Part shown: positions 1-64,000 of the stretch, in pieces
Layout of the letters: every line of letters begins with the position of its first letter
Position numbering within the stretch: the stretch's first letter is position 1
Source: Hymenobacter sp. PAMC 26628
Lineage (GTDB): Bacteria; Bacteroidota; Bacteroidia; Cytophagales; Hymenobacteraceae
Assembly: GCF_001562275.1 (NCBI RefSeq)
Contig: NZ_CP014304.1
Location: 2,170,001-2,234,000, forward strand
DNA: 64,000 nt
Reading direction: 5' to 3'
Notes under the pieces: model-generated
What the model was told of the DNA's origin: nothing
The model's input: only the letters and a program-made list of their open reading frames with translations
The model's database searches: none
Translations under genes and position numbers: made by a program

Positions 1-229
1 ATTTCGAGTAGTCGATGACGCGGCATACGGGCGGCGTGGCCGTAGGCGAAATCTCAACGAGGTCGAGGTTCTGCTCCTGGGCCATTTTGCGGGCCTGGTC
101 CGTGGTGTACACACCCTGAGGCACGTTGTCGCCAACTAAGCGGACTTCGCGGGCCAGGATCTTCTGGTTGATTTTGAACGGCTCCTCCACCTGCTGGCGG
201 GGCACGTACCGACGATTCGGGGTTGCTAT
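1..229 (-). CDS. infC: translation initiation factor IF-3 (5' part, runs off the left edge)
   Basis: Only the first ~76 codons are inside the window. They read [20 protein letters not shown], then [18 protein letters not shown], and include the IF-3 N-domain signature [21 protein letters not shown]-3 binds the 30S subunit, keeps it free of 50S and proofreads the start codon. No ATG, GTG or TTG lies in frame ahead of this block. The best start is an ATA at 229-227, eight bases downstream of a perfect AGGAGG (complement of 238-243). Non-AUG starts (AUU, AUC, AUA) are a known hallmark of infC and underlie its autoregulation. The gene follows thrS on the same strand, the usual thrS-infC-rpmI-rplT order, but a terminator-like hairpin separates the two. 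Confidence 0.9.
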
Positions 230-237
230 GGTTTGGT

Positions 238-243
238 CCTCCT
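238..243 (-). promoter_or_regulatory. Strong Shine-Dalgarno sequence for infC
   Basis: The complement reads AGGAGG with an 8-nt spacer to the ATA codon at 229-227. Most genes in this window, as in Bacteroidota generally, have no recognisable Shine-Dalgarno, so this one decides the start assignment. Confidence 0.7.
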
Positions 244-370
244 GCGAAAAAAAGTGGCTGAGAATAGATTCTAGGGCTGATAGGCCCGGGTAACCCCTGG
301 CAATCAGGGGGCAAATATCGTTATTTTTATTCGTAAAGGCAAACCATCGCGGACATCTTTCCATAAACAA

Positions 371-407
371 AGCCGCCGGGGGCCCAAATAGCGGGCTCCC
401 GGCGGCT
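371..407 (-). terminator. Hairpin between thrS and infC
   Basis: Two 15-nt arms (371-385 and 393-407) pair with a single G-T wobble around a 7-nt loop, followed on the minus strand by a T-rich TTTGTTTAT. It fits a rho-independent terminator or attenuator after thrS. infC would then need its own promoter between 230 and 370. Confidence 0.7.
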
Positions 408-443
408 TAGCTTGTGATAACCAGCACACTGGCGCGGGTGGCT

Positions 444-2378
444 TTAGATGGCCGCGGCCACCTGGCTTTGCACACTGGCAATGAACTCGGCCACTGACAT
501 GGCCCCCAGGTCGCCTTCGCCGTGGCGGCGCACGCCAACGGCGCCGGCTTCGGCCTCCTTCTCCCCTACCACCAGCAGGTAGGGCGTTTTGGCCAATTCG
601 GCGTCGCGGATTTTGCGGCCGATGCGCTCGTCGCGGGCGTCCACGGTGCCGCGCAGGTCGGCGGCTTCCAACTGGGCTTTCACCTCATGGGCGTAGTCGA
701 TGAACTTGTCGGAAATGGGCAGCACGATGAACTGCTCGGGGGTGAGCCAGAGCGGGAAATTGCCGGCGCAGTGCTCGATGAGCACGGCCACGAAGCGCTC
801 CAGCGAGCCGAAGGGGGCCCGGTGCAGCATCACGGGGCGCTGCTTGGTGTTGTCGGGCGCCACGTATTCCAGGTCAAAGCGCTCGGGCAGGTTGTAGTCT
901 ACTTGAATGGTGCCCAGCTGCCAGCGGCGGCCCAGCGCGTCGCGCACCATGAAGTCGAGCTTGGGGCCGTAGAAGGCCGCCTCGCCCAGCTCCGTGACGG
1001 TGATGAGACCTTTCTCGGCGGCAGCTTCCTGGATGGCGCTTTCGGCCAGGGCCCAGTTCTCGTCGGAGCCGATGTACTTGGTTTTGTTCTCGGGGTCGCG
1101 CAGGCTGATTTGGGCGGTATAGTCTTCGAAGCCCAGGGCCTTGAAGACGTACAACACCAAGTCAATCACCTTCTTAAACTCGTCCTTCACTTGGTCGGGA
1201 CGGCAAAAGATGTGGGCGTCGTCCTGGGTGAAGCCGCGCACGCGCGTCAGGCCGTGCAACTCGCCTGACTGCTCGTAGCGGTACACGGTGCCGAACTCGG
1301 CGTAGCGTACCGGCAGGTCGCGGTAGCTGCGGGGCTCGGTTTTGTAGATTTCGCAGTGGTGGGGGCAGTTCATCGGCTTGAGAAAGAATTCCTCGCCGGG
1401 GTTGGGCGTGCGGATGGGCTGGAACGAGTCGGCGCCATACTTTTCGTAGTGGCCGCTGGTCACGTACAACTCCTTGGCCCCGATGTGGGGCGTGACGACC
1501 GGCTGGTAGCCGGCCTTCACCTGGGCCTTGCGCAGGAACTGCTCGAGGCGCTCGCGCAGGGCCGTGCCCTTGGGCAGCCACAGCGGCAAGCCGGCTCCTA
1601 CCCTTTCCGAGAATGCGAAGAGCTTCAGCTCTTTGCCCAGCTTGCGGTGGTCGCGGCGCTTGGCTTCTTCGAGGCGTTCGAGGTACTCGGTGAGCTCCTT
1701 GGCCTTGGGAAAAGTGATGCCGTAGAGGCGCGTAAGCTGCTTGTTTTTTTCGTCGCCGCGCCAATAGGCCCCGGCCACGTTCATCAGCTTGGCCGCCTTG
1801 ATGGTGCTGGTGTCGGGGATGTGGGGGCCCCGGCAGAGGTCGGTGAAATTGCCCTGGGTGTAGAACGTAATCTGGCCGTCTTCGAGCCCGTCGATTAGCT
1901 CCAGTTTGTAGGGATCTTGCTTCTCGGTGAAGTAGGCGATGGCCTCGGCCTTGGGCACTTCGCGGCGCACGTATTGGCTTTTGGCCTTGGCCAGCTCCAC
2001 CATCTTCTTCTCGATTTCGGGGAAATCGGTGCTGCTGATGGTGCGGCCCTCGCCGAGGTCCACGTCGTAGTAAAAGCCATTTTCAACGGCCGGGCCAATG
2101 GCCAGCTTCACACCGGGGTATAGGGCCTCCAGGGCCTCGGCCATGAGGTGGGCCGAGGAGTGCCAATAGGTGGCCTTGCCGGCGGCGTCGTTCCAGGTGA
2201 GGATGGCCACGCTGGCGTTGTCGGGCAGGGCGCGGTGCAGGTCGCGCACTTCGCCATTCACGGTGACGGCCAAAGCGTTGCGGGCCAGGCCCTCGGAGAT
2301 GGAAGCGGCCAGGTCGTAGCCGGTGGCGTGGTCGGGCAGCTCGCGGGGCGAGCCATCGGGAAGGGTGATGTGAAGCAT
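444..2378 (-). CDS. thrS: threonyl-tRNA synthetase
   Basis: A 644-residue class II aminoacyl-tRNA synthetase that charges tRNA-Thr in the cytoplasm. Domain order is normal: TGS domain (about 1-65), the editing/second domain with the metal-binding HSSAH motif near residue 82, catalytic core with the zinc-ligand segment [12 protein letters not shown], and a C-terminal anticodon-binding domain ([13 protein letters not shown] onward). Length matches the family. The start is the ATG of MLHITLPDG, because the TGS fold begins there; an open frame of eight more codons upstream is not conserved-looking. infC follows downstream on the same strand. Confidence 0.97.
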
Positions 2379-2528
2379 AACTAGTGCCCGCGATGAGCGC
2401 AAAGCAGGCGCAAGTTACGCCTTTCGCGCATGGGCCGCGGGCCCTGGGAGGCGGAAGGCAACGTCGCCCGGCCCAAAACGGGCCCCGTTGGGGCCCCTAA
2501 CCGGCCCTGCTTGCTACCGGCACGGCTA

Positions 2529-3367
2529 GAGCCTGTTATGTACTTGAAGCGTGTCGGGCGAGCATAATACAGGCAAAAACGACAAAATGAAGCTGCTGTA
2601 AGGTCTGACTCAAGCGCTCGTGGTCGCGGGCCAGCCGCCGAAAGCGGCTGCACCAGGCAAAGCTGCGTTCGACCACCCACCGGCGGGGCAATAATACAAA
2701 ACCAGTCTGCCCTTCTGGTTTCATAATTACTTGCAAGTCAATGTCATGCACCGCCGCTTCGTACTCCGGGTCCTCCCCCGTATACCCCTGGTCGCCGAAG
2801 CTGACCTCGACCGTTTGACCCGTCACTTCCTGCACCTGCCGACATAGCTCGCCCACCTGCGCCCGCTCCTGCTCATTAGCCGGGGTGACGACCACGCTCA
2901 GCAGGTGGCCCAGCGTATCCACGGCGATGTGCGCTTTACTTCCCTTGCGCCGTTTGGCTCCGTCATAGCCCGCCCGGTGTCCACTCTCAGGCGTGCTTTG
3001 CAGCGTGCGCCCGTCAAAAATGACGGCCGTGGGTGTAGCTGCCCGGCCCAGTAACATTCGCTGCAACTCATTCAAGTCGTGTACGATACGTTCGAATACG
3101 CGGGCGTCCCGCCAGCGCTCCCATTGCTGGTACACGGCCGCCCAGGGCGGCAGGTCGTGGGGCAGGTAACGCCAGGGGCAACCTGTGTGGGCCAGATAGC
3201 GCAAGCCATTAAAGAGGGCGCGCAACGGGTGTTCCCGTTGGGGCGCATCTTCACGCATCAAGCACAGGTAGGGGCACACAAATGCCCATTCATCGTCCGA
3301 AATATCACTGGGGTAACACCGCGTTGTCGCCATACCCCAAATTTAACCCTCAGTACAGAACAGCCTC
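2529..3367 (-). mobile_element. IS5-family insertion sequence
   Basis: An 839-bp element with one transposase gene. Its ends form imperfect inverted repeats: GAGCCTGTTATGTACT at 2529 and, on the other strand from 3367, GAGGCTGTTCTGTACT. Both ends abut CTAG (2526-2529 and 3367-3370), so the target duplication is TA or CTAG depending on whether the element starts GAG or AG. Both fit IS5-family habits. Removing the element rejoins an open frame through a small membrane-protein gene, so it looks like a simple, fairly recent insertion. Confidence 0.85.
2536..3333 (-). CDS. IS5-family transposase
   Basis: 265 residues in one uninterrupted frame. The N-terminal part (SDISDDEWAFVCPYL, then GCPWRYLPHDLPPWAAVYQ) is the usual IS5 DUF4096-type region. 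The DDE catalytic core follows: first Asp in AVIFDGRTLQ, second in SFGDQGYTG, and Glu in RRWVVERSFAWCSRFRR. All catalytic residues are present, so the protein may be active. Many relatives need a frameshift between two overlapping frames; this one does not. The stop codon lies inside the terminal repeat. Confidence 0.93.
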   Translation of the reverse strand: MATTRCYPSDISDDEWAFVCPYLCLMREDAPQREHPLRALFNGLRYLAHTGCPWRYLPHDLPPWAAVYQQWERWRDARVFERIVHDLNELQRMLLGRAATPTAVIFDGRTLQSTPESGHRAGYDGAKRRKGSKAHIAVDTLGHLLSVVVTPANEQERAQVGELCRQVQEVTGQTVEVSFGDQGYTGEDPEYEAAVHDIDLQVIMKPEGQTGFVLLPRRWVVERSFAWCSRFRRLARDHERLSQTLQQLHFVVFACIMLARHASST

Positions 3368-3370
3368 TAG

Positions 3371-3678
3371 CCAAAGATTTTCGGCGGCAGGAAGTAGGTA
3401 ACGACATTTTTGCCTCGGCTTTCTATTTCTTGCTGCCCTCGCTGTTGCTGATTGTGCTTTACCAGCCGTTTCCGCGCTGGCTCAAAGTGCTGACGCTGCT
3501 CGGCTGCACACCTTCGCTCGCAGAGCTGATCATGCTCAAATCGGGCACGGGGCTGGCCTACGAGGACCAGGTTCGCTCGGCCGGCTACCAGCTCATCCAC
3601 CTGGTGAGCCTGGCCTGGGGGTTCTTTTTCTACTGGCAGTACCGCCGGGAGCAGCGCCCGGCCCGCGAAGCCGCGTAA
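3371..3678 (+). pseudogene. 3' part of a small membrane-protein gene interrupted by the IS5 element
   Basis: The frame AKDFRRQEVGNDIFASAF continues into hydrophobic segments (FYFLLPSLLLIVLY and LIHLVSLAWGFFFYWQY) with a basic tail RREQRPAREAA, giving about 100 residues with two or three membrane spans. It has no start codon after the IS. If the IS and one copy of its CTAG duplication are removed, the frame stays open back to an ATG at 2430 without a stop, giving about 135 residues. Whether that N-terminus is the original one is inference. I do not recognise the family. Confidence 0.55.
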
Positions 3679-3694
3679 CGCAAGCAGGGCCCCG

Positions 3695-5275
3695 CTACGG
3701 GTAGAGGCCGGCGCGCTCGGCCCGGTGGAAGGCCCAGTTGTTGGCGGCGCTCATTTCCATCTCCAGCAGCACCTGCCGGCTAGCGTAGTCCACTTCGATG
3801 ATTTTGCCGCCATTGCCCAAGGCGTTGGACACGTTGTAGCCGGGGCAGAACATGAGGTGGTTGGTGGCGGGCAGGTACTGCACCCGCGAAACGATGGCTG
3901 AGTACGTGGCGTCGCCGCGCTCCTTGCCGTACTCCCAGATTTGCTGCACCGTGCGGGCCCCCGGGGCCAGGCGGTACACCACGGCCCGGCTGTAGTGGCT
4001 GGGGGCCCCGCGCACGAAGTTGCGGTTGGTGCCGTTGTCGAAGAGCAGCAAGTCACCGTTGGGCATGAGCGCCACCGAGTGCTGGTACCAGTTCCACTCG
4101 AAGTCCGGGGCGTCGGCGGTGCCCAGCGCCACGGCGGGGTCGGCCTGGGGCCGGCCAGCCGCGTCGAGGGGCGCCAGCAGAAACTGGTTCAGGTCCTCGC
4201 CCCGCCGGTTGGTGCCCCAACCCTTGTGCGGGGCCAGCAGCCACTGCACGCGGTTGGCGTAGCTGAGCTTGACCACGCCCTGGAAGCGCCCCGACACGAT
4301 AATCGTGTTGTCGGACGGGTCGTAGAGCACGGCGTTGATGTGCAGCCAGTCCACCGGGTCGGCTTCGAGGGCGGTGCGGTTTTCGTCCAGCGACTCCTTC
4401 AGGTCCCACTCGTGCACCACGCGGTTGGCGCGGCGGTCCACCTCCACCACGTAGTCCTCCACCGTGGGCCCGCCGCCGGGGTGGGTGCTGCCGGTTTTGC
4501 TCACCGACACCAGGAAGTTGCCGTCCGGCTTCTCGTACACTTCGTGCTGAAAGGCGTAGCCCGGCAGGTCCCAGCGGTTCACCACCGCGCCGAAGGCGTC
4601 CACCTCGAAAAGCTTGCTGGAGCCCAGGTCGCCGAAGTAAAAGTTGCCGTTGCGCAGCCGCTTGATGCCGCAGTCGTAGGAGAGCGACTGCAACTCGGGG
4701 TTGGCGGTGTTGGACGCGTAGTTCAGCAGCCAGCGCACGTCGCCGTAGTTGTCCACGATCAGGGGAATCTGCGGGTTGGAGGCGCTGAAGTTGCTCACCA
4801 GCGTGAAGTTGCCGCCCAGCGGGGCCCCCGAGCGTTCCGTTACGCTGATGCTCGTGGGCATGCCCGGCGGCAGGGGCCCCGTGGCGATGGTCAGCGTGGT
4901 ATCGGCCAGTACCCGGCCGGCGGGGTCGAGCTGCTGCAGCTCCACGCGGTTGGCGTAGTCGGCGTACAGGCCCAGCACCGGCACGGTATGCGCCGTGCCC
5001 CGGTCGTCGAACTGCTGCACCACGTCCGAATCGGCCCCGTGCCGGCCGTGCACCACCAGCTTGGTCACGGCGGCCAGCGGGTACGTGAACGTAACCTGCG
5101 CCGCCAGCGGCGCGAACCCCGTCGGGTTGAGCACCACGGCCCCCGGCGCCAGCACCAGGTGCGGGCCCGGCCCCAGGGCCGTGGCCACGGCCGGGCCCAC
5201 GGCGCCGGGGTCATCTTTTTGGCAGCTCACCAGGGCAGCCGCGGCCAGGACGGCGGCAAGAAAACGCGGGGTCAT
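3695..5275 (-). CDS. aryl-sulfate sulfotransferase family lipoprotein
   Basis: 526 residues. It begins with a lipoprotein signal (AAVLAAAALVSC, Cys 19), so it is probably anchored in the outer or inner membrane facing the periplasm. A beta-sandwich N-domain is followed by a propeller with repeated short strands. The histidine-containing segments VDWLHINAVLYDPSDNTI and WYQHSVALMPNGDLLLFDNG match the active-site regions of bacterial arylsulfotransferase (ASST), which moves sulfate between phenolic donors and acceptors without PAPS. Actual substrate is unknown. It stands alone between the IS-disrupted gene and a sulfur-metabolism cluster. Confidence 0.85.
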   Translation of the reverse strand: MTPRFLAAVLAAAALVSCQKDDPGAVGPAVATALGPGPHLVLAPGAVVLNPTGFAPLAAQVTFTYPLAAVTKLVVHGRHGADSDVVQQFDDRGTAHTVPVLGLYADYANRVELQQLDPAGRVLADTTLTIATGPLPPGMPTSISVTERSGAPLGGNFTLVSNFSASNPQIPLIVDNYGDVRWLLNYASNTANPELQSLSYDCGIKRLRNGNFYFGDLGSSKLFEVDAFGAVVNRWDLPGYAFQHEVYEKPDGNFLVSVSKTGSTHPGGGPTVEDYVVEVDRRANRVVHEWDLKESLDENRTALEADPVDWLHINAVLYDPSDNTIIVSGRFQGVVKLSYANRVQWLLAPHKGWGTNRRGEDLNQFLLAPLDAAGRPQADPAVALGTADAPDFEWNWYQHSVALMPNGDLLLFDNGTNRNFVRGAPSHYSRAVVYRLAPGARTVQQIWEYGKERGDATYSAIVSRVQYLPATNHLMFCPGYNVSNALGNGGKIIEVDYASRQVLLEMEMSAANNWAFHRAERAGLYP

Positions 5276-5510
5276 GCGGGGGCATTAAAAGGGAAAATGC
5301 CCGCTTGGAGCGCTTGAAAGCGCAAGAAGTTTAATACCCGCGCCGGAACTTGAAAAAACTTCGCCGCACCGGCCGCGGTAGTTTTTGAAAATCAATAAAT
5401 TAAATCGGGTAACAACCCGCTAAAATACGCTGCCGCCGCCACCAGTCGTTTGGCACGGGCCTGCCGCCGGGGCCCTAATTTGCACCCGCGCCCCCAGGCC
5501 CCCTTTTCCC

Positions 5511-6113
5511 ATGAGCCCCCTCTCCGACCCCGCCCGCTTCGCCGCCGCCCTCGCCGCCTTCGACGCGGCCAACGCCGCCGACCCCAACCAGGACGCCGAC
5601 GCCACTGGCCGCGCCTGGCCCAAGGAAGTGCTCTACGCCAGCCGCATGAGCGCCTGCCTAAACCGCGTGGCCCCCGACGCGCCCGAGGCCGTGCAGCTGG
5701 CTGCCCGCTGCCAGCACATCCGCCGCTGGGCCATCCCGCGCCACGATTTTCCCATGGACCGCCCCGGCTACCACCAGTGGCGCAACTCCCTCAAAAAGTA
5801 CCACGCCGAGCTGGCCGGCCAACTCCTGGCCGAAGTCGGCTACGACGCGGCAACCATCGCCCGCGTGCAGCAACTGGTGCAAAAGCTGCGCCTCAAGGAC
5901 GACCCCGACGTGCAATTACTCGAAGACGTGATTTGCCTGGTTTTTTTGGAGTACTATTTCCTGCCCTTCGCCGCCCAGCACCCCGAAGAGAAAGTCATCG
6001 AAATCGTGCAGAAAACCTGGCCCAAAATGACGGCCCGCGGCCACGCCCTGGCCTTGCAACTACCCTTCTCGCCCGAGGCGCTGGCCCTGGTTAGCCGGGC
6101 CTTGGCGCTGTAG
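5511..6113 (+). CDS. DUF4202 family protein
   Basis: 200 residues with the DUF4202 hallmarks: ARCQHIRRWAIPRHDFPMDR, then YHQWRNSLKKYHAELAGQ and LLEDVICLVFLEYYF. The fold is predicted all-helical with conserved His, Arg and Asp that could bind a metal or phosphate, resembling HD-type proteins, but no activity is established. DUF4202 genes commonly sit in sulfate-assimilation or siroheme loci, and here the gene faces SUMT and precorrin-2 dehydrogenase genes. A TAATTTG promoter-like box lies about 35 bases upstream. The stop codon is inside the left arm of a 101-bp palindrome. Confidence 0.85.
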   Translation: MSPLSDPARFAAALAAFDAANAADPNQDADATGRAWPKEVLYASRMSACLNRVAPDAPEAVQLAARCQHIRRWAIPRHDFPMDRPGYHQWRNSLKKYHAELAGQLLAEVGYDAATIARVQQLVQKLRLKDDPDVQLLEDVICLVFLEYYFLPFAAQHPEEKVIEIVQKTWPKMTARGHALALQLPFSPEALALVSRALAL

Positions 6114-6208
6114 CGCAGACTTTGTAGTCCGCGGCTCTGCACGGTAATCGTTAGACGATTATCGGCAGGACGAAGCGAGCGCCGCGGACTACAAAGTCCG
6201 CGCTACAG
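6108..6208. repeat. 101-bp nested palindrome between convergent genes
   Basis: Outer arms 6108-6135 and 6181-6208 match at 27 of 28 bases. An inner stem CGGTAATCGT / ACGATTATCG (6142-6151 and 6155-6164) sits in the loop. It covers the end of the DUF4202 gene and stops just before the cobA stop, so it may terminate both. Its nested design looks like a REP/BIME-type or MITE-like dispersed element rather than a plain terminator, and there is no T-run. Confidence 0.7.
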
Positions 6209-6213
6209 CCACG

Positions 6214-6951
6214 CTACAGGCCCGGTATTTCGCGGCCCACGCCCACCACATCGCCAATGAAAATGATGGCCGGATAGGTGATTTCCTGGGCCGCGACCAG
6301 CGCCGGCAGGTCCTGCACGCGGCCGATGGCCAATTTGCGGTGCGGCAGCGAGGCGTGCTGCACCACGGCGGCGGGCGTGTGGCCCCGGCCCTCCTGCACG
6401 TAGGTGGCGGCGATGGCGGGCAGCTTTTTCATGCCCATGTAAATCACCAGCGTCGAGTTGCTTTGCATGGCCAGGCGCAGGTCGGCCGCGAGCTGGCCGT
6501 CCTTTTTGGTGCCCGTCAGAATCCAGATGCCCTCGCTCACCACGCGGTGCGTGAGGGGGATGTCCTCGAAGCCCACGGCCTGCATGCTCGAAATGCCCGG
6601 CACGTAGTGCGCCGCGATGCCGTGGCTGCGGGCAAACAGCATCTCCTCAAACCCCCGCCCGAAGATGAACGGGTCGCCGCCCTTCAGCCGCACCACGCGG
6701 CCGTGCGCCAGCGCTTTTTCGCGGATGAGCTCGTGGATGACTTCCTGGGGCGTGTACTCGCCGTAGGGTTTTTTGCCGACGTAGATGCACTCGCAGGCCA
6801 CGGGCGCAAGGGCCAGCAGGTCCTGGTTGGCGAGGTTGTCGTAAAGCACGACGGCCGCCGTTTGCAGCACCTTGTAGGCCTTCAGGGTGAGCAACTCCGG
6901 GTCGCCGGGGCCCGCGCCCACCACGAACAGCTCGGGAATTATATCCGCCAT
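6214..6951 (-). CDS. cobA: uroporphyrinogen-III C-methyltransferase (SUMT)
   Basis: 245 residues. It methylates uroporphyrinogen III at C2 and C7 with S-adenosylmethionine to give precorrin-2, the branch point to siroheme and cobalamin. Signatures are VVGAGPGDPELLTLKA near the N-terminus, VRLKGGDPFIFGRGFEE, and VPGISSMQAVGFEDIPLTHR. It is a stand-alone SUMT of normal length, not a CysG fusion. The gene for the next siroheme step lies directly upstream on the same strand, separated only by a 70-bp stem-loop region, and the DUF4202 gene faces it. Confidence 0.96.
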   Translation of the reverse strand: MADIIPELFVVGAGPGDPELLTLKAYKVLQTAAVVLYDNLANQDLLALAPVACECIYVGKKPYGEYTPQEVIHELIREKALAHGRVVRLKGGDPFIFGRGFEEMLFARSHGIAAHYVPGISSMQAVGFEDIPLTHRVVSEGIWILTGTKKDGQLAADLRLAMQSNSTLVIYMGMKKLPAIAATYVQEGRGHTPAAVVQHASLPHRKLAIGRVQDLPALVAAQEITYPAIIFIGDVVGVGREIPGL

Positions 6952-6960
6952 GCCAGCTTA

Positions 6961-7034
6961 AAGTTAAAAGTTGAGAATTAAAGGCAAAAGCCCACGTAAA
7001 CAAAGACTTAACCTTTAACTTTCAACTTTTAACT
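6961..7034. repeat. Imperfect inverted repeat between the two siroheme genes
   Basis: AAGTTAAAAGTTGAGAATTA at 6961 pairs with ACCTTTAACTTTCAACTTTT from 7011 with about three mismatches and a loop of about 26 nt. The right arm reaches into the last codons of the precorrin-2 dehydrogenase gene. It resembles the AT-rich inverted repeats at 38.6 and 45.0 kb in placement, not in exact sequence. Confidence 0.55.
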
Positions 7035-7726
7035 GAATCTTCGGGTGCCTGGGGGCCCCAGCGGGCCACGGCCAGGGCCCCGGCGGCCAGCGCCGCGCCC
7101 ACGGCCAGCGCCCGCCAGCGCCGGGTGGCGGGGGCCACGTAGCCGGGGCCCCCGGCCAGGCCGGCCGTCACGGCGTCGAGGGCTTTCACCTTGGCGGCGA
7201 AGTCGCCGGCCAGCTGCTTGCGGATGGCGGGCATGTTTTGCAGCACCGCGTCCAGCTCGTCGGGCAGAGCCTGCTCCAGCACGGCGCGCAGGCGCTTGGC
7301 CACCGTCGGCGACTGCCCGTTGGTGGACACGGCCACCTTCAGGGCCCCCTTCTGCACCACCGACGAGAGGTAGAAATCGCAGAGCGGCGGCGTGTCGGCC
7401 ACGTTCACCAGCAGCCGGGCGGCGTGGGCGGCGGCCACGATGCGCCGGTGCAAAGCCGGGTCGTCGGTGGCGCAAAATACGATGTCGGCTTCTTCCAGAA
7501 ATGAATCGGCGTAGGGCCCCACGTGCAAGCGCACCGCCGGGTAGCGCGCCGTCAGGGCCCGCAGCGCCGGTAAAAACGTGAGGCTGACCACCGTAACGGC
7601 CGTGGCCGGGCTGCTGCGCAGGATGGCGGCAAGCTTTTCGAGGCCCACGTTGCCGCCGCCCACCAGCAGCACGCGCAGGTTTTCAAGCTTGAGGAAGACG
7701 GGGAAGAGCGGGTTTTGAACGGGCAT
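7022..7726 (-). CDS. precorrin-2 dehydrogenase / sirohydrochlorin ferrochelatase family protein
   Basis: 234 residues. The NAD-binding Rossmann motif is LRVLLVGGGNVGLEKL, followed by ADIVFCATDDPALHRRI and NVADTPPLCDFYLSSVV, the hallmark of the CysG N-domain/Met8 family. ALKVAVSTNGQSPTVAKRLR is the dimerisation region. The enzyme oxidises precorrin-2 to sirohydrochlorin and may insert iron, giving siroheme for sulfite or nitrite reductase. The C-terminus has an extra hydrophobic stretch (WRALAVGAALAAGALAVARW), suggesting a membrane anchor not normal for the family. The start is the ATG of MPVQNPLFPVFL; upstream codons overlap a repeated motif and look non-coding. Confidence 0.88.
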   Translation of the reverse strand: MPVQNPLFPVFLKLENLRVLLVGGGNVGLEKLAAILRSSPATAVTVVSLTFLPALRALTARYPAVRLHVGPYADSFLEEADIVFCATDDPALHRRIVAAAHAARLLVNVADTPPLCDFYLSSVVQKGALKVAVSTNGQSPTVAKRLRAVLEQALPDELDAVLQNMPAIRKQLAGDFAAKVKALDAVTAGLAGGPGYVAPATRRWRALAVGAALAAGALAVARWGPQAPEDSVKS

Positions 7727-7844
7727 TTTCAATTGGCAATGGGGTTGGCCTTGGTTAAAAGTTTGGTCCAAAGGTTAATCGGTGCGCTTAGCAGCAGCCT
7801 CATTCCCCCAGATTAACAAGGTGATTTTAGAGTAAAGTCCTGAT

Positions 7845-8066
7845 TTATAGTACTTTGATTGCTGAACAAATTTTCTGTACCAAATTGGCTTGTTTTCCAG
7901 CCGATGAGCCCAGTACCAGCTGAATGACATAGTTGTTCAGGAAAACGGCGCTTTCACTGAACAAGTAGCCCTGATTACCCGCTGAATGCAGCATTTCGTC
8001 TTGGTTAAAATTGTAGTCCAAAAACCGCAGGTAGAACAGCTCCCCCTCGGTCGGCGAATAGCGCAC
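7845..8066 (-). CDS. small hypothetical protein, possibly a gene fragment
   Basis: 73 codons from a GTG at 8066, reading VRYSPTEGELFYLRFLDY, then NFNQDEMLHSAGNQGYLF. I do not recognise it. The base composition is clearly lower in G+C than the flanking siroheme and TonB genes, like the neighbouring acetyltransferase. The piece LDYNFNQ is encoded by a copy of the 28-base motif that also occurs at 7747-7777. It could be a degraded remnant rather than an expressed gene; no promoter or ribosome-binding site is evident. Confidence 0.3.
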   Translation of the reverse strand: MRYSPTEGELFYLRFLDYNFNQDEMLHSAGNQGYLFSESAVFLNNYVIQLVLGSSAGKQANLVQKICSAIKVL

Positions 8067-8107
8067 TTAAATGCGCAGAACGTCCTCCCACTAACGTCTC
8101 GGCTGGG

Positions 8108-8641
8108 CTAATAACCTGCTGCGCCTTGCGGCTGCCATTCTGCTTTTAACACGGACATCACCAGTTTGTCGTGAAACACGCCGTGCCGACAAGCCGCCTG
8201 TCGTAGCCGCCCTTCCACGACAAAGCCCGCTTTCGTGTAGGCTTTCAAACCGCCCGTATTCGGTTCGAAAACCGTGAGCATGATCCGATTGAGGTGGTGG
8301 CGGGTGAAGCCGAGGTGGACGATTTGCTTCGTTACGGCCGTACCCACGCCTTTACCCCACAAGGCTTTTTCGCCGATAAAGATGAAGTATTCGCCCGATT
8401 GATTCGTGGCGGAAATACCCGAGAGGCCGGCATAGCCAATTAATGCGTTGGTGTCCTCCCAATAGATACCGAAGTTCAGGGTGTTCGCCTGCTGCAAGGT
8501 GGCCGCAAACCACTGGTCAATCTGCTCCGTGGTCTTCAGGCGTTGGAAAGCCGAGAGCGAATACTCGATGACTTCGGGGTCGCGGAGCCACGTGTAAAAA
8601 TGCGCAACGTGTTCCGGTTGCAAAGGAGCGAGCTTCACCAT
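8108..8641 (-). CDS. GNAT family N-acetyltransferase (RimJ/RimL-like)
   Basis: 177 residues with the GNAT fold order: MVKLAPLQPEHVAHFYTWLR at the N-terminus, FGIYWEDTNALIGYAGL in the central sheet, and the acetyl-CoA loop GEKALWGKGVGTAVTKQIV (a Q/RxxGxG/A-type motif). NRIMLTVFEPNTGGLKAYTK and GFVVEGRLRQA follow, as in RimJ/RimL-like enzymes acting on protein N-termini or small amines. The substrate is not predictable. The gene stands apart from its neighbours and has somewhat lower G+C, with copies of a repeated 28-base motif on both sides. Confidence 0.85.
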   Translation of the reverse strand: MVKLAPLQPEHVAHFYTWLRDPEVIEYSLSAFQRLKTTEQIDQWFAATLQQANTLNFGIYWEDTNALIGYAGLSGISATNQSGEYFIFIGEKALWGKGVGTAVTKQIVHLGFTRHHLNRIMLTVFEPNTGGLKAYTKAGFVVEGRLRQAACRHGVFHDKLVMSVLKAEWQPQGAAGY

Positions 8642-8939
8642 GGCCCTGGTCTATCATTTACTTGCCGTGGAGTAGGCAGGCGCTAAAAGTAAGCAGGCAG
8701 TAAGCCCAAATTTGACTCTCCGACCAAAGAACCAATTTTATCGGGTGGCTGCCCTGTTTGACGGCTGCTCACTTAACTTCTGTACCAAACTTTTAACCAA
8801 AGCCAGGTTTGTTATTCGGCCGCAGGTACCGAACACACGGGGCGGGGCGCAGTTTGGCGCGCTAGGGCCCGGCGTCAAGTTTGGCGGTAGCTACCGGGCC
8901 AAGCCCGCGGGGCCCAGGAGCCCCCGGGGCCCCGGGGCC
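8642..8939. other. Intergenic region between the acetyltransferase and TonB receptor genes
   Basis: No gene is visible in this 298-bp stretch. It holds an inverted copy (8778-8804) of the TTGGTTAAAAGTTTGGT motif found at 7747, and a very G/C-rich palindromic block at 8910-8938 just after the receptor stop codon, which may help end its transcript. Confidence 0.5.
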
Positions 8940-11498
8940 CTAAAAACGGGCGATGGCGCGCAGGTTCACCAGGCGCTGCGAGAGGAAGTTGGGCACGGCG
9001 TAGGTGCGGCCGTTCACGTCCTGCAAGTAGCTATAGCCCGACACGTTGTTGGCGCCCAGCACGTTGAGCACTTCCAGGCCCAGCCACAGGCTTTGCAGCG
9101 CGTAGCGGCTCGGGGCCGGGCCGCTGCGCATGGAAACGACCTTCGAGAAGCCCAAATCGACGCGCAGGTAGTTGCGCTCCAGTACGCTGAGGCCGCGCAG
9201 GTCGGGCAGGTTGGGCGGGCTGAAAGGCAGCCCGGTGCCGAACACGGCGTTCACGTAGCCGCGCACCGAGGGGTTGTCGGGCAGGTGGTCCTGGAAGAAG
9301 ATGCCCAGCGTCACGCGCTGATCCTGGGGCCGGCGGATGTAGCCCTTGGCCTCGCGGGTGACGATGGGGGCCCCGGCGGCCGTGGTGCCCGTCACCCGGT
9401 TCACCGAGTCGCCGTCCACGTTTTCGCGGGTCGTGAGCACGCCCAGGCTGAACCACGACTCGGCCCCGCGCACAAACTCGCCGCTGAGGCGGGCGTCGAA
9501 GCCAGCGGCGTAGGCGCGGGCGTTGTTCTGGGCGAAGTAGCGCAGGCGCACGTTGTCCACGTCGTAGGGCACCACGTCGGTGAGGTACTTATAGTAGGCC
9601 TCGGTGGTGAGCTTGAACGGGCGGCCGCCCCAGGTGTAGGTTTCCTCGCGCCCCACGATGAGGTGGTACGAGCGCTGGGCCCGCAGCTCGGGGTTGAGCA
9701 CGCCCTGCTGGTTGCGCAGCTCGCGGTAAAAGGGCGGCTGGGCGTAGGCCCCCAGCCCCACCTTGTAGGTGCGGCGCGGGTGGCGGGCGCTGGTTTGGGC
9801 GTACTGCACGCGCGGGCTCCACACGAGCTGGCCGTTGGTGGTCCAGTAGTGGGCGCGCAGGCCGTAGGTGAGCGTGCGCAGGCTGTCGGGCCGCCAGGTG
9901 TCCTGCACGTAGCCCTGAGCGCGGGTGCTTTGCAGCGTCAGGTCGGTGCGCAGGCGGGTACGGCGGGCGTCGGGCACGTAATCGGCCGAGTCGGCGAAGG
10001 TGTACTCGTCCAAGGTGTCGCTGATTTTCTCACGGCCGATTTTGGCCCCCGCCCGCACGGTGTGGTGCAGGCCGGGCGTCCAGCGGGTGCGGGCCTCGGC
10101 GGTGAATACTTTGGCCGTGAGCGAGTTGCGCGCGTGCTGGTACTGGGCCCCGATGTCGCGCTGCCGGATGGCCTGGTTGAAATCGGGCGAGGTGGGGTCG
10201 CGGTTCACGTCGGCCAGCCGGTAGGCCGCCTCCACGTCGCGGTACTCGAACTCGCGCGAGACCAACGCCGAGCCCAGCAGCTCGCCCTGCCAGTTGGGGG
10301 CGAAGCGGTGCTTCAGGCTGAGGCCGCCCTGGTAGGTATCGTACTGCATCCGCTCGCGCCCCTGGTAATCGATGAACACCCGCGTGACCTGGTTGGGGTT
10401 GGTCGAGAACGTGGCCTGCCCGGTTTCGGGCGTGAAGCGGTAGTCGTTGTGGGCCACCACGCCCAGCAGGCCCAGGGTGGTGCGCTGCACGTCGCCCCGG
10501 GGCCCCAGCCCGATGTTCACGAAGGCCTGGCCGTCGAAAAACGTGGGGTTGTAGCCGCCCTGCGCCTCGCGCAAAGACGAGAGTACGTAGCGGGCGTTTT
10601 TGTAGCGCACGCCGGCCAGGTAGCTCACGCGGCCGTTTTTGGAGCGCGCCTCGGTGTGCACCGCACCGCCCACCAGGCTGCCGGTGGCGGAGGCGGCAAA
10701 CTGCTCGGGCTCCTTGTAGGTCACGTCGAGCACCGACGAGAGCTTGTCGCCGTACTTGGGCTGCCAGCCGCCGGCGCTGAAATCGACGCTGCGCACCAAG
10801 TCGGGGTTGATGAAGCTGAGCCCCTCCTGCTGCGCCGCCGTGACGAGGAACGGCCGGTACACCTCGAAGCCGTTGACGTACACCAGGTTCTCGTCGTAGT
10901 TGCCGCCGCGCACGTTGTAGGTGCTGCTCAGCTCGTTGTTGCCCACCACGCCGGGGAGGGTCTTCAAAATCATGTTGAAATCGCCGAACGCCGAGGGCAG
11001 CGTTTTCACGTCGCGCGGGTTGATTTGGGTGAGGCTGACCTCCTCGCGCGGGTCGGCCGCGTCGCGGCGGGCGCGCACCGTCACGTCGCCCAGCGCCTGC
11101 GGGTCGGGGCGCAGCACGAAGGCCAGCGGGCGGGCCGCGTCGGCGGGCAGCACCAGGGCCCGGCGCAGCGGCAGGTAGCCCAGGCGGCGCACTACCAGCA
11201 CGGCGGCCTCGCCCCTTCCGGTGGCCCGGATGGGGAGCGCAAACGTGCCGTCGGCCGCGGTGGTCGTGCCCCCGGCCTGGCCCAGCACGCCCACCGTGGC
11301 CAGCTCCAGGGGCTGGCCGGCCGCGTCGCGCACCGTGCCGCTGAGCACCCGCGTGCCCGGCGCTGGGGCCCCGGCGGGGGCCGTTTGGGCGCGGGCGGCC
11401 GGGGCCCCGGGGCCCAGCAGCGCGGCGGCCAGCGCCAGCCCGGCCAGCAGCGGCCGGCCGCCGCAGTTCACAAACACAAGCAAGTAAGGGTGCGGCAA
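8940..11498 (-). CDS. TonB-dependent outer-membrane receptor with carboxypeptidase-like N-domain
   Basis: 852 residues. A signal segment (LLAGLALAAALLGPGAPAARAQ) is followed by a carboxypeptidase regulatory-like fold (RVLSGTVRDAAGQPLELATV) at about 50-130, then the plug (SLTQINPRDVKTLPSAFGDF, TLPGVVGNNELSSTYNVRGG) and a large beta-barrel ending in ...NLRAIARF with a terminal Phe, as outer-membrane barrels do. Such proteins import large ligands with energy from TonB/ExbBD. No SusD-like partner is adjacent, so it is unlikely to be a SusC polysaccharide transporter. The ligand is unknown. The next gene on the strand, rpe, lies 57 bp upstream and is functionally unrelated. Confidence 0.9.
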   Translation of the reverse strand: MPHPYLLVFVNCGGRPLLAGLALAAALLGPGAPAARAQTAPAGAPAPGTRVLSGTVRDAAGQPLELATVGVLGQAGGTTTAADGTFALPIRATGRGEAAVLVVRRLGYLPLRRALVLPADAARPLAFVLRPDPQALGDVTVRARRDAADPREEVSLTQINPRDVKTLPSAFGDFNMILKTLPGVVGNNELSSTYNVRGGNYDENLVYVNGFEVYRPFLVTAAQQEGLSFINPDLVRSVDFSAGGWQPKYGDKLSSVLDVTYKEPEQFAASATGSLVGGAVHTEARSKNGRVSYLAGVRYKNARYVLSSLREAQGGYNPTFFDGQAFVNIGLGPRGDVQRTTLGLLGVVAHNDYRFTPETGQATFSTNPNQVTRVFIDYQGRERMQYDTYQGGLSLKHRFAPNWQGELLGSALVSREFEYRDVEAAYRLADVNRDPTSPDFNQAIRQRDIGAQYQHARNSLTAKVFTAEARTRWTPGLHHTVRAGAKIGREKISDTLDEYTFADSADYVPDARRTRLRTDLTLQSTRAQGYVQDTWRPDSLRTLTYGLRAHYWTTNGQLVWSPRVQYAQTSARHPRRTYKVGLGAYAQPPFYRELRNQQGVLNPELRAQRSYHLIVGREETYTWGGRPFKLTTEAYYKYLTDVVPYDVDNVRLRYFAQNNARAYAAGFDARLSGEFVRGAESWFSLGVLTTRENVDGDSVNRVTGTTAAGAPIVTREAKGYIRRPQDQRVTLGIFFQDHLPDNPSVRGYVNAVFGTGLPFSPPNLPDLRGLSVLERNYLRVDLGFSKVVSMRSGPAPSRYALQSLWLGLEVLNVLGANNVSGYSYLQDVNGRTYAVPNFLSQRLVNLRAIARF

Positions 11499-11555
11499 GG
11501 GCGGGCGGAAAAGCAGGGCAGGAAGCAGTGGGGCACTAACGGCGCGGGGGCCCGG

Positions 11556-12266
11556 CTATTGCCGGCCGCGGCCAGCGGGGACGTCGTCGGCCGCGTCGAG
11601 CTGGGCGCGCAGGGCAGCCAGCGTGGCCACGGGGCCCCCGGGCGACGAAAAAACGAAGTTGCCGGCCACCAGCACGTCGGCGCCGGCTTGCACCAGGGCC
11701 CCGGCGTTGTCGGCATTCACGCCGCCGTCCACCTCAATCAGGGCGTCGGAGCCGGTGTCGAGCAGCAGCTCCTTGAGGGCGGCAATTTTGGCCAGCGTGT
11801 GCGGGATGAATGCCTGCCCGCCGAAGCCGGGGTTGACGGACATCACCAGCACCACGTCGAGGTCGGCGGCAATGTCCACGAGCACCGATACGGGCGTGGC
11901 CGGGTTCAGGGCCACCCCGGCGCGGCAGCCCAGCTGCTTGATTTGCTGCACCACGCGGTGCAGGTGCGGGCAGGCCTCGTGGTGCACGGTGAGGCCGGCG
12001 GCCCCCGCGTCGCGGAACGCGGCCAGGTAGTTTTGCGGGTCCTCAATCATCAAATGCACGTCGAGGGGCTGCCGGGCGTAGCGGGCCACGGCTTGCAGCA
12101 CGGGCAGGCCGAAGGAGATGTTGGGCACGAAGCGGCCGTCCATCACGTCGAAGTGCAGCCAGTCGGCGGCGCTGGTGGCCAGGCGTTCGGTTTCGGCTTG
12201 TAGGTTGGCCAAATCGGCGGCCAGGAACGAGGGGGCCAGCAAAGGGGCCCGGCGCGGGTGCATCAT
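11556..12266 (-). CDS. rpe: ribulose-phosphate 3-epimerase
   Basis: 236 residues, TIM-barrel enzyme that interconverts ribulose 5-phosphate and xylulose 5-phosphate in the pentose phosphate pathway. Signatures: LLAPSFLAADLANLQAE, DWLHFDVMDGRFVPNISFG (catalytic Asp, His and metal ligands), DVHLMIEDP, VLVMSVNPGFGGQAFI, and EVDGGVNADNAGALVQAGAD. It starts at one of two adjacent ATG codons (12266 or 12263). A TACCTTTG -7 element ends only six bases before the first ATG, so the mRNA may be leaderless. A 12-residue tail AADDVPAGRGRQ is not conserved-looking. Confidence 0.95.
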   Translation of the reverse strand: MMHPRRAPLLAPSFLAADLANLQAETERLATSAADWLHFDVMDGRFVPNISFGLPVLQAVARYARQPLDVHLMIEDPQNYLAAFRDAGAAGLTVHHEACPHLHRVVQQIKQLGCRAGVALNPATPVSVLVDIAADLDVVLVMSVNPGFGGQAFIPHTLAKIAALKELLLDTGSDALIEVDGGVNADNAGALVQAGADVLVAGNFVFSSPGGPVATLAALRAQLDAADDVPAGRGRQ

Positions 12267-12271
12267 GCGGG

Positions 12272-12279
12272 CAAAGGTA
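12272..12279 (-). promoter_or_regulatory. Bacteroidota-type -7 element for rpe
   Basis: The minus strand reads TACCTTTG, matching TAnnTTTG. With the usual 4-7 bases to the start site, transcription would begin at or next to the ATG. Confidence 0.55.
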
Positions 12280-12391
12280 ACGTGCCCGGCCCGCGCCAAA
12301 CCAACCGGCCAGGGACGGTTTCCCGTACTTTGTGGGCGGCGAGCCCCCGGGGCCCCAGCCGCTGTTTTTATTCCCCGAAATTCTGATTCGC

Positions 12392-12748
12392 ATGAAAACC
12401 CTCGTTTTAGGAGCCACCGATAACCCCGACCGCTACGCCTACCGCGCCGTGCACGCCCTCCAAACCCACGGCCACGAGGTGGTGCCCGTCGGCATCCGCA
12501 AGGGCGCCGTCGGCGGCCTGCCCATCCACACCGACCGCCCCCAAGAAACTGGCATCGACACCGTGACGCTGTACGTGGGGCCCCAAAACCAGCCCGGCTG
12601 GTATGATTACATCCTGGGCCTCAAGCCCCGCCGCATCCTCTTCAACCCCGGCACCGAAAACCCTGAACTCGAAGAATTAGCGCAAAAGCAAGGCATCGAA
12701 ACCGAGGAGGCCTGCACGCTGGTGCTGCTTTCGATTGGGCAGTATTAG
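12392..12748 (+). CDS. CoA-binding domain protein (YccU/YneT-like)
   Basis: 118 residues comprising one CoA_binding Rossmann domain. The start MKTLVLGATDNPDRYAYRAV carries the nucleotide-binding glycine turn and the NPDRYAYRAV signature of the family. GHEVVPVGIRKG, LYVGPQNQPGWYDYILGLKP and RILFNPGTENPELEELA follow, with a single Cys in EEACTLVLL. Related proteins in E. coli and Bacillus are structurally known but of unclear role. It is divergent from rpe, with a TACTTTG promoter-like box about 65 bases upstream, and is followed by a good terminator. Confidence 0.88.
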   Translation: MKTLVLGATDNPDRYAYRAVHALQTHGHEVVPVGIRKGAVGGLPIHTDRPQETGIDTVTLYVGPQNQPGWYDYILGLKPRRILFNPGTENPELEELAQKQGIETEEACTLVLLSIGQY

Positions 12749-12783
12749 GGGAGAATTCGTTTGGAAACTGTGCCTTTTAGAGA

Positions 12784-12814
12784 AGCCCCGGCCGCCCCGT
12801 CGGGGCTTTTTTTA
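12784..12814 (+). terminator. Rho-independent terminator
   Basis: AGCCCCG (12784-12790) pairs with CGGGGCT (12801-12807), followed by a run of seven T. It ends the CoA-binding protein transcript. Confidence 0.8.
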
Positions 12815-12918
12815 TGCGCCGGGGCCCCGCGCCGGGCGGGCACCTGCCGAACGGCTTCTGCGGGGCTAAAGAAAAAAGTTAAGGTTCGTCCACCCGGCGG
12901 GCCGTATGCGCACCCAGC

Positions 12919-12938
12919 GCCCGCCACGGGCTTTTTTT
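12919..12938 (+). terminator. Short second hairpin with T-run
   Basis: GCCCG (12919-12923) and CGGGC (12927-12931) flank a three-base loop, followed by TTTTTTT. It may be a weak backup terminator. No gene is visible between 12749 and 13071. Confidence 0.4.
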
Positions 12939-13071
12939 GGCACGGGGCCCCGCCCCGCACGCGACGCATTTCATCCCTGACCACAACAAAGCCACCCCCG
13001 CTGGCCGTATGACTACCCGCCGCAGCCCGCTACCTCCGGGCCGTTTCCTCTCCCCTTCATCCCATCGCATC

Positions 13072-13497
13072 ATGAAAAAGTCACTTGTTTTTGCCGCCCT
13101 GTTCTTCGCCGCCGCCGCCGCCCAGGCCCAAACTATGCCGGGCATGACGGCCCCGGGCGCCACCGCGGCCCCTACGGCGGGCACCACCATTGCCCCCGTG
13201 GTGGGCACCACCCCCAGCGCCCCCACCACGCCCGGGGGCGTGCTGGGTACTACTTCCGGCACGGGACTCGGCACGGTGGGCACCTCCACCACGGGCCTGT
13301 CGACCACCGGCACCGCCACGGGGCTGCCGACGGGCGGCACCAGCACCACCGGCAGCCCGGGCACGGCCGCGGGCGCCCGCGGCGCGCGGCGGGGCAGCAC
13401 CCCAGTGGGCAGCCCCACTACCAAGGGCGCGACCATCCCGGGCGCTTCGACGACAACCCCGGGCGCGGCAATGACGACGGGCAACACGCCCCGCTAG
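13072..13497 (+). CDS. secreted Thr/Ser/Gly/Pro-rich low-complexity protein
   Basis: 141 residues. A clear Sec signal peptide (MKKSLVFAALFFAAAAAQAQ) precedes a mature part made almost wholly of Thr, Ser, Gly, Pro and Ala in patterns such as GTSTTGLSTTGTATG. There are no charged residues for about 90 residues, then a short basic patch GARGARRGS. No known domain. It would be an extended, flexible exported protein, perhaps surface material or a linker-like coat. A terminator follows the stop directly. The composition is low-complexity but the signal peptide and position make it a credible gene. Confidence 0.75.
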   Translation: MKKSLVFAALFFAAAAAQAQTMPGMTAPGATAAPTAGTTIAPVVGTTPSAPTTPGGVLGTTSGTGLGTVGTSTTGLSTTGTATGLPTGGTSTTGSPGTAAGARGARRGSTPVGSPTTKGATIPGASTTTPGAAMTTGNTPR

Positions 13498-13530
13498 CCC
13501 CGCCCGACGGGTCCGCGCAGGTTACCTAAA

Positions 13531-13562
13531 CAGCCCCAGCAAAATTGCCGGGGCTGTTTTTT
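13531..13562 (+). terminator. Rho-independent terminator
   Basis: CAGCCCC (13531-13537) and GGGGCTG (13550-13556) flank a 12-nt stretch; TTTTTT follows. It serves the Thr/Gly-rich protein gene. Confidence 0.85.
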
Positions 13563-13571
13563 GGCGATGGT

Positions 13572-14030
13572 CTATTGAAGGATGATATTTCGATTATGAT
13601 TATCGATGATAATCTTGATTCGGGCGGTGTGCATTTTTAGGCATTTGCTGAACGAACAGGACTTGCGCACGAGTACGCCGCCGCGCTGGCGTAAGGAGCA
13701 GTTGATGGCTTCCACGCTACTGGTCTGGCCTTCGCCTTTGGGGCAGGGTCGGTGCTGCCAACGGGGCAACACCTGGGCATAGGCTTTCCACTCGTCCGTA
13801 AAGTACCAGCAATGCCGGTGACAGCGGGTAGGCAGCGCCTGCCAGAGCCGGCGGGCGGTGGTTTCGCCCCGGCAGCCCGGGGTCCAGGCGACGATACGGC
13901 GACTGGCCCGCTCCACGGCGAGCCACAGCCAGACTTTGCGCTTTTTGCGGCCTACAAATGGCCACATCTCATCCAGTTCCAGGACTTCCCACCGCTTTTT
14001 CTGGGCTTTTTTCGGACGTAACCGCGGCAA
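13572..14030 (-). pseudogene. IS1 insB-like transposase catalytic part
   Basis: The frame carries the IS1 DDE region: LELDEMWPFVGRKKRKVWLW (first Asp), TPGCRGETTARRLWQALP, CWYFTDEWKAYAQVLP (second Asp), and SSVEAINCSLRQRGGVLVRK (Glu). It ends at 13572 inside the terminal repeat. The downstream catalytic half is intact from about 13600 to 14056. It is normally made as a fusion with the upstream InsA half by ribosomal slippage, and that half is broken here, so no full transposase can be produced. Confidence 0.75.
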
Positions 14031-14301
14031 TGGTGGGCTGCTGGTCTGGGCTTTTTTTTACTAATTTGGCCACCGTCATGCGCGCTACCCCGGTGGCCCG
14101 CACGATACTACGCTGCGAATTACGCTCGCCCAATAGCTTGACCACTTGCTCATACTGCCCCGCTTTGGCGGCGGCGGCCGGCTCGAACCGCGCCTGCTAG
14201 CGGCAGACCTTGCATTGGTAGCGGGCGTGGCCCTAACTGTGCCCGTTGCGCCGAATTTGGTCGCTGCCACATTTGGCGCAAAAATGCTGCGTGTAAACCC
14301 T
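13969..14301 (-). pseudogene. IS1 insA-like zinc-finger/HTH part with two stops
   Basis: Reading the complement gives VYTQHFCAKCGSDQIRRNG, a stop (14233-14235), GHARYQCKVCR, a second stop (14197-14199), then a helix-turn-helix region VVKLLGERNSQRSIVRATG and VARMTVAKLVKK. The CxxC...CxxC zinc finger and HTH are the InsA signature. The LVKK segment is encoded at an A8 run (14052-14059), the frameshift site of IS1. From this frame into insB an A7 run would give a direct fusion and A8 does not. Confidence 0.7.
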
Positions 14302-14409
14302 CGACTAAGTATACGCTTTTCATCCTATAATAGACTACCACCGGGAGCATTTGTGTCAATTTGGCCAGAAAATGGGCCTTGTCCAAGGAGGAAATATCTT
14401 CCCTGCCCC

Positions 14410-14439
14410 GGGCCACCCGGCGTGCCTTCTCCGCATCTA
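14410..14439 (+). promoter_or_regulatory. ECF-type promoter-like site without an obvious gene
   Basis: GGGCCACC, 15 bases, then GCATCTA. The spacing is identical to the site ahead of the ECF sigma gene (19355) and to the one at 20618. It points rightward into the 3' end of a minus-strand gene. It lies in the 114-bp gap between the IS1 remnant and that gene, which holds nothing else. Confidence 0.4.
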
Positions 14440-14453
14440 TCACCCCTACTTTC

Positions 14454-14921
14454 CTACGCTGCTTTGCGCACCGGGGCCACGGCGGGCGACGCGGCCACGA
14501 AGAAGCCGGCCAGCGCCAGGCTCACCAGGCTCACCAGGCTTTGAACGGCGGTGAGCAGGAGGCCCGCCAGCTTCAGGCTGTCGAGCAGCTGGCGGGTGCT
14601 GTCGGCCTGGTTTTGCAGGCCCAGCGCCAGGGCCCCCCACAGGCACAGGCCGTAGAAAAACGACAAGCCCCAGCACACCCGGAAGTAAAAGGTGCTGCTA
14701 ACGGCCGGCGCCTCGGCGGTTTCGGACGCGCGCAGCGTGCCGATGATGAGCAGCAGCGTGGGAAACAGAAACGGGCTGTACCACTGCCAAATGGCCGCTG
14801 GGTCGTCGAAACGGCCCTGTAAGGTGTTGTAGCCGAGCAGCAGCGTGGGCAACGCGGCCATGCCGAACCAGAGGGCGGCCAACCGGCGCCGCGCCTGGGT
14901 TTTGGGGAGGGTATCGGACAT
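14454..14921 (-). CDS. four-span membrane protein of unknown function
   Basis: 155 residues with four hydrophobic segments: LAALWFGMAALPTLLLGY, FLFPTLLLIIGTL, FYFRVCWGLSFFYGLCLWG and LAGLLLTAVQSLVSLVSLAL. A basic N-terminus (KTQARRR) suggests an N-in topology. I do not recognise the family. It is the last gene of a four-gene minus-strand run (protease, hydrolase, Pro-rich protein, this protein) with gaps of only 28-44 bp, so it probably belongs to the same transcript and may be a membrane partner of the other products. That role is inference from position. Confidence 0.75.
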   Translation of the reverse strand: MSDTLPKTQARRRLAALWFGMAALPTLLLGYNTLQGRFDDPAAIWQWYSPFLFPTLLLIIGTLRASETAEAPAVSSTFYFRVCWGLSFFYGLCLWGALALGLQNQADSTRQLLDSLKLAGLLLTAVQSLVSLVSLALAGFFVAASPAVAPVRKAA

Positions 14922-14949
14922 GAGGAGAAGGGGTTAAGAGCCAATGGCC

Positions 14950-16176
14950 TCAAGGCACGAGGACGATGCCGGCCTTGGCCAGGTGCTGCTGCCCGCTGAA
15001 CCGGCTGGTTTCGACCAGCGCGGCGGCGCGGTTTTCTGGTTTCTCAAATTCGTACACCAGGGCCGTGCAGTGCGAGTCGGCGGTCCAGGGCAGGCGGCCG
15101 AGGGCGGCCGGCAGGTAGGCCATGCCGTACCGGAGCCACGCCATGGCTTGCGCCTTGCTGGCCGTATCGGCGGCGGGGGCAAATGCGCGGGCCGTCACGG
15201 CAAACACCACTACCCGGAACCGCCCGGTGTGGGCGCGCACCAAGTGGCTCAAGAAGTCGGCCAGGCTGCTGCCGGCCACTTCGTCGGGGGCCCAGCGGTT
15301 GGGCTCGGGCAAGGGGTCGTCTTTTCCGTCGAGCTGCTCGATGCGCGTCACCATGGCAAAGCCCTCCGGAATGCTGTAGTAGGCCGGGTCGTGAAACCGG
15401 GCCTTGGCCAGGGCCCGGCGCAGGCGGGCATCTATTCCGCTGAGCTGCCGCACGCCCGCCGTAAACCGTCCGGGCAGCACGCAGAACGCCGACGGGTGGG
15501 GCGGCGGCCAGGGAAACGCAGGCACTGGGAGTACTTCCGCCGCCGGAGACGTTGGTGGCGGCGGCGCAGGAGGTGGCGCAGGAGGCGGCGGCGGCGGGGA
15601 CGGCGGCGGCGGGGACGGCGGCGGCGGGGACGGCGGCGGCGGGGACGGCGGCGGCGGGGACGGCGGCGGCGGGGACGGCGGCGGCGGGAACGGCAGAATC
15701 ACCCCCGCGAGCGGGGGCCGCTTGGTAGGTGTGCGCATTACCTGCACTGCCCCGGGCCCAACCGTCACCGTTAGCTGCGCGATGCCCACCAAATCAACCG
15801 GGCGCGGGGCCAGCTCCACCCCGCGGGCCGCGTAGCCCGGGTACGTCAGCAGCAGGCGCACGGGCGCGTCGGCGGGCAGCTTGCCCACCACGGCCGCGGG
15901 CACGGCCAGCGCGAAATCGCCGCTGGCGCTGGTGGTGGTGCTCAGGGCCGTGCCCACGAGCACCACGGCGGCCCCCGCCACGGCGCGGGCATCCTGGCCG
16001 GCCACGTGTCCCCGGATGAGCAGCTGCCCGGTAACGGGCGTCGCCGCCTGGATGCGCGGCCGGGCCGCGGGCTGCGCCCGCCCCGGGCCGGCACTGGCGG
16101 CCAGCAGCAGCGCGGCTGCCCCGGCCGCCCGCACGGCGGCCAGCCATTTCCACCAAGTACAAGTACGGGCTGTCAT
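14950..16176 (-). CDS. secreted protein with carboxypeptidase-like domain, PPPPS hinge and unknown C-domain
   Basis: About 408 residues. A signal peptide (VRAAGAAALLLAASAGPGRAQ) is followed by a small beta domain resembling carboxypeptidase-regulatory repeats (LIRGHVAGQDARAVAGAAVV, SGDFALAVPAAV). Next comes a rod of about 55 residues of PPPPS repeats encoded by a 15-bp tandem repeat. A globular C-domain of about 190 residues follows, with EGFAMVTRIEQLDGKDDP, RFRVVVFAVTARAFAP and CTALVYEFEKPENRAA. I do not recognise this domain. The gene starts 38-44 bp after the alpha/beta hydrolase. ATG at 16176 is chosen over an in-frame GTG two codons earlier. Confidence 0.8.
   Translation of the reverse strand: MTARTCTWWKWLAAVRAAGAAALLLAASAGPGRAQPAARPRIQAATPVTGQLLIRGHVAGQDARAVAGAAVVLVGTALSTTTSASGDFALAVPAAVVGKLPADAPVRLLLTYPGYAARGVELAPRPVDLVGIAQLTVTVGPGAVQVMRTPTKRPPLAGVILPFPPPPSPPPPSPPPPSPPPPSPPPPSPPPPSPPPPPPAPPPAPPPPTSPAAEVLPVPAFPWPPPHPSAFCVLPGRFTAGVRQLSGIDARLRRALAKARFHDPAYYSIPEGFAMVTRIEQLDGKDDPLPEPNRWAPDEVAGSSLADFLSHLVRAHTGRFRVVVFAVTARAFAPAADTASKAQAMAWLRYGMAYLPAALGRLPWTADSHCTALVYEFEKPENRAAALVETSRFSGQQHLAKAGIVLVP
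15596..15685. repeat. 15-bp tandem repeat, six perfect copies
   Basis: The unit GGGGACGGCGGCGGC is repeated six times without change, with degenerate copies on both sides. Read on the minus strand it encodes Pro-Pro-Pro-Ser-Pro units. The 15-bp length keeps the frame, so copy-number change would alter hinge length only. Confidence 0.9.
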
Positions 16177-16220
16177 CGGCACGCAGCGTTAAAGTGAGGG
16201 GTTCGGGGCAGGCGGGGGCC

Positions 16221-17531
16221 CTACGTGGTGGCAATGGCCTGGAGCAGGGCGTAGGCTACCTCGGGGTGGCAGATGTCGGAGTGCTCCTGGATGACGGCGT
16301 CGGCGTTGAGGTTGAACACTTTGCCCGGCGCGAAGGCGTAGCCCGCGCCCACGCCCAGCAGGGGCCCCTCGGCGGCTTCGGGGGTTTTCTGGGCCCCGTT
16401 GCGGCCCATGCCGCCGTACTTGTCGTTCGCGTCGCCCAAACCCGACGCCACCTGGTGGGCCAGCATCGAGGCCAGCGGGTACATGGTGCCCACGGCCGAG
16501 TCGTGGGCCGAATGGGTGATGAGCACGGGGCCCCGCACGGCGCGCTGGGCCAGCACCGAGCGGAAGAAGCCGGGGTGGGTGCCGTCGTAATTATCGGAGA
16601 AGCCGTAGTGCGAAAAAGCGGCCTGGAGCAGCGTGAGCGTATCGACCGGGAGCACGGGCTGGCCGTCGGGGCCCGCGGCGGCGGCCGTTACCACGCGCCC
16701 CCCGAAGCTGTGGCCGGCCAGGTGCAGCTTGAGGCCGGGCTGCTGCTGGCGCACCGCTTGCAGCACCGGACGCAGGCCGTCGCGGCCCACCCGGCCGGCC
16801 CGCTCCTTCATCTGGTAGTAGGTGGTGTAGTTGAGCAGGTTCAGGGCCCCGGCCTTGATGCCGCCGAAGAACTGCCCCAGCCCCGCCACGTGGCCCGCAG
16901 CGGGCGCGCCCGCCCGGGGGCCCGGGGGCAGCACCGCCGCCGGCAGCGGCTTGGCCAGGTGGCCGATGAGGTCGCGGCCCGGCAGCGCGTGGTAGGCGCC
17001 GCTCGCGTCGACGTCGGGCGAGGCCTCGGCCCCGGGCACCAGGGCCCGCAGCAGCTCGGCAAAGGCGTCCTGGGCGGCGGGGCTGTCTTCCAGCCGGGCC
17101 AGCAGGGCCTGGGCCTGGTCCAGCTTCTGGTCGGCGTCGGGGGCGTCGAAGGCGCCGCGGAGGCGGGCGAGGGCGGTGGCCAGCAGCGCGGTGGTAATGG
17201 GCGAATTGGCCCCGGCGGCCCCGCTGGCAATCACGTCGGCGTCGGCGAACTTCTTCGACGGCCACAGCACCCCCACCACGGCAAAAGTGCGCGGGCCGAG
17301 GCCGGGCACGGCGCGGGCGTCGAGGGCCTGCCGGAGCTGGGCCAGCAGCCGGCCGTACAGCGACCGGGCGTCGTCCAGGTCGTTGTTCCAGCCGTGCGCA
17401 AGCACCAGCAGGTCGGTAAACGGCTGCGCCCGGAGCCCGGCGAGCAGGGCCTGCACCTGGGCCGGGTCGAACACCAGCCCGTCCTTGGTGAATTCCATCG
17501 GGAAGAAGGCAAAGCCTTGCACGGTTTCCAT
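16221..17531 (-). CDS. alpha/beta hydrolase (serine esterase-like)
   Basis: 436 residues without a signal peptide. LVLAHGWNNDLDDARSLYGR is the strand-3 oxyanion region. The nucleophile elbow is HLAGHSFGGRVVTAAA (GHSFGG, Ser near residue 275). A late His in LITHSAHDSAVGTMYPLAS may complete the triad. The mid-section is variable and Ala-rich. The substrate is unknown; it could be an esterase, lipase or peptidase. It begins at METVQGFAFFPMEFTKDG, 36 bp after the stop of the subtilisin-like protease. Both lack export signals, which suggests a cytoplasmic pair. Confidence 0.82.
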   Translation of the reverse strand: METVQGFAFFPMEFTKDGLVFDPAQVQALLAGLRAQPFTDLLVLAHGWNNDLDDARSLYGRLLAQLRQALDARAVPGLGPRTFAVVGVLWPSKKFADADVIASGAAGANSPITTALLATALARLRGAFDAPDADQKLDQAQALLARLEDSPAAQDAFAELLRALVPGAEASPDVDASGAYHALPGRDLIGHLAKPLPAAVLPPGPRAGAPAAGHVAGLGQFFGGIKAGALNLLNYTTYYQMKERAGRVGRDGLRPVLQAVRQQQPGLKLHLAGHSFGGRVVTAAAAGPDGQPVLPVDTLTLLQAAFSHYGFSDNYDGTHPGFFRSVLAQRAVRGPVLITHSAHDSAVGTMYPLASMLAHQVASGLGDANDKYGGMGRNGAQKTPEAAEGPLLGVGAGYAFAPGKVFNLNADAVIQEHSDICHPEVAYALLQAIATT

Positions 17532-17567
17532 AAGCTGAAAGCTGAAAAACAAGGGGTGGTGGGGGTG

Positions 17568-19139
17568 TCAGACGGATTGGATGGCCCGCATCAGGTCCAC
17601 GAGGCCGGCGCCCTGGAAGTGGCGCTCGCGCTTGAGGTCGGTGGCCGAGGCGGTGAACAGGTCCTTCACTTTCTCGGGCTCGCCCACGAACTCGCGCCGG
17701 ATGGACAGGAAGGCCGCGATGGCCCCCGACACGTGGGGGGCCGCCATGCTCGTGCCGCTGTCCTCCACGTAGTCGCAGGGGCGGCCCTTGGCTTGCATCT
17801 CCGCCAGGGCGGTGCCGGCGGCGCAGGACAGGATTTTTTCGCCCGGGGCCACCAGGTCGGGCTTGACGCGGCCGTCGCCGGTGGGGCCCTTCGAGGAGAA
17901 GTACGACACGCCGTACACGTGGGGCATGTCGCGGTGCGTGGACCCCACGGTGAGGGCCAGGTCGGCGTTGCCGGGGTCGTTGATGGTCAGGCCCATGCCC
18001 GCCGATACGGTGCCGTTGAACTGGCTTTGCTCGGCCCCGTAGCCGGTGTTGCCGGCCGCCACCACCACCGCCACCCCCGAGCGCACCAGGCGGTTCACCT
18101 CCACGCACAGCGGGCTTTGGCCGCAGGCAAACCACTCGGGGTCGAATTCGTAGCCCACGCTCAGGTTCGCGCCGTGGATGAGCAGCCGGCGGCCGTAGCC
18201 GTTGATTTCCTGGATCAGGCCGATGGCGGCGATGAGGTTGCTGGCCTCGCCCGCGCCCTGGTCGTCCATCACCTTCAGGCTCACGAGCTTGCACTGGGGC
18301 GCGATGCCGGTGATGCGCTTGGCGTCCACCGGCACGTAGTCGATTTCGCCCTGCTCGTCGCGCCGCCGGTTGAAGGCCTGCAGCGGGGCCCCGTCCGGGG
18401 GCCACGCGCCGGCGATGATGCCCGCCACGTGGGTGCCGTGGCCCTTGCCGTCGCGCAGGGCGGCGTCCGCGCTGCCGTCGCCGTCGCCGGTGAAGTCAAT
18501 GTGCCGGAGCGGCAGCGGCAGGTCGAGGTTGTGGTAGGTGGCGAAGTGCGGGTGCGCGCCGTCGATGCCCGAGTCGAGCACGGCCCACACAATGCCGGCC
18601 CCGAAGGCCGCGTACGAGGCGTGGGCCGCGTCGCCCTTCACCGTCGAGAGCGAGCGATTGAGCAGGCCCCGGATGGGGAAGTCGGGCCAGATGCGGTAAA
18701 TGGCCTTGGGCCCCACGCGGGTAGTGTCCGTTTGCAGGGGCCCGCCGCTGTTGCGGTCCCGGTCGCGGGCCACCAGCGCCTCGATCACGGCGGCGTCGAG
18801 GCGCACGAACAGGTATTGCTGGCTGTACTGGTTCTTGGGGTGCCGGCCGGCGGCCTGGCCGGCCGGCGCTTGCCCGGGGCCGGCGGGCGGCCCGAGGTCG
18901 TCGAGGGCGGCCAGCACCCACTTCAGCGCTTCGGCGCGGCCCCCCGGGTACTCCAGGTTCAGGTCGATGATGACGGCCAGCGGCCGGGGCGCGGCGGGCG
19001 GGGCCCCGCGCTTGCGGCCGGGGGAAGCCGGGCGCTGGGCCGCTATCTGCTGGAGCAGCGGCACGGCGATGACGGTTTGGGCCAGGTTCGCCGGGTCGAA
19101 CAGCTTTTTTTCCGGCTTCTTTTGCGGGGAATCGGCCAT
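17568..19139 (-). CDS. S8-family (subtilisin-like) serine peptidase
   Basis: 523 residues. The catalytic triad is complete: Asp in VWAVLDSGIDGAHPHF, His in GKGHGTHVAGIIAG, and Ser in DSGTSMAAPHVSGA, with the oxyanion Asn in VVVAAGNTGYG. Residues about 55-130 (AVIIDLNLEYPGGRAEALKW, YLFVRLDAAVIEALVA) look like an I9-type inhibitory propeptide. No signal peptide precedes it; the N-terminus MADSPQKKPEKKLFDPANLA is hydrophilic. So this seems an intracellular peptidase. It is the first gene of a four-gene operon with a hydrolase and two envelope-type proteins. An AT-rich promoter region (about 19240-19275) separates it from the divergent ECF sigma gene. Confidence 0.92.
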   Translation of the reverse strand: MADSPQKKPEKKLFDPANLAQTVIAVPLLQQIAAQRPASPGRKRGAPPAAPRPLAVIIDLNLEYPGGRAEALKWVLAALDDLGPPAGPGQAPAGQAAGRHPKNQYSQQYLFVRLDAAVIEALVARDRDRNSGGPLQTDTTRVGPKAIYRIWPDFPIRGLLNRSLSTVKGDAAHASYAAFGAGIVWAVLDSGIDGAHPHFATYHNLDLPLPLRHIDFTGDGDGSADAALRDGKGHGTHVAGIIAGAWPPDGAPLQAFNRRRDEQGEIDYVPVDAKRITGIAPQCKLVSLKVMDDQGAGEASNLIAAIGLIQEINGYGRRLLIHGANLSVGYEFDPEWFACGQSPLCVEVNRLVRSGVAVVVAAGNTGYGAEQSQFNGTVSAGMGLTINDPGNADLALTVGSTHRDMPHVYGVSYFSSKGPTGDGRVKPDLVAPGEKILSCAAGTALAEMQAKGRPCDYVEDSGTSMAAPHVSGAIAAFLSIRREFVGEPEKVKDLFTASATDLKRERHFQGAGLVDLMRAIQSV

Positions 19140-19354
19140 GGGCGCGGGCGAAAAAAATAAGGACCAGGCGGGGCCCCGGGCGGCCAGAACGAGGACGCTC
19201 GGGGCCCCGCCGGCGAAGGCAGGGGTTGATTACATTGGGTAAGTTATAAATTAAATTCATATATTTTAATATTTAGCCGACTTTGGGTCGGACGTCCGTT
19301 GGTTTTCGGGCCCTACCCAGCGAACCTGGGGGTCGAAAAATTATTTTTTTCGCT

Positions 19355-19384
19355 GGGCAACCCCCGGCGTCTTTTCCGCATCTA
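19355..19384 (+). promoter_or_regulatory. ECF-type promoter ahead of the sigma gene
   Basis: GGGCAACC (19355-19362), 15 bases, GCATCTA (19378-19384), preceded by an A/T tract (about 19335-19350). The elements resemble ECF sigma -35 (AAC core) and -10 boxes. The GTG start of the sigma gene lies 46 bases downstream, consistent with autoregulation. Confidence 0.6.
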
Positions 19385-19429
19385 CCGCGCCCACCCCCCC
19401 TTGCCGCTGCCCTTCTCTACCTTTCTGCC

Positions 19430-19972
19430 GTGACCGAAGCTGACCTGATTGCCGCCTGCCAGCGGGGCGAGCCCCGCGCCCAGCGCCTGCTCTACGAGCG
19501 CCTGGCGGGCCTCATGCTGACGGTGTGCCGCCGCTACCTGCGCCGCCGCGAAGACGCCGAAGAAGCCCTGCTGCTGGGCTTTGCCCAAATGTTTAGGGCC
19601 CTGCCCACTTACCGCGGCGAGGGCAGCTTCGAGGGCTGGGTGCGCCGCATCATGGTGAACCGGGCCCTGATGGAGCTGCGCCGCCGCGAGCCGCTCACGC
19701 TCTCGTTCGACGACTTCGCGCAGCCCGAAAACCTGGCCAGCACCCCCGCCACGGCCGACACCCAACTCCAGGCCGACGACCTGCTGGCCCTGCTGGCCGA
19801 GCTGCCCGCCGGCTACCGCACCGTGTTCAACCTCTACGCCCTGGAGGGCTACGGCCACCAGGAAATCGCCGAGCTCCTGGGCATTTCGGAGGGCACCAGC
19901 AAGTCGCAGCTCAGCAAGGCCCGGGCCCTGTTGCAGCGCCGCGTGGGCCAGGCCGCCGCCGTGGCCTACTAA
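19430..19972 (+). CDS. ECF-type RNA polymerase sigma factor
   Basis: 180 residues from GTG at 19430. Region 2 is LIAACQRGEPRAQRLLYERL through RYLRRREDAEEALLLGFAQM and TYRGEGSFEGWVRRIMVNRA. Region 4 is LLALLAELPAGYRTVFNLYA, LEGYGHQEIAELLGISEG and TSKSQLSKARALLQRR (the -35 binding helix-turn-helix). This is the Bacteroidota ECF pattern. The frame is open further upstream, but that part overlaps the promoter motif, so GTG is chosen. The next two genes, an apparent anti-sigma protein and an outer-membrane protein, follow on the same strand. Confidence 0.92.
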   Translation: MTEADLIAACQRGEPRAQRLLYERLAGLMLTVCRRYLRRREDAEEALLLGFAQMFRALPTYRGEGSFEGWVRRIMVNRALMELRRREPLTLSFDDFAQPENLASTPATADTQLQADDLLALLAELPAGYRTVFNLYALEGYGHQEIAELLGISEGTSKSQLSKARALLQRRVGQAAAVAY

Positions 19973-19995
19973 TCCGCTTTTTAACATTCCGCTAT

Positions 19996-21078
19996 ATGCT
20001 TCCCGAAAATATTGACGATTTATTCCGCGACGGCCTCGACGGGCACGCCACCCCGCCCGACCCGGCGCTGTGGGCCCGCCTGGCCGACGCGGCCGATGCC
20101 GCCGGGGCCCCACCCGCCGCCGATGACGCTCGCCTCGACGAGCTTTTCCGCGCCGGGTTGGCCGCCCACGCCACCCCGCCCGGCCGCCACCTCTGGGAGC
20201 GGCTGGAGGACGAGCACCTGCGCCTACCGCACCGGCGGCGCGCGACCGCCTGGTGGCCCCAGGCCCTGGCCGCAGTGGTGGCCCTGCTGCTGGTAGCCGG
20301 CGGCGCCGGGCTGCTGTGGCGCTACGCCGCGGGCCTGCGCCTCGGTACCGCATTGGTAGCCCGCTCCGGGGCCCCCGGCACGCGCCCGGCCTCGGCCACC
20401 CGCCCGGCAGCCGTGCCCCTGCGCCCCACCGAAAGCGGCAAGCAAAACGCCGTAGCCACCGCTACTGGGGGCCCCAAAGATGCCCTGGCTACTGCGGCTG
20501 CACCGGCGACCACCGCGCCACGGGTTGCGCGGGCGGCCACGGGCCAACCGGGCCCCGGCCGGGTGCAGGCCACGAAAACGGCTGCGTTGGCCGCTGCTAA
20601 AAATAATTTTTCACGCCGGGCAACCCGGTCCGCGGTGCTGGCATCTAGCGGTTCATCGGCCACCAAACGGGCGGCGAATTCCACTTCAGTAGCGGCCCAA
20701 CCGGGGCCGGCGCGGTCCGGGGCCCCGGACGCGCTTGCCCCGGCGCCGCGCGGCGCCAAGCTCCCGGACGCGGGGGCCCTGGCCGTGGCCCCCACCCCCG
20801 CAACTGCGCCGGCCAGCGCAGCAGCGGTGATTGAGGTTGAAGTGCACCGCGGCAGCGCCGCCCCGGCCCCCGTGGCGGCGGTGGCCTCGGCCGAAACCTT
20901 TTCTGATGACGACGACCGGCCCGTTGGCCGCCGCGTGTTGGGGGGCTTGCTCCGCCAAGCCCGCCACGTGGTGCGGGGCGAGCGGGTGAGCCTGGCCGAG
21001 GCCACCGGCCTGCCCGAAAACCTCACGCTCCAAGCCAACCTGGGCGGCCGCACCCTATCCCGCACCATTCGACTCTAA
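19996..21078 (+). CDS. single-span membrane protein, putative anti-sigma factor with duplicated N-terminal motif
   Basis: 360 residues. The cytoplasmic N-terminus has two copies of a ~25-residue motif, IDDLFRDGLDGHATPPDPAL and LDELFRAGLAAHATPPGRHL, each ending in a W-x-R-L/E helix. A membrane span follows (ALAAVVALLLVAGGAGLLW, about 92-112). A long periplasmic Ala/Thr/Pro-rich stretch leads to a C-terminal part with DDDDRPVGRRVLGGLLRQ. It starts 23 bp after the sigma gene, the standard place for a cognate anti-sigma factor. That role is inference; no ZAS zinc motif is seen. A promoter-like site lies inside the gene at 20618. Confidence 0.75.
   Translation: MLPENIDDLFRDGLDGHATPPDPALWARLADAADAAGAPPAADDARLDELFRAGLAAHATPPGRHLWERLEDEHLRLPHRRRATAWWPQALAAVVALLLVAGGAGLLWRYAAGLRLGTALVARSGAPGTRPASATRPAAVPLRPTESGKQNAVATATGGPKDALATAAAPATTAPRVARAATGQPGPGRVQATKTAALAAAKNNFSRRATRSAVLASSGSSATKRAANSTSVAAQPGPARSGAPDALAPAPRGAKLPDAGALAVAPTPATAPASAAAVIEVEVHRGSAAPAPVAAVASAETFSDDDDRPVGRRVLGGLLRQARHVVRGERVSLAEATGLPENLTLQANLGGRTLSRTIRL
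20618..20647 (+). promoter_or_regulatory. Internal ECF-type promoter-like site
   Basis: GGGCAACC, 15 bases, GCATCTA, preceded by AAAAATAATTTTT (about 20599-20611). It matches the site at 19355 in both boxes, spacing and A/T tract. It lies inside the putative anti-sigma gene, about 455 bp ahead of the outer-membrane protein gene. Confidence 0.45.
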
Positions 21079-21101
21079 CCTTGCTATTGCCATCCTACGC
21101 C

Positions 21102-22253
21102 ATGAAACGCTCCTTCTTCACCCTGCTCCTCTTCGCCGCTGCCTGCGCCGCCGCGCCTGCTACTGCCCGCGCCGCCCGGCTGCCCGGGGCCCCGGCCCCC
21201 GCCGACACCATTGTGGTGCGTCTGCCCAACCAGGCCACCCTCACGCTGCTGGTGCGCGACGCGGCCCAGTTGCGCGAGCTGCCCCAGTACCACCTCGACT
21301 CGCTCACGGTGCGCCTGGCCGGCTACATTGCCCAGGCCGAAGCGGCGGCCAAAACGGCCAAAACCGAGCAGGTGACGCTGGAGTTTTATCCCGACAAGGA
21401 CACCCCCGGCCAGCGCCTGCCCGAGCAGATCCGCATCACTACCCACAAGCAAAACCCCAACGCCAAGCGCGTGGACGTGGCCCTGAACAAGGCCTTCAAA
21501 ATCAAGGTCGATACCGACGCCGACGGTAACCGGAGCGTAAAAATCAACCCCACGCCCGGCGCTAACCGCGCCGAGCGCGAAGCCCACCGCGACTCCTCGC
21601 GCGCCAAGAACTACGAGCGCAACAACAACCACGACGCCAACTTTATACTCGACCTGGGCCTGAACGCGCTGGCCAACCAGCACCCCGGCGCCGGCCAGTC
21701 GGCTGTGGACCTGCGCCCCGGCGGCTCGCGCTACGTCAACTTGGGCTTTGACTATTCCCAGCGCCTGGGCGGCAAGCGCAGCCCGATGTATTTGGTACTG
21801 GGCCCCGAGTTTGCCTTCAACAACTACATGCTGAACGGCAACAACAAGTGGGTGAACCAGAACAACATCACCAGCGTGGTGAACGAAACCAACCCCACCC
21901 GCCAGTACGACAAAACCAAGCTGGCCACCGCCACCGTGAACCTGCCGCTCATGCTCCAGCTCAAGCTGCACGACGCCCACTACCGGCCCACGTTTGCCCT
22001 CGCCGCCGGGGGCTTCGTGGGCTACCGCCTCGGCTCCTGGACCAAGCTTAAGTACACCACCGACGGCACCACCTACAAGGACAAGGACCACAGCAGCTAC
22101 AACCTCGAAGACTTCCAGTACGGCCTGCAAGGCACCATCGGCTACGGCGACCTCACCCTGTTCGCCAAGTACAACCTGAACCCGCTCTTCAAAGCCGGCC
22201 AGGGCCCCGACACGCAAGTCGTCAGCTTCGGCCTGCGCCTGTTCGGGAATTAG
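21102..22253 (+). CDS. PorT-like outer-membrane beta-barrel protein
   Basis: 383 residues with a signal peptide (MKRSFFTLLLFAAACAAA...ARA). The first ~190 residues are a charged periplasmic region rich in Lys, Asp and Asn. After about residue 185 there are alternating strands, e.g. SRYVNLGFDYSQRLGGKRSP, MYLVLGPEFAFNNYML and FALAAGGFVGYRLGSWTKLK, ending in VSFGLRLFGN. This is an outer-membrane barrel of the PorT/OMP_b-brl type. It is 23 bp after the anti-sigma-like gene, so the sigma system probably controls it. I cannot name a ligand or function. Confidence 0.78.
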   Translation: MKRSFFTLLLFAAACAAAPATARAARLPGAPAPADTIVVRLPNQATLTLLVRDAAQLRELPQYHLDSLTVRLAGYIAQAEAAAKTAKTEQVTLEFYPDKDTPGQRLPEQIRITTHKQNPNAKRVDVALNKAFKIKVDTDADGNRSVKINPTPGANRAEREAHRDSSRAKNYERNNNHDANFILDLGLNALANQHPGAGQSAVDLRPGGSRYVNLGFDYSQRLGGKRSPMYLVLGPEFAFNNYMLNGNNKWVNQNNITSVVNETNPTRQYDKTKLATATVNLPLMLQLKLHDAHYRPTFALAAGGFVGYRLGSWTKLKYTTDGTTYKDKDHSSYNLEDFQYGLQGTIGYGDLTLFAKYNLNPLFKAGQGPDTQVVSFGLRLFGN

Positions 22254-22256
22254 TTT

Positions 22257-23027
22257 TTAGGAGAGGCCTTGCAGTCGTTCAACGATTGCAAGGCCTCCGC
22301 CTTGTTCATTCAACGTCAGATGAGCACCCCGCGCTTGCACAGCACCGAAGGAGATGATGTTTTTTGAGTCTTTTGGCAACGCCCATGCCTTCGCCTGGCG
22401 CATTGCAATGATTAATGCTTCTTTTGACTGTGCCCGCGGAACGATTACGTCTTTTACGTATTGGCACATCAGCTCTTTTGATTTGAGTTTGAATCCAGGT
22501 TTTTTAAAGCCTTGCGAATGATAAGGATACATTTCCAAGCAGGCAACGTGCCGGCTGATGCGCTGGAACGCCTGCTGCAAGGGAATATTAGTGCGTCTCG
22601 CAAGTTCTTCGGCGATAGCACGAAACTTTGACCTCCACCATTGCCCACCGGCTGTCCATGCAAATTGAGGATTCAAGAAGAAGAAAGGATATGAGTCCGC
22701 TGCATTTTGCTGCGCTAGGTTACGCTCGATAGCGGCGGCATACTCAGGCTCCTTTTCCAAAGCGTAATAATCTCCCGGACTAAATCCGGGATTCAGCATT
22801 AAAATAAAAATTGAAGCTTGAGACAAATTACCCACAAACGGCTGTGGCAGTAGATTCAAATGAAATTTAGTCGACTGGCTGCCAAAGTCGAGGGACTCAA
22901 TAAAATCCTTGTAATTACGGTGTTTGGCTATCCGCTCTTCGTCGGCATCCAGTGCTTCGTCACCGGCAAGGAGGCGTGGAAAATGAGAGGGAGAAAAATT
23001 CTGCCAAGCTTGGATGAGGGAGGCCAT
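22257..23027 (-). CDS. uncharacterised protein, lower-GC gene
   Basis: 256 residues. Distinct features are SIFILMLNPGFSPGDYYALE, YPFFFLNPQFAWTAGGQWWR, CLEMYPYHSQGFKKPG and a basic helix region DVIVPRAQSKEALIIAMRQA. The LNPG and MYPYHS motifs are reminiscent of phosphate- or nucleotide-binding loops, but I do not recognise a family. The gene has visibly lower G+C than its neighbours and fewer GCC/CTG codons, which suggests later acquisition. It is convergent with the barrel-protein gene with only three bases between stops. Confidence 0.7.
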   Translation of the reverse strand: MASLIQAWQNFSPSHFPRLLAGDEALDADEERIAKHRNYKDFIESLDFGSQSTKFHLNLLPQPFVGNLSQASIFILMLNPGFSPGDYYALEKEPEYAAAIERNLAQQNAADSYPFFFLNPQFAWTAGGQWWRSKFRAIAEELARRTNIPLQQAFQRISRHVACLEMYPYHSQGFKKPGFKLKSKELMCQYVKDVIVPRAQSKEALIIAMRQAKAWALPKDSKNIISFGAVQARGAHLTLNEQGGGLAIVERLQGLS

Positions 23028-23144
23028 ATTGAGGCTTACGATGGTCCGGTTGAGAAGAGATTAAGCAAAATGAAACTTGCGCATTTACCAGACCACGATG
23101 AGCTGTCTCGGGTGAATTAGCGGCAAGGTACAGTCTTCCGATCC

Positions 23145-23903
23145 CTATTCTCCCCGGAAAAAATTATCCAGCAAAATGGCGGCCGACACGGCCACGTTCA
23201 GGCTTTCGGCGCCGCCGCTGGGGCCCCGCGGGATGTGCAGGCGTTGGGTGAGGCAGGCGGCCACGGCCGGCGTGAGGCCGTGCGACTCAGAGCCCATGAC
23301 GAGCACGCCGGCCGGGGCCAGGGCGGCGCGGTGCACGTTGGCGCCGTGCAGGTCGGCCCCGTAGATGGCGGTGCCGGCGGGCAGGGCCCCCAGCCACGCG
23401 GCCAGCGGGCGCGGCCAGATGCGGACCCGGGCGAAGCTGCCCATGGTGGCGGCCACGGTTTTGGGGGCCCAGGGGTCGGCGCAGGTGTCGCTGAGCACCA
23501 GGCCCGGCAGGCCGTACCAGTCGGCCAGCCGGATGAGCGTGCCCAGGTTGCCGGGGTCGCGCACTTCGTCGAGGGCCAGCACCAGGGCCCCCAGCGGCAG
23601 GGTGGGCGGCAGCGGGGCCTCGGGCGGGCGGCGGGCCACGGCCAGGGCCGTGGTGTTGGTGGCCAGGGTGCTCACCTGGGCCAATTCAGCTTCGCTGACG
23701 AGCACGGGGAGCGGGCCGGGGGCCAATTTGGCGCGGTTTTGGTCGGCAAATTCGGGGGTGCAGAACACGGTTTCGGTTTCTACCCCGGAACTTAGCAGCT
23801 CCAGCACGCTTTTGCCCCCCTCGACGAGGAAGGCACCGTGGCGCTGGCGGTACTTTTTTTGGTGCAGCGACTGCACGTATTTGGCTTGGGCTTTTGAAAT
23901 CAT
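23145..23903 (-). CDS. TrmH/SpoU-family RNA 2'-O-methyltransferase
   Basis: 252 residues. The N-terminal substrate-binding domain (YVQSLHQKKYRQRHGAFLVE) is followed by the SPOUT knot motifs ALDEVRDPGNLGTLIRLADW (motif 1), GVLVMGSESHGLTPAVAACL (motif 2) and RLHIPRGPSGGAESLNVAVS (motif 3). It would methylate the ribose of a specific rRNA or tRNA nucleotide with S-adenosylmethionine. Which nucleotide cannot be told from sequence. The start codon overlaps the start of the divergent Omp85-family gene by ten bases. Confidence 0.92.
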   Translation of the reverse strand: MISKAQAKYVQSLHQKKYRQRHGAFLVEGGKSVLELLSSGVETETVFCTPEFADQNRAKLAPGPLPVLVSEAELAQVSTLATNTTALAVARRPPEAPLPPTLPLGALVLALDEVRDPGNLGTLIRLADWYGLPGLVLSDTCADPWAPKTVAATMGSFARVRIWPRPLAAWLGALPAGTAIYGADLHGANVHRAALAPAGVLVMGSESHGLTPAVAACLTQRLHIPRGPSGGAESLNVAVSAAILLDNFFRGE

Positions 23904-26497
23904 TGTTCTTCGTAACGAAACTTGGCGGCCGGGGGCCCTGGCGGGCCGGGGCAGCGCTGCTGCTGGCCGCCGCGGCCGCCCTGGCGGCGTGCTCGCCGCT
24001 GAAGCTGCTGCGCCCCGGCCAGCGCCTGCTCAGCAAAATGGAGGTGGTGGGCGCCGACCGCGCCGACCAGGACCGCCTCGTGGCCTTGGCCCAGCAAAAG
24101 CCCAACACCCGCTTTCCGCTGCCCAAGTTAGCCATCTACCTGCTAGGAAACCGCTTTTACGACTCGGTGCGCACCCGCCGGCAACTGGCGGCCATCCGCC
24201 AGGACTTTGAAAAGCGCCGCCTGGCTGCCGGCGACGACTCGGCCAAGCTGGGCCAGTTACTCAACCGCCGCGAGCGCAAGCTCAACCGCAAGCAGCTGGT
24301 GCTCGACAAGGGCAACGCCATCATGCGCCTGGGCGAGGCCCCGGTCATTTACGACTCGGCCAGCACCCGCCGCTCGGTGGAGCAGATGACGACCTACCTG
24401 CGCAGCCAGGGCTACTTCCGGGCCCGGGTGCTGGCCACCGACACGGCCCGCTACCGCCACAACCTGCTGCTGCGGCTGCTGGCCGGCCGCCGCGCCGCCG
24501 CCGATTCAGCCGACCGCGCCAAGCTCTACCGCCGCGTGACGGTGCGCTACCGCGTGCGCCAGGGGGCCCCGTTCGTGGTGAGTCAGCTCACGGCCAGCAT
24601 TCCCGACTCGGGGGTGGCGGCCGTGGTGGCGCGCGGCCAGGGCGCCAGCCTGCTGCACGTGGGCGACCGCTACAACGAGGACGCCATCGGCCAGGAGCGC
24701 ACCCGCCTCGAAACGCTGCTCAAGAGCAACGGCTACTACGATTTCCGCCAGGCCTACATCACCCTGGAGGCCGACACCAGCTACCAGGCCTTCACCGTGC
24801 GCCTGCGCACCAACATCGCCAACCCGGGCCCCGGCCTGAGCCACCGCGTGTACACGCTGCGCCAAGTCACGGTCATCACCGACGCCGGGGTGGGCCGCTC
24901 GCTGCGCGTGGCCGTGGCCGACACCCTGCGCCGGGCCGGCACTGGGCAGCGGGCCCGCCCCCAGCGGGGGCCCCGCCTCGACACGACGGTGGTGGACTCG
25001 GTGCACTTCGCCGCGTTTCAGCAGCGCTACAGCCCGCGGCTGCTGGCGGGCAAGGTGGCCGTGCGCCCGGGCCAGCTCTACAGCCTGCCGCGCACCCAGC
25101 TCACGCAGCGCCAGTTCGCCAACCTCGACATGTTCCGCTTCAACCCCGTGACCTACCGCAACGTGGAGGGCGCCGCCGGGGCCGACAGCACGGCCACCGG
25201 CCTGCTCGACGCGGTGGTGACGGCCACGCCGGCCCCCAAGTTCCAGGAAAGCACCGAGTTTGGCGGCACCTACGTGGCCAACCTCGTGGGGCCCTTCGTG
25301 AACGTGCGCTTCAAAACGCGCAACCCCTTCGGCGGGGCCGAGGTGCTGGAGCTGAGCACGCGCGTGGGCTTCGAGGGCCAGTACAACCGCGCCACGGCCC
25401 GGCCCGAATACACAGCCTTGTTTGGGGCCACGGCGGCGCTGGTGCTGCCCCAGTTTCTGGTGCCGTTCCGCATCAGCCGCGACTTCTCGCGCTACAGCCC
25501 GCGCACGCGCTTCTCGCTGTCCGACACCTACGTGAGCCGGCCCGAGTACACGCGCACCAACGTGGAGCTGACCTACGACTACATCTGGCAGCGCTCGGCG
25601 TTTCACCAGTTCGTGATTTCGCCGGTGGTGCAGAACGTGGTGAACACCACGTCCATCAGCCAGGATTTTCAGCAGCGGCTCGACACGCTGCGCATCCGCG
25701 ACGGCTCGCCGCTGTACCAGTCGTTTCGGCGCATCTACGAGCCGAGCATGGCGGCCTCGTCGCTCTTCAACTCCAACGACTTCAACGAAACCCGCGACGC
25801 GCGCTACTTCCGCCTGTTCGTGGAGGTGGGGGGCCTCACCCGCGACCTTTACCGCCACGCGGCCTGGTACGACACGGCGGTGGCGGTGTACAACTTCGCC
25901 AAAATCACGGCCGACTACCGCCGCTACCACAAGCTCTCGCCCAACACGTTCCTGGTGTACCGCTTCAACGGGGGCCTGGTGCATGCCCTCACCCCCACCG
26001 CCGGGCGCTACACCGTGGCCTACGACAAGTACCTGTTTGCCGGGGGCAGCAACAGCGTGCGCGCCTGGAAGCCGCGGCGCCTGGGCATCGGCGGCTTCTC
26101 GCCCACCACCACGAACCCCGATGGCAGCGTGGTGCGCGACTACAACTCGGAGCAGCCCGGCGAGCTGCTGCTCGAAGGCAGCGTCGAGTACCGCTTCCCG
26201 GTGTACTCGTTCGTGAAGGGAGCCATATTCACTGATTACGGCAACACATGGACCGTGACGGCTGACCCCCAACGGCCGGGGGCCCAGTTCGCGTTCAATT
26301 CCTTCCTGAAGCAGTTTGCCGTGGGCTCGGGCGTGGGCGTGCGCCTCGATTTCACCTTCCTCATCCTGCGCCTCGACGTGGCCGCCAAGGTGTACGACCC
26401 CAGCGCCCCGGCCGACGCGCGCTGGGCCATCAAGCGCTTCTACAAGGACAGCGAGCACGAGCCGGCCTTCAACCTGGGCATCGGCTACCCGTTTTAA
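23894..26497 (+). CDS. Omp85/BamA-TamA-family outer-membrane protein
   Basis: 867 residues. An N-terminal lipoprotein-type signal (LLLAAAAALAACSPLKLL) is followed by POTRA-like repeats (TTYLRSQGYFRARVLAT, LETLLKSNGYYDFRQAYI, KVAVRPGQLYSLPRTQLTQ) and a C-terminal barrel (about 430-867) ending GIGYPF. LFAGGSNSVRAWKPRRLG is the conserved Omp85 L6-loop region (RGW-like, here RAW). These proteins assemble or translocate outer-membrane proteins. It is a second-type member such as TamL rather than BamA itself, given the lipobox. The start appears to be TTG at 23894. No promoter space exists between it and the divergent methyltransferase gene. Confidence 0.87.
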   Translation: MKSLFFVTKLGGRGPWRAGAALLLAAAAALAACSPLKLLRPGQRLLSKMEVVGADRADQDRLVALAQQKPNTRFPLPKLAIYLLGNRFYDSVRTRRQLAAIRQDFEKRRLAAGDDSAKLGQLLNRRERKLNRKQLVLDKGNAIMRLGEAPVIYDSASTRRSVEQMTTYLRSQGYFRARVLATDTARYRHNLLLRLLAGRRAAADSADRAKLYRRVTVRYRVRQGAPFVVSQLTASIPDSGVAAVVARGQGASLLHVGDRYNEDAIGQERTRLETLLKSNGYYDFRQAYITLEADTSYQAFTVRLRTNIANPGPGLSHRVYTLRQVTVITDAGVGRSLRVAVADTLRRAGTGQRARPQRGPRLDTTVVDSVHFAAFQQRYSPRLLAGKVAVRPGQLYSLPRTQLTQRQFANLDMFRFNPVTYRNVEGAAGADSTATGLLDAVVTATPAPKFQESTEFGGTYVANLVGPFVNVRFKTRNPFGGAEVLELSTRVGFEGQYNRATARPEYTALFGATAALVLPQFLVPFRISRDFSRYSPRTRFSLSDTYVSRPEYTRTNVELTYDYIWQRSAFHQFVISPVVQNVVNTTSISQDFQQRLDTLRIRDGSPLYQSFRRIYEPSMAASSLFNSNDFNETRDARYFRLFVEVGGLTRDLYRHAAWYDTAVAVYNFAKITADYRRYHKLSPNTFLVYRFNGGLVHALTPTAGRYTVAYDKYLFAGGSNSVRAWKPRRLGIGGFSPTTTNPDGSVVRDYNSEQPGELLLEGSVEYRFPVYSFVKGAIFTDYGNTWTVTADPQRPGAQFAFNSFLKQFAVGSGVGVRLDFTFLILRLDVAAKVYDPSAPADARWAIKRFYKDSEHEPAFNLGIGYPF

Positions 26498-26705
26498 GCA
26501 CCGCCCGGTTGGCCGCGGCGCCGCGGGCTTCGGGGTGCTGCCGGTGCGCCGTGGCGCATTCTTTTGGGGCCCCAGTGGCGGGGCTGGGTAAGCGGATAGG
26601 GCCCCGGCGCGCGGTCTTTTTGGCTAAGACAAAGGGCGTTTTGGTTAAGCCGGCCTTTCGGGCGGGGATGACCTTTGTGTTGTCAACAAAACGAAAAAAC
26701 TCCTT

Positions 26706-27680
26706 ATGAAAGCAATCAGAATTCACGCCTTTGGGGGCCCGGAGGTCCTGCAACTGGAAGACGTCGCGCGCCCGGTGCCGGCGGCAGACGAGATTTTAAT
26801 TAAGCTGTACGCCAGCGGCGTAAACCCGGTGGACTGGGTGGTGCGGGAAGGTGGCAACGAGGCGCTGCGCTCCTTCCTCACCCTGCCGATGACCCCGGGC
26901 TGGGACGCAGCCGGCACAGTCGAGGAAATCGGCAGCGCGGTAACCGGCTTTCAGAAAGGCGACGCCGTGTACGGGCAACCCAATTTCCCCGGCGACGGCA
27001 GCTACGCGGAGTATTGCGCTGCCAAAGCCAGCCAGTTTGCCCCCAAGCCCCGGAACATGCGCTTCACCGAAGCGGCTGGGGTGCCGCTGGCGGGCCTCAC
27101 GGCCTGGACGGCCCTCTTCGAGCACGGGAAGCTGCGGCCCGGCCAGCGCGTGCTCATCCAAGGCGCTTCGGGGGGCGTGGGCAGCTTCGCCGTGCAGTTT
27201 GCCAAAGCCAAAGGGGCCTACGTGATTGGCCTCGCGTCGGCCGGCAACCTGGAGTACCTCAAGCAGTTGGGGGCCGACGAAGTGCTTGACTACCGCAGCC
27301 AGCGGTTTGAAGAGCTGGTGCACGACGTGGACGTGGTGCTGGAGGCCTCGCCCCAGCGCGACAACGCCGAGCGCCTGAAAGCGGTGACCGTATTGAAGGA
27401 AGGCGGCGTTCTCGTCAGCGTCAACCTGGATTTCCCGTTTAACGAGGAAGTGCTGGCCGCCCTGGCCCGGAAACGCGCCACCGGCGAGCTCTCGGCCAAC
27501 CAGCCCCGGCAGGATTGGCTAGCCGAAATTACCCAGCTCATTGAAGCGGGCCAGGTAACCGTTTTTGTCAGCCAGGTGTTTCCGCTGGAGCAAGTGGCGG
27601 CCGCCCACCGCGAAAGCGCCACTTGGCACGTGCGCGGCAAGCTTATCTTGGAAATAAGGAAAGAAGACGAGCCGGCATGA
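26706..27680 (+). CDS. NADP-dependent quinone/alcohol oxidoreductase (MDR superfamily)
   Basis: 324 residues. The GroES-like N-domain (MKAIRIHAFGGPEVLQLEDV, ASGVNPVDWVVREGG) is followed by the nucleotide-binding motif VLIQGASGGVGSFAVQFAKA. It lacks the structural-zinc Cys cluster, as quinone oxidoreductase-type members do. It would reduce quinones or activated double bonds with NADPH; the substrate is unknown. The gene overlaps the next, an AraC regulator, by four bases (ATGA), so the two are translationally coupled and the regulator probably controls the pair. Confidence 0.92.
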   Translation: MKAIRIHAFGGPEVLQLEDVARPVPAADEILIKLYASGVNPVDWVVREGGNEALRSFLTLPMTPGWDAAGTVEEIGSAVTGFQKGDAVYGQPNFPGDGSYAEYCAAKASQFAPKPRNMRFTEAAGVPLAGLTAWTALFEHGKLRPGQRVLIQGASGGVGSFAVQFAKAKGAYVIGLASAGNLEYLKQLGADEVLDYRSQRFEELVHDVDVVLEASPQRDNAERLKAVTVLKEGGVLVSVNLDFPFNEEVLAALARKRATGELSANQPRQDWLAEITQLIEAGQVTVFVSQVFPLEQVAAAHRESATWHVRGKLILEIRKEDEPA

Positions 27681-28585
27681 AGCACCTCAAAACGATCAGC
27701 GAATTCCACGAATTTATGAAGTTGCCCAAACCGCAACATCCGCTTATCAGCGTGCTCGACATCGGCACCGTGCCGCCCTGGCACGACGAGGAGCCCCTGA
27801 CGATGCTGCTGGATTTTTATGCTATTTCGGTTAAACGAATGCATAACGTCTACTCAAGATACGGGCAGCATTCGTTCGATTTCAACGAAGGCGTGCTGTC
27901 TTTTATGGCGCCCAGCCAGGTATTTAGCATGGCGGTGGCCAACAAAGGCGAAGCCGTAAAAAAATCGGGGTGGGTGGTCTACATCCACCCCGATTTTATC
28001 TGGAATACGACCCTGGCCAAAACCATCGAGCGCTACGATTTTTGGGATTACTCGCTCTACGAAGGCCTGTTTCTTTCGGCCAAGGAAGAAGCGACCATCC
28101 TCACCATCCTGCTGGCAATCGAGCAGGAGTACAGCGCTAACATTGACCGGTTTAGCAAGCAAATCATTATCTCGCAACTGGAGAGTTTATTAAATTACGC
28201 AGACCGGTTTTATCACCGGCAGTTCATTACCCGTGAAAAAGCAAACCACGAGGTGCTGGAACTGCTGGAAACCTTGCTGCACGAGTATTTCAACCGCCCC
28301 GATTTGGCCGAACAGGGGCTGCTCACCGTGCGCTACGTGGCCGAACACCTGCACCTGTCGCCCAAGTACTTAAGCAACTTACTGCGCGTAGTAACGGGGC
28401 AAAACACCCAGCAGCACATCCATGCGCAGCTGATAGCCAAGGCCAAGGAGAAATTATCGACCACTGCCCTAACCGTGAGCGAAATTGCGTACGGGCTGGG
28501 TTTCGAGCACTTGCCCTCGTTCAGCAAGCTGTTCAAAACCAAAACGAACCTGTCGCCGCTGGAATTCAGGGCTTCTTTTCATTAA
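27677..28585 (+). CDS. AraC-family transcriptional regulator
   Basis: 302 residues. The N-terminal ~180 residues form a cupin-like sensing domain (LLDFYAISVKRMHNVYSRYG, GVLSFMAPSQVFSMAV). The C-terminal double helix-turn-helix is typical: VRYVAEHLHLSPKYLSNLLR and TALTVSEIAYGLGFEHLPSF, then SKLFKTKTNLSPLEFR. It starts at an ATG overlapping the oxidoreductase stop (ATGA). A bidirectional terminator follows. It likely regulates the coupled oxidoreductase in response to a small molecule, which is inference from position. Confidence 0.92.
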   Translation: MKHLKTISEFHEFMKLPKPQHPLISVLDIGTVPPWHDEEPLTMLLDFYAISVKRMHNVYSRYGQHSFDFNEGVLSFMAPSQVFSMAVANKGEAVKKSGWVVYIHPDFIWNTTLAKTIERYDFWDYSLYEGLFLSAKEEATILTILLAIEQEYSANIDRFSKQIIISQLESLLNYADRFYHRQFITREKANHEVLELLETLLHEYFNRPDLAEQGLLTVRYVAEHLHLSPKYLSNLLRVVTGQNTQQHIHAQLIAKAKEKLSTTALTVSEIAYGLGFEHLPSFSKLFKTKTNLSPLEFRASFH

Positions 28586-28609
28586 ATAGACTTGTTGCTG
28601 AATTAGATA

Positions 28610-28655
28610 AAAACAGCCCGTCGTGCAGCGCGCAGCGCAGCATAACGGGCTGTTT
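28610..28655 (+). terminator. Bidirectional terminator
   Basis: AAAACAGCCCGT (28610-28621) pairs perfectly with ACGGGCTGTTTT (28644-28655). It lies between the AraC gene and the convergent haloperoxidase gene. Confidence 0.85.
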
Positions 28656-28749
28656 TGAACGGTTTTTTAGTTAAGAAACCTTTATTAAATTGATCAAAAG
28701 ACGACCTGAAATTCGCGTGGCCTTGGCTACGCACCGCTGAAAAACGGCT

Positions 28750-30051
28750 TTATTTCAGCGCGTTGGCCACCACGAAGGCCCCTACCTGGGTGCCCATGGC
28801 TTGGCCCTGCGCCGTGGAGGTGCGGAAGTGGTAGCCGGCGTACATCCGCGAGAGGGAATTTTCGGCGGCCGCCTGGCCGAAGCCGGTGTAGCTGCGGGTT
28901 TTGCCGGCGTTGCTGGTGAGGGCAAACGCTACGGCGTCGGTGCCGAAGAAGCTTTGCAGCACGGCGGCGGCGGCCCCGCCCGCCGAGCCGTGGCCCGAGG
29001 GGTAGTCGGCATCGGGCGGGTTGGGGAAGGCCAGCGGCAGCCAGGCGGCGTCGGGGGCGGTGTTGGGGTTGCCGTCGGTGGCGGCCAGGCGCACGGCCGT
29101 GATGGGCCGCCAGCGTCGGTAGGCGTACTTGGCGTCGCACATGGCGATGTAGGAATCGGTTTCGGCCATTTGCAGCTGGGCCAGCAGCCGCACGGTGGCG
29201 TAGGCATCGGCGGGCTTGGTGGCCAGGGCGGCGCGGGCCACGCGGAACCAGGCCAGGGGCGAGTTGTCGAGCCAGAACAGGGCGCTGGCGGCCTGGTCGG
29301 CCGTGCGGGTGGCGCTGGTGGCCCCGCCCACCGCCTTCACCTCGTTAAAATCGGCGGTGTAGGCGTCCGACGTCAGCGCCGGCGGGGGCCCGGGGCGAAA
29401 CTGGTTGGCGGCCGTCAGCACGAAGGGCGTCACGTCTTTCCACCCCGCCAGGGCGTAGTAGCCGTTGAACGGGGGCCCGTCGAAGGGGGGAGTGTACTGG
29501 TAGTCGCCGGGGTTGGTGCCAATCGGGAACGGCGTTTGGGCGGCATCCGCGCCGTCGTTCGCCCGCTTGGCCAGCACGGCCTTGGCCGCCGCCTGGCCCA
29601 GGGCCACGCCCTGCGTTTTGGCAGTGCCGTCGCCGATTTTCGCCAGTGTGGCCGTGTAGAGCGAATCGGCGTAGGCTTTTTCGTCGGGCACCAGCACCAC
29701 CAGGGCGTCGTGGGCGGCGGCAGCCACCGCGGCGTCGGGCGCGGCGGTGGGCACCAGGGGGCCCTGCAAAGCGTAGGGGGCATTTTTTTGCTGAATGTTG
29801 TTCAGCGCGTCGTACATGGCCAGGTTCACGATGGCGTACGCCCGCGCTTCGAGGTGGGGCAGCAAAAAGAAGCCGGTGGCCGGGTTGGTCAGGCGCGTGA
29901 CAGCCACGGTGGCGGCCTGGTTCCAGGCCAGCACGGCGGTGGGGGCCACCGCGGCGGGGGGGGTATCGGTCACGTCTTTCTGGCAGGACGTGGCCAGCAC
30001 GATGCCCGCCGCCAACGGCAGGATGGAGGAAAGTAAAAGCAGGTTTTTCAT
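28750..30051 (-). CDS. vanadium-dependent haloperoxidase / PAP2-like lipoprotein
   Basis: 433 residues with a lipoprotein signal (LAAGIVLATSC, Cys 23). The vanadate/phosphate pocket shared by vanadium haloperoxidases and PAP2 phosphatases is present: YAYRRWRPITAVRL (Lys/Arg), DADYPSGHGSAGGAAAAV (Ser-Gly-His) and ENSLSRMYAGYHFRTSTAQG (Arg and catalytic His). It would act in the periplasm, either oxidising halides with hydrogen peroxide or hydrolysing phosphate esters; sequence alone does not decide. It stands as a single gene. The 129-bp upstream region has a perfect G/C hairpin at about 30134-30168. Confidence 0.88.
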   Translation of the reverse strand: MKNLLLLSSILPLAAGIVLATSCQKDVTDTPPAAVAPTAVLAWNQAATVAVTRLTNPATGFFLLPHLEARAYAIVNLAMYDALNNIQQKNAPYALQGPLVPTAAPDAAVAAAAHDALVVLVPDEKAYADSLYTATLAKIGDGTAKTQGVALGQAAAKAVLAKRANDGADAAQTPFPIGTNPGDYQYTPPFDGPPFNGYYALAGWKDVTPFVLTAANQFRPGPPPALTSDAYTADFNEVKAVGGATSATRTADQAASALFWLDNSPLAWFRVARAALATKPADAYATVRLLAQLQMAETDSYIAMCDAKYAYRRWRPITAVRLAATDGNPNTAPDAAWLPLAFPNPPDADYPSGHGSAGGAAAAVLQSFFGTDAVAFALTSNAGKTRSYTGFGQAAAENSLSRMYAGYHFRTSTAQGQAMGTQVGAFVVANALK

Positions 30052-30180
30052 AAAAAAATCAACTGGAAGAGGTGGTTAGAAACGTGGGGGTTGCCGCGCC
30101 GGGGCGGCGGGCCTGGGCGGCTGGGGCTTCCCCCGTTCGGGCCCGGCGTGCGGCCGGGCCCGAACGGGGCCCCCACTTGG

Positions 30181-30646
30181 TCAATGGTCGGCGCGGGCGG
30201 GGCGGGCGGCGGTGAGTAGGCGCGGGCCGGCCGGCATTTGGTCGCCGCTCACCTCCGCCAGGCGCTGCTCGGTGGTGCGCAGCTGCACGGCGAAACGGTG
30301 CTCCTCGCGGCCGATTCTCACCAGAAAAGCGTAGCGGCCGTCCGGCAAGTCGCTCACGTTGAGCAGCCCCCCGATGCTGGTGGCCGAGCTGTGAGCTGCT
30401 CGAACAAGACCCGGCCGTTGGCCCCGATCACCTCGACCCGGCCGGGCCGGCGGGCGGGGTTACAGCCCCAGACCCGGTAGGTCAGGTCGTGGGCCTGGTA
30501 CACCCCGGCCACGGGGTATCCTGAGCGTGGGCGGCGCGGGCCCCCGGGAGGGCCAGCAGCGCGCTCAGCAGCAGCACGGCGCGCCGCTGGCCCCACCGGG
30601 CGGCAACGGGCAAGGAAGCAGGGTTGGGCAACGGGAAAATTTTCAT
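30181..30646 (-). pseudogene. frameshifted gene for a small secreted beta-sandwich protein
   Basis: Three frames join into one plausible protein. A signal peptide begins at ATG 30646 (MKIFPLPNPASLPVAARWGQ ... GARAAHAQ). After about 30515 the frame GYPVAGVYQAHDLTYRVWGC, then RVEVIGANGRVLFEQL, takes over. After about 30390 a third frame gives SIGGLLNVSDLPDGRYAFLV, RIGREEHRFAVQL, ending PARADH at 30181. The pattern of a strand-rich domain with DLPDGRY is like other small exported Bacteroidota proteins. Two frameshifts make it a likely pseudogene, unless the assembly has indel errors here. Confidence 0.6.
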
Positions 30647-30729
30647 GGCTTTGGAAAGAGGGGTTGAAGCAGAAAAATGGAAGCGTACGGGGACAAGCGC
30701 GGCGAATGCAGTGGGTTGGGGCAAGGGGC

Positions 30730-31098
30730 TTAGCGGCTGGCGTACAGGCGTTGCAGGCGGCGGTCGTGGCCGAGCTGCTGGGCCAGCAGCGTGGGGGCCC
30801 CGGCGGCGGCGGGGTCGCGCAGCACGCCCGCCAAGACGTGGTTGAGCTGGCGGGCGGTGCGGCGGCGGCGGCGGCCGGGACGGGCCAGGTCGAGGCAGAG
30901 GCCCGCCAGCCGCTCTTCGTACACGAGCCGGTCGTGGCCGTCGTAGAAGCGCACGACGGTGTAGTCGCGGGTCGTAAGGTTGGTTTCGACGTTCCAGTAG
31001 CCCGGGCGGGCCGCCGGGGCCTGGGCCCGGGCGGGGCCCGCCAGCGCACCGAGGAGCAATAGCAGCCCAAGGGCCAAGCGGCAGGCGTATGTTTTCAT
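30730..31098 (-). CDS. small secreted protein of unknown function
   Basis: 122 residues. A Sec signal peptide (MKTYACRLALGLLLLLGALA...ARAQ) precedes a short mature domain: GYWNVETNLTTRDYTVVRFY, DGHDRLVYEERLAGLCLDL, a very basic patch GRRRRRTARQ, then a helical C-terminus VLAGVLRDPAAAGAPTLLAQ. No known family. It lies immediately upstream of the frameshifted secreted-protein gene on the same strand (83 bp gap), and the two share a similar DxLVYEE/RVLFEQ strand, so they may be distant duplicates in one operon. That relation is inference. Confidence 0.65.
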   Translation of the reverse strand: MKTYACRLALGLLLLLGALAGPARAQAPAARPGYWNVETNLTTRDYTVVRFYDGHDRLVYEERLAGLCLDLARPGRRRRRTARQLNHVLAGVLRDPAAAGAPTLLAQQLGHDRRLQRLYASR

Positions 31099-31501
31099 GG
31101 TTGGGGGAAATATGAGGGTGGGGAAAAGTGCGCAAAAACGGGCCGGGGGCCGGGCGGCGGGCGGGCTTGCATGGCGGTGGGGGCGGGAAAAGTGGGCGAT
31201 TTGAACGACTGCAAAGGAGGGGGGCCCCGCCCCGGGCGGCATTTGCGGAAAGGGCAAAAGCGTGTGCGCCCGGAGCGGCGGCATTTGCGCAGGTTGCAAA
31301 TGCGTTTGGGGAAGTTGCGCGGCCCGGATTTGTGGTTTTCGGGGCAGAAAAACCAGTTTATTTACCCGCTGCCGAACCTGTTTTAAATTGTTATATATAT
31401 TTTCATTAAATATTCTTCTGCCGCTTGTAACTTGGATAATCCCGGGGCCCTCTGCTCCTTGGTGCAACTCCCCACGCCGGGCCCCAGCGGGGCCGTTGCC
31501 C
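31099..31501. promoter_or_regulatory. Divergent promoter region of the hybrid sensor kinase
   Basis: No gene in these 403 bp. It contains the 12-mer GCGGCATTTGCG twice (31236-31247 and 31278-31289), the second overlapping a palindrome GCATTTGC-7nt-GCAAATGC (31281-31303). A strongly A/T-rich stretch follows (about 31380-31420), then the kinase start. The palindrome and repeats are candidate operator sites. Confidence 0.45.
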
Positions 31502-34500
31502 ATGAAAATCCACCGCCTACTTGTCCTCGTCTTGCTCTTCGGAACCGGCCTGCTGGGAGGGCCGGCAGCCCGCGCGGCCCCGCCCCTGGGGGCCCCGGCG
31601 GCCGACACCCTGCTGCGCCTGACGGCGGCGCAGGTGAACTCCGCCGCCACGCAGCGCCTGGACGATACCGGGCGCTGGCGCTACCGGCCGGGCCGGCCGC
31701 CGGGCTGGGCCAGCCCGGCCACCAGCGACCGGGACTGGCGGCCGGCCAACCCCGATTTCCTGGTGGGCCAGGAGCCGCCCGGCTGGCGCGGCACGGGCTG
31801 CTTCCGCCTGCGCTTCACCCTCGACCCGGCCCTGCTGGGCCAGGCGCTGGGCCTAGCCGTGTTGCAGCAGGGGGCTTCGGAAATATACCTTGACGGCCAG
31901 CGGCTGGGCAGCTTCGGCACCGTAGGCACTACGGCCCGGACTACGCGGGGCCTGGAGCCGCGCTACCGCATGCTGCCGTTTATGCTGCGCACGGCGGGGC
32001 CGCACCTACTGGCCGTGCGCTACGCCCGCTTTGGGGCGTGGCCGCCGCCTTACGGCGGCTTTTCCCTGCGCGTAGCCCCGGCCGGGCCCCTGCAGGCCAA
32101 GCAGCTGCGCGTCATGCGCCTGCGCTCGCTGCACCTGGTAAACCTCACGGGAACCGGCGTGCTGGCGCTGCTGCACTTCTTCTTGTTCCTGTTTTACCGG
32201 CCCCGGCGGGCCAACCTCTACTTCAGCCTCTACGCGGGCATGCTCACGGCTACCAGCCTGCTCGTGTATTTCCGCGCCACGGAGATGGACGTGGCCTTGC
32301 TGATGGGGCTCCAGCTGGGCTTCGAGGTCGCGACCCTGCTCAACACCGCTTTGCTGCTGGCCTTCCTCTACTCGGTGTGCGAGGGCTACCTGCCCTGGCG
32401 CTGGCTGGCACTGGTGCTGGGGCTGCGCGCGGTGCAGGTGGGCTTGTGGCTCTGGCACCCCGCCAGCCAGGCCCAGGAGTGGCCCCGGCAACCGTTGTTG
32501 CTGGCCATTTTTGTGTTGCCGTGGGCCGACATGCTGCGGGTGCTGGGCCGCGCCCTGCGGCGGCGGCAGCCGGGCATTGGGCTGGTGGCGGTGGGCGTGG
32601 CGGCCACCATCTTGGTGCAGGTGTTGGCGACCTACGACGTGTTTAAGCTCTGGCCTCCCGGCTCTTCGCTGGCTCATGCGCTCACTATGCAATTCGGCTT
32701 TTTGCTGCTGCCAGTGTGCATGTCGGTGTACCTGGCCCGCGAGTTTGCCGCCACCCGCCGCAGCCTAGAGGTGCAATTGCAGCAAGTAGAGCGGCTTTCG
32801 GCCCAAGCCCTGGCCCAGGAAACCGAGCGCCGCCGGCTCATCAGCGCCCAGAACGAGCGCCTCGAAGCCACCGTGCAGGCCCGCACCGAGGAAATCAGCC
32901 GGCAAAACCACGCGCTGGCCGCCCAGAAAGACGAGATAACCGGCCAGGCCGACCGCCTCCGGGCGATGAACCAGGAGAAGACGCGCTTCTTCACCAACAT
33001 CACCCACGAGTTCCGCACCCCGCTCACGCTCATGCTGGGGCCCGCCGCCCAAATCGCGGCCGACACCCGCGAGCCGGCCACCCGCCAGCAGGCCGCCCTG
33101 GTGCAGCGCAATGCCCAGCGCCTGCTGCACCTCATCAACCAACTGCTCGACCTGAGCCGCCTCGAAGCCGGCCAGCATGCCCTGTGCCTCGCCCCGGGCG
33201 ACGCGGTGGCCTTCGTGCGCGGGCTGGTGGGCGCGTTTGAGTCGCTGGCCGAGCAGCGCGGCATCGGGTACTCGTTCGAAGCCGACCGGGCCGCGCTGCC
33301 CACCGTGTTCGATGCCGATAAGCTGGAAAAAATCCTGGTCAACCTGCTTTCCAACGCCTTCAAGTTCACGCCCAGCGCCGGCGCGGTAGCGGTGGGCCTG
33401 CGCGTGGCCAGCCCCCCCGATACCCCCGCCTGGCTGGAGCTGACGGTGCGCGACACCGGCCGCGGCATTGCCCCGGAACACTTGCCGCACGTGTTCGACC
33501 GCTTTTACCAGGCCGATGCCTCCGACACCCGCGCGCACGAAGGCACCGGCATCGGCCTGGCCCTGACCAAGGAGTTGGTGGAGCTGCACGGCGGCACCAT
33601 CGCGCTGGCCAGCGCGCCGGGCCGCGGCACCACCGCCACCGTGCGCCTGCCGCTGCTGCCCGCCGAGGCCCAGTCGGTGCCACTTGCCCGGGTTGGGGCC
33701 CCGGCCGGGCCGGCGTTGCCCGCCATCGCCTTGCCCGAAGCCGAGGCCCCGGTCCCCGACCCAGCCCTCCCCGCCGAAGCGCCGCTGGTACTGCTCATCG
33801 AAGACAACGCCGACGTGCGCGCCTACCTGCGCGCCGTATTGACCCTCGAATACCACTTGCTCGAAGCCGAAAACGGCGAAGCCGGCGTGGCCCTGGCCCG
33901 CGAGCACCTCCCCGACCTCGTGCTCACCGACGCTATGATGCCCCGCCTCGACGGCTACGGTGTGTGCCGGGCCCTAAAGCACGACGAGCGCACCAGCCAC
34001 ATCCCCATCGTCATGCTCACGGCCAAGGCCGACCTTCCCAGCCGGCTCCAGGGCCTCGACACCGGGGCCGACGCCTACCTCACCAAGCCCTTCCAGCGCG
34101 AGGAATTGCTGGCCCAGCTGCGCAACCTCATCCACGGGCGCCAGCAGCTCCAGGAAGCGTACCGCCGCGGCCTGGCCAGCCCGCTCCCGCCCGACCCGCC
34201 GACGATGGAAGAAGTGTTTCTAGCGCGCGTGCGGCACGCCGTGGAGCAGGCCCTCGACGACGAAACCCTCGACGTGGAAACGCTGGCTGGCACGCTGGCC
34301 CTGAGCCGCACCCAGCTGCACCGCAAGCTCAAGGCCCTCACCGGCCAGGCCCCCGGCGACTTCATCCGCCTCGTGCGCCTCACCCGGGCCCACGCCCTGC
34401 TGGCCAGCGGCGCGGCCACCGTGGCCGAAGCCGCCTACCAGGTAGGCTACGGCAACCCCGCCAACTTCTCCACCAGCTTCTCGCGCCACTTCGGCTACGC

Positions 34501-34543
34501 CCCAAGCGAGGCCCGCCGACGGGCCGCCACCGTGAGCAGCTGA
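31502..34543 (+). CDS. hybrid two-component sensor kinase with receiver and AraC output
   Basis: 1013 residues, a one-protein signalling chain. Order: signal peptide; extracytoplasmic jelly-roll sensor (about 40-200; [20 protein letters not shown]); seven-span 7TMR-DISM region (about 205-410); coiled coil; HisKA with the phospho-His in [20 protein letters not shown]; HATPase ([54 protein letters not shown]); receiver ([32 protein letters not shown], phospho-Asp, then [11 protein letters not shown]); and AraC helix-turn-helix ([40 protein letters not shown]). It differs from classical polysaccharide HTCS proteins, which have Reg_prop propeller sensors. No target operon is adjacent. Confidence 0.92.
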   Translation: [1013 protein letters not shown]

Positions 34544-34558
34544 CGGTGAGCAATTGAC

Positions 34559-34731
34559 AGTTATCGGTGAGCGGTGGGGAGTGCGCCAAAAAGGCCGTCA
34601 TGCCGAGCTTGTCGAAGCATCTCTCCCGCGCAAGTAATCCAATCGATTGGGTATGCTGCCGCAGTAGAGATGCTTCGACAAGCTCGGCATGACGGCCTTT
34701 TTGGCGCACTCCCCACCGCTCACCGATAACT
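34559..34731. repeat. 66-bp perfect inverted repeat between convergent genes
   Basis: Arms 34559-34624 and 34666-34731 are perfectly complementary over 66 bases with a 41-nt spacer that itself holds TAATCC...GATTGGG. The core CGTCATGCCGAGCTTGTCG and GAAGCATCTCT recurs in altered form at 55924. It ends two bases before the E1 dehydrogenase stop codon. It could end both transcripts and belongs to a dispersed palindromic family. Confidence 0.85.
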
Positions 34732-34733
34732 AC

Positions 34734-36923
34734 CTAAAACGCCAGCAGCTCGGCCAGCGCTTCGGCTACTTTGGCGGCGCTGGGCAGCATCATCTTTTCC
34801 AGCTCGGCGTTGAGGGGGATGGCGGGCAGGTTGGCAGCCCCGAGGGTGAACACGGGCGCGTCGAGGGCCATGAAGCAGTGGCGCTGGATGCGGCCGGCCA
34901 GGCTTTCGGCGAAAGAGTTCATCAGCGGCTCTTCGGTGAGGACCAGCACTTTGCCGTGGCGAGCTACGGCGGCCTGCACCCCCGCAAAGTCGAGCGGGTT
35001 GAGGGTGCGCAGGTCGAGGATTTCGACGCGGCCGGGGAAGTCGCGGCTGGCCGTGCGGGCCCAGTGCACGCCCATGCCGTAGGCAATGACCAGGGCCGTG
35101 TCGCCGCGGCGCAGGTGCGCCGGGTCGGCGGCCTGGGCCACGGCGGCCTGGCCCAACGGAACGACGTAGCCGGCGGCGGGCTCCAGGGTTTTGGCCTCCT
35201 CGGTGCCCGGCACCTTGCTCCAGTACAGCCCCTTGTGCTCGAGCATGATGACCGGGTTCGGGTCCAGAAACGCTGCCCGCATCAGCCCTTTCATGTCCGC
35301 CGCGTTGCTGGGGTACACCACCTTGATGCCGCGGATGGTGAGCAGCGTGCTTTCGATGGAGCCCGAGTGGTAGGGACCGCCGCCGCCGTAGGCCCCGATG
35401 GGCACCCGAATCAGCGCCGGCACCGGGAACTTGCCCATGCTTAGGTAGCACGACTTCGACAGTTCCTCCACCAGCTGGTTCAGCGCAGGCCAGATGTAGT
35501 CGGCAAACTGGATTTCGACGATGGGCCGGGCCCCCACGGCGGCCATGCCGGCCGTGCTGCCCACGATGTACGCCTCCTGAATGGGCGTGTTGAAGACGCG
35601 CTTGTCGCCGTACTTTTTAGCCAGCAGCGCGGCCTCGCGGAACACGCCGCCCAGCTCGCCGCCCACGTCCTGCCCGTAAAACAGGGCCTCGGGAAACTCG
35701 GCCAGAATATCGTCCACGGCGTGCAGGGCGGCGTCCACCATCAGCACTTTTTCGGCGCCGGCGGGGGCCCGCTCGCCGGCCTCTTGGGTCACGGCGGGCG
35801 GGGCAAACTCGTGGTCGGCGAAGGTGGCCGGGTCGGGGTTGGGGGCGGCCAGGGCCAGGGCCCAGTCGGCGGCCACGGTGACCCGGGCCTGGGCGGCGAG
35901 GGCAGCCAGCTCGGCCTCGGTGGCGCCGGCGGCCAGCAGGCGGCGGTGCAGGCGGGGCAGCGGGTCCTGGGTTTGGTGCTGGGCCAGGTCGTCGCCGCGG
36001 TACCACTCGCGGCGCACGCCGCTGGTGTGGTGGCCCAGCAGCGGGCACTTGGCGTGCACCAGGGCGGGGCCCCGGCGCTGGCGCACGTGGGCGTAGGCCT
36101 CGGCTAGCCCTTTGTAAGAGGAAATAAGGTCGGCCCCGTCTACCCGCACGCGGTGCAGGCCGGGAAAGCCGGCGGCAAATTCGTAGGCGTCCATGGCCCG
36201 CATTTCCGGCCCGGTCGCCGAGATGCCCCAGTCGTTGTCCTGCACCAGGTACACGATGGGCAGCTGGTGCAGCACGGCCATTTGCAGGGCCTCGCTCACC
36301 TCGCCCTCGGTCATGGCCCCGTCGCCGATGGAGCACAGCACCAGCGGCGGCAGCGGTGCGGGGGCCTCGTCGGGGTCGGCGCGGGTGCCCAGCAGCGGGC
36401 GCAGGGCCTCTTGCAGCCAGGCGCCGTTGGGGCCCCCGGCGTCGGCCAGGGCGGGGGCCGGGCGCAGGCCCTGCCCTTCCAGGTAGGCCAGGGCGTGGGC
36501 CATGCCGGTGGCCGGAATGGCCTGCATGCCCGTGGCCGAGCTTTGGTGCGGCATGACCGGCACGCCCGGCCGCCGCAGCGAGGGGTGCGCGTAGTAGGTG
36601 CGCCCGCCGCTGAATGGGTCGTCGCCTTTGGCCAACAGCTGAAGCATCAGCTCGTAGGGCCGCAGGCCCAGGCCCAGCAGAAAGGCGTCGTCGCGGTAGT
36701 ACGGGGCGGCGTAATCGGTTTCCGAGAGCAGAAACGCGGCGGCGAGCTGCACGGCTTCGTGGCCGCGCGCGGTGGCGTGCACGTAGCGGGCGGCCACGGC
36801 TTTCTGGTCTTCGTAGAGCGCCGCCATGGCGGCAGCGGTGTGCATCAGGGCGTAGGCGCGGCGCAGCATCGCGGGGGTGAGGTCCTCGGCGGCAACGGCC
36901 AGCGGGGCGGGGTGAGACAGCAT
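34734..36923 (-). CDS. 2-oxoacid dehydrogenase E1 component, fused alpha and beta subunits
   Basis: 729 residues, thiamine diphosphate enzyme that decarboxylates branched-chain or related 2-oxoacids and passes the acyl group to E2 lipoyl domains. The alpha part (1-~350) has YYRDDAFLLGLGLRPYELML, the ThDP motif CSIGDGAMTEGEVSEALQMA to DNDWGIS, and SYKGLAEAYAHVRQRRGPAL. The beta part (~400-729) has LFYGQDVGGELGGVFREAAL, RVFNTPIQEAYIVGSTAGMA and VPIGAYGGGGPYHSGSIEST. Fusion of both subunits is common in Bacteroidota. No E2 or E3 gene is near. The start is MLSHPAPLAVAAEDLTPAML, with a -7 element 25 bases upstream. Confidence 0.93.
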   Translation of the reverse strand: MLSHPAPLAVAAEDLTPAMLRRAYALMHTAAAMAALYEDQKAVAARYVHATARGHEAVQLAAAFLLSETDYAAPYYRDDAFLLGLGLRPYELMLQLLAKGDDPFSGGRTYYAHPSLRRPGVPVMPHQSSATGMQAIPATGMAHALAYLEGQGLRPAPALADAGGPNGAWLQEALRPLLGTRADPDEAPAPLPPLVLCSIGDGAMTEGEVSEALQMAVLHQLPIVYLVQDNDWGISATGPEMRAMDAYEFAAGFPGLHRVRVDGADLISSYKGLAEAYAHVRQRRGPALVHAKCPLLGHHTSGVRREWYRGDDLAQHQTQDPLPRLHRRLLAAGATEAELAALAAQARVTVAADWALALAAPNPDPATFADHEFAPPAVTQEAGERAPAGAEKVLMVDAALHAVDDILAEFPEALFYGQDVGGELGGVFREAALLAKKYGDKRVFNTPIQEAYIVGSTAGMAAVGARPIVEIQFADYIWPALNQLVEELSKSCYLSMGKFPVPALIRVPIGAYGGGGPYHSGSIESTLLTIRGIKVVYPSNAADMKGLMRAAFLDPNPVIMLEHKGLYWSKVPGTEEAKTLEPAAGYVVPLGQAAVAQAADPAHLRRGDTALVIAYGMGVHWARTASRDFPGRVEILDLRTLNPLDFAGVQAAVARHGKVLVLTEEPLMNSFAESLAGRIQRHCFMALDAPVFTLGAANLPAIPLNAELEKMMLPSAAKVAEALAELLAF

Positions 36924-36947
36924 ACAGGGGTGGGCGGGTGGGCCCCC

Positions 36948-36955
36948 CAAAGGTA
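36948..36955 (-). promoter_or_regulatory. -7 element for the E1 dehydrogenase gene
   Basis: The minus strand reads TACCTTTG (TAnnTTTG). The start codon at 36923 is about 25 bases downstream. Confidence 0.55.
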
Positions 36956-36985
36956 CGGGCGGCGGGGCCGGACCGGATGGGGCCG

Positions 36986-36993
36986 TACTTTTG
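36986..36993 (+). promoter_or_regulatory. -7 element for hemF
   Basis: TACTTTTG matches TAnnTTTG. A start site near 37000 would exclude the upstream ATG at 36977 and supports the GTG at 37046 as the hemF start. Confidence 0.55.
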
Positions 36994-37045
36994 GGGGCCC
37001 TACTTTTTGCCCCTTCACCCGCCCGGCCCCACGCCGGTCCTGCTC

Positions 37046-37966
37046 GTGCCCACCTCCCCCACCGTTCGCCCCGAAATTGAAGCCTGGCTGGCCGATTTCC
37101 AGCTCCGCCTCTGCGCCCACCTCGAAGCCGCCGACGCCGGGCCCGCCCGCTTCGGCACCGACGCCTGGGAGCGCCCCGGCGGCGGCGGCGGCCGCAGCAA
37201 AGTGCTCGAAAACGGTGCCATCCTCGAAAAAGGCGGCGTGGGCTTCTCGGCCGTGTGGGGCGCCATGAGCGAGGCCGCCGCCCGCCAACTGCACATGCCC
37301 GACCCGCACTTCTACGCCACCGGCGTGAGCCTGGTGCTGCACCCGCGCAGCCCGCGCGTGCCCATCGTCCACATGAACGTGCGCTACTTCGAGGCTGGCA
37401 ACGGCGAGGCCTGGTTCGGCGGCGGCATCGATTTGACGCCCATTTACGTGGACGAAGCCCAGGCCCAACGCTTCCATCAGCGCCTCAAGGCGGTGTGCGA
37501 CCAGCACAACCCGGCGTACTACCCGCGCTTCACGCGCTGGGCCGACGATTACTTCTACCTGCCCCACCGCCAGGAAACCCGCGGCGTGGGCGGCATTTTC
37601 TTCGACCGCCTCACGGTGGGCCCCGACGGCACGGCCGAGGAATTATTCCAACTGATGAAGGACGTGGCCGAGCTGTTTGGGCCTTTTTACACCGAAATCA
37701 TGGCTGAAAACTACGCCCTCCCCTTCGGCCCCGCCGAAGAGGCCTGGCAAACCATCCGCCGCGCCCGCTACGCCGAATTTAATTTGGCCTTCGACCGCGG
37801 CACCCGCTTCGGCCTCGAAACCGGGGGCCGCACCGAGTCCATTCTCATGAGCCTGCCCCCGCGCACCGGCTGGAGCTACCAGCCCCACCCGCCCGCCCCC
37901 GGCACCCCGGAGGCCACCACCCAGGCCTGGCTGCGCAAGGGCGTCGATTGGATTGACCATGTTTAG
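37046..37966 (+). CDS. hemF: oxygen-dependent coproporphyrinogen-III oxidase
   Basis: 306 residues. It converts coproporphyrinogen III to protoporphyrinogen IX with oxygen, in haem synthesis. Signatures: GGGRSKVLENGAILEKGGVG, VLHPRSPRVPIVHMNVRYFE, EAWFGGGIDLTPIYVDEAQA, CDQHNPAYYPRFTRWADDYF and RGVGGIFFDRL, and a C-terminal GLETGGRTESILMSLPPRTG. The catalytic Asp/Arg and dimer motifs are intact. GTG at 37046 is chosen because length then matches the family and the -7 element lies upstream. The PAP2 gene overlaps its last codons by eight bases. Confidence 0.95.
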   Translation: MPTSPTVRPEIEAWLADFQLRLCAHLEAADAGPARFGTDAWERPGGGGGRSKVLENGAILEKGGVGFSAVWGAMSEAAARQLHMPDPHFYATGVSLVLHPRSPRVPIVHMNVRYFEAGNGEAWFGGGIDLTPIYVDEAQAQRFHQRLKAVCDQHNPAYYPRFTRWADDYFYLPHRQETRGVGGIFFDRLTVGPDGTAEELFQLMKDVAELFGPFYTEIMAENYALPFGPAEEAWQTIRRARYAEFNLAFDRGTRFGLETGGRTESILMSLPPRTGWSYQPHPPAPGTPEATTQAWLRKGVDWIDHV

Positions 37967-38549
37967 GGCGCTCTCTTCCCTCGACGACCAGCTGCTGCTG
38001 GCCGTGAACCACGCCCGGGGCCCCGCCCTCGACGCGGTGATGACCTTCGCCTCGAACCGCCTGGTGTGGTTTCCGTTTTACGCCCTGCTCATCGGGTGGC
38101 TGGTCTGGCATTTTCGGCGGCGCGCCCTGCTGCTGCTGCCGCTGGTGGTGACGGCCGTGGCCCTGGCCGACAGCATCACGAGCCGCTTCTTCAAGCCGTT
38201 TTTTGCCCGCCTGCGGCCTTGCCACAACCCCGCCCTGGAGGCCCAGCTGTACCTGCCCGACGGCTGCGGCGGGCAGTACGGCTTCATGTCGTCGCACGCG
38301 GCTAACGGCTTTGCACTGGCCGTGTTCCTGCTCCTCGCGCTGCCCGCCGGCCGCTACCGGGCCCTGAAAACGGGGGTGTTTCTGTGGGCCATCCTCCTCT
38401 CCTACAGCCGCATCTACCTGGGGGCCCACTTCCCCACCGACGTGCTGGGCGGGGCCCTCATCGGCGCCGGTCTGGGCTGGGGGGCCGCGGCACTCTTCCG
38501 CCGGCATACCGGGCCCCGGGGCCGCTGGGCATCCCTGGGGCGCGCCTGA
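37959..38549 (+). CDS. PAP2-family membrane phosphatase
   Basis: 196 residues with about five membrane spans. The three phosphatase motifs are FFKPFFARLRPCHNP (KxxxxxxRP), YGFMSSHAANGFALAVFLLL (the PSGH position reads SSHA), and SYSRIYLGAHFPTDVLGGAL (SRxxxxxHxxxD). Such enzymes dephosphorylate undecaprenyl diphosphate or phosphatidic/phosphatidylglycerol phosphates at the membrane. Substrate not determined. ATG at 37959 lies inside the end of hemF, so translation is probably coupled, though no pathway link to haem is evident. Confidence 0.9.
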   Translation: MFRALSSLDDQLLLAVNHARGPALDAVMTFASNRLVWFPFYALLIGWLVWHFRRRALLLLPLVVTAVALADSITSRFFKPFFARLRPCHNPALEAQLYLPDGCGGQYGFMSSHAANGFALAVFLLLALPAGRYRALKTGVFLWAILLSYSRIYLGAHFPTDVLGGALIGAGLGWGAAALFRRHTGPRGRWASLGRA

Positions 38550-38555
38550 GTTTAT

Positions 38556-38637
38556 AGTTGTCGGTTATTCGTTGTCGGTTGTCAGCAAGAGAGTAATGCT
38601 CTGACTAACCACTGACAACGAATGGCTGACAGTTACT
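38556..38637. repeat. Imperfect inverted repeat after the PAP2 gene
   Basis: AGTTGTCGGTTATTCGTTGTC (read as GTTGTCGG TTATTCGTTG from 38558) pairs with CACTGACAACGAATGGCTGA (from 38611) around AGAG...CTCT. The GTTGTC/GACAAC words recur at 44941-45025, marking a repeat type found between genes. Confidence 0.55.
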
Positions 38638-38651
38638 TTTGGCATAACTGC

Positions 38652-38697
38652 TAACACCGGGGGCCCCGCGACTGATGCTGCGGGGCCCCCGGTGTTA
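38652..38697. terminator. Strong bidirectional terminator
   Basis: TAACACCGGGGGCCCCGC pairs perfectly with GCGGGGCCCCCGGTGTTA, followed by CTTTTTG on the plus strand. It includes the stop codon of the small minus-strand gene. Confidence 0.8.
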
Positions 38698-38892
38698 CTT
38701 TTTGCGGCTGCCGGTGTGGCCGTCGCCGTGGTCGCCCTGGCCGGGCTTGCTGGTCTTTTTGGCGTCGTGCTTGTCGTCGCACGACAGCGAATGATTCAAA
38801 TCGACGGACGTGTCGATTTCGCCGTCTTTGTTGCGCCGGATGTAGCGCTTATCGCCGGGGGTTGGTTCGATTTCTTCGCGTTTGCTGGACAT
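38695..38892 (-). CDS. small hydrophilic protein of unknown function
   Basis: 65 residues, MSSKREEIEPTPGDKRYIRR, NKDGEIDTSVDLNHSLSCDD, then a His/Lys/Gly-rich tail KHDAKKTSKPGQGDHGDGHT. Highly charged and probably disordered. The KRYIRRNKDGEI segment is like many short conserved Bacteroidota proteins of no known role. The start MSSKREE is chosen over an upstream in-frame codon because the upstream residues are hydrophobic noise. It ends inside a strong terminator. Confidence 0.6.
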   Translation of the reverse strand: MSSKREEIEPTPGDKRYIRRNKDGEIDTSVDLNHSLSCDDKHDAKKTSKPGQGDHGDGHTGSRKK

Positions 38893-38967
38893 GGCGGGCG
38901 GGGAAAAGTAAAAAAAGAATTTTTCTTGCAACGCAATGGCCCGCAATAAGTTACTGCCGAGCTAAAG

Positions 38968-40342
38968 CTAGAGCGCGGGCTTCACCTCGAAGGTGAAGGT
39001 GGTGCTGCCGGTTTGGCCGTTGGGAGCCAGGGCCTGCACCACCACCAGGTAGCGGCCGGCTTGGTCGGAGGTGAAAAACTTCAGTTCCTGCGGCTGGCGG
39101 GCCGCCAGGCGCACGTCGGGGTTCCAGTAAAGCAGGTTGCGCAAATCGGGCAAGCGGCTGCGCTGCTGGGCCTCGGTGTCGTAGCGCGGGGCGTAGAACT
39201 CGCGCGGCACTTGCAGGCCCTCGTACTCTTCGATCAGGGCGCGCGGGTTGAGCGGGAAGCCGCCCAAGTCGCCCTGGTAGGTGGTGTAGCTCACCACGCC
39301 GTCGTACACGGCGGGCCCCAGGAAGTAGCGGCTGGCCATCACGTCGAGGTCCTTGATTTTCAGCGGGTCGAAGGCCATCACCTGGTTGATGTCGAAGATG
39401 GGCAGGCCGTCGAGGAGCGTGAGCGGGTTCTCGCGCAGCACCGCGTGGTGGGGCCGGTCGACGACCAGAAAGTGGAAGCCGTCCTTGCGCTTGCGCACCA
39501 GCACGCCGGGCACGTACTCGCGCATGACCTCCTCCACCGTGGGGAAGCGGGTGTAGTCGTCGAGCCGGTAGTGCTCGTCGGGCCGGCCGTAGAACGCCAC
39601 CGTGTCGCCCGGCACGGGCCGGAACTGCGGCGCGGCCGCCTCAAACACCTGCCGCACCTGCCCTTGCAGGTGGCGCTCGGCCAGCCCCGGGGCCCAGCGG
39701 GCGGGCAGCGGCGGCAGCCCCGGCACGGGGGCCCCACCGCCGGCCGTGAACGGGCTCAGCAGCTCGACGCGGTACAGGCTGTCGCGCAGCGGGTTGGTTT
39801 GGAGCACCAGCTTGCGCACGCCGTAGAAATTGGGCACCTCAAACTGCATCCGGCCTCCGGCCTGGCTCAGCGCGTTGTCGAACCAAAACGCGCGGCCGGG
39901 CAGCGACAGGTACGCCGCCACGCCGGGCGCGGGGGCCCCGTCGGGCCGGGGCATCGTCGGGTTCCTCAACTGGCAGGACCGGTGCGTCGCCGGCTAGCAG
40001 CTGCGTTTGCAGCGGTGGGCCAGCCGTCACGAACACGCGCTGGGTGGCCTCGTCGAGGGCGAAGTGCAGGCGCGCCCGCCCCAGCACCTGCGTGAGGGCG
40101 GCCACCAGCGGCAGCCGGTCGGCTTGCAGACGCACCACCACCGTGTCGGTAGTGGCGGGGTTGAAAAAGAAGCGGTAGGGCGTTTGGGCTTCGATGCGCT
40201 GGGCGAACTGCTCGAAGGGCAGGCCACGGAAGTCGCCGCTCACCACCGGCGGGTCCGGCTGGGGCCCCGTGGCCTGGGCCCAGGCCACGGGGCCGAGCAG
40301 CCACAGGCAGCAGCACAAAAAAAACGGGTAGCGTTTGTTCAT
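38968..40342 (-). pseudogene. STN-domain secreted protein with internal deletion and frameshift
   Basis: The 5' frame (start 40342) has a signal peptide (MNKRYPFFLCCCLWLLGPVA...AQA) and an STN domain (SGDFRGLPFEQFAQRIEAQT, PYRFFFNPATTDTVVVRLQA). At about 39975 the frame shifts, and the continuing frame gives APGVAAYLSLPGRAFWFDNA, FYGVRKLVLQTNPLRDSLYR and on to TFTFEVKPAL. Full-length relatives, as I know them, have several hundred residues (carboxypeptidase and macroglobulin-like domains) between these two parts. So a central deletion plus frameshift is likely. The second part has no signal peptide of its own, which argues against two separate genes. Confidence 0.65.
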
Positions 40343-40372
40343 AAAGCAGGAAAGGACCGGACGGAACCGCGG

Positions 40373-41150
40373 CTACGACCGCAGCGAATAGTAGTAGCGC
40401 AGCGCGCGCGGCGGAGGCGGCCCGCTCGGCGGCCGAAAACTTAAGGCCCTGCTGGCGGGCGTAGCGCTGCACCTCGGCCTGGTGGGCGGGCAGCAGGGCG
40501 AGCAGCTTTTTTAGGCTCGTGAGCTAGGCGGTGGCGGTGGCCGTGCGGGCAAACACCTGGTCGGTTTGCTGGTATTCCTGGGCCAGGTTTTGGCTGATGG
40601 TGACGCGCTGCACCTGCTTGTGGTGGCGGGCCAGCAGGCGCACGGGGCCGTCCACGAGCAGCTCGTAGAAGCCCGCGGGCAGAGCCCCGGCGGCCAGCGT
40701 ATCGCCGCCCGCCACGCGCACGAAACGGTGGGCCCCCAGCGTGAAGCCGTCCACCTTGCCCGCCACCAGCGCCACCGCTGCCCCCTCGCCGGGGTAGAGC
40801 AGCACGGGCTGGTCGCGCAGCAAATCGTAGCGCAGCAGCACGTCGTTGAACGCGCCGCTGCGGTACTGCACCGTGCCAGCCTGCGGCTCGGGGCCCCCAA
40901 AAAACTGGTGCCCCCGGGTACCGGGGGTAGTGTAATCCACGTACTCGGGCCCGTCGTAGAGCACCGTTCCGGTGTGCAAGGCGGCGCGGTAGGTGCGGCC
41001 CGCCGCCGCTACCGCCGCGGCCACCGCCGCCGAATCGGCCGTGGGGCCCTGCTGGGCAGCCGCCGGGCGGCCCAGCAGGGCCCCCACGGCGGCCCCGCCC
41101 ACCAGCCCCCGGCGCGCCGCGCCACGCCGGGGGCACAAAAAAATACCTGC
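40373..41150 (-). pseudogene. decayed secreted-protein gene upstream of the STN gene
   Basis: The main frame encodes a signal-like stretch (GLVGGAAVGALLGRPAAAQQ) and a domain with LHTGTVLYDGPEYVDYTTPG, HQFFGGPEPQAGTVQYRSGA and LLVDGPVRLLARHHKQVQRV. Three lesions are seen. The upstream ATG (MAQQVFF) is out of frame by one base at a T7 run near 41137. An in-frame TAG at 40524-40526 interrupts LTSLKKLLALLPAHQAEVQR, which continues in the same frame. A last shift near 40410 is needed to reach the natural-looking end ALRYYYSLRS and stop at 40373. The gene ends 30 bp before the STN relic. Confidence 0.65.
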
Positions 41151-41315
41151 TGTGCCATCAAGTGGCCCATTCGCACGTGTGGATTCGGTGAACGGGCCCC
41201 GCAGTACAGCGCCCGCGGCCGTTGCACCCTGCGCCGCCACACCTGCGCGGTTATTTTCCCGCAAAAGGCCCATCTTTAGGCTCCTACGGGCACTTGGGGC
41301 CGGCGTGTCGCGGGG

Positions 41316-41906
41316 CTAGCGGCCCAGCAGCTTGGCCACGTACTTACCCACAATGTCGAACTCCAGGTTTACCACCTCGCCCACTTGCAGCTGGTGGAAA
41401 CCGGTGTTCTCGTAGGTGTACGGGATGATGGCCACGGCGAACGTATCGTCGGTGCTCTCGAAGCAGGTGAGGCTGGTGCCGTTGATGCAGATGGAGCCCT
41501 TCTCAACGGTGACGCGGCCGGGGCCCGGGGCGTGCCGGAACCGGAAAATCCAGGAGCCGTTTTGGTCCTCAATGCCCACGCACTCGGCCGTGGCGTCGAC
41601 GTGGCCCTGCACGATGTGGCCGTCGAAGCGGCCGTTGGCGGCCAGGCAGCGCTCCAGGTTGATTTTGCGGCCCGGGGCCCACTGGCCCAAATTGGTCACG
41701 CGCAGGGTTTCGGCGATGGCCGTGACCACGTGGGTGCCGGCGGCTTCGTCGGTGGCCACCACCGTCAGGCACACGCCGTCGTGGGCCACGCTTTGGTCAA
41801 TTTTCAACTCGCCCGCAAACGGCGACTGCACGGTAAACTGGCGGTTGGTGCCGTCGGCGGCTACGGCCACGACGGTGCCCAGGGCTTCGATGATTCCGGT
41901 AAACAT
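41316..41906 (-). CDS. ribE: riboflavin synthase, alpha subunit
   Basis: 196 residues, two tandem lumazine-binding folds. It dismutates two 6,7-dimethyl-8-ribityllumazine molecules into riboflavin. Repeat one: MFTGIIEALGTVVAVAADGT, QSVAHDGVCLTVVATDEAAG. Repeat two: GRFDGHIVQGHVDATAECVG, KGSICINGTSLTCFESTDDT, and IPYTYENTGFHQLQVGEVVN. The MFTGI start is the standard N-terminus of this enzyme, so the ATG at 41906 is secure. The other riboflavin genes are not in this window. It follows the sugar transferase gene after 119 bp. Confidence 0.96.
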   Translation of the reverse strand: MFTGIIEALGTVVAVAADGTNRQFTVQSPFAGELKIDQSVAHDGVCLTVVATDEAAGTHVVTAIAETLRVTNLGQWAPGRKINLERCLAANGRFDGHIVQGHVDATAECVGIEDQNGSWIFRFRHAPGPGRVTVEKGSICINGTSLTCFESTDDTFAVAIIPYTYENTGFHQLQVGEVVNLEFDIVGKYVAKLLGR

Positions 41907-42025
41907 GGTTGCTTTTGATAGGGAACGTGCCCGGGTAACAGTTAATTCAAGTCTTCGTTTGGCCTTAGCAGGCAAACGCTTATTAAATAGCTTTTTATCC
42001 TCTAGTCCTCGCAATCGGCAAGGCG

Positions 42026-43447
42026 TTATTTACCCCGGCCTTCGAGGATGATTTTCAGCGTGTAGAGCATCACCCGAAAGTCCATGGCCAGGCTCATGTT
42101 TTCGATGTAGAGCACGTCGTACTTGAGGCGTTCCACCATTTGGGGCACGGTTTCGGCGTAGCCGTACTTCACCTGGCCGAGGCTGGTGAGGCCGGGGCGC
42201 ACGCGGTGCAGGTGGCGGTAATGGGGCGCGGCCCGCACAATTTGGTCGATGAAAAACTGGCGCTCGGGTCGGGGCCCCACCACGCTCATGTCGCCGCGCA
42301 GCACGTTCCAGAACTGGGGCAGCTCGTCGAGGCGCACCCGGCGCATGAAGCGGCCCCAGGTCGTCACGCGCGGGTCGTGGTCGGAGCTGAGCGCGGGCCC
42401 CAGGCGCTCAGCCCCGAGGTACATCGAGCGGAATTTGATGATGGCGAACGGCACGCCATTTTTGCCGATGCGCTCCTGTCGGTAAAACACGGGCCCCGGC
42501 GACGAAAGCCACACCATGCAAGCCGTGAAGGCATACGCCCACCAAGCCAACGCCATGAACACCAGGGCCGCCACAATGTCGAACAAGCGCTTGGTGAGCG
42601 CCTGCCAGGGCGGCAGCAAATCGTGCTTGATTTCGATGAGCGGCGTGCCGAACGAGTGGTTTACCTTCACCGAACCGAGTAAAATTTGGTACAAATCGGG
42701 CAAAATACTAATGCGCACTGGACTGCCTTCCAGTAGGTTAAGAATTTCCTGAATGCGGCGGTGCTCGCTGGGCTCGATGGCGATGATGACTTCCTCGATG
42801 CGCAGGGCCCCCACCAGGGCCGGCAGCTGGCCGTAGGTGCCACGCGCGGGCAGCGCCGCGGCCAGGGCTTCGTCCACGGGCCCATCCTCGGGGGCCACGA
42901 AGCCCTCCACGCGCAGGCCCAGGTAGCGGCCGGTGCGGGCTAGGTCGCGGGCCGTATCGAGCACCAGCGCGCTGCCTCCTACCAGCAGCGTGGGGAAATA
43001 AATGGCACCCCGCCGCACCAGCCGCTGCACGCTGCGCACGGCGGCCACGCGCAGCACGGCCGAAAATGAAAAATGCAGCAGAAAGTAGGCCGCCAACGTG
43101 CGGTAGTAGAGGCGGTAGTTGCTCACGCCCGCGTCGTCGAGCAGCAGCGCGAAAAAGAGCACCCCCACCCCCAGCGCCGACACCCGCAGCAGGCGCAGCA
43201 CCTCGGCTAAGCGCGACTTACGGAACACGTTGCGGTACTGCCCGGCCAGGGCGTAGAGGCCCGTCCAGGCCAGGCCAATGGCCAGGGCAGCCAGCGCCAG
43301 CGCCGCGGCCGCCTCCTGCGTGAAGCGGTAGCCTACCAGCTCGTTCAGCAGGTACTTGCGCAGCCCGAAGAACGCCGCCCAGGCCAGCAGCGCCGCCAAA
43401 AAATCGGCGGCCACGAGCTTGGCGTATTGAAGGCGGCGAAGAAGCAC
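42026..43447 (-). CDS. polyprenyl glycosylphosphotransferase (initiating sugar transferase)
   Basis: 473 residues. Four or five N-terminal membrane spans (VAADFLAALLAWAAFFGLRK, AALALAALAIGLAWTGLYAL, LGVGVLFFALLL, LAAYFLLHFSFSAVLRV) are followed by a Rossmann-like CoA-binding domain (FPTLLVGGSALVLDTARDLA). The catalytic Bac_transf domain comes last: TKRLFDIVAALVFMALAWWA, PVFYRQERIGKNGVPFAIIK, RVRLDELPQFWNVLRGDMSV and VGPRPERQFF. It moves a sugar-1-phosphate onto undecaprenyl phosphate, the first step of exopolysaccharide or O-antigen assembly. No glycosyltransferases flank it. Confidence 0.94.
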   Translation of the reverse strand: MLLRRLQYAKLVAADFLAALLAWAAFFGLRKYLLNELVGYRFTQEAAAALALAALAIGLAWTGLYALAGQYRNVFRKSRLAEVLRLLRVSALGVGVLFFALLLDDAGVSNYRLYYRTLAAYFLLHFSFSAVLRVAAVRSVQRLVRRGAIYFPTLLVGGSALVLDTARDLARTGRYLGLRVEGFVAPEDGPVDEALAAALPARGTYGQLPALVGALRIEEVIIAIEPSEHRRIQEILNLLEGSPVRISILPDLYQILLGSVKVNHSFGTPLIEIKHDLLPPWQALTKRLFDIVAALVFMALAWWAYAFTACMVWLSSPGPVFYRQERIGKNGVPFAIIKFRSMYLGAERLGPALSSDHDPRVTTWGRFMRRVRLDELPQFWNVLRGDMSVVGPRPERQFFIDQIVRAAPHYRHLHRVRPGLTSLGQVKYGYAETVPQMVERLKYDVLYIENMSLAMDFRVMLYTLKIILEGRGK

Positions 43448-43571
43448 AGAGTGGGTAACGGATGTATTTTTGCGGGCTCAAAGCCCCGCGGGGCCCCAAA
43501 GGTAGCGCCAGCGGGGCCCACCGGCCGGCCGCGGCCCCGGCCGGGGCCACCGGTTCTCTTGCGTTTTTTCC

Positions 43572-44264
43572 GTGCCGCTTCCCGCCCCTGATTCCGCTTC
43601 TGCCCCTCCCGACACCTACCGCCACCGCGGCCAGCGCCGGGCCCTGGTGGCCACCCTGCGCGGGCGCGGCATCCGCGACGAGCGGGTGCTAGCTGCGCTG
43701 GGGACCGTGCCGCGCCACCTGTTTTTTGCCCCCGCCTTCGAGGCCCACGCCTACCACGACAAGGCCTTTCCCATCGGCGAGGGCCAAACCATCTCGCAGC
43801 CCTACACCGTGGCCTACCAGTCGGAACTGCTCGCCCTGGGGCCCCACCACCGGGTGCTGGAGGTGGGCACCGGCTCGGGCTACCAGTGCGCCGTGCTGCT
43901 GCGCCTCACGCCCCACGTACACAGCATCGAGCTGAACGCCACGCTGTTTGCCGCCACCCAGCGGCGGCTGGGGGCCCTGCTACCGCCCGGGGGCGCCACC
44001 CCGCAGCTGCGCTGCGGCGATGGCTCGCTGGGCTGGCCCGAGGCCGCGCCTTTCGACCGCATCCTCGTCACGGCCGGGGCCCCGGGGCTGCCGCCGGCCC
44101 TGCTGCGCCAGCTGGCCGTGGGCGGGCAACTCGTCATTCCGGTGGGCCCGGCGCAGGCACAGCGCATGGTGCGCGTGGTGCGCGAGGGCCCCGACGCCTT
44201 CGCCCGCGAAGACCTGGCCCCCGCCCGCTTCGTGCCCTTGCTGGGGGCCGGCGGCTGGCAGTAA
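43572..44264 (+). CDS. pcm: protein-L-isoaspartate O-methyltransferase
   Basis: 230 residues. It methylates L-isoaspartyl residues in damaged proteins with S-adenosylmethionine, starting their repair. Signatures: VLAALGTVPRHLFFAPAFEA, FPIGEGQTISQPYTVAYQSE, the SAM motif RVLEVGTGSGYQCAVLLRLT, and FDRILVTAGAPGLPPALLRQ, LVIPVGPAQAQRM. The start is a GTG; no ATG is available in frame. A TATTTTTG -7-like element lies about 100 bases upstream (43463). It is divergent from the sugar transferase gene. Confidence 0.94.
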   Translation: MPLPAPDSASAPPDTYRHRGQRRALVATLRGRGIRDERVLAALGTVPRHLFFAPAFEAHAYHDKAFPIGEGQTISQPYTVAYQSELLALGPHHRVLEVGTGSGYQCAVLLRLTPHVHSIELNATLFAATQRRLGALLPPGGATPQLRCGDGSLGWPEAAPFDRILVTAGAPGLPPALLRQLAVGGQLVIPVGPAQAQRMVRVVREGPDAFAREDLAPARFVPLLGAGGWQ

Positions 44265-44417
44265 AGCACCGGCTGGGGCCCCGGCTGAGGGTGTTTTGGG
44301 GCTTAGCCTATGGGCTGGTACAAGCCCCGTGAAGGCACGCCGCCGGGCCCCGGCGGGAACGCCCAGCGCGGCTGCCCGATATTTGCGGCTTCACTCCGCC
44401 CTTTACCCCGCCGCCTG

Positions 44418-44933
44418 ATGCGCAAGCAAAAGCCCGTCGCCGACTCGTTCGTCATCATGACCGAGTTGGTGCTGCCCAACGATACCAACACGCTCAACAA
44501 CCTAATGGGCGGCCGCATGATGCACCTGATGGACATCGCCGCCGCCATCGCCGCCCAAAAGCACTCCAACCGCATCGTGGTCACGGCCTCGGTCGACAAC
44601 GTTTCGTTCCGCGACGCTATCCGGCTCGGCAACGTGGTCACGCTCCAGGCCCAGGTCACGCGGGCTTTCGCCTCCAGCATGGAGGTGCACATCGACGTGT
44701 GGGCCGAAGACATCCCCAACGGCACCAAGATCAAAACCAACGAGGCGTTCTTCACCTTCGTGGCCGTCGACCAGTCGGGCCGGCCCATCGACGTGCCCGA
44801 GGCCGTGCCCGAAACCCCCGAGGAAATTGCCTTCTTCGATGGGGCGCTGCGCCGCCGCCAGTTGCGCCTGGTGCTGGCCGGCCGCATGAAGCCCGCCGAA
44901 GCCCAGGAGCTCAAAGCCCTGTTCGAACTATAA
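44418..44933 (+). CDS. acyl-CoA thioesterase (hot-dog fold)
   Basis: 171 residues of the cytosolic acyl-CoA thioesterase family (YciA/Acot type). Signatures: TELVLPNDTNTLNNLMGGRM, MHLMDIAAAIAAQKHSNRIV (hot-dog helix with the catalytic Asp), VTASVDNVSFRDAIRLGNVV and VEVHIDVWAED-type strand (here SMEVHIDVWAEDIPNG). It hydrolyses acyl-CoA to free acid and CoA. The preferred chain length is not evident. ATG at 44418 gives the family's usual N-terminus. Confidence 0.92.
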   Translation: MRKQKPVADSFVIMTELVLPNDTNTLNNLMGGRMMHLMDIAAAIAAQKHSNRIVVTASVDNVSFRDAIRLGNVVTLQAQVTRAFASSMEVHIDVWAEDIPNGTKIKTNEAFFTFVAVDQSGRPIDVPEAVPETPEEIAFFDGALRRRQLRLVLAGRMKPAEAQELKALFEL

Positions 44934-44940
44934 TAGTTTT

Positions 44941-45025
44941 TAGTTGTGAGTTGCTGGTTATCAGTCTTTAGTAAGCCTGTTAACTTATTGACTAACTACT
45001 GACAACCAGTAACTGACAACTCCTA
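44941..45025. repeat. Imperfect inverted repeat between two plus-strand genes
   Basis: TAGTTGTGAGTTGCTGGTTA (44941) pairs with CCAGTAACTGACAACTCCTA (ending 45025), with further pairing inward (TCAGTCTTTAGTAA and TTATTGACTAACTACTGA). It shares GTTGTCAGT-type words with the repeat at 38556-38637. Confidence 0.55.
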
Positions 45026-45038
45026 ACACCCCCCGCCC

Positions 45039-45854
45039 ATGTCCGCCGAAACCCTGGCTTTTCTCCAGAATTTCTACACTGACGTCACGCTCTACGTGCC
45101 GGCCGAGCCGGGCACCGCAGCTCCGGGCATCGCGTCCGAAAACCTGGCCGCGCCGGCGGCACCTACCGCCCCCGCCAAGCCCGTGGTCCCGGTGCCACCG
45201 GCGCGGCTGCCCGGGGCCGCGGTAGCCGCGGCATTGGCCATTGCAACGCCCCCCTCTGCTGAGGAACCTGCTGCCGCCACTGCGCCCGTGGCCCCGCCAG
45301 CAGCAGCGGCCTCCGCGCCTTCCGTACCGGTAGCAGCCGTGCCCGCACCACCCGTACCCGGGCCTACGTCGGTGCCCGCGAACGTGGAAAACCCGCGGCC
45401 GGCACCGGCCGCCGGGGCCCCATTACCCGCTGGGCCAGCGGTGCCACCGGCCCAGCTCACGCCCTTCGCCACGCTGGGCAGCCGGGCCGATGGCGTGGTG
45501 CTGCTGGTGCGCCTGCCGCCCGACCAGTTCCACAAGCTGCACCGCAACGTGTTCCTCAACAAGATGTTGCAAGCCCTGGGGCTGGTGATGGCCGACGTGG
45601 TGCTGGTGAATGTGGAGTCGCACCTGCCGGTGGCACTCAGCAGCCTGCGCCGCGAGCTGGCCGCTACGCAGGTCGTGGCCTTCGGCCGCAACCTGCTCGA
45701 CGTGACCGTGCGCAACACCCAGATTTACGAGCCTGTGCAGTTCGCCGGGCAAAACCTCTCCTACCTCGCCGCCGCCGAGATTGAGATGGTGGAGTACGAC
45801 GTCAGCCTGAAGAAGCGCCTCTGGCCGGGCCTGCAGCGCATGTTTTTGAGGTAG
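45039..45854 (+). CDS. Pro/Ala-linker protein of unknown function
   Basis: 271 residues in three parts. A short N-terminal segment MSAETLAFLQNFYTDVTLYV is followed by ~115 residues rich in Pro, Ala and Val, clearly disordered, then a C-domain of about 125 residues (DGVVLLVRLPPDQFHKLHRN, FLNKMLQALGLVMADVVLVN, ELAATQVVAFGRNLLDVTVR, KKRLWPGLQRMFLR). The C-domain layout, with a helix before a strand, a VVAFG turn and a terminal LW-x-GLQ-x-MF helix, recalls DNA polymerase III psi-like proteins of Bacteroidota. That resemblance is from memory and unproven. It is followed by a bidirectional terminator. Confidence 0.7.
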   Translation: MSAETLAFLQNFYTDVTLYVPAEPGTAAPGIASENLAAPAAPTAPAKPVVPVPPARLPGAAVAAALAIATPPSAEEPAAATAPVAPPAAAASAPSVPVAAVPAPPVPGPTSVPANVENPRPAPAAGAPLPAGPAVPPAQLTPFATLGSRADGVVLLVRLPPDQFHKLHRNVFLNKMLQALGLVMADVVLVNVESHLPVALSSLRRELAATQVVAFGRNLLDVTVRNTQIYEPVQFAGQNLSYLAAAEIEMVEYDVSLKKRLWPGLQRMFLR

Positions 45855-45885
45855 CCTTTCAGGCTCCTGGGCCCTCGGCTCAAAT

Positions 45886-45921
45886 AAAAAAGGCCCGTCT
45901 GGTAGCAGACGGGCCTTTTTT
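45886..45921. terminator. Bidirectional terminator
   Basis: AAAAAAGGCCCGTCT (45886-45900) pairs perfectly with AGACGGGCCTTTTTT (45907-45921) between convergent genes. Confidence 0.92.
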
Positions 45922-45937
45922 GATTTTAGCTGCGGTG

Positions 45938-47074
45938 CTACTTCAGCACGTCGGCCAGCTTGGCTTCCAGGGCGGGGCCGCGCAGGTTTTTGGCGATGAT
46001 GACGCCGTTGGGGTCGAGCAGAAACGACTGCGGGATGGCCACGACGCCGTAGGCGGCCCCGGCTACGCTCTGCCAGCCGGCTAGGTCCGACACGTGGTTG
46101 GGCCAGAGCAGGCCGTCGGCGGCAATGGCCTTGGTCCAGCGGCCTTTCTCCTGGTCGAGCGACACGGAGAATACCGTAAAGCCTTTGCCCTTGTCCTTGA
46201 AGGTATTGTAAGCCTTCACCACGTTGGGATTTTCCTGGCGGCAGGGCCCGCACCAGCTGGCCCAGAAGTCAACCAGCACGTACTTGCCGCGCAGGCTACT
46301 GAGAGCTAGCTTGGGGCCCTCAGGTGTGGGCAGGTTGATGTCGGGGGCCTTGGCGCCGGCGGCGGTGGCGCGCATGGGCTCCAGCCGGGCCGTCAGCTCC
46401 TTGGTGAAGGGCGAGTTGGGGTTGGCCTTGCGCTGCACAGCGGCAATGGAATCGGCAAACTGGAAGTTATCCTCGGGGTTCAAGAAAGCACCGACCGCGA
46501 AGCCCGTGGCCACGGCCGCTGGGTGGCGGCGCAGCACGCCCTTCACGCGGGCGGCCGTGCGCTCCTGCACCGTGGCGGCCTCGGCCTCAATGGCTTGGGT
46601 GGCGGCGGTGTTGCGAGCCCCAGCCGCTGCCGTGTAGCGGGCCTTGAGGTCGTCCATCTGCGTTTTGGTACCTTCCATCACCTGCGTCAGCTCGCGCAGC
46701 ACCTCGGCGTCGGGGCTGCCCTGCACGGTGTAGGTAGCGGGCAGGCGCTGGGCGTCGCCGGCCAGGGCCACGCGGGTTTTATCGTCGAGCAACAGCAGCA
46801 CTTGGTTGGCGTCGTTGATTTTCAACTGGTACAAGCCCGCCGTGGGGGCCGCGCCCTTGAAGGTGAACTTGCCCGTTGCGTCGGTTTTGGCCGAGGCGCG
46901 CTCCACAAACTGGTTCGATTGCAGCTCGGCCAGGTGCAGCTCGGTGCCGGCCGGGGCGTTTTTCAACTGGCCAGTGATTTCGTAGCCCGCTGCCGCCGAG
47001 GCGGGCTGGCAGGCATTGGCTCCGCCCAGTACGGCGGCGGCCAGCAACGTGGTTTTGATCATTAGGTAACGCAT
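45938..47074 (-). CDS. TlpA-family thiol-disulfide oxidoreductase lipoprotein (DUF4369 type)
   Basis: 378 residues. A lipoprotein signal (LAAAVLGGANAC) leads to a DUF4369 beta domain (YEITGQLKNAPAGTELHLAE), a helical middle section, and a thioredoxin fold with the redox motif VDFWASWCGPCRQENPNVVK (CGPC) and a cis-Pro region VVAIPQSFLLDPNGVI. It would reduce or isomerise disulfides, or support cytochrome maturation, in the periplasm. Two starts are possible (47074 or 47062); both give the same lipobox. No obvious partner gene is adjacent. Confidence 0.92.
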   Translation of the reverse strand: MRYLMIKTTLLAAAVLGGANACQPASAAAGYEITGQLKNAPAGTELHLAELQSNQFVERASAKTDATGKFTFKGAAPTAGLYQLKINDANQVLLLLDDKTRVALAGDAQRLPATYTVQGSPDAEVLRELTQVMEGTKTQMDDLKARYTAAAGARNTAATQAIEAEAATVQERTAARVKGVLRRHPAAVATGFAVGAFLNPEDNFQFADSIAAVQRKANPNSPFTKELTARLEPMRATAAGAKAPDINLPTPEGPKLALSSLRGKYVLVDFWASWCGPCRQENPNVVKAYNTFKDKGKGFTVFSVSLDQEKGRWTKAIAADGLLWPNHVSDLAGWQSVAGAAYGVVAIPQSFLLDPNGVIIAKNLRGPALEAKLADVLK

Positions 47075-47228
47075 GAATTTGAACGGGTGCAAAAACGCCA
47101 ACGGGGCCCCGCTGGGGTTGGTTCCGGCAGGGCCCGTGCCGCCAGCTTGGCCTTGCCTCGGGGGCCCTGGGGCAAGGCCAAGCACAGTTTGGCGGTACAG
47201 GCTTAGCCGCTGACGGGTAACTAGAAAC

Positions 47229-48683
47229 CTATTCTTCTAGGGCGGCGCGCAGCAGCTGGTTGGCCTGCTTGGGGTCGGCCTTGCCGCCGGTGAGCTTCAT
47301 GAGCTCGCCCATGAACATGCCGGTGAGCGACTTTTTGCCGGCCCGGTACTCGGCTACTTTGGCCGGGTTGGCGGCCAGCACCTGCGCTACCAGGGCCCCC
47401 AGCTCGTCGCCGTCGGTTTTGCTCAGCAGGCCCAAAGCTTCGGCCGCGCCGGTGGCGTTGGCCGTGGGGTGCTCCAGCAAGTACGGAAATAACTGCTTGC
47501 TGGCCACCGAGTAATTAATCTTGGCCGCATCAATCAGTTCAATGATGCCGGCGAGCTGGGCGGGGTCGAGCGGGAAGTCTTCCATTGCCAGGGCCCGCTC
47601 GTTGAGGTACGACTTCACGGGGCCCATCACCCAGTTGGCGGCGGCCTTGGCGTTGGGCGTGAGGCGGGCCAGGCCATCAAAGTACTGGGCCACTTCCTTC
47701 TGGTCGATCAGCACCGAGGCGTCGTAGTCGCTCAGCCCCAGCTCGCCGGTGAAGCGGGCGTAGAGCTGCTGCGGCAGCGCCGGCAGCTCGGCCTGGATGC
47801 GGTGCAGCCAGGCGTCGTCGATGACAAGCGGCGGCAGGTCGGGCTCGGGGAAGTAACGGTAGTCGTTCAACGTCTCCTTGCTGCGCTGGCCGTTGGTGGT
47901 GCCGGTCACGGCGTCGAAGCCGCGGGTTTCGCTGGCCACTTCCTCGCCGGCCTCCACGAGGGCAATCTGGCGCTCAATCTCGTAGGCGATGGCGCGCTGC
48001 ACGTTGCGGAAGGAGTTCATGTTCTTCACCTCCACCTTCATGCCGAACTCAGGGGCCCCGTGCAGCATCACCGAGATGTTGGCGTCGCAGCGCAGCGAGC
48101 CTTCTTCCATGTTGCCGTCGCAGATGCCCAGGTACTCCACCAGCTTCTTGATTTCGGTGAGGTAGGCGTAGGCTTCCTCGCCGGTGCGGATGTCGGGTTC
48201 GCTCACAATCTCAATCAGCGGCACGCCGGCGCGGTTCAGGTCCACGAGGGTTTCGGTTTCGCCGGCCAGGTGCATGCTCTTGCCCGCGTCCTCCTCCATA
48301 TGAATGCGCGTGACGCCGATGCGCTTCACTTCGTCGCCCACGCGCACGTCGAGGTGGCCGTCGTAGCAAATCGGGGTTTTGTCCTGCGTAATCTGGTAGC
48401 CCTTGGGCAGGTCGGGGTAGAAGTAGTTTTTGCGGGCAAACAGGTTGTCGCGCCGGATGTGGCAGTTGGTGGCCAGGCCCATTTTCATGGCGAAGTCCAC
48501 GGCCGTGCGGTTCACCTTGGGCAGGGTGCCGGGGTGGCCGAGGGTGATGACCGAGAGGTTGGTGTTGGGGGCCACGCCGTACTCGTTCTCGTCGGACGAA
48601 TACATTTTGCTGCGCGTGAGCAGCTGGGCGTGTACTTCCAGCCCAATCACGGGCTGGTACTTGGCAAGCAGGGCGTCGTCCAT
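47229..48683 (-). CDS. gatB: Asp-tRNA(Asn)/Glu-tRNA(Gln) amidotransferase subunit B
   Basis: 484 residues. With GatA and GatC it converts mischarged Glu-tRNA-Gln or Asp-tRNA-Asn to the correct amide form. Signatures: YQPVIGLEVHAQLLTRSKMY, LGHPGTLPKVNRTAVDFAMK, RAGVPLIEIVSEPDIRTGEE, and the C-terminal GatB/Yqey tail (AKVAEYRAGKKSLTGMFMGE, PKQANQLLRAAL). The length is normal. MDDALLAKYQPVIG is chosen as start; an upstream extension is not conserved-looking. gatA and gatC are not in the window. Confidence 0.96.
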   Translation of the reverse strand: MDDALLAKYQPVIGLEVHAQLLTRSKMYSSDENEYGVAPNTNLSVITLGHPGTLPKVNRTAVDFAMKMGLATNCHIRRDNLFARKNYFYPDLPKGYQITQDKTPICYDGHLDVRVGDEVKRIGVTRIHMEEDAGKSMHLAGETETLVDLNRAGVPLIEIVSEPDIRTGEEAYAYLTEIKKLVEYLGICDGNMEEGSLRCDANISVMLHGAPEFGMKVEVKNMNSFRNVQRAIAYEIERQIALVEAGEEVASETRGFDAVTGTTNGQRSKETLNDYRYFPEPDLPPLVIDDAWLHRIQAELPALPQQLYARFTGELGLSDYDASVLIDQKEVAQYFDGLARLTPNAKAAANWVMGPVKSYLNERALAMEDFPLDPAQLAGIIELIDAAKINYSVASKQLFPYLLEHPTANATGAAEALGLLSKTDGDELGALVAQVLAANPAKVAEYRAGKKSLTGMFMGELMKLTGGKADPKQANQLLRAALEE

Positions 48684-48857
48684 ATAATACAGCTGATGAG
48701 CGGGCCGCGGCCAATGCCGCCGCAACCCGCCCGCAAGTTAAAACCGATTCGGGCCCCGGTTTTGTTCGGGCGGGGCCCCGGCGCGGGTTTGGGGCCCCGG
48801 GGCCCCGCTTTTTCACACAGCATCGGGAGCATTTGTTACGCGCAGGGCCAAAAAAAA

Positions 48858-48884
48858 GCAGCCCGCTCAAAACGAGCGGGCTGC
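48858..48884 (-). terminator. Terminator of the OmpA-like gene
   Basis: GCAGCCCGCTC and GAGCGGGCTGC flank a 5-nt loop, followed on the minus strand by eight T (48850-48857). Confidence 0.88.
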
Positions 48885-48921
48885 ATTAACCAAGGTAGCC
48901 GGGGCCGGGGCCCCCGCGGCC

Positions 48922-50553
48922 TTACTTCTTCACCGGGGCCTTTTTGGCGGCGGCCTTCTTTACTGGGGCCTTGCGGCTGCGGGGCGAGCCGGTACCAGTC
49001 GTTTTCTTGCCCGGCAGCTTCTTGCCTTCGGCTTTCAGCTCGCTGATGGTTGGGGCGGCGCCGTACTTCGCCTCGGCGGCGTTGGTTTCGCCGGTGAGGT
49101 AGGGGTCGAAGTCCACGCGGCGGTTCTTGGCTTGGCCAGCGGCGGTTTTGTTGTCCGCAATCGGCTTGGTTTCGCCGTAGCCACGGGCCTCGATGCGCTC
49201 GGCGGTAATGCCCTTGCTCAGCATGTACTTACGGGCGGCGGCGGCGCGCTCGTAGCTCAGGCGCAGGTTGTAGTTGTCGTCGCCCTTGCTGTCGGTGTGG
49301 CCCGCGATGCTGAGCGAGTAGTCGGGGTACTCGTTCATGATCTGCACCATCTGCTCCAGCTTGGGGAACGAGCTGGGCTTCAGCGTGGCCTTGTTGAAGT
49401 CGAAGTTGATGTACTTCGTGGCTTCGTTGAGCACCTTCTTGGTTTCGGCCTTCATCTCGGGGCAGCCCTTGTTGCTGGCGGGGCCGGCACGGTCGGGGCA
49501 CTTGTCCTGGTAGTCGGGCACGCCGTCGCCGTCCGTGTCCACCGGGCAGCCGGTAGCGTCCACTTTCACCCCAGCGGGGGTGTTGGGGCACTTGTCGAGG
49601 TAATCGGCCACGCCGTCGCCGTCCGTGTCAAGCGGGCAGCCGCTGGCGTCCACTTTGGTACCGGCCGGGGTGTTGGGGCACTTGTCGTCGTTGTCGGCCA
49701 CGCCGTCACCGTCGGCATCGGGGCAACCTTGCAGGGCAGCCAGGCCTTTCACGTCGGGGCACTTGTCTTGGTAGTCGGGCACGCCGTCACCGTCGGTGTC
49801 AAGCGGGCAGCCGTTCACGTCCACTTTCACGCCGGCGGGCGTATCAGGGCACTTGTCTTTGCGGTCGGATACGCCGTCGCCGTCGGTGTCCTTGGCCTTG
49901 CCGATGTTGGCGGTTAAGCCGGCCGAGAATTGCAGGTAGCGGTCGTGGTCGTAATAAAATCCGGTGGCGTTGCTGGCCGAACCGTCGAGCTTGTCGTCGC
50001 CGGTGACGAGCATGTGCTCGCCCGCCTGGGCAAACAGGCTGAAGCCCGGCGTAATACGAAAATCCAAACCGATGGCGCCTTGGGCGTCAAAGGAAGTGAA
50101 ATCGAGGTGGTTGGCGGCAGCGGTCGGCGAGGCGTACCGGTCGGAGTTGACGCGGGCCACACCAGGCTGAATCAGAAAGTAAGGCCGGATAACTGCCTCG
50201 TCTTTCAGGGGCAGTTTGAACTTGAAGCCCAGACCGTATGTGCTGATGTTGGCGTAGAAACGGGTGCCGTTGTTGGCGAACGCGCCCGTCGGCGACGGGA
50301 AGCGCAGCGTGGACTGGTTGGCCGACAGGTTAATGTCGAAGCCCTTGCTGATGTAGCGGCTCAGGGTGAGGCCGCCGCCGTACGTGTTGTTCTTGGCTTT
50401 AAAGTAGGTATTGCCCATGTCGCCCATGTACTGGAGCGTGGTGGCGTACCCGCTGATACCAAACTTTCTATCGGCCGATTGGGCCTGGCTGCGTGGAGCC
50501 GCGGCCAGCAGGCCCAAGCCCAGTAGAGTTGTTGTAGATAACAGGTGTTTCAT
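48922..50553 (-). CDS. OmpA-family outer-membrane protein with thrombospondin type 3 repeats
   Basis: 543 residues. A signal peptide (MKHLLSTTTLLGLGLLAAAP...QAQ) precedes an eight-strand-like barrel (about 25-235), then about five calcium-binding type 3 repeats of the form DTDGDGVSDRKDKCPDTPAG. An OmpA C-domain follows (INFDFNKATLKPSSFPKLEQ, YSLSIAGHTDSKGDDNYNLR, LSYERAAAARKYMLSKGITA, RIEARGYGETKPIADN) that binds peptidoglycan. A Lys/Ala/Pro-rich basic tail (RKAPVKKAAAKKAPVKK) ends it. It tethers the outer membrane to the wall. It has its own terminator; the long AT-rich 5' region suggests strong expression. Confidence 0.93.
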   Translation of the reverse strand: MKHLLSTTTLLGLGLLAAAPRSQAQSADRKFGISGYATTLQYMGDMGNTYFKAKNNTYGGGLTLSRYISKGFDINLSANQSTLRFPSPTGAFANNGTRFYANISTYGLGFKFKLPLKDEAVIRPYFLIQPGVARVNSDRYASPTAAANHLDFTSFDAQGAIGLDFRITPGFSLFAQAGEHMLVTGDDKLDGSASNATGFYYDHDRYLQFSAGLTANIGKAKDTDGDGVSDRKDKCPDTPAGVKVDVNGCPLDTDGDGVPDYQDKCPDVKGLAALQGCPDADGDGVADNDDKCPNTPAGTKVDASGCPLDTDGDGVADYLDKCPNTPAGVKVDATGCPVDTDGDGVPDYQDKCPDRAGPASNKGCPEMKAETKKVLNEATKYINFDFNKATLKPSSFPKLEQMVQIMNEYPDYSLSIAGHTDSKGDDNYNLRLSYERAAAARKYMLSKGITAERIEARGYGETKPIADNKTAAGQAKNRRVDFDPYLTGETNAAEAKYGAAPTISELKAEGKKLPGKKTTGTGSPRSRKAPVKKAAAKKAPVKK

Positions 50554-50684
50554 AAAAAAATTTGGGTAAAAATGGGGAATTTCCCCGTTGGTAAGCGTGT
50601 TAGCAAAGCGCAAATTTACAGCGCACATGCTGCGTAGCAGTGCTGAGGTACGCAACGCACCGGAAGGAAGTTTAAGTAATTCGC

Positions 50685-50767
50685 ATTAGTAACCAAAAAA
50701 TCACACGCCCGGGGGCATCGCCTGGAGCCCTGCCGTGCCCCCGGGCGTGTGATTTTTGGTTACTAAT
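50685..50767 (-). terminator. Long stem-loop after the energy-transducer gene
   Basis: A 33-nt arm (50685-50717) pairs with a 32-nt arm (50736-50767) with only a one-base bulge in an A/T run. The stem is G/C-rich near the loop and ends in TTTTTGGTTAC on either side, so it can work in both directions. It is much longer than a normal terminator. Confidence 0.7.
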
Positions 50768-50793
50768 GGGCCGCAACGGGGCCCCGGCCGGCC

Positions 50794-51681
50794 TTACAGC
50801 CGCCTTCCCGGGCTGGAAGCCGGCCTGACGTAGAACACCACCGGCACTTGGCAAGTGGCGCGCACCGTTTGGCCGTCGCGCTGCCCGGGGCGGAACCGTT
50901 TGGTCAGGCCGCGCACCGCGGCCAGCACCTTCTCGTTCAACCACGGGGCCGACGACCGGGCCACGTACGGGTCAGCCACCTCGCCCTGCTCGGTGATGGT
51001 GAACACGACGTCGATTTGGCCCACCGGCCAGCGGGTGGCCCCCGGTACAACGGCGGGCCGGGTTTCGCGGCGCGCCCCCCCGAAGGCACCTTCCCACATC
51101 AGCGAGCCCGACGTATCAAAGCGGTGCATTTCGGTGGCGGTGGGGCGCACGCGCCGCGTCACGTCGTGGTACAGCAGCAGGGCCCCGCCCGGGTACAGCG
51201 GCGGCTGCTCGTAGGGAAAATATGGCACGGGGCGGCCGTCGGGGCCGTAGCAGGCCCCCAGCATGTTTTGATCGGCCACGAACTGGTCGCGCCGCTTCAG
51301 GGTGCCGTCGGGGTAGTAGGCCAGCAGCTCGCCCTGGCGGCGGCCTCCGAGGTATTCCTCCTTGGTGCACGGGCGGCCGTCTTCGTACCACGTGGTGCGG
51401 GTGCCGTGCACTACGCCCCGGCCCAGGTCGAGGTAGGGCGTGTAGGCTTGCAGGGCCCCGGTGGCGTAGTAGCGCCGCACCACGGCGCGGCTGCTACTGT
51501 CGGTGCGCAGGGTTTCGACGCGGTAGGCAGCGCTGTCGGGGCCCGGCAGTGGGCGCTCGTCGGCATCCAGGTAGGCCACCGTCGTCTGCGGAAACGCGGG
51601 GGCGGGCGTGGTTTGGGCACGCGCCGCGCCCCCCAGCCCCCAGGCCACTAGCAACGGCAGCAACAAGCGAAAAGTAGGCAT
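50794..51681 (-). CDS. TonB-type energy transducer with MORN/YwqK-like repeats (paralogue 1)
   Basis: 295 residues. A signal peptide (MPTFRLLLPLLVAWGLGGAA) is followed by MORN-like YwqK-type repeats (VRRYYATGALQAYTPYLDLG, TRTTWYEDGRPCTKEEYLGG, GELLAYYPDGTLKRRDQFVA). The C-terminal ~100 residues resemble the TonB C-domain (GQIDVVFTITEQGEVADPYV, LNEKVLAAVRGLTKRFRPGQ, TVRATCQVPVVFYV). It lacks the usual Pro-rich membrane linker and cytoplasmic tail, so it may not couple ExbBD but mimic TonB in the periplasm. The gene product resembles the next one (51876-52634) throughout, showing a duplication. Confidence 0.82.
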   Translation of the reverse strand: MPTFRLLLPLLVAWGLGGAARAQTTPAPAFPQTTVAYLDADERPLPGPDSAAYRVETLRTDSSSRAVVRRYYATGALQAYTPYLDLGRGVVHGTRTTWYEDGRPCTKEEYLGGRRQGELLAYYPDGTLKRRDQFVADQNMLGACYGPDGRPVPYFPYEQPPLYPGGALLLYHDVTRRVRPTATEMHRFDTSGSLMWEGAFGGARRETRPAVVPGATRWPVGQIDVVFTITEQGEVADPYVARSSAPWLNEKVLAAVRGLTKRFRPGQRDGQTVRATCQVPVVFYVRPASSPGRRL

Positions 51682-51875
51682 CGGACGGTCCGGGTAGGGT
51701 GCGGCCAACAGAAAGGGCATTGGGGCCCCGGCCCGGGGCCCCAATGCACCAAATGTAAGCGCCAACGTCCTTTTCACCAACCCGATAAGGTGGCCTAGTG
51801 GCTGCTTCTTGGGAGCGCCCAGAGCGGGAGGGCGGGCTTAACTAATCGCGCCGCATTGCCGCCATCAGAACCAGG

Positions 51876-52634
51876 TTAAAAGGTGACCGGTATGGTAAAG
51901 GCAATGGCCACCGGATTTCCATCCTGCAAGCCGGGTTTGAATCGTTTCAGCCGCCGTATCGATTCCAGCACGGCTTCATCGGCCAGCGGACACAGGCTTT
52001 GCACTAGGCGGATATCGGCCACGTCCCCCAAAGCATTCACGTTAAACGCCACGATGACCTGTCCGGCACAGTGGTCTTTGGCCGCGAGCCGCGGATACTT
52101 AATTCCACGCTGCACCGCCCTGACTATTACGCGGGCACTACCGTCGCCCTCCGGGTACACGGGCATCTGCTCGAACTTGTAAAACGGAACGAGTTGGCCA
52201 TTTTCAGCGAAGCATTCGCCGGTAGAAGTAAAGTCGTCTTTCAGATTATACACTTCGCGCCGTTTCAGCTGACCTGTGGAATAATAAGTGCGTAACTCCC
52301 CTGTCCTCCGGCCCTGCCGGTAATCTGCGTGCATTCGGAGTTGGCCGTTGGGGTACCACTGTTCCGATATTCCATCGGGCACTCCCTTCCGCAGATTGGC
52401 AAATGCTTGCCGGCTGGCCAGCTTGCCCGTGGCCAGATAATAGGTACTTACCGTGGCCGTTATGCTATCAGAAAATTCGGTTTCGCGGCGGTAGCGAGCA
52501 CCAACTTCGTTGAGCAGCACCTGGTGCGTTGAATCTAGAAACGCCTGCTTATGCGGCGGAATAAGCTGCTGCGCGATGGCCACTTTAGTCGTTAGCAGGC
52601 TCAGCGCCACACAAGCGCTATAAATTCGACGCAT
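51876..52634 (-). CDS. TonB-type energy transducer with MORN/YwqK-like repeats (paralogue 2)
   Basis: 252 residues with the same layout as the gene downstream: signal peptide (MRRIYSACVALSLLTTKVAIA), strand repeats (VSTYYLATGKLASRQAFANL, ISEQWYPNGQLRMHADYRQG, GELRTYYSTGQLKRREVYNL), and a TonB C-like domain (GQVIVAFNVNALGDVADIRL, EAVLESIRRLKRFKPGLQDG). It has clearly lower G+C than paralogue 1, so the two copies have different histories. The gap to paralogue 1 (51682-51875) holds nothing recognisable. Confidence 0.82.
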   Translation of the reverse strand: MRRIYSACVALSLLTTKVAIAQQLIPPHKQAFLDSTHQVLLNEVGARYRRETEFSDSITATVSTYYLATGKLASRQAFANLRKGVPDGISEQWYPNGQLRMHADYRQGRRTGELRTYYSTGQLKRREVYNLKDDFTSTGECFAENGQLVPFYKFEQMPVYPEGDGSARVIVRAVQRGIKYPRLAAKDHCAGQVIVAFNVNALGDVADIRLVQSLCPLADEAVLESIRRLKRFKPGLQDGNPVAIAFTIPVTF

Positions 52635-52705
52635 GCAAAGCAAAGACAATCTTGTGGAAAGGAAATGAAGGACAACGGAGCGCAAAATAGCGGTCGATTT
52701 CTTGC

Positions 52706-52757
52706 TGAAGAGAAAAGCGGCGGCCCTACCAGGTAGAGCCGCCGCTTTTCTCTTCAG
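52706..52757 (-). terminator. Hairpin after alaS
   Basis: TGAAGAGAAAAGCGGCGG (52706 onward) pairs with CCGCCGCTTTTCTCTTCA (ending 52757) with a short loop of about 12 nt. The arms include an AAAAG/CTTTT segment that supplies the T-run on both strands. Confidence 0.7.
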
Positions 52758-52774
52758 TCTAAGTTACCAACGAG

Positions 52775-55456
52775 CTATAGTGCTGTCGAAACCGCAGCCT
52801 CGGCCTTGGCGATGGCCGCGCCCAGGCCCGCCAGGTTTTTGCCGCCGGCCGTGGCGAAGAACGGCTGCCCGCCGCCGCCGCCCTGGATTTCCTTGGCCAG
52901 TTCGCGCACCAGCGCCGTGGCGTTGAGCTTACCGGCTTTGGCCAGCTCGTCGTCGAGCATCACGGCTAGCTGGGGCTTGCCGTCGATTTCGGCGCCCAAT
53001 ACCAGCACGAGGTTCGGCACGGCCTGGCGCAGGTTGAAGGCCAGGGTTTTGAGGCCCTCGGCGCTGGTGGCCTGCACCTGGGCGGCGAGGAAGTTCACGC
53101 CGTTCAGCGGCTTCACCTGGCCGGCCAATTGGTCTTTCTGCTGGTTGATGCTTTGCTGGGCAAACTGCTCCATTTGCTTGCGCAGGGCCCCAATTTCCTC
53201 GGTTTGCTTTTCGAGCGACGTCAGCAAGTGCTGGGGGTTGCCGAGGGCCTCGCGCACCTGGGCGAGCAGGTCAAGCTGCTGGTCCACGTAGACTTCGGCG
53301 GGGCCGGCCGTCACGGCTTCGAGGCGGCGCACGCCAGCCCCCACGGCGCTTTCGGCCACGATTTTGAAGTAGCCGATGCTGCCCGTGTTGGCCACGTGCA
53401 GGCCACCGCACAACTCCACCGAATAGTCTTTGTCGAAGGTGATGACGCGCACGAACTCGCCGTACTTCTCGCCGAACAAGGCCATGGCGCCCAGCGTTTT
53501 GGCCTCGGCAATGGGCACGTTGCGGCGCTCATCGAGCGGGATTTGCCGCCGAATCTGCTCGTTCACCAGCTGCTCAATCTCGCGCAGCTGCCCGTTGGTC
53601 ACCTTCGTGAAGTGCGAGAAGTCGAAGCGCAGCAGCTTGTCGTTCACCAGCGAGCCTTTTTGCTGCACGTGCTCGCCGAGCACGCGGCGCAGGGCGGCTT
53701 GCAGCAAGTGCGTAGCCGTGTGGTTGTTGCGCACGAGCGTGCGCCGCGCCGCGTCGGGCCGGGCCCAGAACTCGGCCGTCAGCTCCTGCGGCAGCTCCAG
53801 CACCGTGTGGATGATGAGGTCGTTCTCGCGCTTCGTGTCCAGCACGCGCAGCCGGTCCACGTCGCTTTCCAGGTAGCCGGTGTCGCCAATCTGGCCGCCA
53901 CTTTCGGCGTAGAACGGCGTTTGGTCGAGCACCAATTGGTATTCCGTCTTGCCCTTCTTGTCAATTTTGCGGTAGCGCAGCAGGCGGGCAGTGGCCTCGT
54001 CCTGGTCGTAGCCCACGAACACGTTGGGCCCCTCGGCTTCGGCCACCGTCACCCAGTCGCTCTGCTCGGTTTCCTGGGCGTTGCGGCTGCGGTTTTTCTG
54101 CTGCGCCAGCGCTTGCTGGAAGCCGGCCTCGTCCACCGTCAGCCCTTTTTCGCGGGCGATGAGGGCCGTCAAATCCAGCGGGAAGCCGAATGTGTCGCTC
54201 AGCTCGAAGGCCGTGGCGCCGTCGATGACGCCGCCGTTCTGGCGGGCGGCTTCCTCCAGCGCGTCCAGACGGCGCAGGCCGGTTTCCAGCGTTTTCAGGA
54301 ACGCAATTTCCTCTTCCTCAATCACCCGCGTCACGAAGGCCTGCTGGGCCTTCAGCTCGGGGAAAATGCCGGCCATCTGGTCGGCCAGCACGGGCACGAG
54401 CTTGTAGAGGAAGGGCTGCTTCTGGTTCAAGCTCGAAAAGGCGTAGCGCACGGCCCGGCGCAGGATGCGGCGGATGACGTAGCCGGCCTTCACGTTGCTC
54501 GGCAGCTGGCCGTCGGCGATGGTGAAGGCGATGGCGCGGATGTGGTCGGCCAGCACCCGGATGGCGATGTCGGTTTTCTCGTTTTCGGTGGCCGGCTGGT
54601 CGTTCACCGTGGCCGGCGAGGTGCCGTGGTACTCGATGCCTACTTCCTTGGCAATGAACTGGATGAGCGGCTGGAACACGTCGGTGTCGTAGTTCGAGCG
54701 CACGCCCGACACGGCCATCATCAGGCGCTCGAAGCCCATGCCGGTGTCCACGCTCTGGGCCGGCAGCTTGACGAGCGACTTGTCGGCCAGGCGCTGGAAC
54801 TCCATGAACACGTTGTTCCACACCTCCACCACCTGCGGGTGGTCGGCGTTGACGAGCTGGTGGCCAGGCGTTTGGGCGCGCTCCTCGGCGGTGCGCAGGT
54901 CCACGTGGATTTCGGTGCAGGGGCCGCAGGGCCCCGTGTCGCCCATCTCCCAGAAGTTGTCCTTCTTGTTGCCGGGCAGGATGCGGTCGTCGGTGGTGTA
55001 CTGGCGCCACAGGGCCTGCGTTTCGGCGTCGGGGCCCAGGCCGTCGCCCTTATCGCCCTCGAAATACGTCACGTAGAGCCGGTCTTTTTCGAGCTTGAAT
55101 ACGTCGGTGAGCAGCTCCCAGGCCCAGGCAATGGCGTCCTTCTTGAAGTAATCGCCGAACGACCAGTTGCCCAGCATTTCGAACATCGTGTGGTGGTAGG
55201 TGTCATAGCCCACCTCCTCCAAATCGTTGTGCTTACCGCTGACGCGCAGGCACTTCTGGGTGTCGGCGATGCGCTTGAAGGGCGCGGGGCGGTTGCCCAG
55301 GAAGTAGTCTTTGAACGGGGCCATGCCGCTGTTGATAAACAGCAGCGTGGGGTCGTCTTTCACCACGAGCGGGGCCGAGGGCACGATGTGGTGGCCTTTG
55401 GAGGCGAAGAAATCGAGGAATTGCTGGCGGACGTGCGCGGCGGTGGGGAGCGACAT
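52775..55456 (-). CDS. alaS: alanyl-tRNA synthetase
   Basis: 893 residues. It charges tRNA-Ala and edits mischarged Ser and Gly. The catalytic core has PSAPLVVKDDPTLLFINSGM, HHTMFEMLGNWSFGDYFKKD and GDTGPCGPCTEIHVDLRTAE. The editing domain has the HTATHLLQAALRRVLGEHVQ motif (HxxxH) and VELCGGLHVANTGSIGYFKI (CxxxH zinc site). The C-Ala/DHHA1 domain (LAQVREALGNPQHLLTSLEK to IAKAEAAVSTAL) ends it. Start is MSLPTAAHVRQQFLDFFASK. A TACCTTTG -7 element lies 48 bases upstream. It is divergent from a MerR gene. Confidence 0.97.
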   Translation of the reverse strand: MSLPTAAHVRQQFLDFFASKGHHIVPSAPLVVKDDPTLLFINSGMAPFKDYFLGNRPAPFKRIADTQKCLRVSGKHNDLEEVGYDTYHHTMFEMLGNWSFGDYFKKDAIAWAWELLTDVFKLEKDRLYVTYFEGDKGDGLGPDAETQALWRQYTTDDRILPGNKKDNFWEMGDTGPCGPCTEIHVDLRTAEERAQTPGHQLVNADHPQVVEVWNNVFMEFQRLADKSLVKLPAQSVDTGMGFERLMMAVSGVRSNYDTDVFQPLIQFIAKEVGIEYHGTSPATVNDQPATENEKTDIAIRVLADHIRAIAFTIADGQLPSNVKAGYVIRRILRRAVRYAFSSLNQKQPFLYKLVPVLADQMAGIFPELKAQQAFVTRVIEEEEIAFLKTLETGLRRLDALEEAARQNGGVIDGATAFELSDTFGFPLDLTALIAREKGLTVDEAGFQQALAQQKNRSRNAQETEQSDWVTVAEAEGPNVFVGYDQDEATARLLRYRKIDKKGKTEYQLVLDQTPFYAESGGQIGDTGYLESDVDRLRVLDTKRENDLIIHTVLELPQELTAEFWARPDAARRTLVRNNHTATHLLQAALRRVLGEHVQQKGSLVNDKLLRFDFSHFTKVTNGQLREIEQLVNEQIRRQIPLDERRNVPIAEAKTLGAMALFGEKYGEFVRVITFDKDYSVELCGGLHVANTGSIGYFKIVAESAVGAGVRRLEAVTAGPAEVYVDQQLDLLAQVREALGNPQHLLTSLEKQTEEIGALRKQMEQFAQQSINQQKDQLAGQVKPLNGVNFLAAQVQATSAEGLKTLAFNLRQAVPNLVLVLGAEIDGKPQLAVMLDDELAKAGKLNATALVRELAKEIQGGGGGQPFFATAGGKNLAGLGAAIAKAEAAVSTAL

Positions 55457-55503
55457 AGAAAAACGGCCGAACGGGGATTTTTGGGTACTTTTCGGCTGAA
55501 TCG

Positions 55504-55511
55504 CAAAGGTA
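55504..55511 (-). promoter_or_regulatory. -7 element for alaS
   Basis: The minus strand reads TACCTTTG (TAnnTTTG), about 48 bases from the alaS start. It overlaps the region just before the MerR start codon. Confidence 0.5.
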
Positions 55512-55516
55512 ACCCC

Positions 55517-55870
55517 ATGCCCTATAAAGAGCGCACCATCGAAAAACAGTACTTTACCATCGGCGAAGTGGCCGCCCAGTTCAAGGTGGCCGAGTCGCTG
55601 GTGCGCTTCTGGGAAACCGAGTTCGACGAGCTGAAACCGCGCCGCAGCAAGAAGGGCAACCGCCTCTACACGCCGCAGGACATCGACACGTTCCGCACCA
55701 TTTTCCACCTTGTCAAGGAGCGCGGCTACACCATCCCGGGGGCCCGCGAAATGCTCAAGCAGAAGGGCCCCCAGCTCAAGGATAAAATCGACGCCGTGCA
55801 GGCCATCGAGCGCGTCCGGGCCTTTTTGGTGAGCCTAAAGAAGGAGCTGGACGTGGCCCGGCCGGAGTAG
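55517..55870 (+). CDS. MerR-family transcriptional regulator
   Basis: 117 residues. A MerR winged helix-turn-helix (YFTIGEVAAQFKVAESLVRF, WETEFDELKPRRSKKGNRLY, TPQDIDTFRTIFHLVKERGY) is followed by a dimerisation coiled coil (AREMLKQKGPQLKDKIDAVQ, AIERVRAFLVSLKKELDVA). No ligand-binding domain or metal-binding Cys pair follows. It could be a growth- or stress-linked regulator. The partner is unknown; the divergent alaS gene shares its upstream region. Confidence 0.92.
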   Translation: MPYKERTIEKQYFTIGEVAAQFKVAESLVRFWETEFDELKPRRSKKGNRLYTPQDIDTFRTIFHLVKERGYTIPGAREMLKQKGPQLKDKIDAVQAIERVRAFLVSLKKELDVARPE

Positions 55871-55923
55871 GGCGGCGGTTAGTATTTGGGCCCCAGAACG
55901 TTTTGCTGCGCTGGCCTCCAAGC

Positions 55924-56013
55924 CGTCATGCAAAGCGCAGTGAAGCATCTTTGTCGCGCCAATAATCAGGATTAGTTACGCAGGAAAGATGCTTCGCTGC
56001 GCTCTGCATGACG
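55924..56013. repeat. Palindrome of the 66-bp repeat family
   Basis: CGTCATGCAAAGCGCAGTGA, followed by AGCATCTTT, at 55924-55952 pairs with 55985-56013 at 27 of 29 bases with a 32-nt loop. Its outline CGTCATGC...GAAGCATCT, and a loop with CGCG...TAATC...GATTA, matches the 34559-34731 element. Confidence 0.75.
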
Positions 56014-56068
56014 TTCTGATAATTACGCTCCTCTATCAATATTTTATATCTATACCTATCCCCTATCG

Positions 56069-57202
56069 ATGCCCCAAACGATTACTGACGATTTATTCCA
56101 CGAACTGGCCCTCACGCTCATCCCCGGCATTGGCCCGCAGATTACGCGGCAGCTGATGAGCTACGGTGGCTCGGCCAAAAACGTGCTGCTGATGCCGCCG
56201 GGCAAGCTGCGGCGCATTCCCGGCGTGGGGCCCAAAGCGGTGGCCAGCCTTACGGGCCCCGAGCGCGCCACGGCCCTCAGCCGCGCCGAAAAGGACCTGC
56301 GGCAGGCAGAGAAAGAGGGCGTCGAAATCCTATTTTACACTAGCAAGCGCTACCCGCACCGCCTCAAACTCATCCCCGACGCGCCGGTCATCCTCTACTA
56401 CCAGGGCCCCGCCGACCTCAATGCGCTCAAAATCGTGGCCCTCGTCGGCACCCGGCAATCCACGGAGTACGGGCGCGAGCAAACCGAGCGCATCGTGCGG
56501 GGGCTGGTGCCGCACCGGCCGCTGGTGGTCAGCGGCTTAGCCTACGGCATTGATATTCTGGCCCACCGCGCGGCTTTGCAGGAAGGCCTGCCCACGGTGG
56601 GCGTGATGGCCACCGGCCTCGACGTCATCTACCCCGCCGCGCACCGCAAAACGGCCGAAAAAATGCGCGAAGTGGGCGGCCTGCTCACCGAATTCCCCTT
56701 CGGCACGGGGCCCGACCGGTACAATTTTCCGCAGCGCAACCGCATCATCGCCGGGCTCGCCGACGGCACCGTGGTGGTGGAAGCGGCCATTAAGGGCGGG
56801 GCCCTCATCACCGCCGAGCTAGCCCTGAGCTACGACCGCGACGTGCTGGCCGTGCCCGGCAACCTGGGCTCGCTGGCCTCCGAGGGCTGCAACGCCCTGA
56901 TTAAAAATAACAAGGCCGCCATCTACACCGAGCCCCGCGACCTGGAGGTTATTCTGAATTGGGACGCGGCCCTGCACTCGGGCAAGTTCAAGCCCGCCCC
57001 CGCCTACTCGCCCGACGATTTCACGGCCGACGAATTTGCGCTCATCGCCGTACTCTCCGCCGCCGCCGGCCGCGAGGCCCAGATGGACGACCTCGCCTGG
57101 AAGGCCCAGCTGGCCATCCACGCCGTGGCCGCGCTGCTGCTGGGCCTGGAGTTTCGGGGCGTGGTGCGGGCCCTGCCGGGCAAGAAATTCGCGCTTGTCT
57201 GA
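56069..57202 (+). CDS. dprA: DNA-processing protein DprA
   Basis: 377 residues. It binds incoming single-stranded DNA and loads RecA in natural transformation. The N-terminal helical domain (FHELALTLIPGIGPQITRQL, LRRIPGVGPKAVASL with two helix-hairpin-helix motifs) is followed by the Rossmann-like core: KIVALVGTRQSTEYGREQTE, PLVVSGLAYGIDILAHRAAL, GVMATGLDVIYPAAHRKTAE, YNFPQRNRIIAGLADGTVVV and AVPGNLGSLASEGCNALIKN. The C-terminal winged helix is present (AALLLGLEFRGVVRALPGKK). It is monocistronic here; no com genes flank it. Confidence 0.95.
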   Translation: MPQTITDDLFHELALTLIPGIGPQITRQLMSYGGSAKNVLLMPPGKLRRIPGVGPKAVASLTGPERATALSRAEKDLRQAEKEGVEILFYTSKRYPHRLKLIPDAPVILYYQGPADLNALKIVALVGTRQSTEYGREQTERIVRGLVPHRPLVVSGLAYGIDILAHRAALQEGLPTVGVMATGLDVIYPAAHRKTAEKMREVGGLLTEFPFGTGPDRYNFPQRNRIIAGLADGTVVVEAAIKGGALITAELALSYDRDVLAVPGNLGSLASEGCNALIKNNKAAIYTEPRDLEVILNWDAALHSGKFKPAPAYSPDDFTADEFALIAVLSAAAGREAQMDDLAWKAQLAIHAVAALLLGLEFRGVVRALPGKKFALV

Positions 57203-57423
57203 ACCACGGATTTATCGGATTATTCGGATTGGTCGGATTTGGGGGACGATTCACGCTGGCCGGCTAACCGGCTTTACTTGTGGCCTATAGCCCGGGCTAC
57301 CGGCTTTTTCGCCGGCTGCCCGGTAATCGCTGGGGCCCTGAAAGCCATTTGCCGCATCCGCTTCTCATCACTGGGGCCCCACCGACCGTCTACCACACCC
57401 GTTTCATCGTACCCGCCGCCGCT
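57203..57423. other. Gap between dprA and the class IV aminotransferase gene
   Basis: No gene. It holds three direct repeats of TCGGATT (57216-57240, GGATTTATCGGATTATTCGG and GTCGGATTT) and a GC-rich stretch with ACCGGC/GCCGGT words at 57265-57330, giving several weak hairpins. No clear promoter could be assigned. Confidence 0.4.
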
Positions 57424-58236
57424 ATGTTCCTGCTTCACAACGGCCAGTTGGTGGCCGCCGATGCCTTTGCCCTGCCCCTGCCCAACCGCGGCCTAGCCTT
57501 CGGCGACGGCTTCTTTGAAACCCTGGTGTTCGCCGAAAACCGCCTGCGCTACACCGCCGACCACCTCGCCCGGATGCAGCAGGCCGCCACCGCCCTGTAC
57601 CTGACGCTGCCAGCTACCCTGGCCACGCCCGGGGCCCTGGCCGCCACCCTGGGGGCCCTGGCCGCCGCCAACGGCCTGCCCGCCGCCCGCCTGCGCCTGC
57701 AGCTGTGGCGCGCCGGCGGCGGCCGCTACGCCCCGCCCACCGCCACCGCCGAGTGGCTGGCCACCGCCGAACCCTTCGCGCCCGACGAAGCGCCCATTGC
57801 GCAAGCCGGTTTTGCCCAGGAAACACATTCGCTGTTTTCGCCGCTCAGCTTCTGCAAGGGACCCCAGGCGTGGCTCTACGTGCGCGCCGCCCACGAGCGC
57901 CAGCAGCGCGGCTGGGACGAAATCATCCTCTGCGACGCGGCCGGGCACGTGGCCGAAGCCGGCGCCGCGGCCATTTTCTGGCTGAAGGACGGGGCCCTAT
58001 TCACGCCGTCGCTGGCCAGCGGCTGCGTGGCGGGCGTGCGGCGGGCCCAGGTACTGCGGGCGGCCAAGGCGCAGGGCCTGGCGTGCCGCGAAGGGCTTTT
58101 CCCACCGGAAGAATTGTTAGCGGCCGACGCGGTTTTCACGGCCAATGTGGCGGCGGTGCGGGCGGTGAAACGGATTGATCTGACAATTTTTAAATCGCAT
58201 CATATTGATGCACAATTCAAAAATCAACCGAATTGA
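57424..58236 (+). CDS. class IV PLP-dependent aminotransferase / aminodeoxychorismate lyase-like protein
   Basis: 270 residues. The fold-type IV signature is LPLPNRGLAFGDGFFETLVF, the PLP-lysine segment SFCKGPQAWLYVRAAHERQQ, GWDEIILCDAAGHVAEAGAA (Glu) and FTPSLASGCVAGVRRAQVLR. Related enzymes are branched-chain aminotransferases, D-amino acid aminotransferases and PabC; the short length suggests PabC-like use in folate synthesis. The last ~18 codons (LTIFKSHHIDAQFKNQPN) are AT-rich and lie in the 3' end of the opposite gene, so the native C-terminus may have been replaced. Confidence 0.85.
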   Translation: MFLLHNGQLVAADAFALPLPNRGLAFGDGFFETLVFAENRLRYTADHLARMQQAATALYLTLPATLATPGALAATLGALAAANGLPAARLRLQLWRAGGGRYAPPTATAEWLATAEPFAPDEAPIAQAGFAQETHSLFSPLSFCKGPQAWLYVRAAHERQQRGWDEIILCDAAGHVAEAGAAAIFWLKDGALFTPSLASGCVAGVRRAQVLRAAKAQGLACREGLFPPEELLAADAVFTANVAAVRAVKRIDLTIFKSHHIDAQFKNQPN

Positions 58237-59198
58237 ATTGTTTCGATAGATTTCAATAACTCTGATTGTGAGAACACTTTATCATATTGTTCTTTATAAA
58301 CTTCGTTACTTTTTAAATCCTTCTGAACTCTCGACAAAAAATCTTTAAAATCTTTATTCATTGCTAATTTATTCATAGTATCCCAATCCAGATTTTCTTT
58401 AAACCGAGCTGGAAGTATTATTTCTGCTTTATCGGGATGTTCGGTATTGAGACGAATAACACCGATGTTGAAAGAAGAGGACAAACGCTTTAGTTCGCTT
58501 AAAAAATCTTGTGAATCAGATATTTTAGCTGCTACCAAATAGCTTTCGTTTGCCCATGAAGAGTTCGAGACTGCCTGAAAAAACACTTCGCGCAAATTAG
58601 TCATATCAAGCTTGCGTTTTAATTCAAAAGAACACAACCGGATTGAAGCGTTGCCAATGGAGCGACTCAAGCTGGAAACTTCGCTATGCCACCCATCTTG
58701 AAGAAATGGAAAAGCACAAGAAACCATGTCAGGATGTACCCATTCGCCATAACTGCTTTTCGCCGATTTACTATGATTTAGCGTTTTTGCATATGCTTTC
58801 AATTTATAGAAAGCAAAGTGAGCTAAAAAAGGGTGCAAATGTTTTTCTAAATAATATTCTTCTTGTTTAACCGATTGTAACAATTTTTCTACTTTCTTCT
58901 GGTTACCTGCAGCTTCGATATTAATAGATTCAGGTAATACAGCAGCCACAATCGAAGTATCTACTGTCTGCTGCATTTCTGCAAGCGCAAATTTTCCTTT
59001 ACCAACTTTGCAAAATTTAGTGGCTGCGTTGTTTTTTAAGTCAACGTACAATTGGGCCCCGAGCGTAGCCCAAGGCGTTTTTCCTGTTGTTTTCACTTGC
59101 GCAGCCAGACCGGAAATCAATGCCTTATCCCATATCTGTTGAGCGTTTAGAGGTGATGAATCTTTTAAAACGGCTTCGGCTATCGCAAGAAAAGTCAT
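58224..59198 (-). CDS. HARE-HTH domain protein with nuclease-like C-domain, strongly AT-rich
   Basis: 324 residues. The N-terminal ~75 residues form a HARE-type winged helix (MTFLAIAEAVLKDSSPLNAQ, QIWDKALISGLAAQVKTTGK, TPWATLGAQLYVDLKNN), a domain known in restriction endonucleases and chromatin proteins. A linker leads to an alpha/beta domain: KSSYGEWVHPDMVSCAFPFL, RLCSFELKRKLDMTNLREVF and FQAVSNSSWANESYLVAAKI. D...x(n)...ExK (HPDMVS and FELKRK) fits a PD-(D/E)xK nuclease site. The family is close to HrgA/COG2958, which is linked to restriction systems. A+T content is far above neighbours, so transfer is likely. No methyltransferase is adjacent. Nuclease activity is inference. Confidence 0.75.
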   Translation of the reverse strand: MTFLAIAEAVLKDSSPLNAQQIWDKALISGLAAQVKTTGKTPWATLGAQLYVDLKNNAATKFCKVGKGKFALAEMQQTVDTSIVAAVLPESINIEAAGNQKKVEKLLQSVKQEEYYLEKHLHPFLAHFAFYKLKAYAKTLNHSKSAKSSYGEWVHPDMVSCAFPFLQDGWHSEVSSLSRSIGNASIRLCSFELKRKLDMTNLREVFFQAVSNSSWANESYLVAAKISDSQDFLSELKRLSSSFNIGVIRLNTEHPDKAEIILPARFKENLDWDTMNKLAMNKDFKDFLSRVQKDLKSNEVYKEQYDKVFSQSELLKSIETIQFG

Positions 59199-59229
59199 GT
59201 TGTTGAGCAGAACAGTTTTGCAAGCAAAG

Positions 59230-59757
59230 CTACTCCGCGATGAAGCGGATGGGCACGAGCAGCGAATCCTGCGCGGCCTTGGAGCGCACGAAGCGCAGGG
59301 CCCCCAGCACCCGCTGGGCCTCGGCGTCGAGGGCGCGGAGGGCGGCGGGGGTGTAGGCGGTTTCGGGCTGGGCCAGCTCGCGCTTGGTCACGCGCGGGGG
59401 CTGGCGCACCGAGCCGTCGGGCCGCACCTGCACGCTCACCAGCAGGCGGCCGGTGGGCAGCAGGGCGTTGGGCTGGGCCGCCGTGGGCCGGGCCCCCTCC
59501 GGGAACTTGGCCTGCGCCGACACGAAGTCAAAAAACTTGTTGCGGCCCGCCGACTGCCGCTCCGGGTCGGGCTCGTGCCAGAAGCGGGGCAGCACCGGCG
59601 AGGCCAGCTTGGGGGGCCCCGGCGCGGGCGGCGGCTCGCGGCGCTGCGGCAGCATCGGGAAGCCGGGGGCGGCGTACTCGCCGGTTTGGGCGCGGGCGGG
59701 CCGGGCGGCCAGTAGCCCGCTCCCCGCCAACAGCAACCCAATTATCCAGTTTTTCAT
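59230..59757 (-). CDS. exported protein with TonB C-like domain
   Basis: 175 residues. A signal peptide (MKNWIIGLLLAGSGLLAARP) is followed by a Pro-rich stretch (REPPPAPGPPKLASPVLPRF) and a C-domain like the C-terminus of TonB (LLVSVQVRPDGSVRQPPRVT, ALRALDAEAQRVLGALRFVR, LLVPIRFIAE). No cytoplasmic ExbD-binding tail is present. It starts eight bp after the thyA stop, so the two are cotranscribed. Its role and partners are unknown. Confidence 0.78.
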   Translation of the reverse strand: MKNWIIGLLLAGSGLLAARPARAQTGEYAAPGFPMLPQRREPPPAPGPPKLASPVLPRFWHEPDPERQSAGRNKFFDFVSAQAKFPEGARPTAAQPNALLPTGRLLVSVQVRPDGSVRQPPRVTKRELAQPETAYTPAALRALDAEAQRVLGALRFVRSKAAQDSLLVPIRFIAE

Positions 59758-59765
59758 TCGCTCCG

Positions 59766-60560
59766 TTATACGGCCACCGGGGCCTTGATGGCCGGCCATG
59801 GGTCGTAATTCTCCAGCTTAAAATCGTCGTACTGGAAACCGAAGATGTCCGCCACGGCCGGGTTGAGGCGCATGTGGGGCAGCGGGCGCGGCGCGCGGGT
59901 GAGCTGCAACTCGGCCTGTTCCAGGTGGTTGCTGTACAAATGCGTGTCGCCGCCGGTCCAGATGAACTCGCCGGGCTGCAGGCCCGTCACTTGGGCCACC
60001 ATCAGCGTGAGCAGCGCGTAGGAGGCAATGTTGAACGGCACGCCCAGGAACACGTCGGCCGAGCGCTGGTAGAGCTGGCACGAGAGCCGGCCGTCGGCCA
60101 CGTAAAACTGGAACAGGGCGTGGCAGGCGGGCAGCTTCATGGCCGGCAGGTCGGCCACGTTCCAGGCGCTCACCACCATGCGGCGCGAGTCGGGCTGGGT
60201 GCGGAGCTGCTGGATGATCTGGCTGATCTGGTCGATGTGGCCGCCGCGGCCGTCGGGCCACGAGCGCCACTGGTGGCCGTACACGGGGCCCAGTTCGCCG
60301 TCGGCGTCGGCCCACTCGTCCCAAATTTTCACCCCGTTGGCCTGCAGGTAGGCGACGTTGGTGTCGCCCTGCAAGAACCACAGCAATTCGTAGATGATGC
60401 TCTTCAAATGCACTTTTTTGGTGGTGACGAGCGGGAAGCCCTCGGCCAAATCGAACCGCATCTGGGGCCCAAAAATTGACTTGGTGCCCGTGCCGGTTCG
60501 GTCGGTTTTGGCGGTGCCGTGGTCGAGGATTTGGCGGAGGAGGGCTTGGTATTGGCGCAT
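59766..60560 (-). CDS. thyA: thymidylate synthase
   Basis: 264 residues. It methylates dUMP to dTMP with methylenetetrahydrofolate. Signatures: [60 protein letters not shown], the catalytic Cys in [40 protein letters not shown] and [17 protein letters not shown]. The residue before the catalytic Cys is Ala where the family usually has Pro (PCH). The C-terminal AIKAPVAV is intact. The downstream TonB-C gene follows by eight bp. Confidence 0.96.
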
Positions 60561-60710
60561 AACAAACCAAAGGTAAAACGCCTACGGGCCCCGCCAACAG
60601 TTCAAACCTCGAAGCTGCTTGTTAGTGCACGTGACGAGTTTGACCAATATTCTCCGTAACTACACGCAGGAATCCTAATCTTTGATTAACTCACAAAAGA
60701 CTCAACCCCG

Positions 60711-61382
60711 ATGGACATCGACCGGCTTGAAAACACTTGCACAGAAGACATTGAGGATTTAATCCCAGTGATAGAAACCTCCCTTGGTATTAAATTCAGT
60801 CAGGGCGAGTTAGAACACGTGACCACATTCGGGGAATTCTGCGACATTACCGTATCAAAAATTCATTTGACCGACGCGCCAGATTGTACCGCCCAACAAG
60901 CATTTTACAAGCTACGCCAAGCCTTGGCGCCGCACGTCCCTGGTTTGGCAATCACACCAGCTTCTCGCCTCAAGGACATTCTACCTGGTAGCCGGTATAA
61001 ACGCCGAAAAATCCTGAATTCAGTAGAAGCCAGAACAGGCATTACACTGGATATTCACGGTGCTTCAGAATCTGTAGTAATGGGGCTTATAATTATGTTT
61101 CTCGCTTCATTCACCTCGTTTTTCTTCAGCAGCACCGCCGGCTGCACCGGGCTCACAATTTCTGTTATTGCGGCGATGGTTGCCCAATACACTGGCAATA
61201 CCTGGCGAGTAGCTACAGTGAGAGAATGGGTAGAAAAGATGACGCGGGAGCACTACTTAAAATCGCGGCGTAACCCAATCACCGTAAATCGAACCGAAAT
61301 AGCCAAACAGTTAAAGTCTCTATTTGCCGATAGATTAGCCCTTGATCCAACTGTACTAACCCGTGATGCGACATTTAGGTAG
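60711..61382 (+). CDS. ACP-like membrane protein of unknown function
   Basis: 223 residues. The N-terminal ~75 residues look like an acyl-carrier-protein-type helical domain (ENTCTEDIEDLIPVIETSLG, ELEHVTTFGEFCDITVSKIH) but with no clear DSL phosphopantetheine serine. One or two membrane spans follow (MGLIIMFLASFTSFFFSSTA, TGLTISVIAAMVAQYTG), then a basic amphipathic C-terminus with KSLFADRLALDPTVLTRDAT. I know of similar proteins in Cytophagales with no assigned role. The gene is less G+C-rich than its neighbours. It ends at a good terminator. Confidence 0.65.
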   Translation: MDIDRLENTCTEDIEDLIPVIETSLGIKFSQGELEHVTTFGEFCDITVSKIHLTDAPDCTAQQAFYKLRQALAPHVPGLAITPASRLKDILPGSRYKRRKILNSVEARTGITLDIHGASESVVMGLIIMFLASFTSFFFSSTAGCTGLTISVIAAMVAQYTGNTWRVATVREWVEKMTREHYLKSRRNPITVNRTEIAKQLKSLFADRLALDPTVLTRDATFR

Positions 61383-61388
61383 AAAATA

Positions 61389-61423
61389 AAAAAGGGCCGC
61401 TCCTTACCGGAGCGGCCCTTTTT
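61389..61423. terminator. Bidirectional terminator
   Basis: AAAAAGGGCCGCTCC (61389-61403) pairs perfectly with GGAGCGGCCCTTTTT (61409-61423) between convergent genes. Confidence 0.92.
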
Positions 61424-61444
61424 GTTAAACCGGCAAGCCAGTCC

Positions 61445-61687
61445 TTACATCGTTTTGGCCATCGGCTTGGTGGCGGCGGGGGCCCCGGCGGTTTTGGCGG
61501 CGGCCATTTTGGCGCGGCAGCAGGCGGGCATGCCGGCCATATTGCCGGTGGCCATGCCGCGGGTGCACTGGGCGGCGGCCATGGCGGGGCAGTTGTCTTT
61601 TTTGGCGGCGGGCTTGCCGGGGCCCGTGTGGGCGAAGGCAGTGGCGCCGGTGGCAAACAGGGCGAGGGCGAGCAGGGTATTTTTCAT
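61445..61687 (-). CDS. small secreted Met/Cys-rich protein
   Basis: 80 residues. A signal peptide (MKNTLLALALFATGATAFAH) precedes a mature part with KDNCPAMAAAQCTRGMATGN and MAGMPACCRAKMAAAKTAGA, holding four Cys and several Met in ~30 residues. The spacing of Cys and Met suggests copper or other soft-metal binding in the periplasm, but no known family is recognised. Lys and Ala dominate the rest. A 150-bp intergenic region separates it from the divergent transporter gene. Confidence 0.7.
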   Translation of the reverse strand: MKNTLLALALFATGATAFAHTGPGKPAAKKDNCPAMAAAQCTRGMATGNMAGMPACCRAKMAAAKTAGAPAATKPMAKTM

Positions 61688-61842
61688 GGCAGGAGAAGGA
61701 ATTGAGTTGAGAGAAACAAAAGGACGAAAGCGGGCGTTTTCGACCCGCCGCTACGCAAGATAGCACACGCGGCCGACACTGTGGCGCGGCCGGCCGGGGC
61801 CCCGCTTTTTCCGCAAAACCTGGTTTTGCGCCCCTTCCGTTT

Positions 61843-64000
61843 ATGTCCCTCCGCCGTTCTGCTTACTTCGCCCTGCTCGTGCTGGGGCTGCTCTCCGCCC
61901 TCAGCGCCTTTTATGTGGCCCAGCTGCGGTTCAATTACAATTTCAACGACTTCTACCCCGCCGGCGACCCCGACCTGGACTACTACCAGGGCTACACCCA
62001 GCGCTTCGGCAACGACAACGACTACCTGCTGCTGGGCCTGGAGGCCCCCAAGGGCCGGACGGTGTTCGACGCCGATTTCCTGGGCCGCGTCGATTCGCTC
62101 ACGCGCCTGGCCCGGGGGCAGCGGCACGTGGTGGCCGTCACCTCCCCCACCACCCTCACCAACCCCGTGGTGGAGGGCCTGGGCTTCTTCAACCTGCCCT
62201 ACCTGCGCCCGGCCGCCTACCGCGCCGACCCCGCCCAGCGGGCCCGCGACTCCACCCTGATTTACCGCACGCCGGGCCTGGTGGGCAACGTGTTCAGCCC
62301 CAACGCCCGGGCCGTGGCCCTGGTCATCCAAACCACGCCCGACCTCAAAAAGCCGCCCGGCGACTCGCTGCTGGCCGTGCTGCGCGGGGGCCTCAAGCAA
62401 TACGGCTTCCCCGAAAGCAGCTACCACCTGGCGGGCCGCGCCGTGGCCCAGTCGGTGTTCGTCGACCGGCTCCAGCGCGAGCTGGTGGTGTTCATGAGCC
62501 TCTCGGTGCTGCTCGTGACGGGGCTGCTGTGGTTCACGTTTCGCACGTGGTGGGGCGTGGCGCTGCCGCTGGTGGTGGTGCTGGGGGCCATTTTGTGGGG
62601 CCTGGGCGTGATGGGGGCCTGCGGGGTGCGCATCGACCTGATGACGGCCCTGCTGCCGGTGATGATGTTCGTGGTGGGCACCTCCGACACGGTGCACATC
62701 ATCACCCGCTACGTGGCCGAGCTAGGCTACGGGGCCAGCAAAAAAGACGCCCTGCGCGTTACCATCAAGGAATCGGGGTTCGGTTCGGCGCTGTCGGCCG
62801 TGACGACTAGCCTGGGCTTTTTCACGCTGATGACCAGCTCCATCCGGCCCATCTACAACTTTGGGCTGTTCACGGGCATCGCCGTGCTGCTGGCGTTCGT
62901 GCTCAGCTTCACGCTGTTGCCGGCGCTGCTCACGCTCCTCAAGAAGCCGCAGCTGCGGGTGGCGCGCACCCAGGGCCACAGCTGGGACGGCGTGCTGAGC
63001 CGCCTGTTCCGGCAGGTGCTGGCGCGGCGGCGGCTCATTTTCACGGTCAGCGGGCTGGTGGTGGCGGCTTCCATTGGGCTGGCCACGCGGGTGCACATCA
63101 ACTCCATGCTGCTCGATGATTTGTCGAAGAGCGACCCCGTGCGGCAGGATTTTTTCTTTTTTGAGAAGCAATTTGCTGGCGTGCGGCCCTTCGAGCTGGA
63201 GCTGAAGCCGGCCCCCGGCCGCACCGTGTACGACCTGGCGGTGCTGCGCGAAACCGCCCGCATCGAGGACTACCTGCGGGGGCCCTACGGCCTGCGCTTC
63301 GCCGCCTCGCCCGTCACGCTCGTCAAGTCGGTGCGCAAGGCCCTGCACGGCGGCGGGCTGGAAGCGTACCGCCTCCCCGCCGATTCGGCCGAGCTGCGCG
63401 GCCTGCAAAGCAAGCTGCGCCTGTTCCGCAAAAAGCCCGAGTTTAGGGCCCTGGCGCTGCCCGACGGCAGCGCCGGCCGCCTCACCGGCCGCATGGCCGA
63501 CGTGGGCAGCATCCGGGCCGATGCGCTGAACGCCGGGCTGCGCCGGTTCCTGCGCACCCGCATTGATTCCACGGTGCTGCGCACGCGGCTCACGGGCTCG
63601 TCCAATTTGATTGACAAGAACAACGAGAACCTGACGCTCAACATGATAACCGGCATGAGCATCGACATTCTCATGGTCACGCTCATCGTGCTGGCGCTGT
63701 TCAAGTCATTCAAAATGACCATCATCGTGCTCATCCCCAACCTGGTGCCCATCCTCATCGTGGCCGGCGTGATGGGCCTGGCCGGCGTGAGCATGAAGGT
63801 GAGCACGAGCATCATCTTCACCATCGCCTTCGGCATCGCGGTGGACGATACCATCCACTTCATCAGCAAGTTGCGCCTCACCCTGGCCCACGAAACGTCC
63901 GTGTTCCGGGCCGTGCGCCACACCTACCTGCTGGCCGGCAAGGCCGTCATCGTCACGTCGCTGATTCTGGTCGGCGGCTTCTCCACGCTGCTGTTTTCCT
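61843..64000 (+). CDS. MMPL/RND-superfamily transporter (3' end beyond window)
   Basis: At least 719 residues inside the window. An N-terminal span (YFALLVLGLLSALSAFYVAQ) precedes a large periplasmic domain (about 35-210), then six spans (VVFMSLSVLLVTGLLWFTF, ALPLVVVLGAILWGLGVMGA, LLPVMMFVVGTSDTVHIITR, SALSAVTTSLGFFTLMTSS), a second periplasmic domain and the second span set (LTLNMITGMSIDILMVTLIV, FGIAVDDTIHFISKLRLTL). The membrane acidic motif DDTIH is typical of proton-coupled RND/MMPL exporters of lipids or hydrophobic compounds. Substrate unknown. The frame is open to the last base, so the gene is cut by the window edge. Confidence 0.9.
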   Translation, partial: MSLRRSAYFALLVLGLLSALSAFYVAQLRFNYNFNDFYPAGDPDLDYYQGYTQRFGNDNDYLLLGLEAPKGRTVFDADFLGRVDSLTRLARGQRHVVAVTSPTTLTNPVVEGLGFFNLPYLRPAAYRADPAQRARDSTLIYRTPGLVGNVFSPNARAVALVIQTTPDLKKPPGDSLLAVLRGGLKQYGFPESSYHLAGRAVAQSVFVDRLQRELVVFMSLSVLLVTGLLWFTFRTWWGVALPLVVVLGAILWGLGVMGACGVRIDLMTALLPVMMFVVGTSDTVHIITRYVAELGYGASKKDALRVTIKESGFGSALSAVTTSLGFFTLMTSSIRPIYNFGLFTGIAVLLAFVLSFTLLPALLTLLKKPQLRVARTQGHSWDGVLSRLFRQVLARRRLIFTVSGLVVAASIGLATRVHINSMLLDDLSKSDPVRQDFFFFEKQFAGVRPFELELKPAPGRTVYDLAVLRETARIEDYLRGPYGLRFAASPVTLVKSVRKALHGGGLEAYRLPADSAELRGLQSKLRLFRKKPEFRALALPDGSAGRLTGRMADVGSIRADALNAGLRRFLRTRIDSTVLRTRLTGSSNLIDKNNENLTLNMITGMSIDILMVTLIVLALFKSFKMTIIVLIPNLVPILIVAGVMGLAGVSMKVSTSIIFTIAFGIAVDDTIHFISKLRLTLAHETSVFRAVRHTYLLAGKAVIVTSLILVGGFSTLLFS

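Follow-up and report, generated by a model that had tools for sequence, protein, structure and literature searches.

The window, that is, the whole 64,000-nucleotide stretch of Hymenobacter sp. PAMC 26628 DNA that we analyzed, contains an operon of three genes on the forward strand, which encode an ECF sigma factor, a putative membrane anti-sigma factor and an outer-membrane beta-barrel protein. Two predicted promoters with the same boxes accompany these genes, one upstream of the sigma gene and the other within the anti-sigma coding sequence (Table 1). The sigma factor has 180 amino acids, with Sigma70_r2 and Sigma70_r4_2 as its only Pfam domains, and matches the sigma70-ECF family TIGR02937. 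The second protein is the product of the next gene after sigma and has one transmembrane helix, as is typical of a membrane anti-sigma factor, with an N-terminus that is predicted to be cytoplasmic. It matched no Pfam family at E 0.1, and so neither the RseA domain nor FecR. The order of the sigma and anti-sigma genes is kept at 139 loci of the family and at 20 loci of other families, and 117 of 120 genomes of the genus contain the gene for the outer-membrane protein, the closest named relatives of which are those of H. nivis and H. caeli. The operon is not of the FecI/FecR/FecA type, since the anti-sigma factor lacks a FecR match and the third gene product is an OMP_b-brl_2 protein without a plug domain.

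Table 1 Predicted features of the sigma factor operon, in positions of the window
Feature	Position	Strand	Details and evidence
A/T tract of the outer promoter, UP-element-like	19336..19350	+	sequence; A/T peak common to promoters of the genus
Outer ECF promoter (predicted)	19355..19384	+	-35 GGGCAACC 19355-19362; -10 GCATCTA 19378-19384; predicted start ~19392/19393
ECF sigma factor gene	19430..19972	+	GTG start; Pfam Sigma70_r2 2.1e-13, Sigma70_r4_2 2.3e-18; NCBIfam TIGR02937 1.9e-26
Putative membrane anti-sigma factor gene, 360 residues	19996..21078	+	position, order-wide co-occurrence with sigma, AlphaFold2 model
A/T tract of the internal promoter	20599..20611	+	sequence; A/T peak common to promoters of the genus
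Internal ECF promoter (predicted), within the anti-sigma coding sequence	20618..20647	+	-35 GGGCAACC 20618-20625; -10 GCATCTA 20641-20647; predicted start ~20655
Outer-membrane beta-barrel protein gene	21102..22253	+	Pfam OMP_b-brl_2 9.3e-12; first complete gene downstream of the internal promoter

In the AlphaFold2 model of the anti-sigma factor (mean pLDDT 57), a helical N-terminus is followed by a hydrophobic helix of transmembrane length (aa 87-112), a disordered linker (aa 113-310) and a small C-terminal domain (aa 311-360). The N-terminal part carries a duplicated helical motif (aa 6-75); this motif, D.LFR..L..HATPP...LW.RL, is duplicated in the clade of the window (19996-20230) and present as a single copy in the other clades of the genus. 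Convergent with the operon lies a gene on the reverse strand (22257-23027) with a match to the anti-phage DNA glycosylase Brig1 (6.5e-7) that is below the cut-off.

The initial annotation had proposed that GGGCAACC-N15-GCATCTA occurs twice at the locus, each copy being preceded by an A/T tract, and we located both exact matches and both tracts, with the outer motif ending 45 nt ahead of the sigma gene. The boxes as first drawn matched exactly but extend a little beyond the conserved core, [A/G]GGCAAC(C)-N16/17-[C/T]ATCT[A/G], which is followed by CA ~7 nt downstream. In the 5.37-Mb genome, the full motif occurs five times; two of the copies are the operon sites and the remaining three lie at C2:1802162 (-), C2:3119760 (+) and C2:4401774 (-), and a reversed pattern, used as a control and allowed up to one mismatch, matched once. 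These genome counts and the reversed controls ruled out a chance recurrence of the motif, which is thus not randomly distributed. A copy with one mismatch, GGGCCACC-N15-GCATCTA, is also present in the window at 14410-14439 (+). Across the genus, the upstream and internal sets are alike in the A/T tract, both boxes, the spacing and the CA initiator ~7 bases past the -10 box. The A/T content peaks at positions -18 to -12 before the -35 box, reaching 90% at the upstream and 84% at the internal sites, and the average across the anti-sigma gene is 32%. Because the CA would be the likely transcription start, starts are predicted near 19392 and 20655, in agreement with the initial expectation of starts near 19390 and 20655.

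We then compared the two sites across genomes. The genus set comprised 99 operons of Hymenobacter, namely those readable over their full length, with that of the window among them, and all 99 carry GGCAAC-N17-YATCTR (up to one mismatch) both before the sigma gene and within the anti-sigma gene. The upstream core lies 69-83 nt ahead of the sigma start in 97 of these operons and has one mismatch in the other two. Among 40 loci from five other genera of Hymenobacteraceae, the upstream motif was found at every locus and the internal motif at 24. The operon is also kept at 20 loci that belong to other families of the order; the upstream sites there mostly have the form tGCAACC-N16-GCATCT, and three of the loci have an internal site, in each case within the anti-sigma gene. 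As judged from these loci, the upstream site is order-wide, and the internal site is typical of Hymenobacteraceae though absent from some lineages. Its absence from 16 of the 40 loci of other genera and 17 of the 20 of other families indicates that it is dispensable to such operons. Furthermore, each of 80 named loci (Hymenobacter, Pontibacter, Adhaeribacter and others) has one site before the sigma gene and one or none within the anti-sigma gene, with no further copies elsewhere in the stretch examined. A weight-matrix scan revealed no degenerate internal site in the lineages without a match, except at one locus (L053), which has the site in the form AGCAAC. On a quick tree of the sigma factors, the presence and absence of the internal site required 10 changes, a number that gives no direction of gain or loss; the internal site would either be of earlier origin, with frequent losses, or have been acquired repeatedly.

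The codons of the anti-sigma gene point to selection on the internal site at the level of DNA. When synonymous codons were shuffled within the anti-sigma genes (500 shuffles), the strict motif, which was observed in 120 of 139 genes, appeared in a mean of 0.48 and a maximum of 4; in the same analysis it was found neither on the reverse strand nor in the sigma gene. We also ranked 254 codon columns by excess conservation of the third base in a motif-blind, protein-only alignment of 99 anti-sigma genes, and the top four columns were all codons of the internal motif or of its predicted start. These are the GCA column in the -35 box (99 of 99, expected 11.6), the NCA column that precedes TCT (third base A in 99 of 99, expected 11, with the residue varying among Ala, Pro, Ser and Thr), the TCT column (99 of 99, expected 21) and the TCA column at the predicted start (72, expected 10). 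Since the expected counts ignore relatedness, the evidence is the ranking of the columns and not a z value. Two rare codons, GCA (10%) and TCT (10%), recur at the motif throughout. After thinning for similarity to 47 genomes, identity was 99-100% in the boxes, 54% in the spacer and 43-49% in the flanks. In the AlphaFold2 model, codons 209-219, which hold the predicted promoter, map to the centre of the low-confidence linker of ~200 residues, the part of the anti-sigma factor tolerant of sequence change. On this codon-level evidence, the internal copy is conserved as DNA and not as protein.

Sites elsewhere suggest which genes the motif may serve. GGCAACC-N16-CATCTA gave 28 matches in six related genomes, a count in which one G093 site on two overlapping contigs appears twice, versus 1 for the reversed control. 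The sites outside the operon precede genes for a TonB-plug outer-membrane protein, a GIN/DUF2807 protein, a type IX sorting-domain protein and an M16 peptidase. In more distant species, sites found with a looser 11-base pattern, chance hits included, precede genes for GIN proteins, a recurring exported protein, LolD-like ATPases and others; this loose core, GCAAC-N17-CATCTA, is too common to define a regulon, and its reversed control is nearly as frequent. The recurring exported protein (..ITEAIKLDGVLDEAVWQQA..) follows a site in six genomes (L348, L354, L360, L361, L364, L365) and, judged by eye, is probably an outer-membrane protein of the DUF5916 type. Taken together, the pattern of sites is in line with a small regulon under an envelope-stress factor.

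In seven genomes, we noted a candidate for a small or antisense RNA under sigma control; there, the motif lies just past the 3' end of cca (tRNA nucleotidyltransferase) and points inward (G000:C2:3119761-3119950, locus L151 from 1501; also L197, L198, L204, L205, L349 and L350). The next ~110 nt fold as two strong hairpins, followed in most genomes by a T-rich tail. Part of the conservation at this candidate is that of the cca coding sequence, and a search of Rfam returned no match to it.

Given the motif, spacing, A/T tract and initiator that the two sites have in common, their joint conservation throughout the genus and the selection on DNA, the initial proposal of a matching ECF promoter pair is supported, and both sites are very probably real ECF promoters. 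We consider it likely, with good confidence, that this is a positively autoregulated operon for a sigma factor, an anti-sigma factor and an outer-membrane protein, in which the promoter that the sigma factor itself recognizes is present twice and shifts the ratio of the products on activation; consistent with autoregulation, the matching conserved motif precedes the sigma factor's own gene. When the anti-sigma factor lets go of the sigma factor, both promoters would fire. The outer promoter (19355) would give a full transcript for all three proteins, and the internal promoter (20618) a shorter one that contains only the outer-membrane protein gene in full, behind a 5' leader of ~450 nt. The outer-membrane protein would thereby be boosted by two promoters and the anti-sigma factor by one, so that the ratio of the former to the latter would shift. 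The last ~140 anti-sigma codons would lie in the leader of the inner transcript, where their translation could be lowered or altered. We infer from the conserved sites that this sigma factor reads them, that both are active and that the ratio shifts.

Several other explanations of the two sites were weighed against this reading. The internal motif might be kept for the sake of its peptide, QAT......S in the periplasmic linker (a processing or attachment site, for example), with the match to the outer site being coincidental. Such a role would suit the single reading frame of the motif in 122 of 122 genes and the nearly invariant Ala-Thr and Ser of the linker, but the third base is fixed even where the residue varies, as in the NCA column, and the non-coding site upstream of sigma has identical DNA words, spacing, A/T tract and initiator. 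This explanation is therefore extremely unlikely, and the shuffling and the column ranking led us to reject peptide-level conservation as the cause of the motif. Likewise, the inner transcript might yield a truncated anti-sigma factor, the C-terminal periplasmic part, with a function of its own, since the inner start is followed by ~140 codons, those of the conserved C-terminal domain among them. However, only 57 of 122 genes have an in-frame ATG that follows the site and leaves 20 codons or more ahead of the stop (counting ATG starts alone), and we dropped this highly unlikely product for want of a conserved in-frame ATG.

Meanwhile, the motif might be read by a different sigma factor, so that the two sites would reflect a shared input rather than autoregulation. 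The genome has 23 sigma-70-region-2 genes, and ECF factors can overlap, as at the SM6 promoters of Flavobacterium psychrophilum (PMC9723704). Nevertheless, a related motif stands ahead of this very sigma gene across most of the order, and at the 22 other sigma-70-region-2 loci we found no core with a CATCT -10 box and a single loose variant (GTATCT), making another reader distinctly improbable. It is also conceivable that both promoters are real and the internal one acts chiefly to hold down the anti-sigma factor, either because a held or starting polymerase hinders those coming from the outer promoter or because the site titrates the sigma factor. A strong sigma-dependent start within a gene is expected to interfere, and the location inside the inhibitor gene is conserved; on the other hand, the site faces downstream and has an initiator to match, and the gene conserved in the next position encodes the outer-membrane protein. 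As the main role this is unlikely, whereas such interference with transcription of the anti-sigma gene is a realistic supplement to the autoregulated operon with two promoter copies. A wider scheme combines these elements: a promoter embedded in coding sequence and kept in much of the family would dictate the codons of the linker and part of its peptide and split the operon into more outer-membrane protein and, by interference, less anti-sigma factor, acting as a self-reinforcing switch, and the same sigma factor would drive a small RNA that runs antisense to cca at its 3' end. We regard this scheme as doubtful.

The rpoE-rseA-rseB-rseC operon of E. coli encodes an envelope-stress sigma factor and its membrane anti-sigma factor, is autoregulated, and has envelope genes and small RNAs among its targets. 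The Hymenobacter operon would work in a similar way, with small RNAs as a possible component only, but its anti-sigma factor has no Pfam match to RseA and its third gene encodes an outer-membrane barrel. Autoregulated ECF operons in general combine a two-domain sigma factor, a co-transcribed anti-sigma factor, AAC in the -35 box and positive autoregulation (PMC8103513). The AAC is present here, the conserved box upstream of sigma being GGCAAC within the family and tGCAAC at most loci of the order, whereas the -10 box, [C/T]ATCT[A/G] (CATCTA in the window), differs from the CGT typical of ECF promoters, a criterion of early ECF definitions since relaxed to domain content (PMC8103513). The Hymenobacter operon is further set apart from these general ECF operons (PMC8103513) by the predicted second matching promoter embedded in the anti-sigma gene. 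The SM6 promoters of F. psychrophilum, a member of the same phylum, are an ECF promoter class whose targets include one sigma/anti-sigma operon, but they have CGT in the -10 box and target type IX secretion genes, and a text search of that report found no internal promoter (PMC9723704).

By analogy, the nearest documented parallel that we found is sigH-rshA of Corynebacterium glutamicum, although it is opposite in sense. There too, a promoter for the operon's own ECF sigma factor lies within coding sequence, and the SigH-dependent rshA promoter inside sigH shifts the relative output of the operon genes (PMC3489674). In C. glutamicum, however, the promoter is inside the sigma gene and raises the anti-sigma factor, giving negative feedback, while in Hymenobacter the predicted promoter is inside the anti-sigma gene, which it would bypass. 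Also, the outer promoters of C. glutamicum are housekeeping ones, and the outer promoter of Hymenobacter has the same motif as the internal one. In the open-access literature, we found no direct precedent for a sigma-dependent promoter inside an anti-sigma gene, and the search of this literature returned no studies of sigma factors in Hymenobacter.

Operons of sigma and anti-sigma genes are usually thought to hold their products at a fixed ratio. The finding here goes beyond two matching boxes in one genome; it is a conserved pair of predicted promoters with codon-level evidence, and as such a clear case of a regulatory site selected inside a protein-coding gene over a long evolutionary span, one that synonymous changes can destroy while the protein is untouched. 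For Hymenobacteraceae, it yields a prediction of the promoter code, together with candidates for an envelope-stress regulon and a small RNA. If the proposed mechanism is true, this design would shift one product of the operon against the others upon activation.
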